Positions 1 to 64,000 of a stretch of DNA of 64,000 nt are shown here, piece by piece. How positions within the stretch are numbered: the stretch's first letter is position 1; each line of letters starts with the position of its first letter. The translations under genes were made by a program, and so were the position numbers. The notes beneath the pieces were generated by a model. The model saw only the letters and a program-made list of their open reading frames with translations. It had not been told where the DNA came from and made no database searches. This DNA comes from Antedon mediterranea (Eukaryota > Echinodermata > Crinoidea > Comatulida > Antedonidae): NCBI RefSeq assembly GCF_964355755.1, contig NC_092670.1:7811201-7875200 (forward strand). The letters are read 5' to 3'.

Positions 1-810
1 CGCTTCTCAGTTAATAATTGCCTATATACATTACAGTGGATCTGTTAAACTAAATATTATTATTAGAGCAATGCTGTATCTTATTAATAAAGTAAAATAT
101 TGTTATTAGGTCATATGATTATATCATTAAATAACCTTCAATTAACTAACTACTTATTTAAACGCATGCGCAGTACGCCTAATACAAGGCGTGTTATTGC
201 CCTCAAGCCACTAATGTCTTCTACTTATATTTAAAAACAAGTGCATGATCGATACAACTATCCAAGTCACTTAATAAATATCAGTATAACAGCCTCAAGT
301 CACGAAGACCTAGTAAAACACCTGGACTCATCACTCAATATTAGTATTTAGAACTTGTGTTAAGGAAAATACACTCGTACACCTTTATCGTTATCGGAGC
401 AATGTGAAAGACAGTGTCAGCAACACGAACGTGTCAATAATTATTTATAAAAATAAAACGTAATCGACAGCCCGTATAAAAATGAGTTTAAAAGGTGATC
501 GATGTCTGGTGTCTGGTTGATTTAATTTCAGTTTATAATTAGAATAGATATTTATTGTTTTGCCTAAGGGTATTAACAACAATAAACTTATTAACAAACA
601 TGGTTAACTACATAATTGATAGGAACAGAGTAGAACATTTATTTCATAATCAATTCAAATGAAAATAATAAAAGATGATAGAACAGTCAGATTATCGTTT
701 AATTTCATTATCAATAAAAAAAACATGACGAACTACAGAAAGAAACAACAGTAGCAGTTATAATTTGTTATAGTTTGTAGATTTGCATCAGAACATGGGC
801 ATATACATGA

Positions 811-889
811 CTGCAGTCGCGTGCTCAAGTTAGTGTTTACCGACCAACCGACATAGTGAGCTGTGGAGTCTCGTTGCACGCACGCGACT
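811..889 (+). mobile_element. Short inverted-repeat element, family C (copy 1)
   Basis: This is one of four copies in the window (others at 26191, 30360 and, inverted, 55481). They share CTGCAGTCGCGTGCTCAA, then GTTAGTGTTTACCG, then a variable run of CCGA/CCAA tetramers, then GACATAGTGAGCTGT. In this copy AGTCGCGTGC near the left end is matched by the perfect inverse GCACGCGACT at the right end, which suggests a tiny non-autonomous DNA transposon. No coding capacity is present. Confidence 0.6.
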
Positions 890-1684
890 AAAAATAACAA
901 TCGTTTTCCCATACAACCAAACCCCAACCATCATCCATACCCCCACCCCTTTCGACAACCACTCCGTACAAGAAACCACTTTGTGTTCATTGTTTCATTT
1001 CCTAATAATATCAGTTGTAGATAAGATAGGGAAGTAATAATATGCTTTTATAGATACGTATGTTGAAACTCACTTTGCCGAAACTGTTACGCCTTCGTCA
1101 AATCGGTAATACAATAACGATGTTGGATTTAATGCTATATTCTATTATTCTAGGAAGGCCCTTTATGCATTCTGTCTAACATACCAAAACTGCTTTTTGC
1201 AGGTATCAAATGATTGTTATTGCGAAAATGTATGCATGATTAATGGTCAAACATTAAGCTGTTATCTCCGGGGTACTCTTTGACTTTCACATAACTTTTG
1301 CCATTTGCAAAATACATACTTATAGTTTGCGAATTGTCCGGTTTCTGACGGATTTGAATAAAATGGCATAATGATTAACGTCATATGAAACCGTCACGCG
1401 CACTCATTCGGGAATGCTATACAGGTTTATGATGTATATTACGATTACAATTACGACTAAATTCATCAAATCAGACGATTAAATATATTTTGAGATTCAA
1501 TCACTAAGCCACACAAAACAAAATGTTTGACCAATCACAAGCGGTAGTTTGAAAGATCACTCGTTTGTCAGGTGTAAAACCAGGAAAAAAACTCTGATTA
1601 TTACTTGATCGTATCGGTTTGTAGGATTCTTTGTATGCATTCAGTATGTAGGGCTTTGTTCGGGCTTAGTTCTTAACCCGAGTA

Positions 1685-1944
1685 TTAAGTTGGTTCGTAC
1701 CCATCAAAGTTAGCGAAAAAAGTAACTACCGGTAGGCCTACAAGATTGTGTAACTTACGCTTTGTTCATAAGACGCAGACATAAGGTTGACGTATTATTT
1801 GAACCAATCACACGCAATGGATTATTAGGACGAAACGCAAGAACGTAATCATATTGACCAATCAAAATCGATAGATTATTCGAAATGTCGCTTGTCATTG
1901 GTCAACTCGCTTGCATTGACGTTCTTAGCGAGAACCAAGCTTAA
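1685..1944 (+). mobile_element. TTAA-flanked inverted-repeat element, family A (copy 1)
   Basis: The left end reads TTAAGTTGGTTCGTACCCA and the right end GAGAACCAAGCTTAA, an imperfect terminal inverted repeat with TTAA at both borders. Internal pieces such as TTGACCAATCA and GTCGCTTGTCATTGGTCAA recur in the other family A copies (40447, 53191, 63481). It is a short non-autonomous element. TTAA target choice is typical of piggyBac-type elements, but the termini do not clearly show that family, so the superfamily is open. Confidence 0.55.
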
Positions 1945-4900
1945 GTATAAAGTAAAACCCATTTTATACGAATTAATGTAGGCCTATTTAGGAAATATAT
2001 TTATGTGTGACATGCCAAGATGTTTAGGATGATTACATTCGCCACAAACGCGGTTACCAACAGTTCACATGAAGCTTCGATTGCGATGTGTATGCACAAA
2101 TCAAGACTGATTGCACAAAAAAACAAACACAACAAACGTAGGCCTGGTAGGCCTAGTATAGTACTACTATATTACTAAAATCATTCAAACATACATAGGG
2201 TAGGCCTAACTAAATATAAACAATGTAGATTGTAGCCTACCTGCAGAGTCCATCGCAATTCAATTTTAGTGATAGGTCTTTCGAAGTTTCAGTACGTCTG
2301 TCAATCATTGTAACGGTTAACATAGGAAATGGTTGTTTATACTATGGGAAGCCAAATTCGCCAAAAGTGTTAATTTAATTTGATTCAATGATTAAGACGA
2401 ACGTTTTTATTAATGAAATCCGAATCCTTGCAATATAATACGTAAATTATTCACTGACAATATTTTTTTTTAAGATTACAAAGTAACTGCAAGCCGGACA
2501 GCAAACAGCAAACAACTGCATGATAACTAGCCTCACTGATCCACAACTGTTAGATGATTTGTTTTATGCAGGATGATTGTCTTTGAGTTAATTGTATATT
2601 GTCTTCTGCAGTGCAAGGGGAATTGTCCTGTATTATTCATGTTTTCTACATTAATACATTGGGGAAAAATAATGTGTCCGGTGCGCGAAACTTCTATTAC
2701 TCGACCTCTCAGGCAGAAATCATGAATAATTCATGAGATAAGATAGGACATTGTAGGGGGCGCTATTTCTCTTCCGGGTCAGAGCGGTGTACTAACTATG
2801 CATGATTTGATCATTTGAAAGTATTTCGCGTCACGATCTACTTTAGTTACAACTAACAGCAAGGTGCTATGCCACCATGCGCTTAAACTAGCTCAGGGAA
2901 GGAAATTTAAACCAAAGCTATAATACACGTATTCACAAGTTGTAAATCCTTAAGGTACCAAACAAAAATACCGATATCGAAGGAAATACATTGAGAATGA
3001 ATGCATGAGATGTAGCCTATTCGTCATATTACTTCGTGAGTGATCCTCCTAGCATGACTAATTAGTTTTTACAAGTTATTCTCTAGAATGATGTTGATCG
3101 AGTCATTGACTAGCAAGTGTCACTTTAGATAGTATCAAACGATTCTGTGCGCTCTCAATTCTAGAGTCTAGACGTAATTCAAAGTATGTTTATCAAAATG
3201 AACGTTGGTGTAACTTGCGTTCAAGTAAATATTAAATCTGGGATCGTGAACAGTAATAACAACACATTAGATCGGTGATCACGCATGTTGCTCGCGTACA
3301 CACGCACAACCACATTTTAAAAATGTTGTAGTTCTTACACACTTCATGTTATACACGTACGTGCCAACAGTGTGATTACATTTTTTACACTTTACAAATG
3401 TATGTAAACAAAGATTATGACTTATATATCCTTGTATTTCAGTGTGGTAAGCTCTAAGTTATAATTGCAAAATGGTGATTTCCACAAGCACCTTAAACAT
3501 CATTCTAAATGCACGAAACGTACACGTGCAAACAAATTATTGTGTTATGTAATATTACTTTTCAACACATTGCACGTGAACGACATGTGTAAACAGGGAT
3601 GAGGAATAATTACCGGGTATACACGTTTGATTTAGTATTTTAACCGCAAAATTGGGATTTCTAGCTTCTTTTCAAAACCCATTTAGTGCGACAAAGACAC
3701 TGATCATCAATGTTCATAGACAGGCCGGGACCCCTTGCTTGCTGATCATAACTGTTACCAACCACCGTAAACTCAACCACAGTTCACATTCGTTTGAAAT
3801 GTGGGAGGAGACAGAATTACCATGTCACATGGTTAAATTCATGCCATCTCATTGGTTATTAACTGGTACGGTTTGATAATGTTATTACTTTTCCCGGGAT
3901 TATTGATTGTGCTGAATGTTGTATACGTACTCAATGTGTAAGAAAAAGGAAACGAAAACCAGCGAACAAGAAAACAAAAATGCGACAGACACTTTGATAC
4001 ACAGTTATCGTATACTGTAAAGGTAACAGTTCGTAGATGAACAAATAAGAGCAACCTAAGGTAAAAAACGGACTAAACTATGTACGTAAAACTGAGATAA
4101 CAATTAAGAAATTGACCAATTAAAAATCATACGACATTGGCATAACATTATTTAAATGCATCGGTATTTTCAGACCATTACTGTAGTCAATCCTCAAGTA
4201 GAATAATGACAAAGTTCATTCGTCCTGTATTATCAACATAACAACGCAGTAATGTGTGGAGTATCGGTAGCTTAAAACGGTTACGTTTATTTAAATTAAA
4301 CGTTCTGATATTTAAATAAGAATAAGAGATTGAAAGATCTTTTATAATGAAAATATTGAACAGTCGCTATAACATAATGCAGGCGATATGGTTAAGGGTT
4401 GATGTCATTTTTAAGTTAAAACCGTAAAAACATCGAGAAAGTCGTTAGTGGAATAAGATACGCTATATATTTTGAAACGTGTATTATTATTATTATCAAT
4501 GATGTTTTATTCTTTTATTTTTTATGTGTGCAATATTTTGTATTACAAAAAACAAATTATTATAATACCGGAAATATTAGACACGAATAAAGTTTATTTG
4601 TATAAACAAAACGGAAAATGCACGTGTATAAAATATGTGCAGTATGTCTAGCTCTACACGTGTAAACTAAGATTCCAATATTAATTCACGTTTCGGAAAC
4701 TTTTTGTTGGGCCTTTGCGTATTTGTGAATTACAATAGACTGAATAGGGTAGTGAAGACAGCTAGCAAAATCTGAAACGTAAAACTTAAACCCCTTAGAA
4801 AACATGTGCAATGATCTTGTAAATAAGAAAGTTAAATATATATCGCTGATGATACGCATCCCTTGCATGGAGAGTTTATAGTTAATAATAATAAGTCTGG

Positions 4901-5029
4901 TAGATTAAGAATGATGCGTATTAAAACAACTTGATTTAGGAATTCCTTTCTACCTTCAGCAGTCAGTGTATTTAACAAAAACAAACCTAGATAAGATAAT
5001 TATAATTTTTATTGTTGATAATATTTTTG

Positions 5030-5108
5030 GATTTTCGCAACAAAAAGACAAATTTCATACTGTACTATTTTGGCTTGTATGACAATAAAAGATCTGTATC
5101 TGTATCTG
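5030..5108 (+). repeat. Probable non-LTR retrotransposon 3' end
   Basis: The stretch GACAATAAAAGATCTGTAT runs into a short tandem repeat of ATCTGT units. A unique segment that ends in a few copies of a short motif instead of poly(A) is the usual 3' signature of CR1/L2/RTE-like LINEs and the SINEs that depend on them. No coding remnant is visible upstream, so only the tail is called. Confidence 0.4.
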
Positions 5109-6149
5109 GACTTTGAGATACACTTAACTGCTACATTCAGCTGTTAGTAGTGCTATATGATATACGTAGCCTATTCCAATGGAGTAACCATACGTAAATA
5201 TATTTTGAATACACAGCATATTGCTCGTAACATGGCTTACAGTAACAATCAGTTGAATTACATGATTAAATTGGATGAACAAGTGAACCTGATAATAATA
5301 CGCCTACTTACCTTTACAAGCAGATGGACATGTTGTTGCTATACCAAACATAGATTCAAAATCATCATTAAATGAAACATACGTCTCGATTGATATTACT
5401 ACAAATTGTACGATGCAATCAAATAGTGAGTGAGTATTTAAGCACGACAAACTTTCATGTAATAAGCAAAAGCGTTCGCCTCCTTTATCTTAAAAATAAA
5501 AAGCAGTTAGCGAGGTTAATATCATTTTTGGCATTGCTGTATGGTTAGTGAAAATGACTTGAGTAGTCATAAGGTCGGTAAAACGATACGTGATACAAAT
5601 CAGAAAAATTCTTTAAGATGCTACCGAAACGTGTAGTCGCCGTAAGATCGTCGCGTTATTATTAATGGCAATTCATCCTATATGTAAAAGTTGAAGAAGC
5701 ACGTGACCGAATCGTGAACTCATAATTATTCAATGCAGATACGTATACAGTCAAATCGGAACCCGATAATCCGTGGGCTTGAATACGTAACACCCGTAAA
5801 AGCTCTACACTCACATTATATATTTACTTTATTTTATTAAAACATATTTAGGCAGAATAACATAACATAAATCGTTGACTACACAAATTTACTAAGATTA
5901 AAGAACGTGATTTTAGTTTAGTTTATGTTAGTTTAGTTTAGCGATTTTTATGAATCAAATCAGTTTATAAACAAATCTTATTTAGGCTTTAGTTTTACTT
6001 TCCAGTTTTAATTTTAAAAGCCTACAACAATTAAGGCATGCTTTAAAAAAAGCTTTCTAAATGTTGAGCGCCAACTATAGTTTGAAGCATCATCTCAAAC
6101 AGGACGGCTGATTGGACGCAAGTTATGTTTAAGTTGCGATATTTCCCTA

Positions 6150-6291
6150 TCCGCGCGCGCGTCGCGTCTGTAGTTTCTGCATAGCAACATTCACATGGTA
6201 ACAGCTAAAAACAAAAATATTATTAGTTTAGCGTAGAGTTGAGATAGAGAAGGCTGCTCTACAAAGATAGTATCTAGTAAACAGGAAAAAG
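6150..6291 (+). promoter_or_regulatory. Candidate promoter and 5' UTR exon of the repeated-exon gene
   Basis: A CpG-rich patch (CCGCGCGCGCGTCGCG, about 6151-6166) is followed by TAGCAAC and TGGTAAC, two matches to the RFX half-site RGYAAC, the second about 14 bases after the first. The segment ends at AAAAAG|GTATGT at 6291, a strong donor that could pair with the acceptor at 7430 just before the first coding ATG. There is no TATA box. The start site is not defined, and pairing the two splice sites is inference. Confidence 0.4.
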
Positions 6292-6379
6292 GTATGTAAT
6301 ATTAATCGAATTGGATGTCAACTAACACTTAATATATATCTTAGGAATCCACAAGTCTTGTACAGAAATAATAAATTAG

Positions 6380-6960
6380 GTATAGGCCTAGGCCTACTGC
6401 TGAACTAGGCTAGTAGCATGCCTAAATATAAATAATATTAATAATTTTAGCGGAGGCAATATGAATATGATGGGTTAGGGCCTCCTCTAACTAGGCCTAG
6501 GCTAGGCCTAGCCCTAGGCTAGGCTTGGCCTTTAGTAATAGTAGGCTAGTAGGGCTAGGCTACCTACAGCTACTACCTACGTCCTACTAGGGGTCTCTAT
6601 GATTGGTAGACTAGGTATAGCTAGGCATATCCTCTACTCTAGTCTCCTACTAAAAGGCTAGCTAGCCTAGCCTTAGTTAGGCTCCTAATTGAATTTGTCA
6701 GGACTAGCCTAGGCCTGGGCCTGACTAGCCTATTTCGTAATCGTGTGCTGCAAATGATTTAGATGTAAGGCCTAGAGGATAGGTCTAGGCTAGGCCTACA
6801 AATAGAATATATAGTAGGATGTTACATGTTGTGAATAGGCCTATGCCTATTTAGTCTGGGTATGACTAGGCTATCACTTATCAGCCCTAGCTTTAATAGT
6901 AGTAGGTTAGTAGTATGCTTTTTTTAAATTATAATATAGCATAACTGTGCTACCTACTAC
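6380..6960. repeat. Dense AGGCCTA/CTAGGC palindrome tract
   Basis: The candidate first intron of the repeated-exon gene is packed with variants of TAGGCCTA and CTAGGC in both orientations, for example CTAGGCCTAGGCTAGGCC near 6494. The same octamer is scattered over the whole window, but this is by far its densest cluster. It has no fixed period, so it is not a simple satellite. Function is unknown. Confidence 0.55.
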
Positions 6961-7436
6961 GACGTACGTATAGGGTATGGCAGTAAACATTATGAGAATA
7001 GCCTACAATTAAAAATTACCTCTTACTACTAGGCTTGGAAGATATGTCTAGTTCAGATAGCTAAACTAAAGCCCAGCTCTGAGATTGGCCATGGCCTGGG
7101 TTAGACTAGGCCTACTTAGATAATAGCCTATAGCAAGTGCTGCTTCTGGACAGATATTTCTTATATCAATTCCAATAAACAAATATCCTAGATTAGAGAT
7201 AAATAAACTTAGACATAGATAAGAATAGAAGTATATCTTTTTGTTTAATTGCCAGCAGACAAAATAAAAGCATGCAATAAAGTAGCATGGGTAATCAACA
7301 AACACATCTTGATTGAAAAGCAATTTAAAACTTTAAATTTATTAGGACACATACATAATTATGTTTTTTATGAAATTTTTTCCAATTCTTATCAAAATGT
7401 TTTCATTAAAAACTCGACTTTTTATATTAGGTGATC

Positions 7437-8572
7437 ATGGAATCTTCAAAAACCAAAAGATATAACAACTGCAATGTGAGTAAATAAAATAATGACTATT
7501 ATAGTATCAATATTGTTCTTTACTAAATGATTTCAGTCTTTTCAAATACGGTACGTCAACAACAACACGTATATTTTATTCACATTTTACTCATAAAAGA
7601 GACAAAAAGAAAAAAACAAGTAACCTATTCTAATCTATTTTAACACCATCAGCAAAAAGTTGGCCCACTTTCACCACCGCCTAGAACACAAGCATTCGAT
7701 GGTCTAAGAGAAGCAATTGTTCCACCAATTCGAGCAGGGTATGACACTCTAATGTCTGAAGAAACTCCAGTGGCGCAAACCGACCAGTTTGGAGAAATGT
7801 ACAGATTCAAACCAATGCCGCCAATTTCGGCCAAACCTGAATCAAAGCCTGTGAGGAAACCCAAGCGGAGGAAACAAAAAATAGTGTAGGTATCAAACTA
7901 CACGCATAGCAATACGTTGTCTATGTATTCATACTGTAGATATGATATTGTTAGTACCAATTTCAAGCACGTTATTTTCAAACAATTTTTAAACAAAGTC
8001 CGTACGATTATAATTTTAGAAACAACTCAGATATCGCAGGAAAAGCAGTTATTCCACCAATTCTATCAAACTGTGAGACACGAATGCTAGTAGAAAGTCC
8101 AGTGGCGCAAACCGACCAGTTGGTAGAAATGAACAGATTTAAACCGATGCCACCTATTTCAGCCAAACCAGTTCACAAATTGCATTCACCAATCTCGGAT
8201 TCATCACGAGTTGAGGGACAGATCTGCTGCTTAAAACATAGACTATTGTAAGTACTAAACTACACAGGTATATTTGCGTTGTCTTAGTATTTATATTGTT
8301 TTTGTACGCATTTTCAAGCACGTTATTTCCAAACAACATTTAAAGCAAGACCATACAATTATAATTATAGAAACAACTCAGCAGTTATTCCACCAATTCC
8401 ATCAAACTGTCAGACACCTATGTCAGGAGAAACTCCAGTGGCGCAAACCGACCATTTGGTAGAAATGAACAGATTCAAACCAATGCCACCTATTTCAGCC
8501 AAACCAGTTTCCCCCTCAAATTCATCAGCAAATGGGGGAAAGATCTGGAGGAGGACATACAAACAATTGTAG
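7437..8572 (+). CDS. Unrecognised 233-residue protein built from three tandem copies of one exon
   Basis: I do not recognise this family. Coding exons are 7437-7475, 7653-7885, 8020-8247 and 8371-8572 (TAG at 8570-8572). Phases agree: exon 1 ends in phase 0 (AAT|GTGAGT), exon 2 goes from phase 0 to 2, exon 3 is symmetric 2-2, exon 4 enters in phase 2. The ATG at 7437 has A at -3 and G at +4. Each large exon encodes a variable start, a PPI motif, then a conserved core: (T/S)PVAQTD, EM, RFKPMPPISAKP, followed by a divergent, often basic tail. The core is nearly identical in DNA even at silent sites, so the copies are recent or homogenised. The protein is proline-rich with no signal peptide or membrane segment visible, suggesting a cytoplasmic or nuclear product. 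In every copy the bases just past the donor supply an in-frame stop, so intron retention would truncate the protein. Minus-strand frames here are shadows. Confidence 0.65.
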
Positions 8573-9039
8573 GTATCTGGCTGCACACACAAATACGTTA
8601 TCTTTGTATACTTAATTACATCGTTGCTCTATCCAAACAAATTATCTTTAAACTTTTGAAACAGTCAAATTAATTATTTTAAACTATTTTAATTTCCAAT
8701 GCTAATTTTTCAATAACAAAATTATAAAAAAAGTCATGCAATATTTTATAGGAACAGTCAATTTTACTTACATTTATAATACGAAAGGCTATTTTTTAAT
8801 TAACAAAAACGTTCCATGGTATAACGATTATTGACAGGCAGTTGAGGAGTAAACATCAAATTATTGTTGCTAGCTATTTTTTTAATTTAAGAGCGTGAAC
8901 TTATCGTACAGTCGTGGGCGTAACTTAACTTTACAGATTTGTCGGTGGTAGGTACATACTAGTTTCCTTTACCACGGTCATTGATTGGTAATTAACATCA
9001 AAGCTTCTATTATTAATAATAATAATTACGACACTTGAG
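8573..9039. other. Decayed intron copy, then AT-rich DNA
   Basis: The first part resembles the introns after exon copies 1 and 2: GTAGGTATC at the former donor, then a cytosine-adenine stretch and an ACGTT motif. The duplicated unit therefore included intron sequence. Beyond about 8650 the sequence is AT-rich with no exon that I can support. Confidence 0.45.
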
Positions 9040-9170
9040 CTTATTTTAACCTTCGTCACAATCTTGGTGCCACTCGACATTTGAACTTATTTTAGCAATT
9101 TTCACGCTCTTCTTGGTGCCACTCGACAATTGAGCTTATTTTAGCCTTTGTCACAATCGTCTTGGTTTTT
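9040..9170 (+). repeat. Outlying monomers of the 48-bp minisatellite
   Basis: Two to three diverged monomers (CTTGGTGCCACTCGACAATT) precede the main array. They end at TCTTGGTTT and pass directly into the ATTCATTT array. The main array leaves at the same point of the monomer near 11213. Confidence 0.75.
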
Positions 9171-9449
9171 TTCCTTTTTTATTTATTTAACAACATATTC
9201 ATTTCCTAACATATATTCATTTCGTAACATTTTCATTTCTTAACATTATTATTCATTACTTAGCATATTCAATTCTTAGCATATTCATTTCTAAAGATAC
9301 TAATTTCATAAAGTATTCATTTATTAACCTTTTATAATATAATCATTTTACAACATATTCTTTTTAGAACGCTCATAACATTCATTACATAACAAATGCA
9401 TTTCATAACATATTTATTTTATGTTATAAAATTAAAAAATAATAATACA
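9171..9449 (+). repeat. AT-rich degenerate array, left block (ATTCATTTCNTAACAT)
   Basis: Degenerate repeats of TTCATTTC(C/T)TAACATA at about 15-18 bp spacing fill this block. It separates the outlying 48-bp monomers from the main array and matches the block at 11215-11645. A reading frame that opens in it (9396) is only the entry into the minisatellite. Confidence 0.7.
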
Positions 9450-11214
9450 GTTACAATCCTCCTGGTGGCGCTCGACACTTTAGCTTATTTATCTAGCTTA
9501 TTTAGCAATTGTCACAATCTTCTTGGTGCCGCTCGACAATTGAGCTTATTTAGCAATTGTCACAATCTTCTTGGTGCCACCCGACAATTGAGCTTATTTA
9601 GCAATTGTCACAATCTTCTTGGTGCCACCCGACAATGGAACTTATTTTAGCAATTGTCAAAATCTTCTTGGTGCCACCCGAAATTTGAGCTTATTTTAGC
9701 AATTGTCACAACCTTCTTGGTGCCACCCGACACTAGAGCTTATTTTAGCAATTGTCACAATTTTCTTGGTGCCACTCGACAATTGAGCTTATTTTATCAA
9801 TTGTCACAATCCTCCCGGTGCTACTCCACAATTGAGATTATTTTTGCAATTGTCACATCGTCTTGGTGCCACCCGACAATTGAGCTTATATAGCAATTGT
9901 CACAATATTCTTGGTGCCACACGACAATTGAGCTTATTTAGCAATTGTCACAATCTTCTTGGTGCCGCTCGACAATTGAGCTTATTTAGCAATTGTCACA
10001 ATCTTCTTGGTGCCACCCGACAATTGAGCTTATTTAGCAATTGTCACAATCTTCTTGGTGCCACACGACAATTGAGCTTATTTAGCGATTGTCACAATCT
10101 TCTTGGTGCCACTCGACAATTGAGCTTATTTAGCAATTGTCAAAATCTTCTTGGTGCCACTCGACAATTGAGCTTATTTAGCGATTGTCACAATCTTCTT
10201 GGTGCCACCCGACAATTGAGCTTATTTTAGCAATTGTCACAATCTTCTTGGTGCCACACGACAATTGAGCTTATTTAGCAATTGTCACAATCTTCTTGGT
10301 GCCACTCGACAATTGAGCTTATATAGCAATTGTCACAATCTTCCTGGTGCCACTCGACAATTGAGCTTATATAGCAATTGTCACAATCTTCCTGGTGCTA
10401 CTCCACAATTGAGCTTATATAGCAATTGTCACAATCTTCCTGGTGCTACTCCACAATTGAGCTTATTTAGCAATTGTCACAATCTTCCTGGTGCCACTCG
10501 ACAATTGAGCTTATTTAGCAATTGTCACAATCTTCTTGGTGCCACTCGACAATTGAGCTTATTTTAGCAATTGTCACAATCTTCTTGGTGCCACCCGACA
10601 ATTGACCTTATTTTAGCAATTGTCACAATCTTCCTGGTGCTACTCCACAATTGAGCTTATATAGCAATTGTCACAATCTTCTTGGTGCCACTCGACAATT
10701 GAGCTTATATAGCAATTGTCAGAATCTTCTTGGTGCCACCCGACAATTGAGCTCATTTAGCAATTGTCACACTCTTCTTTGTGCCACCCGACAATTGAGC
10801 TTATTTAGCAATTGTCACAATCTTCCTGGTGCCACTCGACAATTGAGCTTATATAGCAATTGTCACAATCTTCCTGGTGCCACTCGACAATTGAGCTTAT
10901 ATAGCAATTGTCACAATCTTCCTGGTGCTACTCCACAATTGAGCTTATATAGCAATTTTCACAATCTTCCTGGTGCTACTCCACAATTGAGCTTATTTAG
11001 CAATTGTCACAATCTTCCTGGTGCCACTCGACAATTGAGCTTATATAGCAATTGTCACAATCTTCCTGGTGCTACTCCACAATTGAGCTTATATAGCAAT
11101 TGTCACAATCTTCCTGGTGCTACTCCACAATTGAGCTTATTTAGCAATTGTCACAATCTTCCTGGTGCCACTCCACAATTGAGCTTATTTAGCAATTGTC
11201 ACAATCTTCTTGGT
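9450..11214 (+). repeat. 48-bp minisatellite, about 36 monomers, hairpin-forming
   Basis: The monomer is about 48 bp: GACAATTGAGCTTATTTAGC, then AATTGTCACAATCTTCTTGG, then TGCCACTC. Each contains GACAATTG and its inverse CAATTGTC with 11 bases between, so each monomer can fold into a hairpin. Variants differ at a few fixed sites (TATTTAGC or TATATAGC; CTTCTTGG or CTTCCTGG; GCCACTCG or GCTACTCC), and strings of the same variants recur near 10300-10500, 10800-11000 and 11040-11160, which suggests higher-order amplification. Because 48 is a multiple of three, long open frames (QLSLFSNCHNLLGATR per unit) appear at 9396-11307; 49-bp units carrying TTTTAGC break them. I do not treat these frames as genes. 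Confidence 0.95.
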
Positions 11215-11645
11215 TTCATTCATTTCTTAGAATATTCCTTAAAATATTCCATTTCTCAACATAATCATTTCTTAACATATTCATTTATTAACATAATCAT
11301 TTCCTAACATATATTCATTTCTTGACATTATCATTTCCTAACACATTCATCTCTTAACATTCATTTATTAACATAATCATTTCCTAACATATATTCATTT
11401 CTTGACATTATCATTTCCCAACACATTCATCTCTTAACATTCATTTCTTAACATAATCATTTCCTAACATATATTCATTTCTTAACATAATCATTTCTTA
11501 ACATAATCATTTCCTAGCATATATTCATTTCTTAACATATTCATTTCTTAACATTATTATTCATTTTTAACATATTCATTTTTAACATATTCATTTTTAA
11601 CATATTCTTAGCATATTCATTTCTTAACATAGTTTTTAACTTCAT
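11215..11645 (+). repeat. AT-rich degenerate array, right block
   Basis: Repeats of ATTCATTTCTTAACATA follow the minisatellite without a gap. A sub-block (ATTAACATAATCATTTCCTA and its neighbours) is itself duplicated around 11287-11450. The block is composed like the one at 9171-9449. Confidence 0.8.
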
Positions 11646-12194
11646 AATATTAAATTATTAACCATACATTTATTTTTAAATTAATACAGTACCACCCCGC
11701 CCAAAAATAGTGCTTATTTCAGCCGTTGTTTAAATCATATCGGTAACACCCGACAAAATCATAGAAGCCAAAAACACCTTGTACCAAAGTGTGGATCTAG
11801 TTGTACTTGGCACTGCAATCTTTGCTCTCACTTCATTCATTTCTCTTTAATAACACCTAAGCCTACAAATCAGACATTTAACAACTTGTCTGAAACACAA
11901 AGATAAAAGCAACTACTGTTTATATTGTCATCTGTTGTATTTAACTCCTGCTTGTATTTAAGAGTTTTACCTGTCGAACAAAAAAAAAAAGAAAAAAACA
12001 AAAATGTGCCTTTCTCATTTATTGCTTGGATTATTATTGTTTTACATTGATACGTATGTGTGTGCAAAAAGATACCTGTACAATCCTCCTGAAATTTTGA
12101 AAATTCATCAACTTTGGATATTTATACAAACTATTGAAATTTACTTATATATGGATCATGATTATATTTTTGTATGCCATTTTAATATTATAAC

Positions 12195-12226
<32 letters not shown>

Positions 12227-13122
12227 ACCTGAAAACAAATATCTCTGGAATTGTTATATTTTATTCTAATTAATCATGTTATAAATGTATCATTTGAAAA
12301 TAAACATAGAAATCAATTATCTTTATTTGTCTAAAGTACATTTGTTATAAACTCGTAAATTTCGAATAATAATTATATGATTGGTGTATATAATTATTTT
12401 ATAGTTTATATTTCTGAATTTCTATCTTAAATTTATATGTTTATATATGATATATTGTTTTATTTTTTTGTAATGTAATCTAAAAAAATGTTCAGTTCCT
12501 TCGGCTATATTAGCCATTTTTGTTATGTAATTGTTTATGTGAATAAAAGAACCAAAACATGTTTATAGACGAAATGTTTTTATTATTAAGGCCTAGCTCG
12601 TTTTTCAAACATCAGCAAACATTTTTTTTACTAAAAATATTGTTATTGTTATCGTTATCGTTATCGTTATCTTACGCATGCCAAAGAAAAACATGAGGAA
12701 TAAGAAAATTTTAATTGTGTTATTTTTATTTTTTGTTTGTTTCATTTGGAAGGAGATAAATGCATTTAATTCTATAATCATCATTCAGTTCAATTGCTAT
12801 ATGTCCGAAAATGAACTATCGTATTCAATAACATATACATATAATACTAAAGCCTCTCTTATTGAAATTTGTTATCTATGTTAACATACACTGATCCTTC
12901 GTACCGTTTATAGATTACGTCATTCTATTAATTAATCATGCACTATTATAGACCTCATTATAATTTTGAGTAGGCCTATAAACACGTTTTTAGGTAAATG
13001 GGCTATCCTCGAAATTCTTATCTCTCAAAGTATACTCCAAGTATATCATGTAATGTGGTAAGGTGTTATTGTACAGCTAAATGTAACAGATTAATTTGAA
13101 GGATTTCTTTCTTAATACATCA
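11646..13122. other. AT-rich intergenic DNA with simple repeats
   Basis: A degenerate lone 48-bp monomer lies near 11712-11757 (GCTTATTTCAGC and ACACCCGAC are recognisable). A (TA)n run of about 30 bp is at 12197-12226, and tandem GTTATC hexamers are at 12642-12672. Short frames at 12004 and 12678 begin with hydrophobic residues but have no domain and very AT-rich codons, so I do not call them genes. Confidence 0.6.
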
Positions 13123-16100
13123 TCAGAACCCTTTTATTTCCTTGCCTGGCATACAATGTCTACCGCCATCTATTGGTAAATGATGACCCGTTATGGACGC
13201 TGAGTCATCTGAGGCAAGAAATGCTATTGTGGATGCAACTTCAGTGTCCTCTCCATGTCGTCCGAGTGGATGATGTCGAACACTCGCGGCTTGGGCCTTA
13301 CAAAATAAAATATACAGGTTGTTAATGATTATCTGTTAGGAAAAATTGCGTTCTTCGCGCATTAAAATTGTATTGTAAAAAAGTGAAATGGTTTATACTT
13401 TATGTCTCTCATTTGACCACGATTTAAAATCTCGACATGTAGTAGTGTTGAGGCGGTTTTAAAGAAACATTATAAATACAGTTTGACCCTGCCTTGTAAA
13501 ATGATTTAGGGTAGTTGTAGTTTTAACAATATGCAGCCACTTTTGTTGAATCCCCAAGTCTCCTTAATAGGGGTTTCTACTGTATTCTTATTTCATGAAT
13601 GTGTTTTTTTAAATGTTAATAGTATTCACAAAACAAACACAATGGACGACATTCACTGAAGGGTAGCTAATCGTTCTTCGCGCATTAAAATTGCATTGTA
13701 AAGAAGTGAAATGGTTTATACTTTATGTCTCTCATTTGACCACGATTTAAAATCTCGACATGTAGTAGTGTTGAGGCGGTTTTAAAGAAACATTATAAAT
13801 ACAATTATATATAAAATTATATATAAAATTATATATAATTTTATATATAAAATTATATATAAAATTATAAGAGAAAAAAGGAAACAACTAAAGCTCAGAA
13901 AAGCGCAGGACGTGTGGAAAGATAGAAAATAAAGTGTTGTTTAGTTTGACTATTACAAGTATACATTTTCTAGTAATACTTTCATTTATTTAATTATAGC
14001 TGTACATTTTCAGATAGCTTGTTATATTAGGATAATCCTGAAACATCCATTACCATAACACAGTCTATTCTTGAACTTAACTTTTCTAATTACTAAATGA
14101 CATAAAACACTTACCAATTCCCAATCCACTCCGTTTCTTTCAAACAAAGGTGTGTGAACGATACCAGGGCTAACAAAGAAATATTATGATAGAGTCATGT
14201 TATTATTAAAGTTATATTAGAAACTTTACATTTAGAGTAGGCCTAAATTGGTTATATTAAAGAACACCAGTTGTGAAACTTACCAAACAGAATTTACTCG
14301 AACTCCATGCGGTGCTAATTCTACAAAAAAAACCCCAAAAAACACGATGGTGAAACATTACTATAATATTTAACAAATAATAAATAATATATATATATAC
14401 ACGGTAAAACCTCTGTTGTGCGAAACTCCTACTTGGGGGACTTTTCTCATCTTCTTCGAATGAGGAAAACTAATGTTTGAGGAACACATGCATTTGAATT
14501 ATGAATGCGTTTCATTCTAGGACTTAATGGAAAACTATATGAACTGAATTTTCTACACAACCTATATAAAGCTGCATTTATTTATTTATTTATTTTTATG
14601 ATGATGATATGGGCCAGGTTTATATTTTAGGCCTAATTTGCACTTACCGACAGCTGAATTTGTTGTCAACTTATCAAGCATGTATTTTGATAAACTGTAG
14701 AAAAACACATCACCACTCTGAAAACAGAACAATGTAAATCGTTCAGAAGTAGCGCCTTTTCTGTATTTGTGAACAGTGTTCTGTATATGCTTTAGCATTC
14801 AAGAGAATGTTAACGAATTAATGCTGTGAGGTGGTAGCAAAACAATTAATTTCTCACTTACCGAAACTTTGCTTACAACACTTGAAACATTAACAATTGT
14901 TCCTAAAAATAAAAGAATATCAACGGAGTTAAAAATTATCTCTATATTCCTTTCAATATTTATTTGTTTGTAAAAGCTTTGTAACGTTTGACTAGGCCTA
15001 TAGGGTTTTTTTTTCACAAAGCTGTAAATATACAATGGGACACCCATTGGAGGAAGCAACGCAAGCGTAACTTAAACTATGCAATTTGTTAAATCGCTTG
15101 CGTTTCGTCTACATTTTGGCGTTGCGTCTCTAATGGGAAACACTTGAAGGGTTTCCCGTAAACAAAGTAGATGACGTATGTTTTAACACTTTACGCGCTG
15201 ACTCTTTTTTATATAGGTGTCCTCTTAATACTGAATGTACTGTAATTTAGAAACCTACCTTTAGTTTTGATGAGATGTGGTGATGCAAGTTGTGATAAAT
15301 AGAACACCGCCCTCACATTGACATTCATGACTAGTTCATAATCATCCATTGTACTATTTTGAAAATCTTTAAGCACACAAACTCCGGCATTATTTACCTA
15401 AAAATAGTTAAAATAAAAGAAAATATTCAAATTGTATTGTTCTTTACGAAAATTCATATGCTTTTATCGTTCATACAACATTATTATCATATTTTATTTT
15501 ATTAAAAAAGACGCAATGAATAAGTTAAACGGAAAAAAGTGGGGATCAGAGCTTTAGACTTTTTAGTCAAAATTAGAATGATTTTAGGGTAATTGATTAA
15601 AGGAGCGAATTAATGCTAACCGGCTAAGAGAAAGTTGTCTTTAGTTGGAGGGAGTTTCTAATAGCATTTTTGTCTGTAATAAGGGTTATTTCTATATCGG
15701 TTTGAAAGGGAAATTAAATAGCAGCATAACAAAAAACTTTAATTTTTATTCATTTTTATTCAACCTTATAGAGGGGACCCTAAACAGCGTATGCTAACAA
15801 TCAAGGGGCCCTCGTAATGAGTTATACTAAAAATATTTGTTGTAACTTACCAAGACGTCAATTCGATTAAAACGTTTAATTGTGACGTCAACGATTCGCT
15901 CCAAATCAGAATCATTCGTCATCTCAGCGATTTGTAAAAGAACCTGTAGAATCAAATACAATATGTTATATTGTGTTTTAAATTGTATTGTATCTATGTT
16001 TTTAAGCTCAGGAAAACAAATTTCATATTTGTTATGGTATATGACAATGAATTGAATCTTGAATCTTGAATGTTTAAAACAAAAATATACACTTTGATGA

Positions 16101-17109
16101 TCATCGGCCTTTAAAGTGATTTTAAATGTATTGTACTGTATTATTATTACTATTATAATAAGCATTTATTTTGTAGAACATTTAAGTATAATTCAGTTTT
16201 TACCAACTTACGTACACCATAACGGTAAGTTACTGAAACTAAAGCCTTTAATAATTGAGCCAATAGCCTTATTTGTTTTAACATGCATACGTACGTGAAA
16301 CAAATAAAAAACTGAAAGTTCTACCTGATCTGAGTTTAGACCCCATTGCTGGCAATCTTTTCCTACGGCGTTCAGTCTCTCTTCGTTCCTTCCGACAAGG
16401 GACACAATGCATCCCAGGGAAGCAAAATGACGCGCTACGGCTGCCCCTATTCCAGAGCTAGCCCCTAATAATGTAATCAAATACAAATATGATTGACGCC
16501 TTGTTGATAACATCACGGTTGAGTGATCTCACACTGACAAGCTTATTATGGCCAAGTGTTAAGAAATTATGAACACATTCAATACTTATTTAGATAATCG
16601 GTACACAAAATCTCTACATAAAGAAATACATAATACAGATGTAGGCCTACTGTATATCAATTTGAATACTGATGATCGTTTAAAATCACATAAAAACAGT
16701 GAAAATGTAGGCTATCTTCGCTATACATATATCTAACGGTGTCCTTGATATGCTGCAGACTCCATTATGAGACACCGCTTGATGACGTTTCAAGGGGACA
16801 CTTTTCCCTTGTTTAATGAGAAAGTGTCCCTTTAATATGAATATCTCAAATAATGGATTCTACTGTAATATTTATCACATAATTACGCCATTAATATTGT
16901 CGTGGAGTTTGATTGAAAAACATTCAAATCCGAGCTATGAAAACTATAGTCACCAGTTATCATTGTAACACAGCTAGGAGAAGCATTGACATCACGGACG
17001 AGGGCTTATGACCTAAATTACTATGTTTACACACAACTTATTCAAGCTACTATAATGTGTTTGAAAACTTACCAGTTATTAATGCTACCTTTCCTTTTAA
17101 AGATGTCAT
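13123..17109 (-). CDS. Classical short-chain dehydrogenase/reductase (SDR), nine exons, 261 residues
   Basis: This is an NAD(P)(H)-dependent oxidoreductase of the FabG-like classical SDR type; the substrate cannot be told from sequence. Exons in transcript order: 17109-17073, 16464-16325, 15943-15851, 15397-15259, 14902-14862, 14717-14648, 14320-14284, 14169-14115, 13296-13123 (TGA). All introns are GT-AG and all phases match (786 coding bases). The protein starts MTSLKGKVALITG. Visible motifs are the cofactor glycine motif TGASSGIG (12-19), NNAG (92-95), the catalytic residues N117 (best guess), S144, Y157 and K161 (YSLSK), then LAPHGVRVNS, a PG motif, and a C-terminal ITGHHLPIDGG. Length is normal for the family. 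No signal peptide or targeting signal is evident, so it is probably cytosolic. The last intron carries a 132-bp direct duplication, and another holds a retrotransposon-like tail. Confidence 0.93.
13349..13480 (+). repeat. 132-bp direct duplication, copy 1 (SDR last intron)
   Basis: The segment from CGTTCTTCGCGCATTAAAAT to ATTATAAATACA is repeated at 13672-13803 with only about two mismatches and no length change. The copies are 191 bp apart within one intron, which points to a recent event. Confidence 0.9.
13672..13803 (+). repeat. 132-bp direct duplication, copy 2
   Basis: This copy is nearly identical to 13349-13480. It runs straight into a palindromic AT tract (13801-13870) made of repeated AAAATTATATAT, which can fold on itself and may mark the junction where the duplication arose. 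Confidence 0.9.
15033..15148 (+). mobile_element. Diverged family A element inside an SDR intron
   Basis: GCAACGCAAGCGTAAC and, facing it, GCGTTTCGTC plus GCGTTGCGTC reproduce the inner inverted parts of family A. AATGGGACACCCATT and CTAATGGGAAACACTT are the degraded ends. TTAA borders are not preserved. Confidence 0.35.
16000..16070 (+). repeat. Retrotransposon-like 3' tail in an SDR intron
   Basis: GACAATGAATTGAATCTTGA ends in repeated GAATCTT units. This is the same kind of short-motif tail as at 5080, with a different motif. No coding part is visible. Confidence 0.4.
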
Positions 17110-19941
17110 TTTTAAGCTGCCAAAAATTGCCTGGTAAAAATATCCGAACGAAAAACCACGCTGTAGAACGACTGGGATTGCGTTGAAAGCGATTTACTAG
17201 GCCTACCCGCATAATTTAATAATGTATTACCGACCAGCAATAGTTTCTGATGGATTTGCACATGAATCTAATTTACATTCTAAACCTGTTCAAAAATGTT
17301 TTTCTATCAAATAATATATAAATTAATTAATCAAACATCGTTTCCTTCTATTAATGTATTGATAATTCAAGGATATTTAGGCACAGTGGGACCCCTCTTT
17401 CCCCAAGGTGTAACATTTTCGTTATCCGAACGGAATCTAATGGATGTGTGTAAAATGTGTTTATAAGAACAAATCTCGATTCAAGGCACACTTTGCTTAG
17501 TCCCGAAGAGTGTCCTTTTAATAGGAATTCTACTGTATTTTATCAATAATGTAAAACATTTGTGTGTGTTTTTTTTAATACTGTACTTAAAAATTGAGAG
17601 CGACAGAGGGCGTGTTATTTCATATTTTAGCTCATATTGACAGATAAAGATAAGTAACTGTAGATTTTAGTATACAGCTATTGTGGAGTCACCATTAATT
17701 TTTCTGAAAATCTGTACTGTAGTGAGTATCTATTAAACTCTAAAAAACAAACAAAAAAACAAAACAAAATGCTATACTTCGGCAAAATTGTATTTTTCCA
17801 CGCAATTTCTTTTTTCTTACAATTTCCGATATAAGCAAATTAGAACAAAACGTAATTTTGTATTGAACCCTCATTCATGTTCACGTGACACCACCCGCCA
17901 CCTCATATTATGGTATCATTCGTTGCAATGAAAGAGTATAGCATAATAGGCCTACACATTTATTGGCTTATACACAACAACAGGACCAAATATTGCCTTA
18001 AAAATGTTTTAATGAAAGAACAATACCATGAACGTACACCTTTCTTGGCTTAGTTGCGATGAGTGGATTTCAGGCCGAAATGTTTGACTTTGACGATGCT
18101 GTGTAATGAAAAAAACAATAGGCCTTAAAACTTAGCCCACACCTTTTCCTGGCTTAGAATTTGCGGCGAGTAGGCTAAAACAGGCCGAAATGTGACTTTA
18201 AAAATGCTGTAATCAAAAAACAATAGACTTTTTGAAATACAACGAGCATTTGAAAGGTATTTAGGACGACTGAGTATAAAACACTTAATTAAATAAGGTG
18301 TTTGCTTTATTCTTAGCCTAACAAGGAAGCTACCTCTAGCCACGTGTGTGTAGATTTAAGCTGTGTAACATATTTACAGGAGTGATTATAATTACATTGT
18401 AGATAGTTCTGGATTTCAATGGCGACACGCTTTACCCTATTTACTTTTACCTGATAATCGCGCTCAGGTATTGTAGTCACATCCACGTGCCTGTAACTCC
18501 GATTCCATTGTCTTGCGTGGATCCGCAACACCCGTGTCTTAATCCCAGCTCATTCATGTTAATATTATTATATAATAGGACTTTTTGCAGGTTTCAAGTG
18601 CCCGGTTAGTAAAGTGGACAGAAGAGATTTAAAACTCAGACTTTTACTATTGCTATAAGTGTCTATTTCCGTTTAACAAAATAAAAATAAAAGGAGGCAT
18701 ACAAACATGCTATGAAAACTTGTTATCATATTCTATGTTATGCCGTTGTTTAAAACAGCATAGTGAGATACGGTAAGCGTATAATTATATACACTTTTTA
18801 ACAATTATAAACAATTTTGTGAGGCCATTTTACACAGACGAGCGAAAAAAAAAACACGAAAAAATGAATTGAAACGAATAATCTGTTTATACATACATAG
18901 CTTTCTATTGTTTTCCGTTACCGCTCGTCTGTGAAAATTAGCCTTAATAATCAAAATGCAATATAAAATTCATAATTTAATAATCAAAGCATGGATGTTT
19001 CCAGGTTATAAAGTAGCCTACAGTACATCATTCGTTTACTTGTATAATGTTCTATTTATGTTTCATAGTATTTATTAATAGAAATATCACTTATTTTAAC
19101 ATTTTTGGAAGCCACAATGGGTTAATAATGATTAATAAAATATATATTTTAATTAATACAAAAATGTAACCGATACAATACCGTATACTTGCTGGGGTGG
19201 TTTTTTTTTCACTGTATTATTTTGATATGAAAATCAGTTTTTTAAATAAAACAAAAATCAAATCAACCTAGGTAAAACCTCTATTATGTATGTACCACCT
19301 CCTGAATCACTGGTGCCTGGATACGTAGCTATAGTGTGTAAAACATAATATATTTCTCCTTGTTCTTCACACAAAGGTTATCCCCTTGTCTCTATGATAT
19401 TTTGATATACTGTAATATGGGATTATTAATATATAGCCCCGATTTTAAGAAGACTTCAGTTTATAAGGCTTGGCAGTAGTATTCAAACTTATACAAACGT
19501 TAATTTGAATTGTGTCCCCCTAAATAAGGTTGTACCAAAAAAAGTAGGTACCATGTATATAATTTTAAATAGTTGTTATTATGACGCTCGAATGTCGTCA
19601 ATGCCATGTTTAGAGGTTATGGTAATTAACGTTTTTAATTGCATTTTAAAATGACAGATCTGTTATGAGTCTTAATTGCGGTATGCCTCTAAACAATATT
19701 CATTTTCTGTTGTAACATGTGTAGTAATTGTGATTGGCTAGTCCGCGTTGCTCTTAGTTATTTGCCTATGAAGTGCTATCCGTGGATAACGTGTTACGTC
19801 AACCAGAACAAAAATTCGCGAGTTATTGATTTTTTTTACACGATGAGAAAAATACTTTTAAATTTATTAATTTAATCGTTAACAATATTTTAAATTCAAC
19901 CATGGTGGTGGCCTACAATATAACAGATAACATGAAATAAA
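17110..19941. other. Intergenic DNA upstream of the SDR gene
   Basis: Two possible acceptors (TTTTACCAG and TTCTACAG, about 17135-17165) could end a 5' UTR exon of the SDR gene. No TATA box or CpG island is obvious. Short frames at 18125-18531 show no domain. I see nothing else of note. Confidence 0.5.
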
Positions 19942-20286
19942 ATGATGATGGTTGTAATGATAATAATGATGATGATGATGATGAATTGATGGTTGTGATG
20001 ATGATAATGATGATTGTGATGATGATAATGGTTGTGATGATGATGATGATGATTGTGTTGATGATGGTGATGATGATGATTGTGATGATTGTGATGATGA
20101 TAATGGTTGTGATGAAGATGATGATGATGATGATGATGATTGTGTTGATGATGGCGATGATGATGATTGTGATGATTGTGATGATGATAATGATTGTGAC
20201 GATAATAATGGTTGTGATGAAGATGATGATGATTGTGATGACGACGATGATGATGATTGTGATGACGACGATGATGATGATGATTG

Positions 20287-20318
<32 letters not shown>

Positions 20319-20392
20319 GTGATGATGATTGTGGTGATGATTGTGATGAAGATGCTTGTGATGATGATTGTGATGACGATGATGATGATTGT
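19942..20392 (+). repeat. (GAT)n/(GATTGT)n microsatellite
   Basis: About 450 bp of GATGATGAT is interrupted by GATTGT and GATAAT variants. On the minus strand it reads as a run of His and Asn; on the plus strand as Met, Val and Ile. Both long frames (19896-20609 minus and 19986-20414 plus) come from the repeat. The minus frame also passes through the neighbouring transposon end at 20411-20440, giving KLCLHYQTL, the same peptide that appears near 58280 from another copy of that element. Confidence 0.95.
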
Positions 20393-20410
20393 TTGTCATT
20401 TGATTGTTAT

Positions 20411-20440
20411 ATAAAGTTTGATAGTGTAGACAGAGCTTTA
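20411..20440 (-). mobile_element. Solitary terminal repeat of family B
   Basis: ATAAAGTTTGATAGTGTAGA followed by CAGAGCTTTA matches the right terminus of the family B elements at 21812, 32461 and 49820. No left end was found nearby, so this is a fragment next to the GAT microsatellite. Confidence 0.65.
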
Positions 20441-21811
20441 TTAGAAAAGTATGATTTAATTGTAAAAAGTGAAAACCCTTATAATCAATAAAATCCATCG
20501 ACAGGTGAGTAAATGTATCCATAACGATTTTGATATCAAATACAAATATTATCAAAGCAACCGCATGTATTTTTCTATTTCCAATCAAACAGGTAAATGT
20601 ATTTAACATTAGTTAAGTAAACCCTTATTGTGTTGATTTATTTATAGATGATCGGATTGTATTATCATTTCCCATCCTATGAGTTATAAACCACAATATT
20701 TATTTTGATAACAAAATGAGCTAGAGTGTGGCGCAACCCACGTGTTATAAATGCTTTAATATTCGCAACTGTTTCAATGAATCAAAGTTGTTTATTGGAG
20801 TTGTGTTTATTTACCGTACTAATAATTTAATTTCATTTTGAATATTATTTTTATAATTGTTTTCCGACTTTCTGTTTGAAAATTAAGAGGTAAGCTTGGT
20901 TTTCAAGGAATATTTTAGATTTTATCTAAATGTATTTTAAGGATTGGAGAGACGTAGCCCTATGTTAGTTAACATATTTCTTTAAAACAATCCTTAAAAA
21001 ATTGGAATATTGTTTTCACTTAGGCTACAAATAAACGGTTAAATTCAACGAAAAATCAATAGGCTGGTAGCCGATATGACTTTTTTCCTTTTAAATTACA
21101 TTTTTTTTGCAGATGAATATTTATTCAACATACAAATTTTAAAATACATAGGTCTATATATTTCTTTAAAATGAAATATTATTTATTTTATTTTAATACA
21201 CGATATTTTTAACGTATTTGTATTTTGTACAAAACTCAATAAAAAATTTAGATATATATATTTTTTTCATTTACCATACATTTTTGCTCCATTCGTCTAT
21301 GAAATAATAGAGCATTTTTGTATACATTTGTATAAATCCAGTATTTTCTTTTTGTGGGTTTGTCATCACATTTATTTCAATTCTCTGTATATAATTTTCT
21401 TTCATTTATTTTTATGTTCAATATATTATTATAAATATTCTTACAAAGTTAAAAGTAGTTAAATATATATGCATATTTACATAATAAGATGATTGATTTC
21501 AATATAAAATCATATTTCCTAAATGTTGACATAGTAGATGTTTATGCATGAGTATTCACACAATCGAGAGATAATAGTTTAACGCTAGGTTGATCATTAT
21601 AGGTTTGGAAGTGGTCCGTGTGATATCTTCCCACGAGTCGTGTATAGAAAACTCCAATGAACAACAAGAAGAAACCAATTGTAACAGTAACATCTAACGG
21701 AAGTGTATTATTAGGTCAATTCAAGACTATTCGTTCATGATTGATATAAGTAATCTATTAGGATTCACTATCCAAAAATAATTGAGCTTGTAAATTGAAA
21801 TTTACCTCTTT
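20441..21811. other. AT-rich intergenic DNA
   Basis: Nothing supportable was seen: no domain-bearing frame, no ordered repeat and no RNA gene signature. Confidence 0.6.
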
Positions 21812-22185
21812 TTAAAGCTCTGTCCACACTATCAATCTACTTTGAAAAAAGTGTGATGTGTCGGACACATCACACTTTCACATCACCGGCCAAACCAGAG
21901 GCCAAACCAGAGGTGTCATTCAACATAAATGTTATGTGCGAGAGTACCATTTCCGGCCATCTAGGGTGTAAATTACCAAAAATCGCTTCGCCACAACCCC
22001 AACCATGGTGGGGCTGTGACTCAAGTACTTAGTGTCGGAATGCCCCCCCCCCCCCCGGGCCAAGCGTGACGCTTGATGTGAATCCTGGGGAGAACACTGT
22101 GTCCAAATATGGTAGTAATATGACACATCATGGGCACATCACATTTTGTTGTCACATAAAATTTTACAGTGTATACAAAGCTTAA
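21812..22185 (+). mobile_element. Inverted-repeat element, family B (copy 1)
   Basis: TTAAAGCTCTGTCCACACTA at the left is inverted at the right as GTATACAAAGCTTAA, with TTAA at both borders. Just inside the left end GTGTGATGTGT faces ACACATCACAC, a second inner inverted pair. The middle carries a run of about 14 C (22043-22056). The frame at 21932-22126 lies inside the element and is not a gene. Confidence 0.7.
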
Positions 22186-22249
22186 GACCGAGTTTTCCAG
22201 TTTGTTTGTGTTTGCATTACATTTTTATTTATTCACTTTGACTAAAAAT

Positions 22250-22470
22250 AAGATCAAAAAAGTAAAGTTGTTATAAGTGATTTTTATTGATACTTTATTG
22301 AAACTACAAAATAGCCTGATTTTATTAATCTTTATTTTTTATGTTTTTGGAGGACAATACCTTACCAATCTTATGGAATCGTCTGCTATTTAAGAAACAT
22401 CGTGCCTGGATCTTCTAAGACAATCAATTATAAGGATTGGTATTTCCCGGGTTCCAAAGCTTACTGCTGT
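22250..22470 (+). repeat. AT-rich dispersed family D, partial copy
   Basis: ACTTTATTGAAACTACAAAA, then CCTGATTTTATTA, then GTTTTTGGAGGACAATAC and a late CCCGGGTTCC match the second half of the copies at 33830 and 34555. The first half is missing. Family D has no clear terminal repeats. Confidence 0.5.
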
Positions 22471-24280
22471 TTAAATAATAAAGCTCCATAAAGCCTACAA
22501 AGTGCTATATCTATTGTGTTTTATTCCTTGAATTGTACAGAATAAGCAGTTTGTACGTATTTGTCAGATCCCTATTATTTTGATTTTCACAGAGCTTGGA
22601 AAAAAATATAAAGAAGTTTGATCACGGCCTTTGTTCACTAATTACGAGACAATAACGTATTAATGCGATAGACACGTTTGCACTACAATTTGTAAAGAAA
22701 CAGTTAAGCAGTTTGCTAAAATGTCTAAGATAAGAGAAGCTGCAGAGTAAAGGCCCATTCATAGACAACGATATAATATAAATATTCATTTTTTAACATA
22801 AAACCAAAAATATATATAGTTTACATCCTACTATAGAATACCATTTTACTGTCTTTTATGAAAATAATGTTTTCACACGTAATGATTGGTAAGAGCAATA
22901 ATATCGTGACGATACCACGTTTTTCTGTTTATCATGTCGTCATTTGATAGGAGGTTAAATAATATATTATGAGACACAGCATAAATGGTTATCAAGATTA
23001 AATTGTAAAACTTACCTTTAAATGTGAAACTACAGCAGCTATCCGTTTAACTTCATTCAGTCCAATGTTACCGTATCAATTCTGTTCACATTGTTCCTGC
23101 GAATAAATATTTTACGGAAAATGCATAAAAATCATCATTTTCCTTGGTGTTACAAATTGAAATTATTTAACGTACCAATGAATGTTTACCCTGTTTTTTC
23201 CATACATTTAGTAAGTTTGTAGGTGTGGTTCACACAAATTAGATATCGCTTTAAAATGGTCGTGTAGCTTTGAAGGAACTCTGTTGAATATATCGTTGGT
23301 AATGGTGCTGCTGATTGTCAAAAACTAATCTAAATCGCGAGACATTAAGACATTAAATACAAACAAGAACATGTGAATTTAATTTAACTGAATACTTTAT
23401 TATTTTTTCATATATATATATATATGGAAGCTTTGTGTGAAGTTGTCAAAATTACATAAAATAAACATTTTGTTTAAAACTATGTTCGTAATTTAAATAC
23501 ATTATAACATTGGTATTATACTTGTAAAAAAACAATAACACGAAAACGGCATTAATACCAGGTACTATAAAAAACAAAACTTTATAACAAAATAATTGGT
23601 TTTTTTTCTGATTGTCTATATAACGATAATACAAAAAACATATAAAAACAATAACAATTTATGTATATTCAAATGTTATATATGTCAAAGGTTTCTTAAG
23701 CAAAACATTCTTAAATAAATTCATGGTAGTTTTACCAACAGTTTAAAACAATATTCCCCAACAGAAGAAAGTCATATTAAGAGTTTTTAGAAAAAGTATG
23801 CAGAGATCGTAAAACAATTTATGGTAAGGTTACCAACAGTTAAAAAATGTCTCCCAACAAAAGTCACATGAAATAAGTCAATCGTCATTCAAAAAAAGTT
23901 TAAATATATGTTTTAAATTCTAAATTCTGCAACATTACATGTTACTTGTCATTTGCAAATAGGCGAATACCACTCATAATAATATTATTGTATTATTTCG
24001 TTCTATAGAGACTAAGTACGATAAACAAGGCACAATCAATGTAAACGTCACTTACTACAGATTACATCAGTTAATGAAGCCAATATAAATAAGTACATAC
24101 AAAATAGAGTTTAAGATAACCTAATACCAGGTTACCACTAGTTCTTTTTCATCCGTTTAAAATATTGCATCGACAAAAAATTCGTTAAACATTTAATACA
24201 TTTATACATTACTATAAGTGTTCTTTAGTAGTTCGTCACATTAAATTGCACATAATTAGGAGTTTGTTCATCATAGTTTA
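22471..24280. other. Downstream flank and probable 3' UTR of the bHLH gene
   Basis: The bHLH gene is transcribed towards lower coordinates, so its 3' UTR starts below 24281. On the minus strand ATTAAATG at about 24190-24197 and AATAAAG near 23396-23401 are possible poly(A) signals, and neither can be preferred. The rest is AT-rich with no gene; the frame at 23452-23634 is random. Confidence 0.4.
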
Positions 24281-25105
24281 TCATGATGTTGATGTAGATG
24301 CTGGAACGATGCCGTATTTCTTAAATTGTGAAAAATGACTTGTTACTTTCTTCAACTTGCAATCTGAGACTTCTTTTCCGTTCAGTACATCTGTCATGAA
24401 TTCAATATAGATCATAGCGAGTCTCAGTGTTTCGATTCTGGAAAGTCGTTTTTCGTAGGCGAAAGTTGGGACGAATTTGCGGAGTTCATCAAAGGCTTCG
24501 TTCAAGCTGAACATGCGTTTTCTTTCACGGACATTTGCTGCTTTTCGTTGGGCTTGCGTCGGAACTCTTCTTCGTGTTTTCACCTTAGTAGGTGTCGTCT
24601 GCTGCTGTTGTTTATAAAAGTCTAGGCCCATTTGATAGTTGTTATTTCCTTGATAGAAATTACAAAACTGATCTACACCACTAAAAGCCATGTCAGCTAC
24701 ACTACCAGAAGGAACCATACATGACGGTTCTTGCCATTGTTGCTGCATGCCTACATGTGGTCCGTTCTGAAGGACGGTTCCGTTTTGAAAATTGTGCCCA
24801 TCATGCACTTGATGGTGTCCGGGTAACCCGTTGTAAACAGGCATTTGTTGAGGAGATGTTATCAACTCTCTTGGAGGTGAAAGCATGCAACTTGAATCGT
24901 AAGCAAAGTTACACGCCGATGATGTAGTGCAGGGTGCCGATGTTTGAAACATGTTCCCCATGTCTGTATAAGTTTGCGGTGGGCTAAGTTCTAGGCCCAT
25001 TGAATCAGACTCTGATAACGGTGGGCTAAGTAGAAGTGCATCTTCGTCGTTGCTAACCATATTCATCAGCTCATGTAGGCTGTGGTTCTGCTGAGCCATC
25101 ATCAT
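24281..25105 (-). CDS. Fer3: Fer3/FERD3L-type basic helix-loop-helix transcription factor
   Basis: This nuclear DNA-binding factor is expected to bind E-boxes (CANNTG) as a heterodimer with an E-protein. The single exon encodes 274 residues. The basic region is about 185-198 ([14 protein letters not shown], with the E-box-contacting E194), helix 1 about 199-213, the loop carries [18 protein letters not shown], and helix 2 runs to about 241. The [16 protein letters not shown] and [18 protein letters not shown] segments fit Fer3/FERD3L better than Ptf1a, which reads RERRRM and LPYEKRLSKVDT there. Unlike the short vertebrate FERD3L, about 180 residues precede the bHLH; they contain four Ser-Pro sites (near 27, 41, 76 and 84), Met/Gln/Asn-rich stretches and a QQQQ run, and are probably a regulated activation region. 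Three ATG codons are adjacent at the start. A TATA box lies about 110 bp upstream. Plus-strand frames here are shadows. Confidence 0.9.
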
Positions 25106-25202
25106 TGCAGGCTATTAGTTTGTAATTGGACGTGTGAAGTATTCTGCAACAGATTTCCTTCTGCTGCTTCGTCGCACTCTACGATTACTACTACTCCATC
25201 GG

Positions 25203-25230
25203 CACGTGTGGCCTTATATACCTTTCCAAT
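25203..25230 (-). promoter_or_regulatory. TATA box and adjoining E-box of the bHLH gene
   Basis: On the minus strand GGTATATAAGG (25212-25222) is a good TATA box about 107-117 bp before the start codon, placing transcription start near 25185. The palindromic E-box CACGTG (25204-25209) sits immediately downstream, between TATA and start site. Autoregulation or regulation by another bHLH factor is possible but is inference. Confidence 0.65.
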
Positions 25231-26190
25231 TCTCCTAAACAACTAGGGGGTTTAATTTAATTTACTTTAGATTCTGAATTTAGCATACTTAATTAAGCTT
25301 AAGCATGTAAAAGAATGGTAGCCTGCGCATGACAAAGCGTGCTCCATTCAAGTCAGCTGATGTGATCGTCGAATAGGACCTCTCACAGGTGTTGTCGCTC
25401 GTGCCGTCCAAGTGAAAACATTTCAACAAACGCTATGATTGGTCCGATGTCATACTTCAATGAACGTCAATTGGAGTAGGTGGGCGTTCCGTAGGCCCAC
25501 GAGAACAACAGAGTTTTGAAAGAGTAGGCCTACACGGGTGCCTCGCGTGGCTCGGACCCTTCTTAATGACTAAAGAACTTTTAAGAAGGATATTGGCTTT
25601 GATAAATGAATGTCTTGTATTGGAGTTACCCTTTAAAGTAGAACTATTTATCCCCCAACACATTAATCCATACAACCTTGTAGAGGATGTGATTTTCATT
25701 GATAATATAATATATTAGAAACCAGTAGTATAGCCCTATTATACCTGTTGGTATAATAGGGGTTTTACAATGGCATTTGTCTCGAGTAAGTCGAGAATTG
25801 ATTTGATAGCGTTTGATTAGCCAGAGTAATAATATGTGATTCTTCGGACAAACACAAAAGACATTGAAGACGATTTTTACATAATTTGTTGACTTTATAC
25901 CTAATGCACTATTTTGTACAAATATGATACAATAGAAAGTGTGAAACTGCATAGCCTAACTCAACAACACCTAAAATGGGTTAAAACTAAAATTTATTTG
26001 AATCAATGAAAAACGTACGTTAGGACTATAAACTTTCGAAAAAAATTAAGATAGACAAAATAAATTGTGTTGACTTATTCTTATTTGTTTAAAAGTTACT
26101 AATCAGTAACCAGTAACATTCATCAATATCAATGTATAATAATATTGTCTCCTGAACCCATGATTTAAAGCAAACAAGGCTATATACATG

Positions 26191-26300
26191 CCTGCAGTCG
26201 CGTGCTCAAATATGAGTTAGTTTTTACCGGCTAACCGACCGACCGACCGACCGACCAACCGACCGACATAGTGAGCTGTAGAGTCGCGTCGTACGGGACT
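26191..26300 (+). mobile_element. Family C element, copy 2 with expanded CCGA run
   Basis: CTGCAGTCGCGTGCTCAAA, a GTTAGTTTTTACCGG stretch, a run of about eight CCGA/CCAA tetramers, then GACATAGTGAGCTGTAGAGT and GCGTCGTACGGGACT. The tetramer run is longer than in the copies at 811 and 30360. Confidence 0.7.
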
Positions 26301-27548
26301 AAACATGGTTAACTGGGTTTTGATTACATTTTGCAATTGCAGTTAAATAGGAACACTGTTAAATTATAACTGAAATTGAGTTGAATTTGAGTAAAAGTTC
26401 TTTCAAAGAACATATTTGCATGAAGTAAGACTCTGCTTGATTATAATGACGAATAAACACTAATAACGTAACGAACTATATCGTTATTATTGTAATACCA
26501 TAGACATAGGCCTAGTGTATAACTGCTTGTAGAACTCTTTGATCGGTTAAACAGTGTGAACCTTACTGAAAAGTTCAAAACACAAAAATAATTGTTATAA
26601 ACCTCAACTTATAATAACGTTATGCTTCATTGCACATTCTCTTCAAAACGAAGAAACAATTGGTATTTCAAGTATTTTTTTGCTGTAAAACAATAAAAAA
26701 AATAGCACATACAAAATTATTATTATCATAATATAAACATTTATGATTCGAATAGAAAAAGTGTGCCTAAAATAGTGACATTTTGTTACATTTTACCACG
26801 ATTAACGCAACAGATTGATTTATTTTGAAGTGTAATGGAACGTAAAATTCGATTAACTTCAGTGGCTAATCGATCAACGAAGCGTATTGAACTTGGCTAA
26901 ACTGAAAGTATTACCAAAGAGTTCCCACGTATCGCTGTATACATTTCATATGCAGGCCGTTATTATATGACAGACACCTGGCCTAAGCTTACGTATTACA
27001 CTAAGTAGTATCTTTTCTGGTGCTTCCTAGTGGCCTTATGGTTATTATTAGTCTGCGCTCTTAAATTTTTGAATAAGGATGAATTTCGCGCTGGTTATTA
27101 TGGCATCGAACGCAGCTGCAATTGGTCGATGTAGGTTTCCCGACGGCCTTTTTTCTAAGCGGCAGGTTTAAAATGTTTATCTTCGTGGGATAGACGTTTC
27201 ACCAGGAATTATTCAGTATTGTTTGTAAATTAATCTTAAGCATAATTAATACACTTATGATTTAATACACGCATTTAACAAGTTATGCTTAGTAAAGGAA
27301 TTCTTTGAGCTAGAGAGCATGAATTTATAATCATGAAATTTAGAATATTATAAATTTAATTTAGTGTGGATTTTTATAATAAATGCTGTATGTTATTAGG
27401 CCTAATCTTTACATTTTTGTACTTTTACTATTTTATTACGTATTATCAATTATTTTTTAGTTAGATATTTTACTTTATGTGGTTTTGTTCCTTTTTAAAT
27501 AAAAATGCTCATAAATCAACCACAATATTTTACTTAAACACACGAATT

Positions 27549-28119
27549 GTTTAATTCATTATCTATGTCTCTGTTTTGAATATGCATCGATGTTTATAAT
27601 AAAAAGATATTCTTTGTATATTGTGTACGGTATTTACTTAGGTAAGTATGTGTCCTACACTGGTAAACATAAATTATATAAGAAAATATTAAGAACTATA
27701 TAACAATCAAAACTATTTCATTTCTTAAAATCTGGCTAAATCTGTTTTTTTTTTTGGTTTAATTCATTATCTATATCTGTGTTTTGAATATGCATCTATG
27801 TTTATAATCAAAATGATAATCTTTGTAGGCCTATATTGTGTACTTAGGTAAGTATGGGTCCTACACTACTAAATATAAATTATATAAGAACATATTAAGA
27901 ACTATATACGATTATCTATTTTAATTCTTTTTCTAGGTATATCTGTGTTTTGAATATGCATCGATGTTTTATAATCAAAACGATATTCTTTGTATATTGT
28001 GTACGGTATTTACTTAGGTAAGTATGTGTCCTACACTGGTAAACATAAATTATATAAAAAATATTAAAAACTATAACGATTAAATTTATTTTATTTCTAA
28101 AAATCTGGTTAAATCCGGG
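27549..28119 (+). repeat. Tandem triplication of a roughly 160-210 bp unit
   Basis: Three copies start near 27549, 27757 and 27920. They share CTGTGTTTTGAATATGCAT, TTCTTTGTATATTGTGTACG, TACTTAGGTAAGTATG and TCCTACACTGGTAAACATA. Spacing is about 208 bp then 163 bp, so the units differ by an internal gap. The minus frame at 27916-28152 falls inside copy 3 and is an artefact. Confidence 0.85.
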
Positions 28120-28493
28120 AGTATAATGATTAAAGCTAAAATCGTGAAACAAAAAACAATTTACTGGTCATTGATCGACCTAATGATGATGAACGTAAAC
28201 AATAGACAGCATGTAACAGGTTGAACCACACTCAATGATATACGACGCGTCATCAGGTTTTCCTTCAGATTTAAAACTTCGACGTAATTTGAGTGTGAAT
28301 ACAGTTTGCCCTTCATACAGCATGTTACCACTCATTAACGAATTCATAAACGATAAAGGTAGAATTAAAATTCTAGAAACGCTTTGTTTGAAGTAAGTCT
28401 TTCTTTATTGACAATAGTAAGAGATAGAAATTAAATCAGATTTATATAATGAGTAGAATGTATATTAAACGACAGCAAGCTATTGCTGGTTAT

Positions 28494-28516
28494 CCCCCCG
28501 TCCCCCACCCACCCCC
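28494..28516 (-). repeat. C-rich tract (G-quadruplex potential on the minus strand)
   Basis: Four C-runs (CCCCCC, CCCCC, CCC, CCCCC) separated by one or two bases give a sequence that could form a G-quadruplex on the opposite strand. A G-rich tract of the opposite sense lies 250 bp away at 28769-28792. Confidence 0.55.
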
Positions 28517-28768
28517 TTTAGTATTTCTTTGATTTATTCCACATTTATTTTACTTTGTGTTACAGATACAAATAAACCTTTTTCATCCTTCGCATGCAGT
28601 TTACATGGTCGCAGTTCAAGAATACAATTATTATGCTATTGAAAACTTTACTAACAATTTAAGTAAATGCACTGTCAGATTATCTCTGAAAACTATAGAT
28701 ATAGGCCTACATCGTATTTCTGTAGGGGAAAACGAACTTATATAGCGATTCGTACGTGCCGATAATGA

Positions 28769-28792
28769 CGGGGAGGGGTGGGGGGGGGGGGG
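28769..28792 (+). repeat. G-rich tract
   Basis: GGGG, GGGG and a run of 12 G with single-base breaks make up this tract. Together with the C-tract at 28494 it forms an approximate inverted pair around 250 bp of unremarkable DNA. Confidence 0.6.
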
Positions 28793-28863
28793 AGCTTTAG
28801 AGTTCATATCCGAAACCAACACAAATTAGTTCTTTCCATGAGTCTGTCATGTAACTTGAATTG

Positions 28864-29226
28864 TATGAAGATGAAATACACTGTTTTATGGAATGTTCAA
28901 CTTATGATGATATCAGATCTCGTTTTTTTCAACTTTATTAGCTGGCTCAACCCATCCTTGTCAGATCTAACAAACAAACATTCAAGTTTTTAATGTTTTA
29001 TGGCAACCACTGTTCTACAGTTGATAAATTTGCCTATCAATTGCTCTCCTTACGCCAGTCCATTGTTTTCAACAAGTAATTTGTTGAAGTAAATCTGTTT
29101 AAAGTAGTAGATGTTTTTTAACCGTCTCTATTTTCTATCAGAGTCTATTTATAATTGTTATTTTATATATTCACTCATAAGCCAGAATGTGCTGGTCTTG
29201 TATTACACAACTTAAAAAAAATAAAT
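28864..29226 (+). pseudogene. 3' remnant of a LINE (C-terminal end of the reverse-transcriptase ORF and 3' UTR)
   Basis: In shifting frames the sequence reads YEDEIHCFMECSTYDDIRSR, then FISWLNPSLSDLTNK, then YGNHCSTVDKFAYQLLSLRQ, ending at TAA 29077-29079. An E-x-HC-x-x-C-type pattern followed by YDDIR and a final FAYQLL helix is typical of the extreme C terminus of CR1/L2-like non-LTR retrotransposon polyproteins. At least two frameshifts break it, and the upstream catalytic domain is absent, so it is a dead 5'-truncated copy. The AT-rich tail to about 29226 is probably its 3' UTR. Confidence 0.6.
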
Positions 29227-30359
29227 AGCATCCATCTTTAAATCATACTACCCAAAGAAGCTGTTCCGGAAGGTAAACCATTGACCATTTTCTTAAGTGC
29301 ATAGCCAATTAATAACATAGAATGTCTTACAATAAATCAAGAAAATATCACTAGGCCTTTAATGACATAAATTTACATATCGATTATCATTTTAAGTTTA
29401 ATTTTAATTGTTAAATACGTTTTTAGTGTTATCATAATCTATTGAACTTATACTGGTTCCTGGTGCATTGTATCCTGAATACACATTATGACGTTATAAA
29501 TTATCTGTATGTACCTAATGACAGAGATATATACTCTGTTAAAAAGTACTTAATACAGCTAGATTCTTTGCTAGATAACTGGCAATAGTCTCCACATAGT
29601 GACAGCTACAGAATCGGGTGCACGTACTTTGAGTTTTGCAGATATAAATTGCTATCTGAAAGTTGGACGAGTCACTCCCTGGTTGACATATCAATAAAGG
29701 ACAAGTCTGGAAAAGTCTGTTAATTTGTATACATTTTATTATCAAAAAGAGTGGAAACAATTGTCTTGATAACGAAATCAAACAAAACCATTAGCACATG
29801 CGAATTATTACTAGTGTTTTAGCTCAAAACAATTAACATCTTTTTCTAGGCTCAGTTTTTCTGTGACACCACCAAAGACACACTGTTTACACGCCCGACA
29901 AAAGCCGTACATTAGGCCGATTTTCAAACTTTCTCCAAAAGCCAAAAAACACACAAAAAAAGTGTCATTGTTGGCTTTTGCACTATACAATGTCACTTCG
30001 TATTCTGTACAGCCGTACTTTTATAAGAAAGCCTATGCCTAATGTTCATAAAACAAAAAATCATAATAGCTAATTTTGTTTCTATTGAGAACAATGTAGG
30101 CCTATCATTTTCCCAATTCATAATGAATAAAATCAAATTCTAACGCAATACTCAATCACAAAAAAAAATACTGTAGTATTTTCCTTAAATTACGGTATTA
30201 TCAGGTAAATATTTGTTTTTTAATAATATCAAAATGAATTAAATTGGCTTATTTAAAAAAAATAATAATAAAAACATTTTTAAGAGGACAATTCTAATTA
30301 TTTCAACTCTATCACGAGTGTGGTTAAAATAAACAAATGTAACAAGGTCATATACATGG

Positions 30360-30450
30360 CTGCAGTCTAGTCGCGTGCTCAAATTTAAGTTAGTGTTTAT
30401 CGGCCGACCATTCGACCAACCGACCGACATAGTGAGCTGTAGAGTCGACT
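30360..30450 (+). mobile_element. Family C element, copy 3
   Basis: CTGCAGTCTAGTCGCGTGCT, GTTAGTGTTTATCGG, then CCGACC and CCAACCGACCGA tetramers, then GACATAGTGAGCTGTAGAGT ending at CGACTA. Compared with copy 1, a five-base insertion (TCTAG) follows the CTGCAG. Confidence 0.7.
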
Positions 30451-32460
30451 AATAATGCACTTCTGTAATTAATTTTCACCTGGATTTCTTTACAAAAATT
30501 AAAACATGTAGAATCAATTTTATATAATAGTTTATGTATTTTTGTATGAATGTTAACTTTAAACTTGCAATATTGTATGCGTTTTGAATGGACTATCAAA
30601 TGTATTGTTAACATTCATTTACAGCCTTTAATAAGTTTGTATGTTTTCAATATAATGAAGCATGTCGGATATCAAAATAAAGAAAAAGAAAGATAGAAAA
30701 TTGAACAAAAAAAGTGATGGAACAAGTCTTGGCTGAAGGCAGGTAAGAAATCTACAATGAAAATATTTGTTATCCTCTTTAACATTATCCTACTTGGATG
30801 TAGAAAACAAGCAATTGTTTAGGTCTTATCTACATTTAAGAAGAGCTTGAGTGGTCACTGCTATCAGTCTAGACACTTCTCTAAGTGCCGTCGACGTACA
30901 TTGATCGGAGACGAAACAAGACTATAGTCCTACATGTTCCTCTTGCTTTGTCCTATAAGCGTGGAAGTGTATTCAAGGGATTATCTGGGGTCCAATTAAG
31001 TAGGCCCTATTATTCATTTTACGTTCTACCTGTTATTTGTTGTTACAAGGAATTTCTTTTGTTTACTTTCATGAGAATGTGCAGTCATTTTACAGCAGTA
31101 AATAATAAACATTAAAATACAGTAATAATTGATACTATATTAGGCCACATCAGACTAGAGATTTTTAAAAAGCAAATACTGTATCTTAATTCAATAAGAT
31201 AACCAAACCCTATACTATTATTAATACAATGATACAATACTGTGTTCGTGAGATTTATGTGTTGGATTTACAAATTTGAGGGAAGGGTGCGTTGGATGGA
31301 GGGCTATAGAAGAGTGGGAGAACTGCGGTAGAGCTACTTTAATTGAATTCTAAAACGAAATATGGCCTACACATTAGTTTAAATGTCTGTTACACACAAT
31401 CGCCTATTATGATACCGAGACCAAGATAGAGGTCCTACTGTATTGTCATTTATACATAATCCTACTGTATACCGGATTCCCAGCTTCTTACCACGCGAGC
31501 TTACCACGCGAGTTTTTTTTTTTTTTATAAACTTTATAAAGTGCCTATAGCTCAAACCTAATGAGCCAAGTAAGGTAATTACTACAGTTATCTTACAGAG
31601 TGAAGCGAGTTTGTTTTTCATCCTCGGCTGTTCACAATTGACATTCGGGTATCTCTGCAGGGTTTCCATGGATTATTCTCACCACCCTTTTCACCTGAAC
31701 TGTGTCTATGCCAATCCATATTGTGACGATAAGAATGGTTTTGAAAATAATTAAATTAACAAATACATTCACAATTGAAAACCCGTGGGAAATACCTATC
31801 TTGACAATAAAATGACTTTTAATTTATGCAACGGTTACTGATTATCCCTATTTTATAGTAATGTCACTTTTAAGCCCAGTAATTAATCAGCTTTTATGAT
31901 AAAGACCGTGGGAACATGGCTTGTTAAACTTTTTCACTGAGTTGTCCACATAAAAATGGAAACTGTAAAATGTTATAAACCTTCAGCATACTTTATTTAG
32001 GTCTATAAAACATGCAATATGTTATAAATTTAATATTTTCATGATTCCAAGACAATGGCAATTTGTTCTTATTATGCTCCATTCACAGACCAATAAATCT
32101 TTATTGATTAAAAAAATGTATGATTTTTAGGGGGAAAGGGAGCACATTTTTTGTTATGATGGAAGATAGAAATGAAGAATGGCTTCACTCTCATTATATT
32201 TATCATGTTATAATAATAACAAGTTTAGGTTTTCATGTTTAGGTAGGTGGTACAGTTTAACTTCTACTAAGGGAATACTCTCGGCACCAACAAAGTGTGT
32301 CCTTAATGTGGGTCATCTTAATTAATGTTTGTTTCCCTACTCTATTCGTTTTAAAATAATAATTAATATAAAAAAAGAAATATCTGATTTTTTTTAAGAG
32401 CGTCAGATGGATTCAAGCTGATTATTAAAGAATAAAATAATACTATTTATTCCGTTGTTG

Positions 32461-32617
32461 TAAAGCTCTGTCTACTATCAAACTTTATGTGACAAAAAAT
32501 TGTGATGTGCCCATGGACATGATGTCATCACTACCACATTTTGGCATATCACTACCACATTTAAGCACCCCTCACATTTTTTTTGTTCAACTAGTTTGAT
32601 AGTATAGACAGAGCTTA
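32461..32617 (+). mobile_element. Inverted-repeat element, family B (copy 2)
   Basis: TAAAGCTCTGTCTACTATCA at the left and TTTGATAGTATAGACAGAGC at the right form a terminal inverted repeat of about 20 bp, with TTAA at the right border. Inside are GTGATGTGCCCATG and two CATATCACTACCACATTT-type units, related to the 21-bp expansion in the copy at 58277. Confidence 0.8.
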
Positions 32618-33109
32618 AGATGTTGGAGAATATCCGTGGGAAGACATATGCATTTGCATAATGACAATACAGCCACCCATTACCTATATAATGCATGCAA
32701 GACACTTGTTGCCAATTAGACAACCGCCCGAAAATCTTACATCAGACTCTCTGATGATTATTGAATATAAGGAGGCGAATTGTATTCTGATCAAGTTGAA
32801 TTAATTACACTTTTCCAGGCATCGGATTTAGACTTTTTGTTTCAGATTTTGGGAATTGGAAACGTTGATGTAGAGTTCGTTAGAGTTCCCATTAGCATTT
32901 ACAATATTAATGTATGTCACGGAATAATTTGTTTAAAATAATAATTAGGCCTATAGAAAATTAAACTGTCTATTCTACCATCGATTGATAAAATGCCAAA
33001 CGGTAAAGCCTATCTGTAATACCTGGTATAACATTATTATGAATAATAGTATTTGATTTTTGAAGTTATTTGATAAAAATTGTTTTTTGATGAGATATGA
33101 ATACTAAAA

Positions 33110-33152
33110 CAATGTACTGAACAGTGATTGTATAAATGAATGAATAAATGGC
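33110..33152 (+). repeat. Short-motif tail, probable retrotransposon 3' end
   Basis: TTGTATAAATGAATGAATAA ends in AATG repeats. It resembles the tails at 5080, 16050, 54260 and 63050 in form but not in motif. Confidence 0.3.
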
Positions 33153-33829
33153 CGAATGGTCTCAAACTACCTCATTGGTTTTTTTTTTATTCTTTACGAA
33201 CAAATGTAGCCAATATGCCTATGTATTGAGTATACAGAAAGACTAGGACTGTCTAATGCTATAATTGCAACATTGAAACAATGTCTATACTTTGGATATA
33301 GACCTCAATAAGCAGCTCAATAAGTCCACATTATCGAAAAGGCAATTTTAAATAAAAGATAACCCAGGCATGTAATTAATTAATGATTTCACACCATTCA
33401 CCCAACTGTAAAGCTATACTATTTTAGTTCTCTTCTTCTTGGGTCTAAATCGCGGCTCGCGCGTTTCTATCAACTCATTGTTGCAATCGTTATTATCAGC
33501 TTAGAATTAGATTCATCTTGTATCATTTACTTAATTCTAGTAAATGAGGTACTCAATAATGATTCGCGTGGAACCTTACTGAATAATGCAGACACTCGAC
33601 ACACTATCAATGTCCCAATTTGACTACGGTAACTTAGACAATTGAAAATGTTCCCCCCTTCTTATCTGTTTATGTATTAACAGTGCACAGTCTATTTTTT
33701 AATCACGCTGGAGCGAGGCAAACTCTCCCCCTGACGATAATTTATATCATGGAGGAAAAAAATAATAATAAAAATTTAATATACCATAGATTGCTCCTTA
33801 AAGATGTTTTGTCCGACTGAAAAGAAAAA

Positions 33830-34160
33830 ACAATTTTTTAAAATTGTTGATGTTGAATATGCCATTTTAATGTCATATAATTGTTATCCACCTTAAACAA
33901 ATTTTAATTCAAAAAATATATATTACCTGGAAAAAACTGTAATTTAAAGCAAAAAATAATCAAATTGGCTGACAGCCAATGGTTTTTGGTTGAATTTGAC
34001 CATTTATTTTTACATTTTATATGAGAAAACATTTTTTTTTCTCGTGTTTTTTTTACGGAAGGGATTAACTTTATTAAAACTACAAAATACCGTAACCTAG
34101 TCTGATTTAATTACTCTTAATTGGGAGACAAACATCTTTAAGGGGTTTCAATATCTAAAG
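33830..34160 (+). repeat. AT-rich dispersed family D, longest copy
   Basis: Order of shared blocks: GTTGAATATGCCATTTTAAT, GTCATATAATTGTTAT, ACTGTAATTTAAAGCA, TCAAATTGGCTGACAGCCAA, GGTTTTTGGTTGAATTT, ACGGAAGGGATTAACTTTA, then GACAAACATCTTTAAGG. The same order is seen at 34555, 43010 and 55965, and the second half at 22250. TGGCTGACAGCCA is a small inner palindrome. The family is undefined. Confidence 0.6.
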
Positions 34161-34554
34161 TAAAAACTTGTTTTGTTTACATTTTTAACTAGGCCTAAAT
34201 ATAATTCGGTTTTTTTTCTTGGAAATATAATTTAGTAATTTCTGTTTTGTATTTTAACTACAATAAACGATGCAATGTGTTTGACTTGAATAATAAATTA
34301 AATACATTAGTAATGTTTAAAAATTACGAGATCTCCTGACGGTCGATGTGAAGCGTTTATCGCCTCCACCCTCAAGCATGAATTGAACAAATCTCATAGT
34401 TTAGGCCCACTTTTGAGGTTCCGTTTACCAGTTAAACAAGATAAGATGCGCTTTTTATATTTTTTCATATGCGCATTATTCAAGGACGAGCGCGTATAAC
34501 AAAATTGGATCGTGAAATTAAAACACGCACGGTCTCAGTTTATAATCAATTATT

Positions 34555-34870
34555 TATATTTATATTTATTATTATAAAATTAGCTGAAAACTGTAATTTA
34601 CAGCAATACGGTAAATCAAATTGCCTGCAAGTCAATGGGTTTTTGTTGAATTTAAGCGTTTATTTTTTCTTTTTATCCTTGGAAACATTTTTTTCTACGG
34701 AGGTGATTAACTTTAAAACTGCGATCTATTCAGTCTTTTTTTTTTAACCTTCATTTTCATGTTTTTGAGGGACAATACATCGTTTAGAAAATCAAACTTT
34801 TTTTTAAAGAATTGGGAGAAACAGACAGAAAAGAACATCATATCCTGGGGTAATTCGGGAACCACAATGC
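34555..34870 (+). repeat. AT-rich dispersed family D, copy 3
   Basis: AACTGTAATTTACAGCAATA, TCAAATTGCCTGCAAGTCAA, GGGTTTTTGTTGAATTTAA, ACGGAGGTGATTAACTTTA and GTTTTTGAGGGACAATAC follow the block order of 33830. The plus frame at 34469-34747 is inside this repeat and is not a gene. Confidence 0.55.
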
Positions 34871-35295
34871 ACATTATTGATTAAAAGGTGTAAATACATG
34901 AGACGTGTGGCTTTGTTGACTGGTAGGCTGTTCAAACAGATAAACACACATAGCCTACACAAATGGTTATTTAAAGTACACTAGTTATTATGTTATTGGT
35001 ACAGGAAAAAGCATCATGTTTAACTAGTACACAAATTGTGTAGAGGTGGGATAGCTTAGGCCTATTTCCTTTTTAGGGTAAAAAAAATCACACTTTGTCA
35101 CATAATAAGCACTTAAAATCTTAACAAACAATTCCTAACAACCTGTTAACAAACCAAGGACAAGTTGTATACGGCTAGGTTGTATAGAAAGTCAGGCAAT
35201 TAGCAATTTCTAGGTGGTAATGGTCTTCTTTTAGGCCCTCCTTCAAATGGATAAATCTACCCCGACGACAGGCATGCGCCCCATACAATATCAAT

Positions 35296-35411
35296 GTATA
35301 AATGCTGGCCTTGGCGTGCTTGGTGTAATAGCAGGCGACTTCATGTTGTTCAATGAATGTCTTACAACAATCTCGAGTTGAAAGCTTTACATTTCGTCGT
35401 GATTCGTACAG
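35296..35411 (+). promoter_or_regulatory. Candidate TATA promoter with a short first exon
   Basis: GTATAAATG near 35296-35304 resembles a TATA box. About 50 bp on, an ATG at 35353 opens 19 codons (MNVLQQSRVESFTFRRDSY) that run into TACAG|GTAATC at 35411, an acceptable donor in phase 2. This could be the start of a plus-strand gene, but I could not find a phase-compatible next exon, so the coding interpretation is weak. Confidence 0.25.
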
Positions 35412-38400
35412 GTAATCATGGATTGTTTGTTATGTGTCTATAGTACTTTCGCGTGCACACTTTGAATGGCCACCTCGACACTTAAAGGGATTACGAACGA
35501 CTTACTGAGCCTGGCCACAAGCCGCTACCCGGGTGTCTTACAAATAAGTTAACCTCTCGTAGGCCTTTCTTGTCTAGTCTTTCTTTTCTACAGGTAGGCC
35601 TCACATGCAATAAATAACTTTGTCTCGCTCGCACGTGTCTAATAAAATGTACTTGTAGCTGCATGCACCCAGGTCACGTGAATGATCAGAATAATCAATT
35701 ACATCTCAACAGGGAGGTAGCATCAATATTATTATACTATTTATACTTATTGTACGTGTAATAAACAGCACAGTGTTACAGAACACACGTGGTAAATCGT
35801 GTGCCTGTTATATAATAAACTAATTTTAATTTAAACCAAAAGAGGGCGTTTAGTTAAGGCATAATACCGTCCCTTCAAATATCGTGTCATAATTGACTAA
35901 ACGAAATTAACAAAACAAAAAAATTTCAGAAACGTAAAAGATATATAAATATAAAAAGGGGTCATAAAAAAGATGAATAAATAACGTTTAATTAATTAAG
36001 GATGGTATATTCGATTTACGAAATCTTTCCATGCAAAGCCTAACCATACTACTGCACTAGTAGAAGATAAATATTTTGGCACGTATGTCCGAGTCCATGT
36101 ACTTGAGCCCACACCACAAATTGAAACGCGTTGCCGACTGGTGAACAAATGAAACACAGACTTGGGTCCACACATAAAATAGGACAAATTCGAGAGTTGG
36201 GCGTTTTTGAATGTGTGTTTCACCAAGTTGAATATGGAACACTGTTCTGAAGAATGTGAAAATATGCCTAGCGCCATCTATATAAATGGAAGTTTAATTT
36301 CCTGAATTATCTTGGTATAAGACAACTATTAAAGTATAAATATAAGGCTCATGTGCGCCAACATTATTATACATGTGGTACACACACGATACACGCACGG
36401 TCTCATCAGCGCTATGACAAACGTAGATACGATGCCCCTTTTTATACTAAGGCCTATCATCAGGGCAGAGATATTTACATGGTTTATAAGGCAACACTGG
36501 CTCTAGAACAGTAGTTTAATGTGTTGATACGTTTAAAGCGGTTTTCTGTTGGGACAGCATAAACACACTCAAACTACGATAAATCAAAGTGTTTATTATC
36601 AAATGATAACTATGTCATCGATACTAACAATGGAAAAGTGTTATTTATTTAAAACATACAGGGATAATTACAATAAAATAATATTTTCAGCCTAAAATAT
36701 CTTTTCAAAAATGAGTTGCTACTTAAAACTAATAAGTGTGAACATTTTTATGAGAACAATGGGGAAAGTGAAACACTTTTAACGACAACAAATTCTATTC
36801 TTGCCTTAAAAATAATGTTCTTATATTTTTGTATTATTTCACAATTTAAAAAGCAATAAAGAATAATTATTGTTTTGTCTGTGAAGTACATCGGGGGAAT
36901 AATAAAATGGCTACCTCGACGAATGTTCCCATAGAGGTCATCCAAAGTTCCATTGGACTATCAACCATGCTCAGTGGCTTCTCATATCTTCATTTGCTAC
37001 CAAAAAAAAAAAAAAAAACAGTTTACTCATAATGATTTAATTTTGACAGTAATCAAGTCCAAACTAGAGAGTCCCCAGATAGAAAGTGTGGGGTTGGGGG
37101 GCAAAGCAAGATGGAAATTTTTTAGGTCTCTAATTCGATACGAGAAAGGAACTTCCAGTTAATTTCCAAAAGTGCTTATTATACTAGAGGGCGGTATAGG
37201 AAAAATACTATAATATTAACAAAAAAGAAACAAGTTAGGGGCCTATCTAAATTTCAGAAAATAATTCTATTTTGTTTTTGTTGTAATATTCTAGAAATAA
37301 TGCTATATTTTGGGAAATAGAAAACATAACCAAATGGAATGCAACATTATGCTAGATTTTTAGAAATATTGCTAAATAGCTGGTTAGATATAGCTAATAT
37401 CGGTAAAGTCCATATACCTTTCAAATAAAAAACACAATATTTCGCAATAGCACAAATTCCAGTGTTCACATGATGAAAACGGCAGCTGGAATTTAAACAG
37501 CAAACCTTGGAAACTAGGCCTGTGTGTCTGCCACAAAAAATATTAACATAGATGTTGAAAGATCATGTACTGTTTTTCTGAACTGTTTTTTTTACAAACA
37601 TGGTTGTTCACTTATTTTAATTGCTAAAGGCCTATAGGAAAATGTAATCATTAATCTATCATGCTTATATATGTTGACTCTTTCAGGGAAATCCAGGGTA
37701 TCCGTTAAGTATTTTCAGCACAACTGTCAAATGTTTGCCATCAGAAATAAAAACTTTAAAAATAAAAGACCTAGATTGGCTTTGGGCCATGCGTTTGCAG
37801 GTATCTATATCAAATCACCTTGAACGTACAGTGGTATACTTAGAGTACTTACCTATAGGGAGTATATCAAATCAATATTAATACTAACAGGAAAAAAAAA
37901 TAAAGTAATATAATAGGATAAACGTACTTCACGAACTTTACTTGTTTTTTTGAAGATTAATGATAGAGCAGTTGGTGGCGAACCCAAGAGTATCGGAACA
38001 TCTCTGATTTGGCGACAATAACGGTAACCTTGCTTCAGAAAATAATTATGAGTGACGGAACTGCACAAAAACATAATACGTGCACTCTTTGGATATAAAA
38101 AAAACCGGTTGAATATAATATTATACCACATGACATGTGATAAGGAAAGCAATTATTGACCACTATAGAATTAATTCAATAAAAACATTTGCCCTAGTGA
38201 TTAACGGGCATGTTGGTCAATCGCGTAAAGAATTTGTCCAAATTATGGCTCTTGTTAAAAATGTCCATAGCAAAGCAATTACCCAAAATGCACAAAGCCT
38301 GACAGTGACATGGTCAACAGCGTGATGATTGCACGTCCAGTCCGGAGGACGATAACAAATAGTAAAGTATATGCTTGTATATCTTTCTCTTGAATATTGC

Positions 38401-40446
38401 AAGATTACCAAGCATAGCCTACTTCCAGTCCCTGTGATTGTGAAGCTCAAGCCACTTTGGGCCTTTCTGATGAATGACAGCGGGTGGGTTAAAGTTTAAA
38501 GTGCAAACCGAGACTCATGACGTTAGACCGTTTTATAACAATACTCTTACATTTTGCTAAAATCTAGAAACAATTCGTATTCACAGAATAATGGTCATCG
38601 AACCCAATTATTTAACAAGAAAAGAAACTGCCAAAAATTGTTGATGATAAGTTAATGTCCTGCACCAGGATGTTCAACGCATCCACCCGCAAGAGACCAA
38701 TGCGGCTTTGTATTGACCCATTGTAGGCCAACATTGTAATGAAAAAACGCCTGTTTAGTTCATGTATCAACATTCAACCCATGGGTTAAAGATTACTTGT
38801 TATTGTTCAGATCCATTTTCATACCGTCCTGGTTCCTGGGTCACGTTTCTGGCAGTGGGTTATGGCACAGTGTCAACAGGTAATCCGCCACAACCTACAC
38901 ATAATCCAACTAGCTTTTAGTTTCTGGTTAGGAAAGCGAGTGCCATGGCTAAATGTTTCCTGCTATGATTTTTTCAGTATACCATAGCGTATATACACAT
39001 TTAACAATAGGGAAATCCAGTGGTCTCACGCATCAAACATAAAGGTGCAAGTTCGGTTCTATGCGTCTGCCGCCATTTATATTAGTCCTATTTTATTTTT
39101 AGTGATATCACTGGGAAGTTTATAAATAGTGGGCCTAATTATCTTCTGCTAAGGTTTATTTAAACAATTATGTATGTTGAATGCCTATAGTTTTTTAAAC
39201 ATTTAGAAGTACTTTGGTTTTGAAATAGGAAAGGTGTCGGGTAAAGAGTGCGTAGGCCAATTTACCCTTTTTAAAATATTATATGCTGTATTGTGTTAAT
39301 AAATGTTAATAGATGAATAATAATTCATCATCGTATATTCGTGTAATTTTGTATGCGTGTGGCCACTCAGTGTCAATGTGTCATACGTCACTGACAACGA
39401 CACAATAGACAGTTGCAATCTGGGGAGAAATATTGTTATTACAATGATTTCATATTTTGATATTTATAACCATTGCCCTTTTGCTGAACTTGAAACATGT
39501 ACAATACAGTAATTGGTTATAAGTAATATAAGGTTGTTGAACTACTGTGTGTAGTATTGACGTTATTAGGCCTATAACAGCCAGACAAAACTATAGTGGT
39601 GCTAATAAGAAAAACCACACTGACTAGGAATATGTTCAAACGCTTCAAGACCCCTTTCAATAAGAACCCCAGTTTTGCGAATTTGATATCAAGTTTTCAA
39701 AACACTTTATACGAATTCAGTTTGTGTAGCCTTAAATGGAAATACAATATAACTATAATTCAACTGTTTACAGCTAGATGCTGTGTGCTTCCTCAGTAAA
39801 TGAATTATACCGTTTACCTATTATTGTTTTTATTTCCTTAATGTTTGGAAATGTTGTTTCTTCTTAGCGGTGCTTAGAGAGGAACACAAACCAACTGTTG
39901 GTTGATGAAAATAAATGGAGCGAAAAACAGGTTGGCCTTGTACAATCTTAAGGGAACAACATTGTGTTTTGACTATATAACCTATCCAATGCTTCTGGGT
40001 GTAATAACGTTATTTATTCAAAGGTATAAGCAAGTTGCATTGCCATAACTAGTAATCGTGTGTAATCAGGGAGAAACAAAATTAATAATTATTTTTATTT
40101 TATTGCTCTGTGGAATTAACCTATTTAAATGAGTTAAACACATTTTTTTTACGGCTTCTTTATTTTTAATATACAGTATTACGAGTAATGTGTCAAAATA
40201 CCAGACAAAATTTAGTTAAAGCACCTCTGTGGATTTTTCTGATGGTATAATTGATGGTCATGAACAGTTTCAATTAAATAAACGGTACATTTTCCAATAG
40301 TATAGGCACCCAATTCTCGGTACTGTATCATAGGAATATTCCGTAGTATTACGTGTTTAACATGAATTGCCTAGTCTCATCAAGCAAGGCAATCTAATTG
40401 CCTCGAACTATAACCTAACTTTTCCTCATACAGGCACCATACGTGA

Positions 40447-40627
40447 TCAAGCTTGGTTCCCACTAGAACGTAACGCAAGGACGTAAACGCAACGCAAGCG
40501 TTTTAACCAATGACAAGCGAAGTTATAGACAGTTAGCAATCACAAGCGAATAAGCCATCGCTTGTGATTGGTCAATGCACTTGCGTTGCGTTACGTCGTT
40601 GTGTTGCTAGTGGGAACCACGCTTTAA
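40447..40627 (+). mobile_element. Family A element, copy at 40.5 kb
   Basis: TCAAGCTTGGTTCCCACTAG at the left is inverted at the right as CTAGTGGGAACCACGCTTTA. Inside, ACGTAACGCAAGGACGTAA faces GCGTTGCGTTACGTCG, and CAAGCGAATAAGCCATCGCT contains a further palindrome. The element is an almost continuous inverted repeat, able to form a long hairpin, with no coding capacity. Confidence 0.85.
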
Positions 40628-40769
40628 CATTGGGCTGCTGTAATACGGAATGCTCTACCTTTATAATTGTTGTATGTGAAGAAATACAACTCTTGTTATC
40701 GGATATGCCTATTTAATTATGGTGTTCTTTTTTTCTATAAACTTTTTTTCTATCTTTTTTGTTCGATAG

Positions 40770-40894
40770 ACGAAGACGACCGCTTTAAACTCGTTTTACA
40801 GTCAATCCCACCTGTACAGATTCTAGGTTATTCGTCCCGCATTAAACTTACTCAAAATCGTGTTCAAAATATCGACTTCGATTCTTATAAGTAA
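40770..40894 (+). CDS. Candidate terminal exon of an unidentified gene
   Basis: A pyrimidine-rich tract ending TTCGATAG at 40769 is followed by an open segment that starts AC|GAAGACGAC and reads EDDRFKLVLQSIPPVQILGY, then SSRIKLTQNRVQNIDFDSYK, stop TAA at 40892-40894. Codon use and residue composition look coding, and a possible AATAAA overlaps the stop. Upstream partners (which must end in phase 1) were not found. It resembles no family that I know. A chance open segment remains possible. Confidence 0.28.
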
Positions 40895-43009
40895 TAAATC
40901 TCATTCTACCTTTGCGGTGCGTAAATCATTCTATTATAAATCCGATATTACTTGAACGTTTGTAAATCCCCTGCTTACTAGAATATCAAGTGCATGAAGT
41001 TAGTGAATAACTTAAGATAGATATAACTGACATTTTTGGATTACCCATAGTTTAAACGTTCAGGTTAAATTATCAGAAACGGGTACTGTAATTTTAAAAT
41101 TGTGAAATGTCTTATAGGCGAAAGACCGACATTTTCTATTTTAAGAAATCTTATCATAGATCTATACTCAAATTATATTTTAATCAAATCAATATCTCAA
41201 TATATGTACGTAGGCATAATTCAATGTAATGTATTTAATTATACAACTATTAACTGTAGCGTCCAATTCAAAAATAAAAAAATGTAATAGCCCCCTCTAT
41301 TGGTAGTCTGGAATCTACAACTTTAAAAATAGTCACGAGAGGTTTGTCTCCTGCGGTTCAATAAATCCTAATTATCGCCTTAATTCATGCATATAAATCA
41401 ACGAGTTGATCTTGGTCAAATAGATTTACCTTGCTATAAGAGGCGACGAGGGAGTGTGGTTCACATACCGTGCAATACAAAATTATTGTAATAAGAAAAA
41501 TAAAGGAAACAACTGTGAAAAAAGTCGTCTCAACTAGAGACCAAAACGCTCTTGGTATAAAGAGCATCTACCATCAGATTCTTTGGGGCTTCCATGGTAT
41601 GTTGAGACGGTGCGGTACCAGCAGTTGTTCTCAGCTGTACAGTGTGTGCAGTTAAAAAATGTTAAATGAAATATCGTCTAAACCACTCGTCTGTAAATTC
41701 AGTTTTGTTCGTTAAGAACTATTTATTTATTTAAAAATAAATGAATAGATGATTACATAAATTAAATTGCGTTAAAAAAATCGAATGATAATTGTCAAAA
41801 TATGGATACAAAATGAAAATCGTTACGTTGGTATAGCCTAAAACTCTATTTGCCTTCTCCTAGCTCAACAATAGGCAGTGTTTGTTTTTGGTTAATATGC
41901 CTTTTCTATGATAACAAACAAATTATACCCTGGCTGTCGACATGCCTCTTTAAAACAATGAGGTCTAGACTATACTAGATAGAAAAGTATGGTATTCAAC
42001 AAATCGGAATGAGTGCGGGGACAATTCCAAACTTGATCGGCACAAGCCACATGCTGACAGTAGGCCTACAGTAGGCTAGATAGAGCGGGCCTCTTATTTC
42101 ATGTCAATTTTTCTAAAAGCTCTACTGTACTTTTATATTCGGGGCCCAGACAGAAGTTTTACGAGGAACGACTACCTGTCAAAGCAACCAGCATAAATGC
42201 CTATAATTTATAATTTAAGACGTGCGTGAAAGCCGGGCCTCCTGAACGGCGTAATTCTGATGATCTCAATATATTGCTTTTCAAGAAAGTTAACAAGGAA
42301 AGATGTTGCGATATTTTTGTTACATTATTATTGCGTAATGGAACAACTTCTTCTCCACATCGTTCTATCAGGAAGATGTAAACCTCACTGGTTCTATAGA
42401 GAAAACTTCTAGCGAATAGTTCTTCTGATTCTATCTCATTAGTTCCGTATCCAATACATACACAAGAGTATGCACTGTGAACAATACGCATATTGTCCGT
42501 TTTTGTCAGATTAATACATTCAATCTCTAGGAAATGTTTCCATTATAGACAAATCGTCCTAAATGAACTGATAATGGCTCGAGTACTTAACATTTTTAAT
42601 AATTATCGATTTAGGAATTAATTAACTAAATTACGCAAAACAATTTTTTCACGTTTAAATAACTGATCGCAAAACGTCAATTCTGCCAATTTACTGTATT
42701 CTTCACATTGAACAGACAAATTACTAATTTATTAGATTTGAGTTTAATTATTTAATTTCCGTATACAATCTCATTATGATGTTGAAGGAGAACATGACCA
42801 CGAAAGTATATTTCTGACGCAGTGGCCAGCAGCAGACAGACCGTGAAAACGAGGACGAGATCCGGCCAAGGTTTGGCCTACTCACCGCAAGAAGATCGTC
42901 TGTTTGGCCCATTCAGATTTCTTTTATAATCAATTTTTATAATCGGTTTTGAAAGATGTATTTTACAGAAAATAAATTAATAGGCCTACATTAAATATAT
43001 ATTCCGGCT

Positions 43010-43300
43010 GATTTTTTTATATTATTTTCTTGTTAAATATGTCATATTAATGTCACATAATTAACAGTATTAATTTCAACCAAAAAATAGATAGATAAAA
43101 AGAAGTATATTGCCTAACACTAACAAAATTGTAATTTAAATTAAAAAAATAGTCAAATTGTAAGAATTTTGGTTTAATTTAACAGTTTATTTTGGCCTAT
43201 AATAAGTGAAACCATTATTTGTGTTCAATAAATTCCTAAATGGCCTATTCAAATTCTTGTTAATCTTCGTTTTCATGTTTTTAGTTGAAATATCTTTAAA
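43010..43300 (+). repeat. AT-rich dispersed family D, copy 4
   Basis: GTTAAATATGTCATATTAAT, GTCACATAATTAACAG, AATTGTAATTTAAATTA, TCAAATTGTAAGAATTTTGG and TTTAATTTAACAGTTTATTT follow the family D order, without the inner palindrome. Confidence 0.5.
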
Positions 43301-44355
43301 AACAGATAGAACAACAACAAATGCAATGTTTGTCCAGCCGCCACACTCTTTCAGTTAATGTTTTTCTTTTATTAAAACTGTTCTCAATAAATTGAAAAAA
43401 ATAAATATAATTTTGAATTTAAAATAAAAACACATTATATACGTCATTATAGGCTTATCACTTTAAAATCAACTAATAAAAATCTCAAAAGCATTAAAAA
43501 ATCATCTTTAAAAATAGACTGGAAGCAGTTTTCTTACACGTACTTTATTGTGTCGATGTATTTTAATCCACAAACTACCGGTAATTATCACCACGGCCTA
43601 ACAATTTCCTGCTATTGAAATACCTACTTCAATTTATCGAAATCATTGAAAAAAAAGTATATTCTTTACCTGATCGGCTTATGAATATACTGTATATAAT
43701 ATAAATCGGTAAAGTCTTGAGTCGGTCAATCACTCTTAAAATGATTATATTTCCAGCACGTTTAGAGTTTCAGATGGGGATTTCATTAAGGATATATAAA
43801 CCATCGTACGTTTTTTAACTATTTATGCTAATCCATGTGTATTTTAATGATAATTCGAAGTTATTTAGTATTACATTCCACGTGTCAAAAGAGCAAACGA
43901 AACTTGTCGACCGTCATGAACTAAATCGTTAATTATCGACTTTTAAATACCGTGGTCGTTTGTACTGTATATTATTACGAAAATATGAGCGCAGGTTGTA
44001 TACGTATGAAACGCCATATGTGCCAAAATATCTTTTAACTAATTTCGGTCTAGAACCTATACTATTGTATATTGTTATACATTCAATAAACACAATTCAG
44101 CTATTTGGTCATTTCAGTAATAATTAGATCGGATGAATATGTAGACTGAGTAGGAGGTTCGAAGTGGGAGTAGGGATGTTTAGGCTAAGTTAGGCATGCA
44201 CTCCCCGCCCGAGAAATTTCGGTTCTATTTCTATTATTTCAAGTCATTATTTCATGTTTGATCAAGATGAATTTAATAAATTAATTAGTTGAAAGATATT
44301 GTCATTTCGATATACGATTGGATAAGATGAACACGTATGCCCGAGAGGTGGTGGA

Positions 44356-44436
44356 AATAAAAGTCGGGTAGTAGGTGGTGTAAAGTCGGATAGGGTTTGT
44401 AAAGTCGGGTAGGTGGTGGAAAGTCGGGTAGGTAGT
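44356..44436 (+). repeat. Irregular 20-23 bp tandem repeat
   Basis: About four units of TAAAGTCGGGTAGGTGGTG are present with length variation. The minus frames at 44262-44619, which contain repeated TTYPT/LPDFT-like strings, are products of it. Confidence 0.7.
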
Positions 44437-46969
44437 AATTTCACTACTCGAGATCATAATGACATTAAACGAATTAATTGAATTAAGATAGGCCTGATGG
44501 GGTGGTGCTAGAGAGGGGTGAGTGGGGTATTGCTTGTCCCCTGTCGTAACAAAACAACTAAAATCTATCATGTTTTCATATATTTTATTTACTATTATTG
44601 TGAACGCAAAGTTAAACAAAACAAAATGTGGAGCTGAGCTACCGTAGGGACGAGGCGGTCGTTTGACAAAACACCACTAATCAAATATTTCATCCTATGG
44701 CATGCTCCGTGCTTATTGTTATTAGGTCCCTTTAAAGCTCAGGTACAGGTTTGAATTTAAATGAAATATTTGGTTAATTGTACATAAATCAAATATTTTG
44801 TAAAAGAAATCAAGACGAAAAAACATGAATTTCCCTTAATATGGTCAAATACAAAATTTGGCAAAATTCTTCCATTAAAAACCAGGAAGACTTTTTTTCA
44901 GTAGTTAGGTAGTTAACTTAATGTAATAACATGTCTGGTGACTCCCTAGACGGTGAAAAAGATGGGGAATATACGGTGGATAATTTTTGCTATAGCATGT
45001 AAATAAAAATCTGAAGTTGAATAAAAATATCAGAAATGTAATATTCAAGTTATATTACCTATATTTAGTCATCTGATAACATTTTTTACCAAACCGTTTA
45101 TTTGTCATAGTTTTTTTAAAATGCCTCTCTATTTACAAAATTTGTGTACAAAAGAATAGAGATTTTACTGGGTAATTTTAACTATCCACCCACTGATAAG
45201 AAAGTACTTATTTTCAACAAGCTCGTGTAACACAAATAAAATCTCAAAAATTATGCAACATAGGTGAAACTATAGATCGATAATTATTGGAATGTATGAT
45301 CAATAGAAATGTTTGGCTCGCACCTGGCCTTTAACCACAACATACGTTTTATAATTAACGAATACATTAGAGTATTATTTAATATTACTACACAGGTTAT
45401 ACAAATAAGCCTTAGGTCCGATATTGTGCAGGTGAGTATCCCTTAGGGCTTGGACGTCAAATCGGTTTTCTTTCAAATGTCGGCATGTTCTACGATGGTA
45501 TTTTACCCACAATGTAAACATAATGCATATACGGTGCACAGACATTGTCGGTTTGTCAAACAAATTCGTAAGATAAGGTGGTTTTTATTCTCCCAACACA
45601 AATATTGCTCTAAAATAACTTATCTTCTTGACGTTATTATTTATAGTATGCAATTAACTACTGTATGTATTGTATTGGCTTAATAAATGTCAACGTCACT
45701 TTATACCTAATTTTAAAAATGCTAAATTAAACACATCTAATAATTAAGTCTATTTTTGTTGTCCCTTCTTGCTAAGTTGTTCATTGGCGATTCTACTTCA
45801 ACTTAGATAATCTGTACATATTTAAAAAGGTAATGAATGATTGGATCCTTTCTCTGCTCTCCCTTGTAGACATTTTAGGCCTATAGATATCAAAAACATT
45901 AACCAGGGTAGCCCTGCATTTGATATGACAACCCTCGTTTATGTTAGGCAGCTGCATCAGTCTACAGTATTGCGACAAACCCAAGGGTTGTGGTGCTGGG
46001 GCATACGACGGTCAATGCCTTGATGAACCCCGTCTTATACTGTAAGAATGTTTTCTAGTTTATGGACAGTTTGTCTACATTCGCAAAGTGCTCTGTCAAA
46101 ACCAATTCACACTGCGTAATGGTGACATTCAATGTTACATTATTTTAATCAAAAAAGACTTTCTGAAATGTACGCAAATGTCCCTAACATTATTCCTTCA
46201 GTAAGGTTAGGCATAATCTAAATAGCAACATACGTGAATAGATATAGTTCTACATAATGTCATTTTTTGTTCTAATAAATATAGTTGTTCAAAGATGGAA
46301 CAGTCTTCATTAACGCGTTTGTTTAGCAAATATATAAAACCAAATATATAAAACCAAACATAATGTAAAATATCACAAGTTAATTGTATAATAAATAAAT
46401 TAAAACAGTATGTATATGAAATATCGGTTAAGGAATGGAAAAAATGTCTATCTATAATTCATACGTAAATCTATAAACAAAAGTTGCAACAGGAGTTAGA
46501 TAAGGAACGAACCGTTATGGCTATGGTTATTATATTAGATTATTTGCAAATCAAAATGACTATGACGTGACGTATTTATTTTGTTGGAATGCAGCCATAC
46601 TTAGAAGAAAACCGGCAGGTAAAAATCCGACAAATTCTTGTTTGACGTACATATTTTTGAACAAAAAAAGCTCAAAAACTCAAACAAAGTTTTAAAACCC
46701 ACCATAAAGTTAGGTCTACCACATATTAACTTTGTTAAATTTACCATACACCTGGGATATTTATGTCTAGCATTAGGCGTATAACATTTATAGGCCTACA
46801 GAGTAGGTTTGGACTGGATGTTTTTCGAGACAGTATGGTTGTTTATGGATTAATATTAGTTCTCTACACATTCCCATCTATGCTAACAGCTCTTAACAAT
46901 TAATGGTGTATACAGATTATTTAACATGCACCTTAAAATGTGTATTGAATTGTAAATCACCATGAGCAT

Positions 46970-47095
46970 AATATACGCAGCGCAAGGTCATGGCTTGACA
47001 CGCAACGCAGTAGTAAATTTACCAATCACAATCAACGGATTATCCGATCCGAATTGACTTTGTAGTGATCGTTTGGTGACTAAATAGTGATCGCT
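46970..47095 (+). mobile_element. Possible family A fragment
   Basis: GCGCAAGGTCATGG, ACGCAACGCAGTAG, ACCAATCACAATCAACGGAT and TATCCGAT recall the interior of family A (GGATAATCC and CCAATCACAAGCG). Terminal inverted repeats are not preserved. Confidence 0.3.
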
Positions 47096-47812
47096 TGGTG
47101 ACTACGATCTCTGGCGGTATTATGAAAAGAAAAAAAATAATTTGATCTTCTCTAAAAGTATTCATATTTCGTGATTGGCGCCCTCTTTTTACATTATCAT
47201 AATAATTGCGTTGCAGCTTTTCATAATTTAGTTGAAAATATGTATGGGTTGGGGGGAACTCTATTATTTCTGACGTCACGGTTATGTATAGTGATTCACG
47301 GGTGTTGATTTTGCGTCGTTACGTAATTGAAATCAATATAATAATTATAAAATAAAAAATGTAAAATCTACAAACAGATGAATGTATTTTAATTCATTAC
47401 ATCTGCCAAATTTACTTAAACTATCAATATTACTATCAATAGTTGTTGGGTATTATAAATACTGTTGTAATTGCCATGACAGTGAAATAATGCTAATAAC
47501 TTTAAAATATTAGGTTACATACACCTGTCTCAAGTTTGTTTAGATTTTAGCCATGAACTGGTCGAGTGGGGACAACTTTTACATTCACTTTACGAAAATT
47601 GACCTATGAACTAGTACAATAAATATTATAGAATTGTTAGGCACTTCTAATACTCACAAATTGAGAGATACGAAAAACATAAGGTTTTGTCACGTTCTTG
47701 TTATATTCTAACCTTTACGAAAACTAAGGGTAGGCCTACATGGAATGGTTACAACAAACGGCAGGTACAAAAAAAAAAGCACAGGTCTGTCAGAGACAAC
47801 GTTGACGTTCGC

Positions 47813-47965
47813 GATTGAATTGAATTGAATTTAAATATTTTATTTATACTAGGCGACCTCTTCAGTCAAAGACTGGTCTCCCAGAGGTCAGTGGCTGTGA
47901 TGTACTAGTACACCGGAGTAACCCGCTCCTCATCTGGAAAGATGTACAAGGTTCTTTAAAGACCA
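47813..47965 (-). repeat. Structured SINE/LINE-like 3' segment
   Basis: Read on the minus strand, a G+C-richer segment ends in an (ATTCA)n-type tail (AATTCAATTCAATTCAATCG). It contains the perfect hairpin arms GACCTCT/AGAGGTC (47864-47890 region) with an inner AGTC-AAA-GACT stem. A folded 3' domain plus a short-motif tail is typical of retrotransposons whose RNA is recognised by a LINE reverse transcriptase. Family not named. Confidence 0.5.
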
Positions 47966-49819
47966 ACAAACGTTTGAACGCATGAATCTGAAATATTTAT
48001 CTAAAAATAGGCTAATATTTCGATATACTTTGGTAGTGTTGGTTCATTATAGTAGAAAGAATGTACTGTATAACATAAAACAACACGCACATTTTGAACC
48101 AACCTGAGGTTTCACATCATCCATGTTTAATGATTTAGATATACTTTACATTTGACCTTTACCTCCGTCCCCCTCAAATTTAACATTTTATATCTAAGGC
48201 CAGTTCGTTTTTAAAACATATTATTCGTTTTCAACCGTTCTCAGCATAAATACAAGTTATTATTCTCACCTGTCTATTCCGCGAATGCTCACCAACCAAT
48301 GGGAGCTGGGTCATTGGATAAGCATAACTACCAAACGACCACTTTCGCCACTCATCTAGGCCAGGCATCAGTGGCCATTCTAACTGTTGAGTCTTAAACA
48401 ATCTGGTGGTAGGCAAGCAGTTGTAGGGCCTAGCCAGACATTCAGAAAGAACCGTGTAGAGTCTTTCCTTTTAAAGAAAATTGTTATAGTACTGCTATAG
48501 TATTATTTTTTCTAAAAAAAATCAGGGGTCAAGAAATCGTTATTCTTCTTCTACGTCCAGTAATTCCATAGCGGTTCTGTTTCAGTGACGATCAAAACAA
48601 GGACATTGAATGGTGAGATATGATCACGTGGTACACTTTTGTAGAATGGCGGATAATTTCAACGTGCATTGTTCACCGTGATTATACTCATAACAACAAT
48701 TAGTTGTACTGTACTTTTTTAGGGACTACGATCAAACCTGTAAAATAAATTATAGACCCGGATGTGTATGAAGAAAAACATTATAATAATTAATAAATAA
48801 ATCAACGTCTCAATGTTGCAAATACTGTATTTTTTTTTTATAGATTTTTGAATAAACAAGATATAATAAATAATATTACTACATTTAAATGCAAGGCCTA
48901 TTTTTCTTACATTATTCAATAAATCAAAAACACAAAACAGGTTTAACATGTCGGGTTCCTCATTCTGTCGACTTGAAAATAGTGGTGTATCATGTTTTAC
49001 AGTTTTTCATAGCCAAGTCATGTCAAATTATGAGCTGAATTTGATTTGCTTTTTTTTTTTTGCTGTTTAACCTCTCTATAAATAGCCAAGCATAATAATG
49101 AATTAAATACAAGAAATCAGGTAATAGTTTAGTAACTATATATAGCTGATTTGCATATTTTTAGCCATTTCGAATATTTAACAGGGAATCATGATATAAT
49201 TGATCGAATTATTGCACAAATTAGTATAAGTATTCCCCGAAGATTGTCTTTGATACAGCAGTTATCGTAGGATCAAGAATCCAGAAATCGTAGACTCATC
49301 ATCAAAATCAAATAGTCACTTTAACCATGACGAAGCCATAATGTCGGCCTAATCTTATATACCGTTTAGGCATTTGGATTGTTTTCTGTTACAGGCAGTT
49401 TTAGATACTTTGTTATGTCATATTTATGCTTTTATATAGCACAGGTTGATGTGTAAGTATGCGCAACAGATGACGAGTTTGATAGTCCTATACAGAAATC
49501 ACAAAGAATAACTTTTCCGATGCCGGCATTTAGATCATCCCTCAGAACGCCGTTAAGTAGGCGTCAGTGAGAGGAGGAGTAGGTCTAATACACGCTAATC
49601 TGCGACATGGCGTGTTCAGACGGGCAAAATATAGACATAACGTTAACTTTACAACAGTTCTTACAAGAAACGAATACAATACTTTGTTTGTCTGTTTCAA
49701 TATTTTATTCTCCCTTCACAGATATCATACCGTGAAGGGCAATATATAAATCAATTATTCGATAATTCATAACCTTTTTCAATGGTACAAAACATTGAAA
49801 ATTATCCACGCACGTAATC

Positions 49820-49957
49820 CAAAGCTCTGTCTACACTATCAAACAAGTTTGACAAAAAAGTGTGCCCGAATATGGTAGTGATATGACGTCATCGTGGCCA
49901 TATATGGGCACATCACGTATTTTATCACATAACGTTTGATAGTGTATAGATAGCTTA
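49820..49957 (+). mobile_element. Inverted-repeat element, family B (copy 3)
   Basis: CAAAGCTCTGTCTACACTAT at the left faces GTTTGATAGTGTATAGATAG at the right. GTGTGCCCGAATATGGTAGT, GATATGACGTCATCGTGGCC and ATATATGGGCACATCACG make up the interior. This is the most compact and intact-looking copy, about 138 bp. Confidence 0.85.
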
Positions 49958-51498
49958 GACATCAAGGCATTTGGTGCTTTTTTTCAAACAAAATTTTGCA
50001 GCATGACAGAATAAACACGTTTCTCATCATTTGCGAAGTTTGTTTGATATATACCGTCATATAATACAGAAATTTCTATTCGACAAGACACTACCGATTT
50101 TAATGGCCGATTCTCGGTACTTTCTTATTTAGGCAAGCCATGTAAAAGTTGTTGTATCTCGGAATGTGCCTATGCTAGGTACAAATATTAAGATACAGCA
50201 CTGTGAATCTTGTGAATTTATCGAATTAGGATATAATCTTTACCCTTATCCTTGAATGTCTTTCTGAATAATATTAAGTACGTCCCGTTAATTTGCAAAT
50301 TATAAAGAGTAATTCGTTAATTATCTATAGTAAATAGCTGCATATGAAACTACTTCCTCGCATAGGCCTGACAGATTGATAATAACATAAACACGACATC
50401 TGACGCCGCGCGCGTACAATTAGCGATAATAATACATACTACTAATACATAATGTCGCACGTCAATTGTGCGTCTAATTCAGTAAATCACCCATATCAAT
50501 ATCATATTGAAATTTTACCTGTTGGTTGAAAACCAATCAACACGTCATTAATATAAACATAATAAATTATTATTTTTATAGTAAATAATATTTTAAAAAA
50601 TAATAAATAAATGTACAATAATAAATTTATTTCTAATAATAACGTCATACTAATATTTTATATCAAAATCAAAAAGAGGACGGCGTTATCAAATACCTAA
50701 TATATAAACCTTTATTGTGGCCTTTAGCGAGAAAAAAAGTAAAAATGTATTATCGCATTATCGTTGTACTATTGGCACTTTGTGTCAATTGAACTTATTT
50801 ATTAAAGAAACTAATTTACGAACAAATACTAAATTAATAAAACAATAAAGAGAATAAAAAAGCATCAAAACTATACATGAATATAACATGTTTATAATAC
50901 ACAATTTCTTTGGGTTTTCATAAAAGCCTACATGTAGGCCAGGCTAATCACAAAGTTTAGACATTGCTAGGATAGTTATACAACACTTTCATTAATTAAC
51001 TATGAATATACAGTAGACCAAATATCAGTATATACAAAATATTTAAGGCTTAGCAACGACTAACAATTCAGCGGGACACTCATTGGCAACAAGTACAACG
51101 GTTGTCCTAATTTAAAAAAAAGAATGATATAAAAATATTTAACAAACTTAAAAATGAACTAATATTTTTCTTTTTAGAATCATATATAAGTATAACTGTA
51201 ACATTTTAATAATTTTGAATAAATTAACTATAAATTTATAAAAATTCAAGGAGTTTAATTCAGATATATAAATAAAAGAAAGTAAATCAAGTACACCCAT
51301 AGTAAAAAATGTTGAAACAAATAATACAAAAAGGCTAGACATGCATGAAATAAAATCATTACCAGCCTTACCACCATTATTAGGCATTAAAAATGCCACA
51401 TTTTACCACCATTAGCATGTTGAGCTGGGTACGGTACCCATTCACCTACAAACTCCGCAGCAGTCAAATAGGTCTGAACTCTTTGAGCGCCGCGGTGT

Positions 51499-51843
51499 GT
51501 TTTCAATTGGTGCGTTAATTTTACCAATTGAGTAGTCCTGTACGAAATGAGCTAAACAAAACACACCTGGCTTACAAAACAGTATAAACAAATTATACTA
51601 TATACATTGTAACAATGATGGATTTATTAATATAATAGTATCTATTTTGAAATACCAATTTTAAAGTTGATTGTTTTCAATCGGTGTGTTTATTTTACAA
51701 ATTGAGTATACGAAATGAGCTAAACAAAATACAACATGGCTTACAAAAACAGTATAAATAAATTATACTACAAAAATAACTATGGATAGTAAATGTAATA
51801 ATATAATAGTATCTATTTTGAAATACCAATTTTAAAGTTGATT
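51499..51843 (+). repeat. Tandem duplication of a roughly 172-bp unit
   Basis: Copies at 51499-51672 and 51673-51843 share GTTTTCAAT, TACGAAATGAGCTAAACAAA, GGCTTACAAAA, CAGTATAAA and ATAATAGTATCTATTTTGAA. They differ mainly in small gaps and in the middle. No gene lies in it; the minus frame at 51695-51892 is contained in copy 2. Confidence 0.85.
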
Positions 51844-52648
51844 TATGACAGATGATTTTCAAAAAATAATTACTTTTGAAACCTTCTGTCATTTCAGGTC
51901 ACAAGACATTCTTAATTTTAACCAGGGAGAACAAAACTGTTTAAGGAGCACAAGTCAAGCAAATGTTACCGATTTAAAAATCGTCAGATCGTATTGGTCT
52001 AAATCACACTTCCGTTCATGATTTAATAAAGTTTCTGCAAACGTTCTATGCATATACTTGGCTAGTAATACACGACGTTTATGCACAAACAAGTCAAGCC
52101 AAACAAAAAATGCTCAACATGCACAAAATAATTGCGAAGTGCAAATGGCATAACGAGATTACAAGAAAATCTACTCAATTAGTTAGTTTTTTTTTTCCAA
52201 TGTATCCCGCAGAACTACATTTTCTCGTTCGTTTTCCTCATTTAGTTGCAGAACACAGCATTCTTGCGTCCTTGGATTTTAGCCTCAGATCACGCATTGA
52301 GGTCTCGCCGGAAATATGTCATCCGCGCAGGCTCTTGGATCTAAAGTTCCCCTGAGACAAGAGACCTAGCTAGCTCAGTGTCTATGAACTTCTTAACCTT
52401 TATAAACTATTGAGTAAATTTTTAACGATATATCCACAGTTTACTCATATTTTATCATAAAGTAATCTCCTTGTTCTGATCCGTTCTAAAATGTTCCGGC
52501 GGAACTGTTGATTTTTCCAAATCTACCAGAATGTACGGTAACGGATGCACAGTAAAAAAGCTCATTCTCAATAAAATGGCGACCTTCGTTCATCATTTTG
52601 CGTCCAATGGTTGGCCAAGATCTCTGCCACCATATCAAGCTGGTAATG

Positions 52649-52722
52649 TAACGCATTGCAAAAGATGGTAACGCATTGCGAAAGATGGTAACGCATTGTG
52701 AAAGATGGTAAGGCATCGCAGT
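52649..52722 (+). repeat. 20-bp tandem repeat followed by (CA)n
   Basis: About 3.6 units of TAACGCATTGCGAAAGATGG are followed by a short (CA)n run at 52734-52749. The minus frame 52486-52716 is formed by it. Confidence 0.8.
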
Positions 52723-52871
52723 GCACGTTCTTCACACACACACACACACATCTTATCTTTGTGCAATCGGTAGCATTAAATGCTATCTATTCGTCAATCG
52801 AGGTTGCATCCTGGCCATTTTACATAAATAGTTTAAATTAGTTGACTGTACAATATATTCTAATAAATATG

Positions 52872-52877
52872 TTTATT
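52872..52877 (-). terminator. Poly(A) signal of the PDGF/VEGF-like gene
   Basis: AATAAA on the minus strand lies 15 bases beyond the stop codon at 52893-52895. It would give a very short 3' UTR. Confidence 0.5.
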
Positions 52878-52892
52878 CTCTACTAGCTAGTC

Positions 52893-55800
52893 TCATAACA
52901 CCGACCGTTCTACCGTTACCCATTCACATCTGCATCTGCCTTCCTCTGAATTGAAAAGCATTCCTTCTATGCACGACGGTGTTCCATAATCACCCGATTT
53001 GACATTTCTGAAAGAAAAAAAGGAAAACAATTTATTACGTTTAAATCGATGATTGAAAATAAAGTGATTTGGTAGCTTTAATCGTTCGATTCAACAAGTG
53101 ACCAGACTTGATATCCAGGAAGATTATACAAATCTGTTTAGGTCACTTTCAAAGTTAGCATTATTACACCATTTTGAATGGCAGTATTCATTAAGCTTGG
53201 TTCCAACTTGCAACGCAACGCAAGTTAACCAATTACAAGCGACAGATGATCCGATTCATCGTGTCACAACATTATTTGCGTCGCACTTTTGTCCTTTGCG
53301 TTGCGAAACCAGTCCTTAGACCTTACCGGAACCCTAGTTAAAATTATCGCAATTATACCATTGTATCATTAGCTGCTGTTCCGTAGGCATACTAATATAG
53401 CACCGATGCTCTCGCAGTATCTTACCGTACGTGTTGGTGAATGATAATAGTTAAACTTTGCTTACCTGCAATGCTTTGAGTTAACTTCTTTTCTGCCTTT
53501 CATAAATTTTTCACAGTTTTTGTCTTCGTTGTCACATTCACATTTGCAAGTTGTTTCGTTGGTGTGGAATGGTTTTGGGCATTTGATATACCCACACAAT
53601 GAGGGCGTTCTTCGAGAGTCCTCGCAAGCGCAATTTGAAGGATCCATTGTAGTTCCCGTCGGACATGGATTTGCACATTCGCATTGTTTGGTTTCCAAAG
53701 AAAAAACTTGTCCTTCTGAGCAGTTTCGGTGTTCGACTTCTCCAGATTCGATCTCTTCAACTTCATTCTCTTCGACTTCGTTCCGTTCTGCTTCCTTTTC
53801 ACCCTTTACATTTTCACATTGACACAAATATTGGTTAAGAGCAGAGCCAGTTGGGCAGACTATGTTTAAACATCTGCAGACTGCTATGGTTTCATCAAAT
53901 TCCTGATTCTCACCACATGAACTTACTTCTTCTCTTTGATCTGTGTTCTGTGAATGACAACTACAACGCGTGTCTTCTAGTTCTTCGAACCTTCGAACTG
54001 TCAGCTCATGATTTTCTATGTGTAGGTACTAAATGAATTTAAAAAATATATATATAGAAATATATTAAAATAAAACTTTGGTAATAAAAATGTGGCATTT
54101 TAAACACAGTGAATAGTGTTTTCTTCTTTTTCGTATTCGTATTTAATGTTTTATCTTGGGGTGGGTAAAGTCTTTCTGACTTATATGACCCTCACACTCC
54201 CCCTCCCCCACCAAAAAATGAGTACTTCATTGTATTTATTATCCTCTATGTTATTATATTGTGGAAATAAATTAAATTGAAATTGAAATAAATCTTTTCC
54301 ATGTTTTCCCCTCTATGTGGCGGCTCTGGGCAAAATAGCCTCACTATTTTAATTGTGACTTCTGCAATTATACAGTAGATATTGGGTCACAATAATATAG
54401 CATACAGTACTATTTATTGTTAACAGCTGAAGTACATTGTTGGTTTACTTCCTTCTTCAACAATCAAACAAACAAAAATGATGGTGAGTGCAGATAAAAC
54501 ATTTCTTTAGCCGATTATTGTCGAAGTAGAACTAAAATTTACTATTGTTTGAAGTTGTGTCTAAACAAACTCTATTCTAATAGTATAGGTCACCGGAGCG
54601 TGGCCGCCTAGGGTGAATAAAAGACTTTAATTACACTAAATTGACACATGTCATTACTGTATGAAAGATTCATTCAAAAACGAGGTCATTCATTGGTATC
54701 TCCCCAGTATAGGAGTTTAAAGAACTGAGAATAATCTTTTATTCGTTTTTACTAAAATTGCATTTTACTTATTATTATAATACTAATAATAAGGCATATT
54801 ACACGAAGCAGTGCTGATGTGCGAGACCATGATATAGCCAAAGGGCATGGGAAAAGATATTTCATGAACTTTCTATTACCTGCCACACAAATTTAAACTC
54901 TTAGCGCCATTAACCATTGGATGCCAATTGTGTATGCCGACATACAGTAAGTGTAGAAACGACGAGATTGATGTTTAAGAAATACTGTTTTCATATTTAT
55001 ATTCAAACAAAGTGTACCTACCGTGAAATTTCTTAGTCTAAACTCTATCCCCACGCATTTCAATCCAGGGGTACAGCAACCACTTTCTTGTGAGCATTTA
55101 TTGACTGCTATCCCTGCAGGTGAGAGTATTACGCTCTCGCTGATGTGCAGCCTCTCATACAAGTTCACAGCTTTCGGCAAAGGTTTTTTACACATAGTTT
55201 GACTTGTTGCTGAAATAAATTCGTCTAATTCTAGAAAAGAAAGAATTGAAAACTAGTTCATCAATAATAATACTACTACCAAAATTTGACAATAGAAACC
55301 CTTCTTAAAAAATATTTCTCATAATATAGGCTTTAAAAAATGGCTTCCTATTGCAGTTCATCAGCGCCTGTGTGAATGCTCTACTCATTTCGACGTATAA
55401 TTTAACCGACGATTTCAATTCACGTTTGTTCGCACATAATAGTGGCTTACAATCTTTAGTGAGATAGGCCCTATTGTTTTTAGTCTCGTGCAACGCGACT
55501 ATACAGCTCACTATGTCGGTTGGTCGGTCGGTCGTTAAACACTAACTTGAGCACGCTACTGCAGTCATGTATATGGCATTGTTAATACACCATCATAAAT
55601 ATATCAATAGTAGCCTATCTTACCTATTTCTGCCTGGATTTTCGATAACCGTGAGGGTGGACGTACATCTTTGTTATATGCTTCATGATACATTCTATGC
55701 GCTTCAGTGCCATTTACACCAAACGCCAGTTCAATAATTTCTTTTGGATTCAAGGTATAACTGAATTCTCTGAGACGCTGAAAAGAAAAAAAAAATTAAA

Positions 55801-56859
55801 TATAAACAAATTAATCAATCATGTTCACAAACTGGAAGAAGATATTGTTCTCAATGTCGTTGATTTCTCTCTTATCGTTTTCAATGTGAGGTTGTACCTG
55901 ATCTATTTCACAAAACATGAATAACAAGAAATATTTCTTACAAAAAACGCTGCTCGCTTATTGAAAAATATTTTTTATTTCAAATGTTTTTGAATGTGTC
56001 ATTTTATTGTCACATAATAGTTATTTTACCTGAAAAAATGTAAATTAAAGCAACAAATACTTAAATTGTCTGTCAGACAATGGTTTTTGGGTTTCTTTTC
56101 TCTTTTTATATGTGAATAAATATTATTTTTTTGTTACAGAAGTGGATACTCAATTTCTGTCACTTTAGTTAATTTTATTGCCAAGGTCAAATCTGGGGGT
56201 CACATCATCACCCTAGATATCCTTTTAAAAACACAAACTTTAATGGACTGTTTTGATAATAATTCAATGAATATCTGACAGTGAATATACCAGAAATGCT
56301 TTGGGATTTGTAATGTTAGCATGACATGTCCTAGTAGACTCTTTTCCCAGACGTTTTTGGGTCTACTTTAGCAGCTGGAATCAATAAATTATAGTGGAGT
56401 TTCCATTTTCGCAAAACTGTCGTCCTTAGAACTATAACTACTGCTTGCTTTAGCCTCTGATTGAGCAGTCCTAATGGGACGTAGCGGGCTAGAGCAGCAG
56501 CGTGAAAAATCAATTCATTCAACAATGACTACGGAAAAGACATATGAGAGCCTTAAAAACCAATACATGATACAATACATAATAGTATTAATATTACAGA
56601 GGAAAAACCGTTGATTCGAAAAAGTCGAAAAAATAATTAATGGTTGCTTTAATTTTCTAAAGAGGATGGAATGCATATTCACAATCAATTGTTTTCATTA
56701 TTGCATGATCTTTTACTATAATTTATTGCTGTTTGACTATTTTTATTAACTCATGGCTATATCACGACAGTGTGTCAAGAGTTCTAAAACGTGACTCATC
56801 GGTTTCACCTGCCACAAAACTCGAATCGTAACAAGTGTCAACGAAAATAAACATGACAT
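52893..56859 (-). CDS. PDGF/VEGF-family secreted growth factor
   Basis: This is a predicted extracellular ligand for a VEGFR/PDGFR-type receptor tyrosine kinase. Exons in transcript order: 56859-56809 (proposed, 17 codons, MSCLFSLTLVTIRVLWQ, exit phase 0), 55777-55624, 55230-55022, 54028-53466, 53007-52893 (TGA). All junctions are GT-AG and in phase; 363 residues. The knot domain runs from C82 (MCKKP) through C114, C120, C121 (SGCC), C127 to C160/C162 (RCSC). The second conserved cysteine, normally in a PPC or PGC motif, is a glycine here (SPAG, residue 108). Five residues separate C114 and C120, as I recall for PDGF-C/D, against two in VEGF-A. The tail carries repeated CxxGxxF...CxC units (176-191, 241-256, 283-303, 338-353) like the VEGF-C/D silk-homology region, interrupted by a Glu-rich stretch at 215-237. 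NGT and NFT are glycosylation sequons. The signal peptide has an Arg in its core, so the first exon is uncertain. Confidence 0.85.
53191..53318 (+). mobile_element. Family A element in the last intron of the growth-factor gene
   Basis: TTAAGCTTGGTTCCAACTTG at the left and GCGTTGCGAAACCAGTCCTT at the right face each other. GCAACGCAACGCAAG, CCAATTACAAGCGACAG and GATCCGATTCATCGTG are the shared interior. The right end is degraded. Confidence 0.65.
54240..54295 (+). repeat. Retrotransposon-like tail in a growth-factor intron
   Basis: TTATATTGTGGAAATAAATT runs into AAATTGAAATTGAAATAA, a short-motif tail like those at 5080 and 16050. Confidence 0.4.
55481..55565 (-). mobile_element. Family C element, copy 4 (inverted) in a growth-factor intron
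   Basis: Read on the minus strand: CTGCAGTAGCGTGCTCAAGT, GTTAGTGTTTAACG, CCGACCGACCGACCAACCGA, CATAGTGAGCTGTATAGT, then GCGTTGCACGAGACTA. It occupies part of the 393-bp intron between the second and third coding exons. The frame at 55305-55511 overlaps it and is not a gene. Confidence 0.75.
55965..56230 (+). repeat. AT-rich dispersed family D, copy 5
   Basis: GTTTTTGAATGTGTCATTTT, ATTGTCACATAATAGTTATT, ACCTGAAAAAATGTAAATTA, AAATTGTCTGTCAGACAATG and GTTTTTGGGTT follow the family order. TTGTCTGTCAGACAA is the same inner palindrome as at 33970, with a different sequence. Confidence 0.55.
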
Positions 56860-57187
56860 AATTTTAGTTCCATCGGTAGAAATTTAGTTCGTCAATTGGT
56901 CATGGGCTAATATAACTACTGTACTAATTTGTGTAGACCTAAAGTCGTCATGTTTTTCTTTCACTTTTTTTCTTTCATTATAACTTTAAATTAAGTATCA
57001 CGAGTGGGTAGGTCGATTGGTATGATGATAAGTACACCATAACAGACGCACACGCATGTATGTGCTAAATGTATTTGGAATAGACTGTTGTAATTATTAT
57101 ATAAATAGTTAAATGATGTTTAGTACCAAATGCAAAAGCTACGTAATAAATTAAAGGAAATAAGATACTGTTCAATACCCGTGATGC

Positions 57188-57578
57188 CATAAAGCTTGGT
57201 TCGAACGCAACTCAATGACGAATCACAAGTGACGATCCACTCAAACTGTCTGCTTATACAGGGAAAAATTTCATTTAAAAATTTTGTTTAGCACTATTGC
57301 TAATCAAACTGATTTTTAAGTTAAGTTTTTTGCTACACAATTTTAGAAATGTGTAACAATATGGTTGTTTTGTATAACTTTTTGCTATGCTACACTGGCG
57401 AAAATTTGTCTTTTGTTACACGTAAGTTCACACAAATCTTGGTTCCAACTTAGACGCAACTTAAGTACGTAAGCCCATTTTTTTTTACCAATCGTGACGC
57501 GATGAAACTTCAACACTATTGTATCGCTTGCGATTGACCAATTCACTTCCGTTGGTTGTTGCGTTATGACTTAATACG
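57188..57578 (+). mobile_element. Family A fragments
   Basis: An end fragment (TAAAGCTTGGTTCGAACGCA) lies at 57188-57250. A second, better one at about 57436-57575 has TCTTGGTTCCAACTTAGACG, ACCAATCGTGACGCGATG, TATCGCTTGCGATTGACCAA and GGTTGTTGCGTTATGAC. The arrangement suggests one element inserted in or beside another. Confidence 0.5.
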
Positions 57579-58276
57579 CCTGTTTACGTACGGAACGGTA
57601 TAGTTTATGAGAAACATTGAATTCGACTATTTCAACAAGACCACACATTTTTGTTTAAAATGTGTAACCAGACAGAAGGAACATTAACATTACAACACGT
57701 ACGCGATATCAACAGTCACAACCGCAATTCAGAATGTCACACGACCTAACAAAACATTGAACGAATTCTCCATTTCTGAATCATTTTTTGGGCATTATTT
57801 GTTCAGAAAAAGCTATATAAAGTCTACGATAAGTATGTTTATGCGTGTGCCTTAATACCGAATCTATCGAGAGTTATGTCGTGTGCCAGGTTGACTAGCA
57901 CCACGCGCTTCAATTGTAATATTTTCTTCAATTGACAACAATAGGTTGTCTGTTAGGGTTTACCAAAGGTTTACCAAGCGAAACTCTCTTTACAAAAACA
58001 CCTATGTATGTGTAATTTAGTAGGTTTAAAAGTACTACCAATTATTTAACGTTTAAATTATCTACGTTATTATACCTTTTTGTTGTCTTTATTGGCCTTG
58101 GTAAAGTTCATTCTATATTTAAGTTATTAATAGAAGATAAATGTAACAATGTAAAGCATCGTTTGATTAAAGTAAAAACGGAACAAGGCAATAAAGGTAT
58201 GAAGAGAAAAATAGGTGAAAGATGGGTAGTGACAAGTTCAGCAGTTTATTCAACCATATTCTTGATCATTTTCTTG

Positions 58277-58500
58277 TTAAACTTTGTCTACACTATCAAA
58301 CTCTATGTGATTGTGGCAAAAAAAAATGTGCCCATATGATGATGTCATTTCACTTAGTTGGATATATCACTACGGTACTATATTTGGACATATCACTACT
58401 ATATTTGAACATATCGGTACTATATTTGGACATATCACTACCATATTTGGACATATCACTACCATATTTGGGCATATCACTACAATATTCTTCAAAATTG
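58277..58500 (+). mobile_element. Family B element with internal 21-bp expansion
   Basis: TTAAACTTTGTCTACACTAT starts a family B left end and GTGATTGTGGCAAAAAA continues it. The interior then expands into five tandem 21-bp units (TACTATATTTGGACATATCA plus C, 58377-58489). No right terminal repeat was found. The 21-bp period keeps several frames open (58222-58557, 58311-58553, and 58370-58669 on the minus strand), none of which is a gene. Confidence 0.75.
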
Positions 58501-61222
58501 ACCTGGTTAGACCGGGTAAGTCGGTTCCTTTACATATCCATACACGCCAATAACTAACAGACGGACAATAAGTATAAAAATCACAGACAGAATTATGTTT
58601 TTTAGTTGTTTCTAATTCGTAAATACAATTTATTTTTCGTGGAAAAACTGTTAGGCGTACTTGCTGCACACAGTATAGTTAGAAATTATACCTTACTGAA
58701 TCTACTGCGTAAATACACTGTAATCTAATCGGAAGTGACGTTATTATTAGACTTTCAAGTCATCGCAAACTAGGTTATACACCACGGAAGAGTGAATTAC
58801 ATTTAACTTTTCCCTGGCTATAACCAAGAATTGTCCGACATGATCCCTTACATTCAACAACAAAGTTAAAATGAATCTCACTTCAGTTCTTTAACTGAAA
58901 CAATTGTTTTCTACGAAAATACCAACGGAAATGATGACCAATCGAGAGACAGCCCCGGCGGGATCGACGATGACAGGTCAGGAGAAGGGTTACACTTTTG
59001 TGACGTAAGCGCAGAACAGGGAAAGTACAATGGGACACACATCACTAAGGTCTAAGTTGAACGAACTATTATAGCTTTTTTTATCGGAACATTACTGACT
59101 AAGTTCATCTATCATATACATTACAAAATCAAATTCGTTCTGATTCAAACAAACTATTCAAAAGCATTAACAATTATTGAAGAATATTTGTATAATTTAA
59201 AGTCTGAGCACAACCAACCCAAAACACGTACAAACTTATCCCCCCAAAAAACATGAATATAATGTCGCATTAACCACAATGTTAAGCTTCCTCAATAAAT
59301 GTCAGTGAATTATTTTGGTGAGGAGAGAAAAGTCTACGCGATGTTGGAGTACATTTTGTGGTAAGACTCTCCCAGCTGCTGCATTCCAACAACCTAACGT
59401 TACTACTAGGTACAGCCCATCTGGTATGTCATCTTGGCTGCATACGTCACCTAAACAGCCAGGGATTTACCTTTTGTTTCGTTTGGAAATAATATTAATT
59501 CAAAACAGAACAAACAATGTAAACAAGAGAAAGGAAAACAAGTAGAGAGCTACTACCTGTACATTAGGCCAACTTGGCAATCGAGCCAACATCAGTGGCT
59601 TATCACTTGGACGTAGAAACACACACATTGTGGCAATATTAAAGGTGAAATCGTGTTAAAATGACGATTTTCCATAAGAAACATTAAACCCAACAAGTTA
59701 AGAAATGTAAAATGTATTGTTAGACATACATAATATTTAGGCCTATATATTCACAAGAAAAACAATGTCTGGCCTAAAGGCGACTGGTTGTAGGTATATG
59801 GTAAAAGACGGCTTGAAATGGTAGTTGCTGTATTTCTATCTACACGGTAAATATTTTCAGTCTAGTAGGCCTTAAGTGCTAAAACAATACGTTTTTAATT
59901 CTTCAATTGGACGAGTCAGATGGCAAACGTTAACCATTATTGAATACATGAACATTAAACTATATACTTTTGCCATGAACAAACTTCAGCTACTATAAAT
60001 TGATCTAGCTGCTTAAGAAGACACATTTTACACACATTAAGTATTACTGTCTTTGTCACTTGCTTGTATTCGTCAATATTATTAATATTAAACCTAAGAC
60101 CACCGTTTAGGAAATTACTCAGGAATATTAGAAACATTAGACAGAAACATCAGGAAGATTTATGTTAATAAGAAACGTGATCAGTTTTGAAAGTTTAACT
60201 GACTCTACAGAGACGATGAGTTGGAAAATTACGCGGTGACTGTCACAAACCTATTCCACCAGATTATATATACTGTATCTAGTCTCCACATTATAATTAT
60301 CCAACCGGTATCATAAGGAAATTATGTATACCGTACAGTATCACATAATGATCACACTTGGCCCCAACATGTTAAGGTTATAGGGGGTTAAGGTTATAGG
60401 GGGTTTGTTAATGCTCATGATAGACGATGTTTATTTTTTTATTTTTTTGTTCATTTGCTCCGTAAACGTTAATAATATAAAAACAAGATGAACAATAATA
60501 TTACAATATTGAAAACTACAATTGAATGTAAGATATCATTATAATACAAAACACAATGAACCGAATTGTTATTGCTTTACTTTAAATTTATTTCCAAACG
60601 AAATGGTTTACAATTGGAGCTTCTTAAGGAAGTGTACTGTGGTCTGACCTATCAAATTCACTAGAATTGTCTTAATTTGATATAACTTTCGTATTGAATG
60701 GATAAGTTACATTTCATTACATTTCCTGTGTGGTTAACTCCTTTTTAAAGAAAACTAAACACATTTAACAGGTAATTACACACATCATTTAAATGTGACA
60801 TGTGCCATTTAACATCTATAAACTAGGGTGGAGCAGTCTATCACGTGGGTCAGCCATTTCAAACAACGGGTTTTTTTACTTGTTCCAAAAGTTGAAATAA
60901 AACCCCTGAGGTTAAGTAACAAATAATGATAATTTGATTCGCTTCAATTGAACTAAATAAATTAAATACAATTCGTCTCCTTGCTGAATTATTAATGATG
61001 ACAATGCTATAATATTTGTCTGTTGCTTTGCACAGGTCCGTCATCACGTACTTGGAAATAGATCTCAAACGAATTAATGTTGAAATCGAGAAATTAATGG
61101 TACAGCCAGAAGGGACAGCTCGCGTGCAGTATCCGTACAAGAGCGCCTTATTTCACCATTAGTTGTTGTAGTTGGCCTATCATATTCTGACCTTTTTCCC
61201 ATTCTATTCGAGGTTATAATAA

Positions 61223-62148
61223 CGCCCGTATTCTTAAACCGGACTTTAGTCGTAGTTCGAGCTAAAACTAAAAAAATGACGTCATTTTAATTCATAAACC
61301 GAACTTCAACTAAATCACCAACTAAATCAGGCCAACCTCGACTAAATCGAGACGGATTTTGATCGATTTTTTTAGTCCTGGAGGGGGCAGACTAAATGGT
61401 CGACTAAATGGTTTTTAAACGATGTTTATAAAAAACGTAACAGTCATTGAGTTGTTATATTGGCCAGATATTGAAGAATGAAATATCTATATTTATATTA
61501 GCTTAATTAAATATACATTGGTATAAATTATAATAATGAAAATCATCTTTATTTACAACTGTATACAAATTACATTATTTTCTTCGCGCAAGTCCGACTT
61601 GAGCTACGTCACGCCATAGCGACAATGGGAGATGCGGCAATTCACCACGCGATGGAATGTTTAGGGGGCCTAGCGCTTTCTTGTCACGCTATGAAGTGCG
61701 TGGTTCGTGGCGATCATAGTTTGTTGGGGGCCTAGAAAATATAAAAGTTACCGTACCGCCATGGTTCCTAAATATATTTTTAAGATTTTATTTGTTGTTA
61801 ATCAAATATACTTCACTGTTAAATTAATACTGATATTGTTCTAATAATTAACGATTAAAATTATTTTTCATGTATATAGTCCTGATGCGTAAAAAGTGTT
61901 GTAAGAAATGGAAAGTGATATCAATGCGCAAAATTTCGTCTGCTCCTCAATACTCTCTTGTCATTGGCCAATGTATAGCCTTTGTTACCCAGACGTGTGC
62001 AACTCGACTAAAAGCTCGACTTCATTAAGTCGAACTGCAAACTTCGACTACTTCGTTTTTTAATCGAATTTGAAGTAATAGCTCGAACTACGACTTTTCC
62101 AAGTCGAACTTCGAACTACGACTAAAGTCCGGTTTAAGAATACGGGCG
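61223..62148. mobile_element. 926-bp Harbinger-like non-autonomous DNA transposon
   Basis: The left end CGCCCGTATTCTTAAACCGG, then ACTTTAGTCGTAGTTCGA, is inverted almost perfectly at the right end, giving a terminal repeat of about 38 bp. TAA lies directly outside each end (61220-61222 and 62149-62151). A three-base TAA/TTA duplication and a C/G-starting terminus fit the PIF/Harbinger superfamily. The ends also contain many GACTAAA, TCGAACT and AGTCGA sub-repeats (61253-61400 and 61990-62130). No transposase frame is present, so it would need proteins supplied elsewhere. The close match of the ends suggests a fairly recent insertion. Confidence 0.85.
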
Positions 62149-62151
62149 TAA

Positions 62152-63480
62152 GTCTATTTTACAACGTACAATATTTCCAATTTATATTGCCGGTTAAGTA
62201 ATAAGAATGCAGACGTTCAACGAGATATTTTTCTGACTTAAAGTATGTAATCACATATTGATTGATATACTGTGTACCATAGAAAGTCCTATTGTATTAA
62301 CATCAAGGTCAAGCAAATTCTCCCCTTATTTTCTAAAGGATGGCCGTAGCGTAAACGTTATTGCATCGTTTGCTTTATAAGAAAGTGTTCCCTTACAGAG
62401 ATGTCCCCTGACTTGGATGTACCAAAGAAGGGATTCTACTGTTTAAAAAAAACGGTTAGGCCTACCAATTTGTAGAAAAGTGGTATCGAAAGTACGGATT
62501 AGCCTTTATTTACACTAAACGAGTCTTGAAATGCATTAGAATAATGTGTAGCCTAATTATCGAAATTTTCACTTTCAAGATTTCAATTATTGATCTGAAA
62601 TCATCTTTACCTAAAGCAAGCCTCTTTAAAAGCAACTGGGAATAGAACCCGATTCATAACATATCCATCCTGTGCTAGTGAATAATATAATTGGATATTA
62701 AAGAAAATCAAAAAACAAACGAAACTAAAAATAATTTTACGAAAAACGATTTTCTCTTACGCATCTGGGAAATATAGAAATATGCAAAATGATTTGCCAG
62801 TGGAATTTTAATCTTTAAAATGACCTATGAAATTTAGTTTGGAAGTTAGATTGCCAATATGGTTGACATCAAAGGAAAATGAGGATTTTCATGAACTGAT
62901 GATTTTATGATGATTTTATGATCCGTTTGACGTGGAACTCGCAAAAAATTCGTTTATAATACTTTTAAACTATAACACTTTCTCCTAAGCGTTTTATACT
63001 ATGGTAGATAGAGACCAAATATTAGTTCAAGCATTTTGTAATTTTCCAATCAATAAAATATCTTATCTTATCTTAATGATAGAGAAAACCATTCAATTCA
63101 CATATGATTCTGATCATTACATACACTTATCGTATTTCATATAATAAAATTCCTATGAGAAAAGGCATTATTTATCTTCATTTTTGTCAAAATTGATTTC
63201 TTTTTTTGCTTAGGCCCTAGGCTATACGACTATATGAGTGGTGTAATATATCATCTGATTTCATCAGCTAGCAACAACTACTCGTACCAAAATGAAATGA
63301 ATAGGTAAGTTTACAGTTATGTATTTAAAGAATTATGAAAAATGACAGGTGACACTGAAAAGTAAATATGTCTGTCAGGTGTAATCATACGATGCGGTTA
63401 AACAGCTAGATCTCGATTATGAAGCAGTGTAGGGGGCTGTTAGAAATGATAATGCCAGTTGCAACTGCAGCTTGTTTTGA
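62152..63480. other. AT-rich intergenic DNA with one tail-like repeat
   Basis: TTTTCCAATCAATAAAATAT followed by repeated CTTAT units (about 63040-63076) is another retrotransposon-style tail. No gene or ordered repeat is visible otherwise. Confidence 0.5.
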
Positions 63481-63664
63481 TTAAGCTTGGTCCCACTAGG
63501 ACGTAACGTTAGGACGTAACGTAAGGACGTTTAGACGCTACGACACAAGTTGACCAATGCCAAGCGACAGTTCGGATAATCCATCTTTTATGATTGGTCA
63601 AATCACTTGCGTTGCACTTACGTCATTTTGTTGCATCCAAGTAGGAACCATTACCAAGCTTTAA
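63481..63664 (+). mobile_element. Family A element, copy with intact TTAA borders
   Basis: TTAAGCTTGGTCCCACTAGG at the left and AGTAGGAACCATTACCAAGC plus TTTAA at the right. Inside are a tandem ACGTAACGTTAGG/ACGTAACGTAAGG pair, TTGACCAATGCCAAGCGACA, GGATAATCC, ATGATTGGTCAA and CACTTGCGTTGCACTTACGT. This copy best defines the family borders (184 bp). Confidence 0.85.
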
Positions 63665-64000
63665 TAAGATGAATCAAACTAGATAAAACGAATCGGTCAT
63701 ACGATCACTGACTTTTAATATTGTTCTATTTAAAAGTGGGATAAGAAAGTGATGAAAAAAGGAGCATAATATTAGAAAATAAATAAGTTCAAAACTTTTA
63801 CAAATATTGATTTTATTGAACATGATAATCATTATATTAATGACAGAAGGAAAAAATAATAAAATAACGAAACAAAAAGGATAACAAAGAAAATATGAAG
63901 ATTTAACACATATATTAGGCCTCCTTTAAATTGCTTATGAATGAATGATGTATAACATGGGTGATTCACGCCACAACAAGAGTACAAGATAAAGGTTATA
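63665..64000. other. AT-rich window end, nothing seen
   Basis: No frame, repeat or site that I can support. Confidence 0.6.

Follow-up and report, generated by a model that had tools for sequence, protein, structure and literature searches.

A tandemly triplicated exon-plus-intron unit in a predicted small gene of Antedon mediterranea

A short segment of the Antedon mediterranea genome raises the question of what has been copied there, whether the copies encode protein and what a protein built from them might do. The segment lies within a 64,000-nucleotide stretch of contig NC_092670.1 (positions 7,811,201 to 7,875,200 of the forward strand; RefSeq assembly GCF_964355755.1), referred to here as the window, which we searched against the 354 Mb genome in 18 contigs. 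A first-pass annotation had described a gene made by recent tandem triplication of one exon. Three tandem copies are indeed present (7653–8751, plus strand, one reading frame), and their matches to each other at both the DNA and the protein level bear out tandem duplication, but the copied unit is an exon plus its intron, about 330–360 bp in size, rather than an exon alone. Repeat analysis identified a 130-nucleotide family at 7712, 8044 and 8380, in which the outer copies share 79% and 92% identity with the middle copy. Searched as protein, copy A recovered the other two at E 7.7e-12 and 1.3e-11, and reciprocal protein matches among the copies ranged from E 2.0e-11 to 1.0e-16. The three-copy repeat is not a product of chance. 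On balance, we lean towards reading the locus as a small plus-strand protein-coding gene of five exons, in which a repeated core would serve as a linear motif and allow multivalent binding by a basic, proline-rich protein.

The annotated coordinates, the junctions 7475/7653, 7885/8020 and 8247/8371 and the resulting 233-residue in-frame product were all reproduced, as were the acceptors of the second and third copies (ATAATTTTAG and ATAATTATAG, followed by AAACAACTCAG) and the 2-2 phase of the middle exon. The proposed end of the third exon, at the TAG at 8570–8572, needed revision: this stop probably belongs to the intron, given that every copy has an in-frame stop across its donor (GTG TAG, TTG TAA and TTG TAG). 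Copy C carries the common donor GTAGGT at 8569, and exon C most likely ends there and is spliced to a short final exon instead of reading into the TAG. The acceptor of that final exon is AATATTTTATAG, and its start, GAACAGTCA, resembles the AAACAACTCAG of exons B and C. The five exons of the revised model (Table 1) would encode a predicted product of 241 residues.

Table 1. Features of the predicted gene, in window coordinates
Feature	Position	Strand	Description
Candidate first coding exon	7437..7475	+	ATG in GATCATGG, donor GTGAGT at 7476, phase 0
Exon copy A	7653..7885	+	233 nt, phase 0-2, donor GTAGGT
Core in copy A, 24 codons	7767..7838	+	PVAQTDQFGEMYRFKPMPPISAKP
Intron A	7886..8019	+	134 nt
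Exon copy B	8020..8247	+	228 nt, phase 2-2
Core in copy B, 24 codons	8099..8170	+	
Intron B	8248..8370	+	123 nt
Exon copy C	8371..8568	+	198 nt, phase 2-2, assuming the donor common to A and B
Core in copy C, 24 codons	8435..8506	+	
Intron C	8569..8751	+	183 nt; donor end homologous to intron A
Candidate last exon	8752..8781	+	NSQFYLHL then stop; placed by homology and frame

All four plus-strand GTRRGT donors between 7300 and 8900 fall at proposed exon ends, where the window rate predicts about 1.2 such donors, with three of the four being paralogous copies of each other. We regard the gene structure predicted from these signals as fairly well supported. Its least certain parts are the first exon, the last exon and the acceptor of exon A. 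The candidate first exon, ahead of which an acceptor-like TTTTTATATTAG ends at 7430, is without repeat support, and 65 of the 93 open frames presumed to be non-coding attain its codon score; the exon A acceptor at 7652 is weak and lies outside the acceptor pattern used. Downstream of the candidate stop, AGTAAA occurs at 8848 and ATTAAA at 9431, and AATAAA was not found between the stop and 9430. An acceptor-like CCACCTATTTCAG lies within the cores of copies B and C (8150–8162 and 8486–8498), copy A being without it, and could give rise to cryptic splicing.

Substitutions alone leave the coding strand unsettled, because an antisense frame shares its third positions with the sense frame. If the minus strand were the coding one, the block would give an antisense product (GLAEIGGIGLNL...) and the plus frame would be its shadow. 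The open length of that antisense frame is 82 residues in copy A, 54 in copy B and 72 in copy C, and in the first two copies it crosses the whole block. Its core differs between copies at 2, 3 and 1 amino acids, as compared with 3, 4 and 1 in sense; one antisense frame of copy A also has the higher codon score (0.035 versus 0.030). In copy C, however, a stop interrupts the antisense frame within the block, and in B and C the plus frame has a higher codon score than every minus frame. The minus strand moreover carries a GTRRGT donor only at 8771 within 7300–8900, with none between the copies. As far as the DNA itself can tell, the splice sites decide in favour of the plus strand, and we judge a minus-strand gene highly improbable.

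The core of the plus-strand product has the 24-residue consensus PVAQTD..xEMxRFKPMPPISAKP. It had been described as almost unchanged even at silent sites, whereas we find that 8 of its 10 variable columns (among 72) are third codon positions (binomial P 0.0034, uncorrected for frame choice). Differences at codon positions 1, 2 and 3 number 1, 1 and 7 between A and B, 1, 1 and 6 between A and C, and 0, 0 and 3 between B and C; core dS values are 0.138, 0.304 and 0.520. The dN/dS comparison between copies that had been suggested as a check gave about 0.1–0.25. Constraint is confined to the core, because the 18 variable columns found in the 18 codons ahead of it spread evenly over the three codon positions (6, 7 and 5). 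In an amino-acid simulation of the core, only the A–B comparison was significant (P 0.0099, versus 0.13 for A–C and 0.22 for B–C). Within the first 18 codons dN exceeds dS (0.46 versus 0.19 for A–B), and we rejected positive selection ahead of the core since amino-acid changes there were not above simulation (P 0.39, 0.76 and 0.65). Of the selection or gene conversion previously invoked for the core, the former holds: purifying selection on the protein suffices to account for the pattern seen in these alignments, and there is no need for conversion limited to the core.

A more deflationary possibility is that the array is a non-coding tandem duplication, either a local repeat or a decayed gene copy, whose open frames were inherited by chance. 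Tandem repeats are abundant just downstream (9495–11214), the libraries searched returned no family match, and synonymous codon choice is unremarkable in A and C: judged by synonymous choice alone, the scores of A, B and C are attained by 35, 0 and 16 of the 93 open frames presumed to be non-coding. Against this stand the third-position bias of the core, the donors positioned at exon ends, the exon lengths and the codon scores. Outside the ungapped block the exons extend by 25 and 10 nt on the 5' side (B and C) and by 47, 77 and 62 nt on the 3' side (A, B and C), and the differences in length are 15 or 30 nt, each divisible by three. A, B and C all outscore the 93 presumed non-coding frames in a codon test whose training set was 20 receptor genes and a helix-loop-helix gene; this test is confounded by base composition, since antisense frames score high too and the coding windows are the training genes. 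With composition removed, z is 1.83 for A, 2.78 for B and 3.20 for C. In a ranking of the window's 385 open frames, the frame of B comes 15th and that of C 17th, while that of A is absent from the 32 listed. We consider a non-coding origin very unlikely and retain the coding interpretation.

The description of the gene as unrecognised stands, as no recognisable family emerged from the libraries searched. A DNA search of the 354 Mb genome found no copy beyond this locus, whole-genome protein searches with copies A and C (E up to 10) each returned three places, all at the locus, and a degenerate RFKPMPPI peptide pattern gave 3 forward matches, again all at the locus, 0 reverse matches and 0 in the reversed control. 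Distant relatives might escape such searches because only best candidates or exact patterns are scored. The 233-residue product had no Pfam match above the curated cut-off (best E 0.027 and 0.049), and identities as Speriolin or baculovirus Ac109 were dismissed as Pfam matches below it. The PDB yielded no match with the product and none with the repeat profile, while NCBIfam and PHROGs, searched with the three repeat stretches only, gave nothing significant (NCBIfam best E 0.49). Pattern searches of viral and prokaryotic contigs produced 20 and 50 matches, 0 of them confirmed; no RNA family matched in the window at gathering scores; and four core strings had no match in the searched literature of 5.39 million papers. 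The gene is perhaps lineage-restricted.

How the array grew can be approached through its introns, which remain alignable. Unit homology starts within exon A near 7710 and extends to the AAACAACTCAG at the start of the next exon. Introns A and B are identical at 106 of 134 aligned positions including 11 exon bases (95 of 123 without them), and their local alignment score is 137, compared with a shuffle maximum of 46. The corresponding A–C score is 66 (shuffle maximum 46), and the B–C score of 44 (shuffle maximum 49) is not significant alone. The intron preceding exon A has no homology to the other introns. Introns A and B can be aligned at their ends to the 3' end of intron C with the acceptors in register at 8751. 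Of 500 single-base shuffles, 8 reached the score obtained with A and 1 that obtained with B, and a second placement of C is available. By halves, without exon bases, intron identity is 39/58 and 52/65 for A–B, 38/58 and 40/70 for A–C, and 32/56 and 38/63 for B–C. Intron differences amount to 28/123 for A–B, 31/123 in one alignment or 34–43% by segments for A–C, and 40–43% by segments for B–C.

The exons are related differently. Over 42 codons dS is 0.127 for B–C, 0.345 for A–B and 0.290 for A–C, hence the duplication is not very recent, contrary to the original description. Nor are the exon tails entirely different, as had been stated: they are identical at 39/62 positions in B–C, 22/47 in A–B and 26/47 in A–C. 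Informative sites in the exons number 28 for BC, 6 for AB and 12 for AC, whereas those in the introns number 27 for AB, 8 for BC and 14 for AC with the 11 exon bases excluded (33 for AB and 8 for BC with them). The BC and AB counts differ between exon and intron at a Fisher P of 8.1e-7, which becomes 2.1e-7 if intron C is placed the other way and 0.0003 if only the donor half is used. By these counts copy B is a mosaic, its exon nearest to C and its intron nearest to A. Part of this pattern could come from unequal rates or from a misaligned intron C, there being three copies only.

The array may accordingly be described as having grown in two steps. In the history that we prefer from these comparisons, exon A would first have undergone unequal crossing-over with the start of the last exon, and further unequal crossing-over between copies would then have united a C-like exon and an A-like intron in B. 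Exon-wide conversion between B and C is an alternative second step that would leave the same trace as a crossover; B and C are the closest pair along the entire exon, unlike their introns. Since the similarity is not limited to any one part of the exon, it speaks for a late crossover or for conversion of the exon as a whole, and for nothing core-specific; gene conversion restricted to the core was set aside on the same ground. Two rounds of unequal crossing-over remain our preferred history. The surroundings are repeat-prone, which would fit with unequal crossing-over. Just downstream of the gene, 9495–11214 is a minisatellite with a 48-bp unit (35.7 copies, 93% match), followed at 11234–11631 by a 16-bp-based array.

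In addition to the middle exon, whose symmetric phase had already been recognised, exon C (198 nt) can also be symmetric, provided that it uses the common donor and is joined to the exon at 8752. With B and C both in phase 2-2, the number of motifs could change between one and three by splicing or crossing-over while the frame is kept: predicted isoforms lacking C, B or both are all in frame, with 175, 165 and 99 residues as compared with 241. This opens the possibility that B and C are alternative exons of the same gene, either cassette or mutually exclusive, so that most proteins would contain two motifs and splicing would pick the linker that follows the motif. B and C are homologous, agree in phase, have nearly identical acceptors and leave the frame intact in any subset. 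On the other hand, nothing in the 123-nt intron or its splice sites presents an obstacle to B–C joining, and copy A, with its different phase (0-2), is not exchangeable with B and C as a third exon. We regard alternative use of B and C as unlikely, if with a sizeable chance of being right, and continue with the five-exon model that includes both.

What might the core do? The linear-motif reading arises because a conserved 24-residue core sits between fast-changing flanks; the core PVAQTD..xEMxRFKPMPPISAKP would be a motif for a binding partner, and its three copies could provide multivalent binding. The predicted product is basic (pI 9.8) and rich in proline (31 of 241 residues). The repeat of exon B is not predicted to fold (pTM 0.15, mean pLDDT 61.6, with three sequences in the alignment), and charge-hydropathy is 0.430 overall as compared with a boundary of 0.436. 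The protein is perhaps largely disordered according to these predictions, and disorder is a weak inference only, because copy B (0.477 versus 0.423) and 8 of the 13 sliding windows come out as folded by charge-hydropathy. A secreted precursor was considered and rejected by inspection only, as MESSKTKRYNNCN is without a hydrophobic stretch and no regular dibasic sites surround the cores.

Class I SH3 ligands follow the consensus [RK]xxPxxP. RFKPMPP fits this simple pattern in all three copies, and the pattern also occurs in 7.4% of core shuffles; a difference from such ligands is that here lysine precedes the first proline. The motif sequence thus offers a weak lead towards a class I SH3 ligand.

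Another candidate function is that the cores are docking sites for the dynein light chain LC8 (DYNLL) built on AQTD. Every copy has QTD at positions 0, +1 and +2, core shuffles contain the loose pattern [TVIA]QT[DEP] in 1.4% of cases, and the genome contains 10 dynein light chain matches, as expected of any animal. Several LC8 clients are described as having multiple sites (PMC10046861). The LC8 motif rules favour branched buried residues at -1, and prolines ahead of the anchor disfavour binding (PMC6607443). The core departs from those published rules at both places, with alanine at -1 (AQT in all copies, and a TQT count of 0) and proline at -3 in 3/3 copies, and LC8 docking was mostly rejected on this basis. 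Docking would also leave the equally conserved RFKPMPPISAKP unexplained. We consider an LC8 function extremely doubtful. Disordered proteins with multiple LC8 sites such as ASCIZ (PMC5963919, PMC10046861) share with the predicted protein a short repeated motif and variable linkers, and differ from it in that here the core is off the published rules at -1 and -3, disorder is weakly supported and there is one motif per exon. An unassigned binding motif within a five-exon gene remains the reading that we favour.

The mechanism class, copying of exons in tandem, has long been known, and the process itself is established in animal genes, as described in PMC9013439; what is new here is an example in an unrecognised gene. 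As in the cases covered there, neighbouring exons and introns are homologous and open frames are retained. Here, by comparison, there are three copies, the gene is very small and of no recognised family, and a 24-residue core is kept while its flanks diverge. Adjacent exons are homologous at the protein level, the intron is duplicated and the phase is symmetric, all of which are criteria for tandem exon duplication.

If expressed, the gene would be a compact case of a protein gaining repeated binding motifs through tandem copying of a phase-neutral exon, in which selection would keep the motif while its flanks are released. Its alignable introns and small size make the sequence of duplication events readable, and copy counts in related species would reveal whether selection acts on motif number. 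A bolder version, which we think quite unlikely, would have a lineage-restricted gene founded on a new 24-residue binding motif whose number depends on copy-number change and on the phase-neutral exons that are alternatively included; such a gene would vary among individuals or related species as a scaffold of adjustable valency.

Elsewhere in the window, short-chain dehydrogenase open frames lie on the minus strand at 15212–15397 and 16211–16528 (E 5.6e-8 and 8.7e-8), and a triplet-repeat tract at 19882–20488 stays open in several frames of each strand. The minus-strand frame at 54896–55252 weakly matches a PDGF/VEGF domain (E 0.00075, under the curated cut-off); near it is a cysteine-rich frame at 53465–54028 with no Pfam match. 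Genome-wide, there are at least 148 matches to 7tm receptors. A 276-residue open frame at 24284–25111 on the minus strand encodes a helix-loop-helix domain (E 8.6e-19) for which the closest solved chain is Twist-related protein 1; it resembles a FERD3L/PTF1-type factor.
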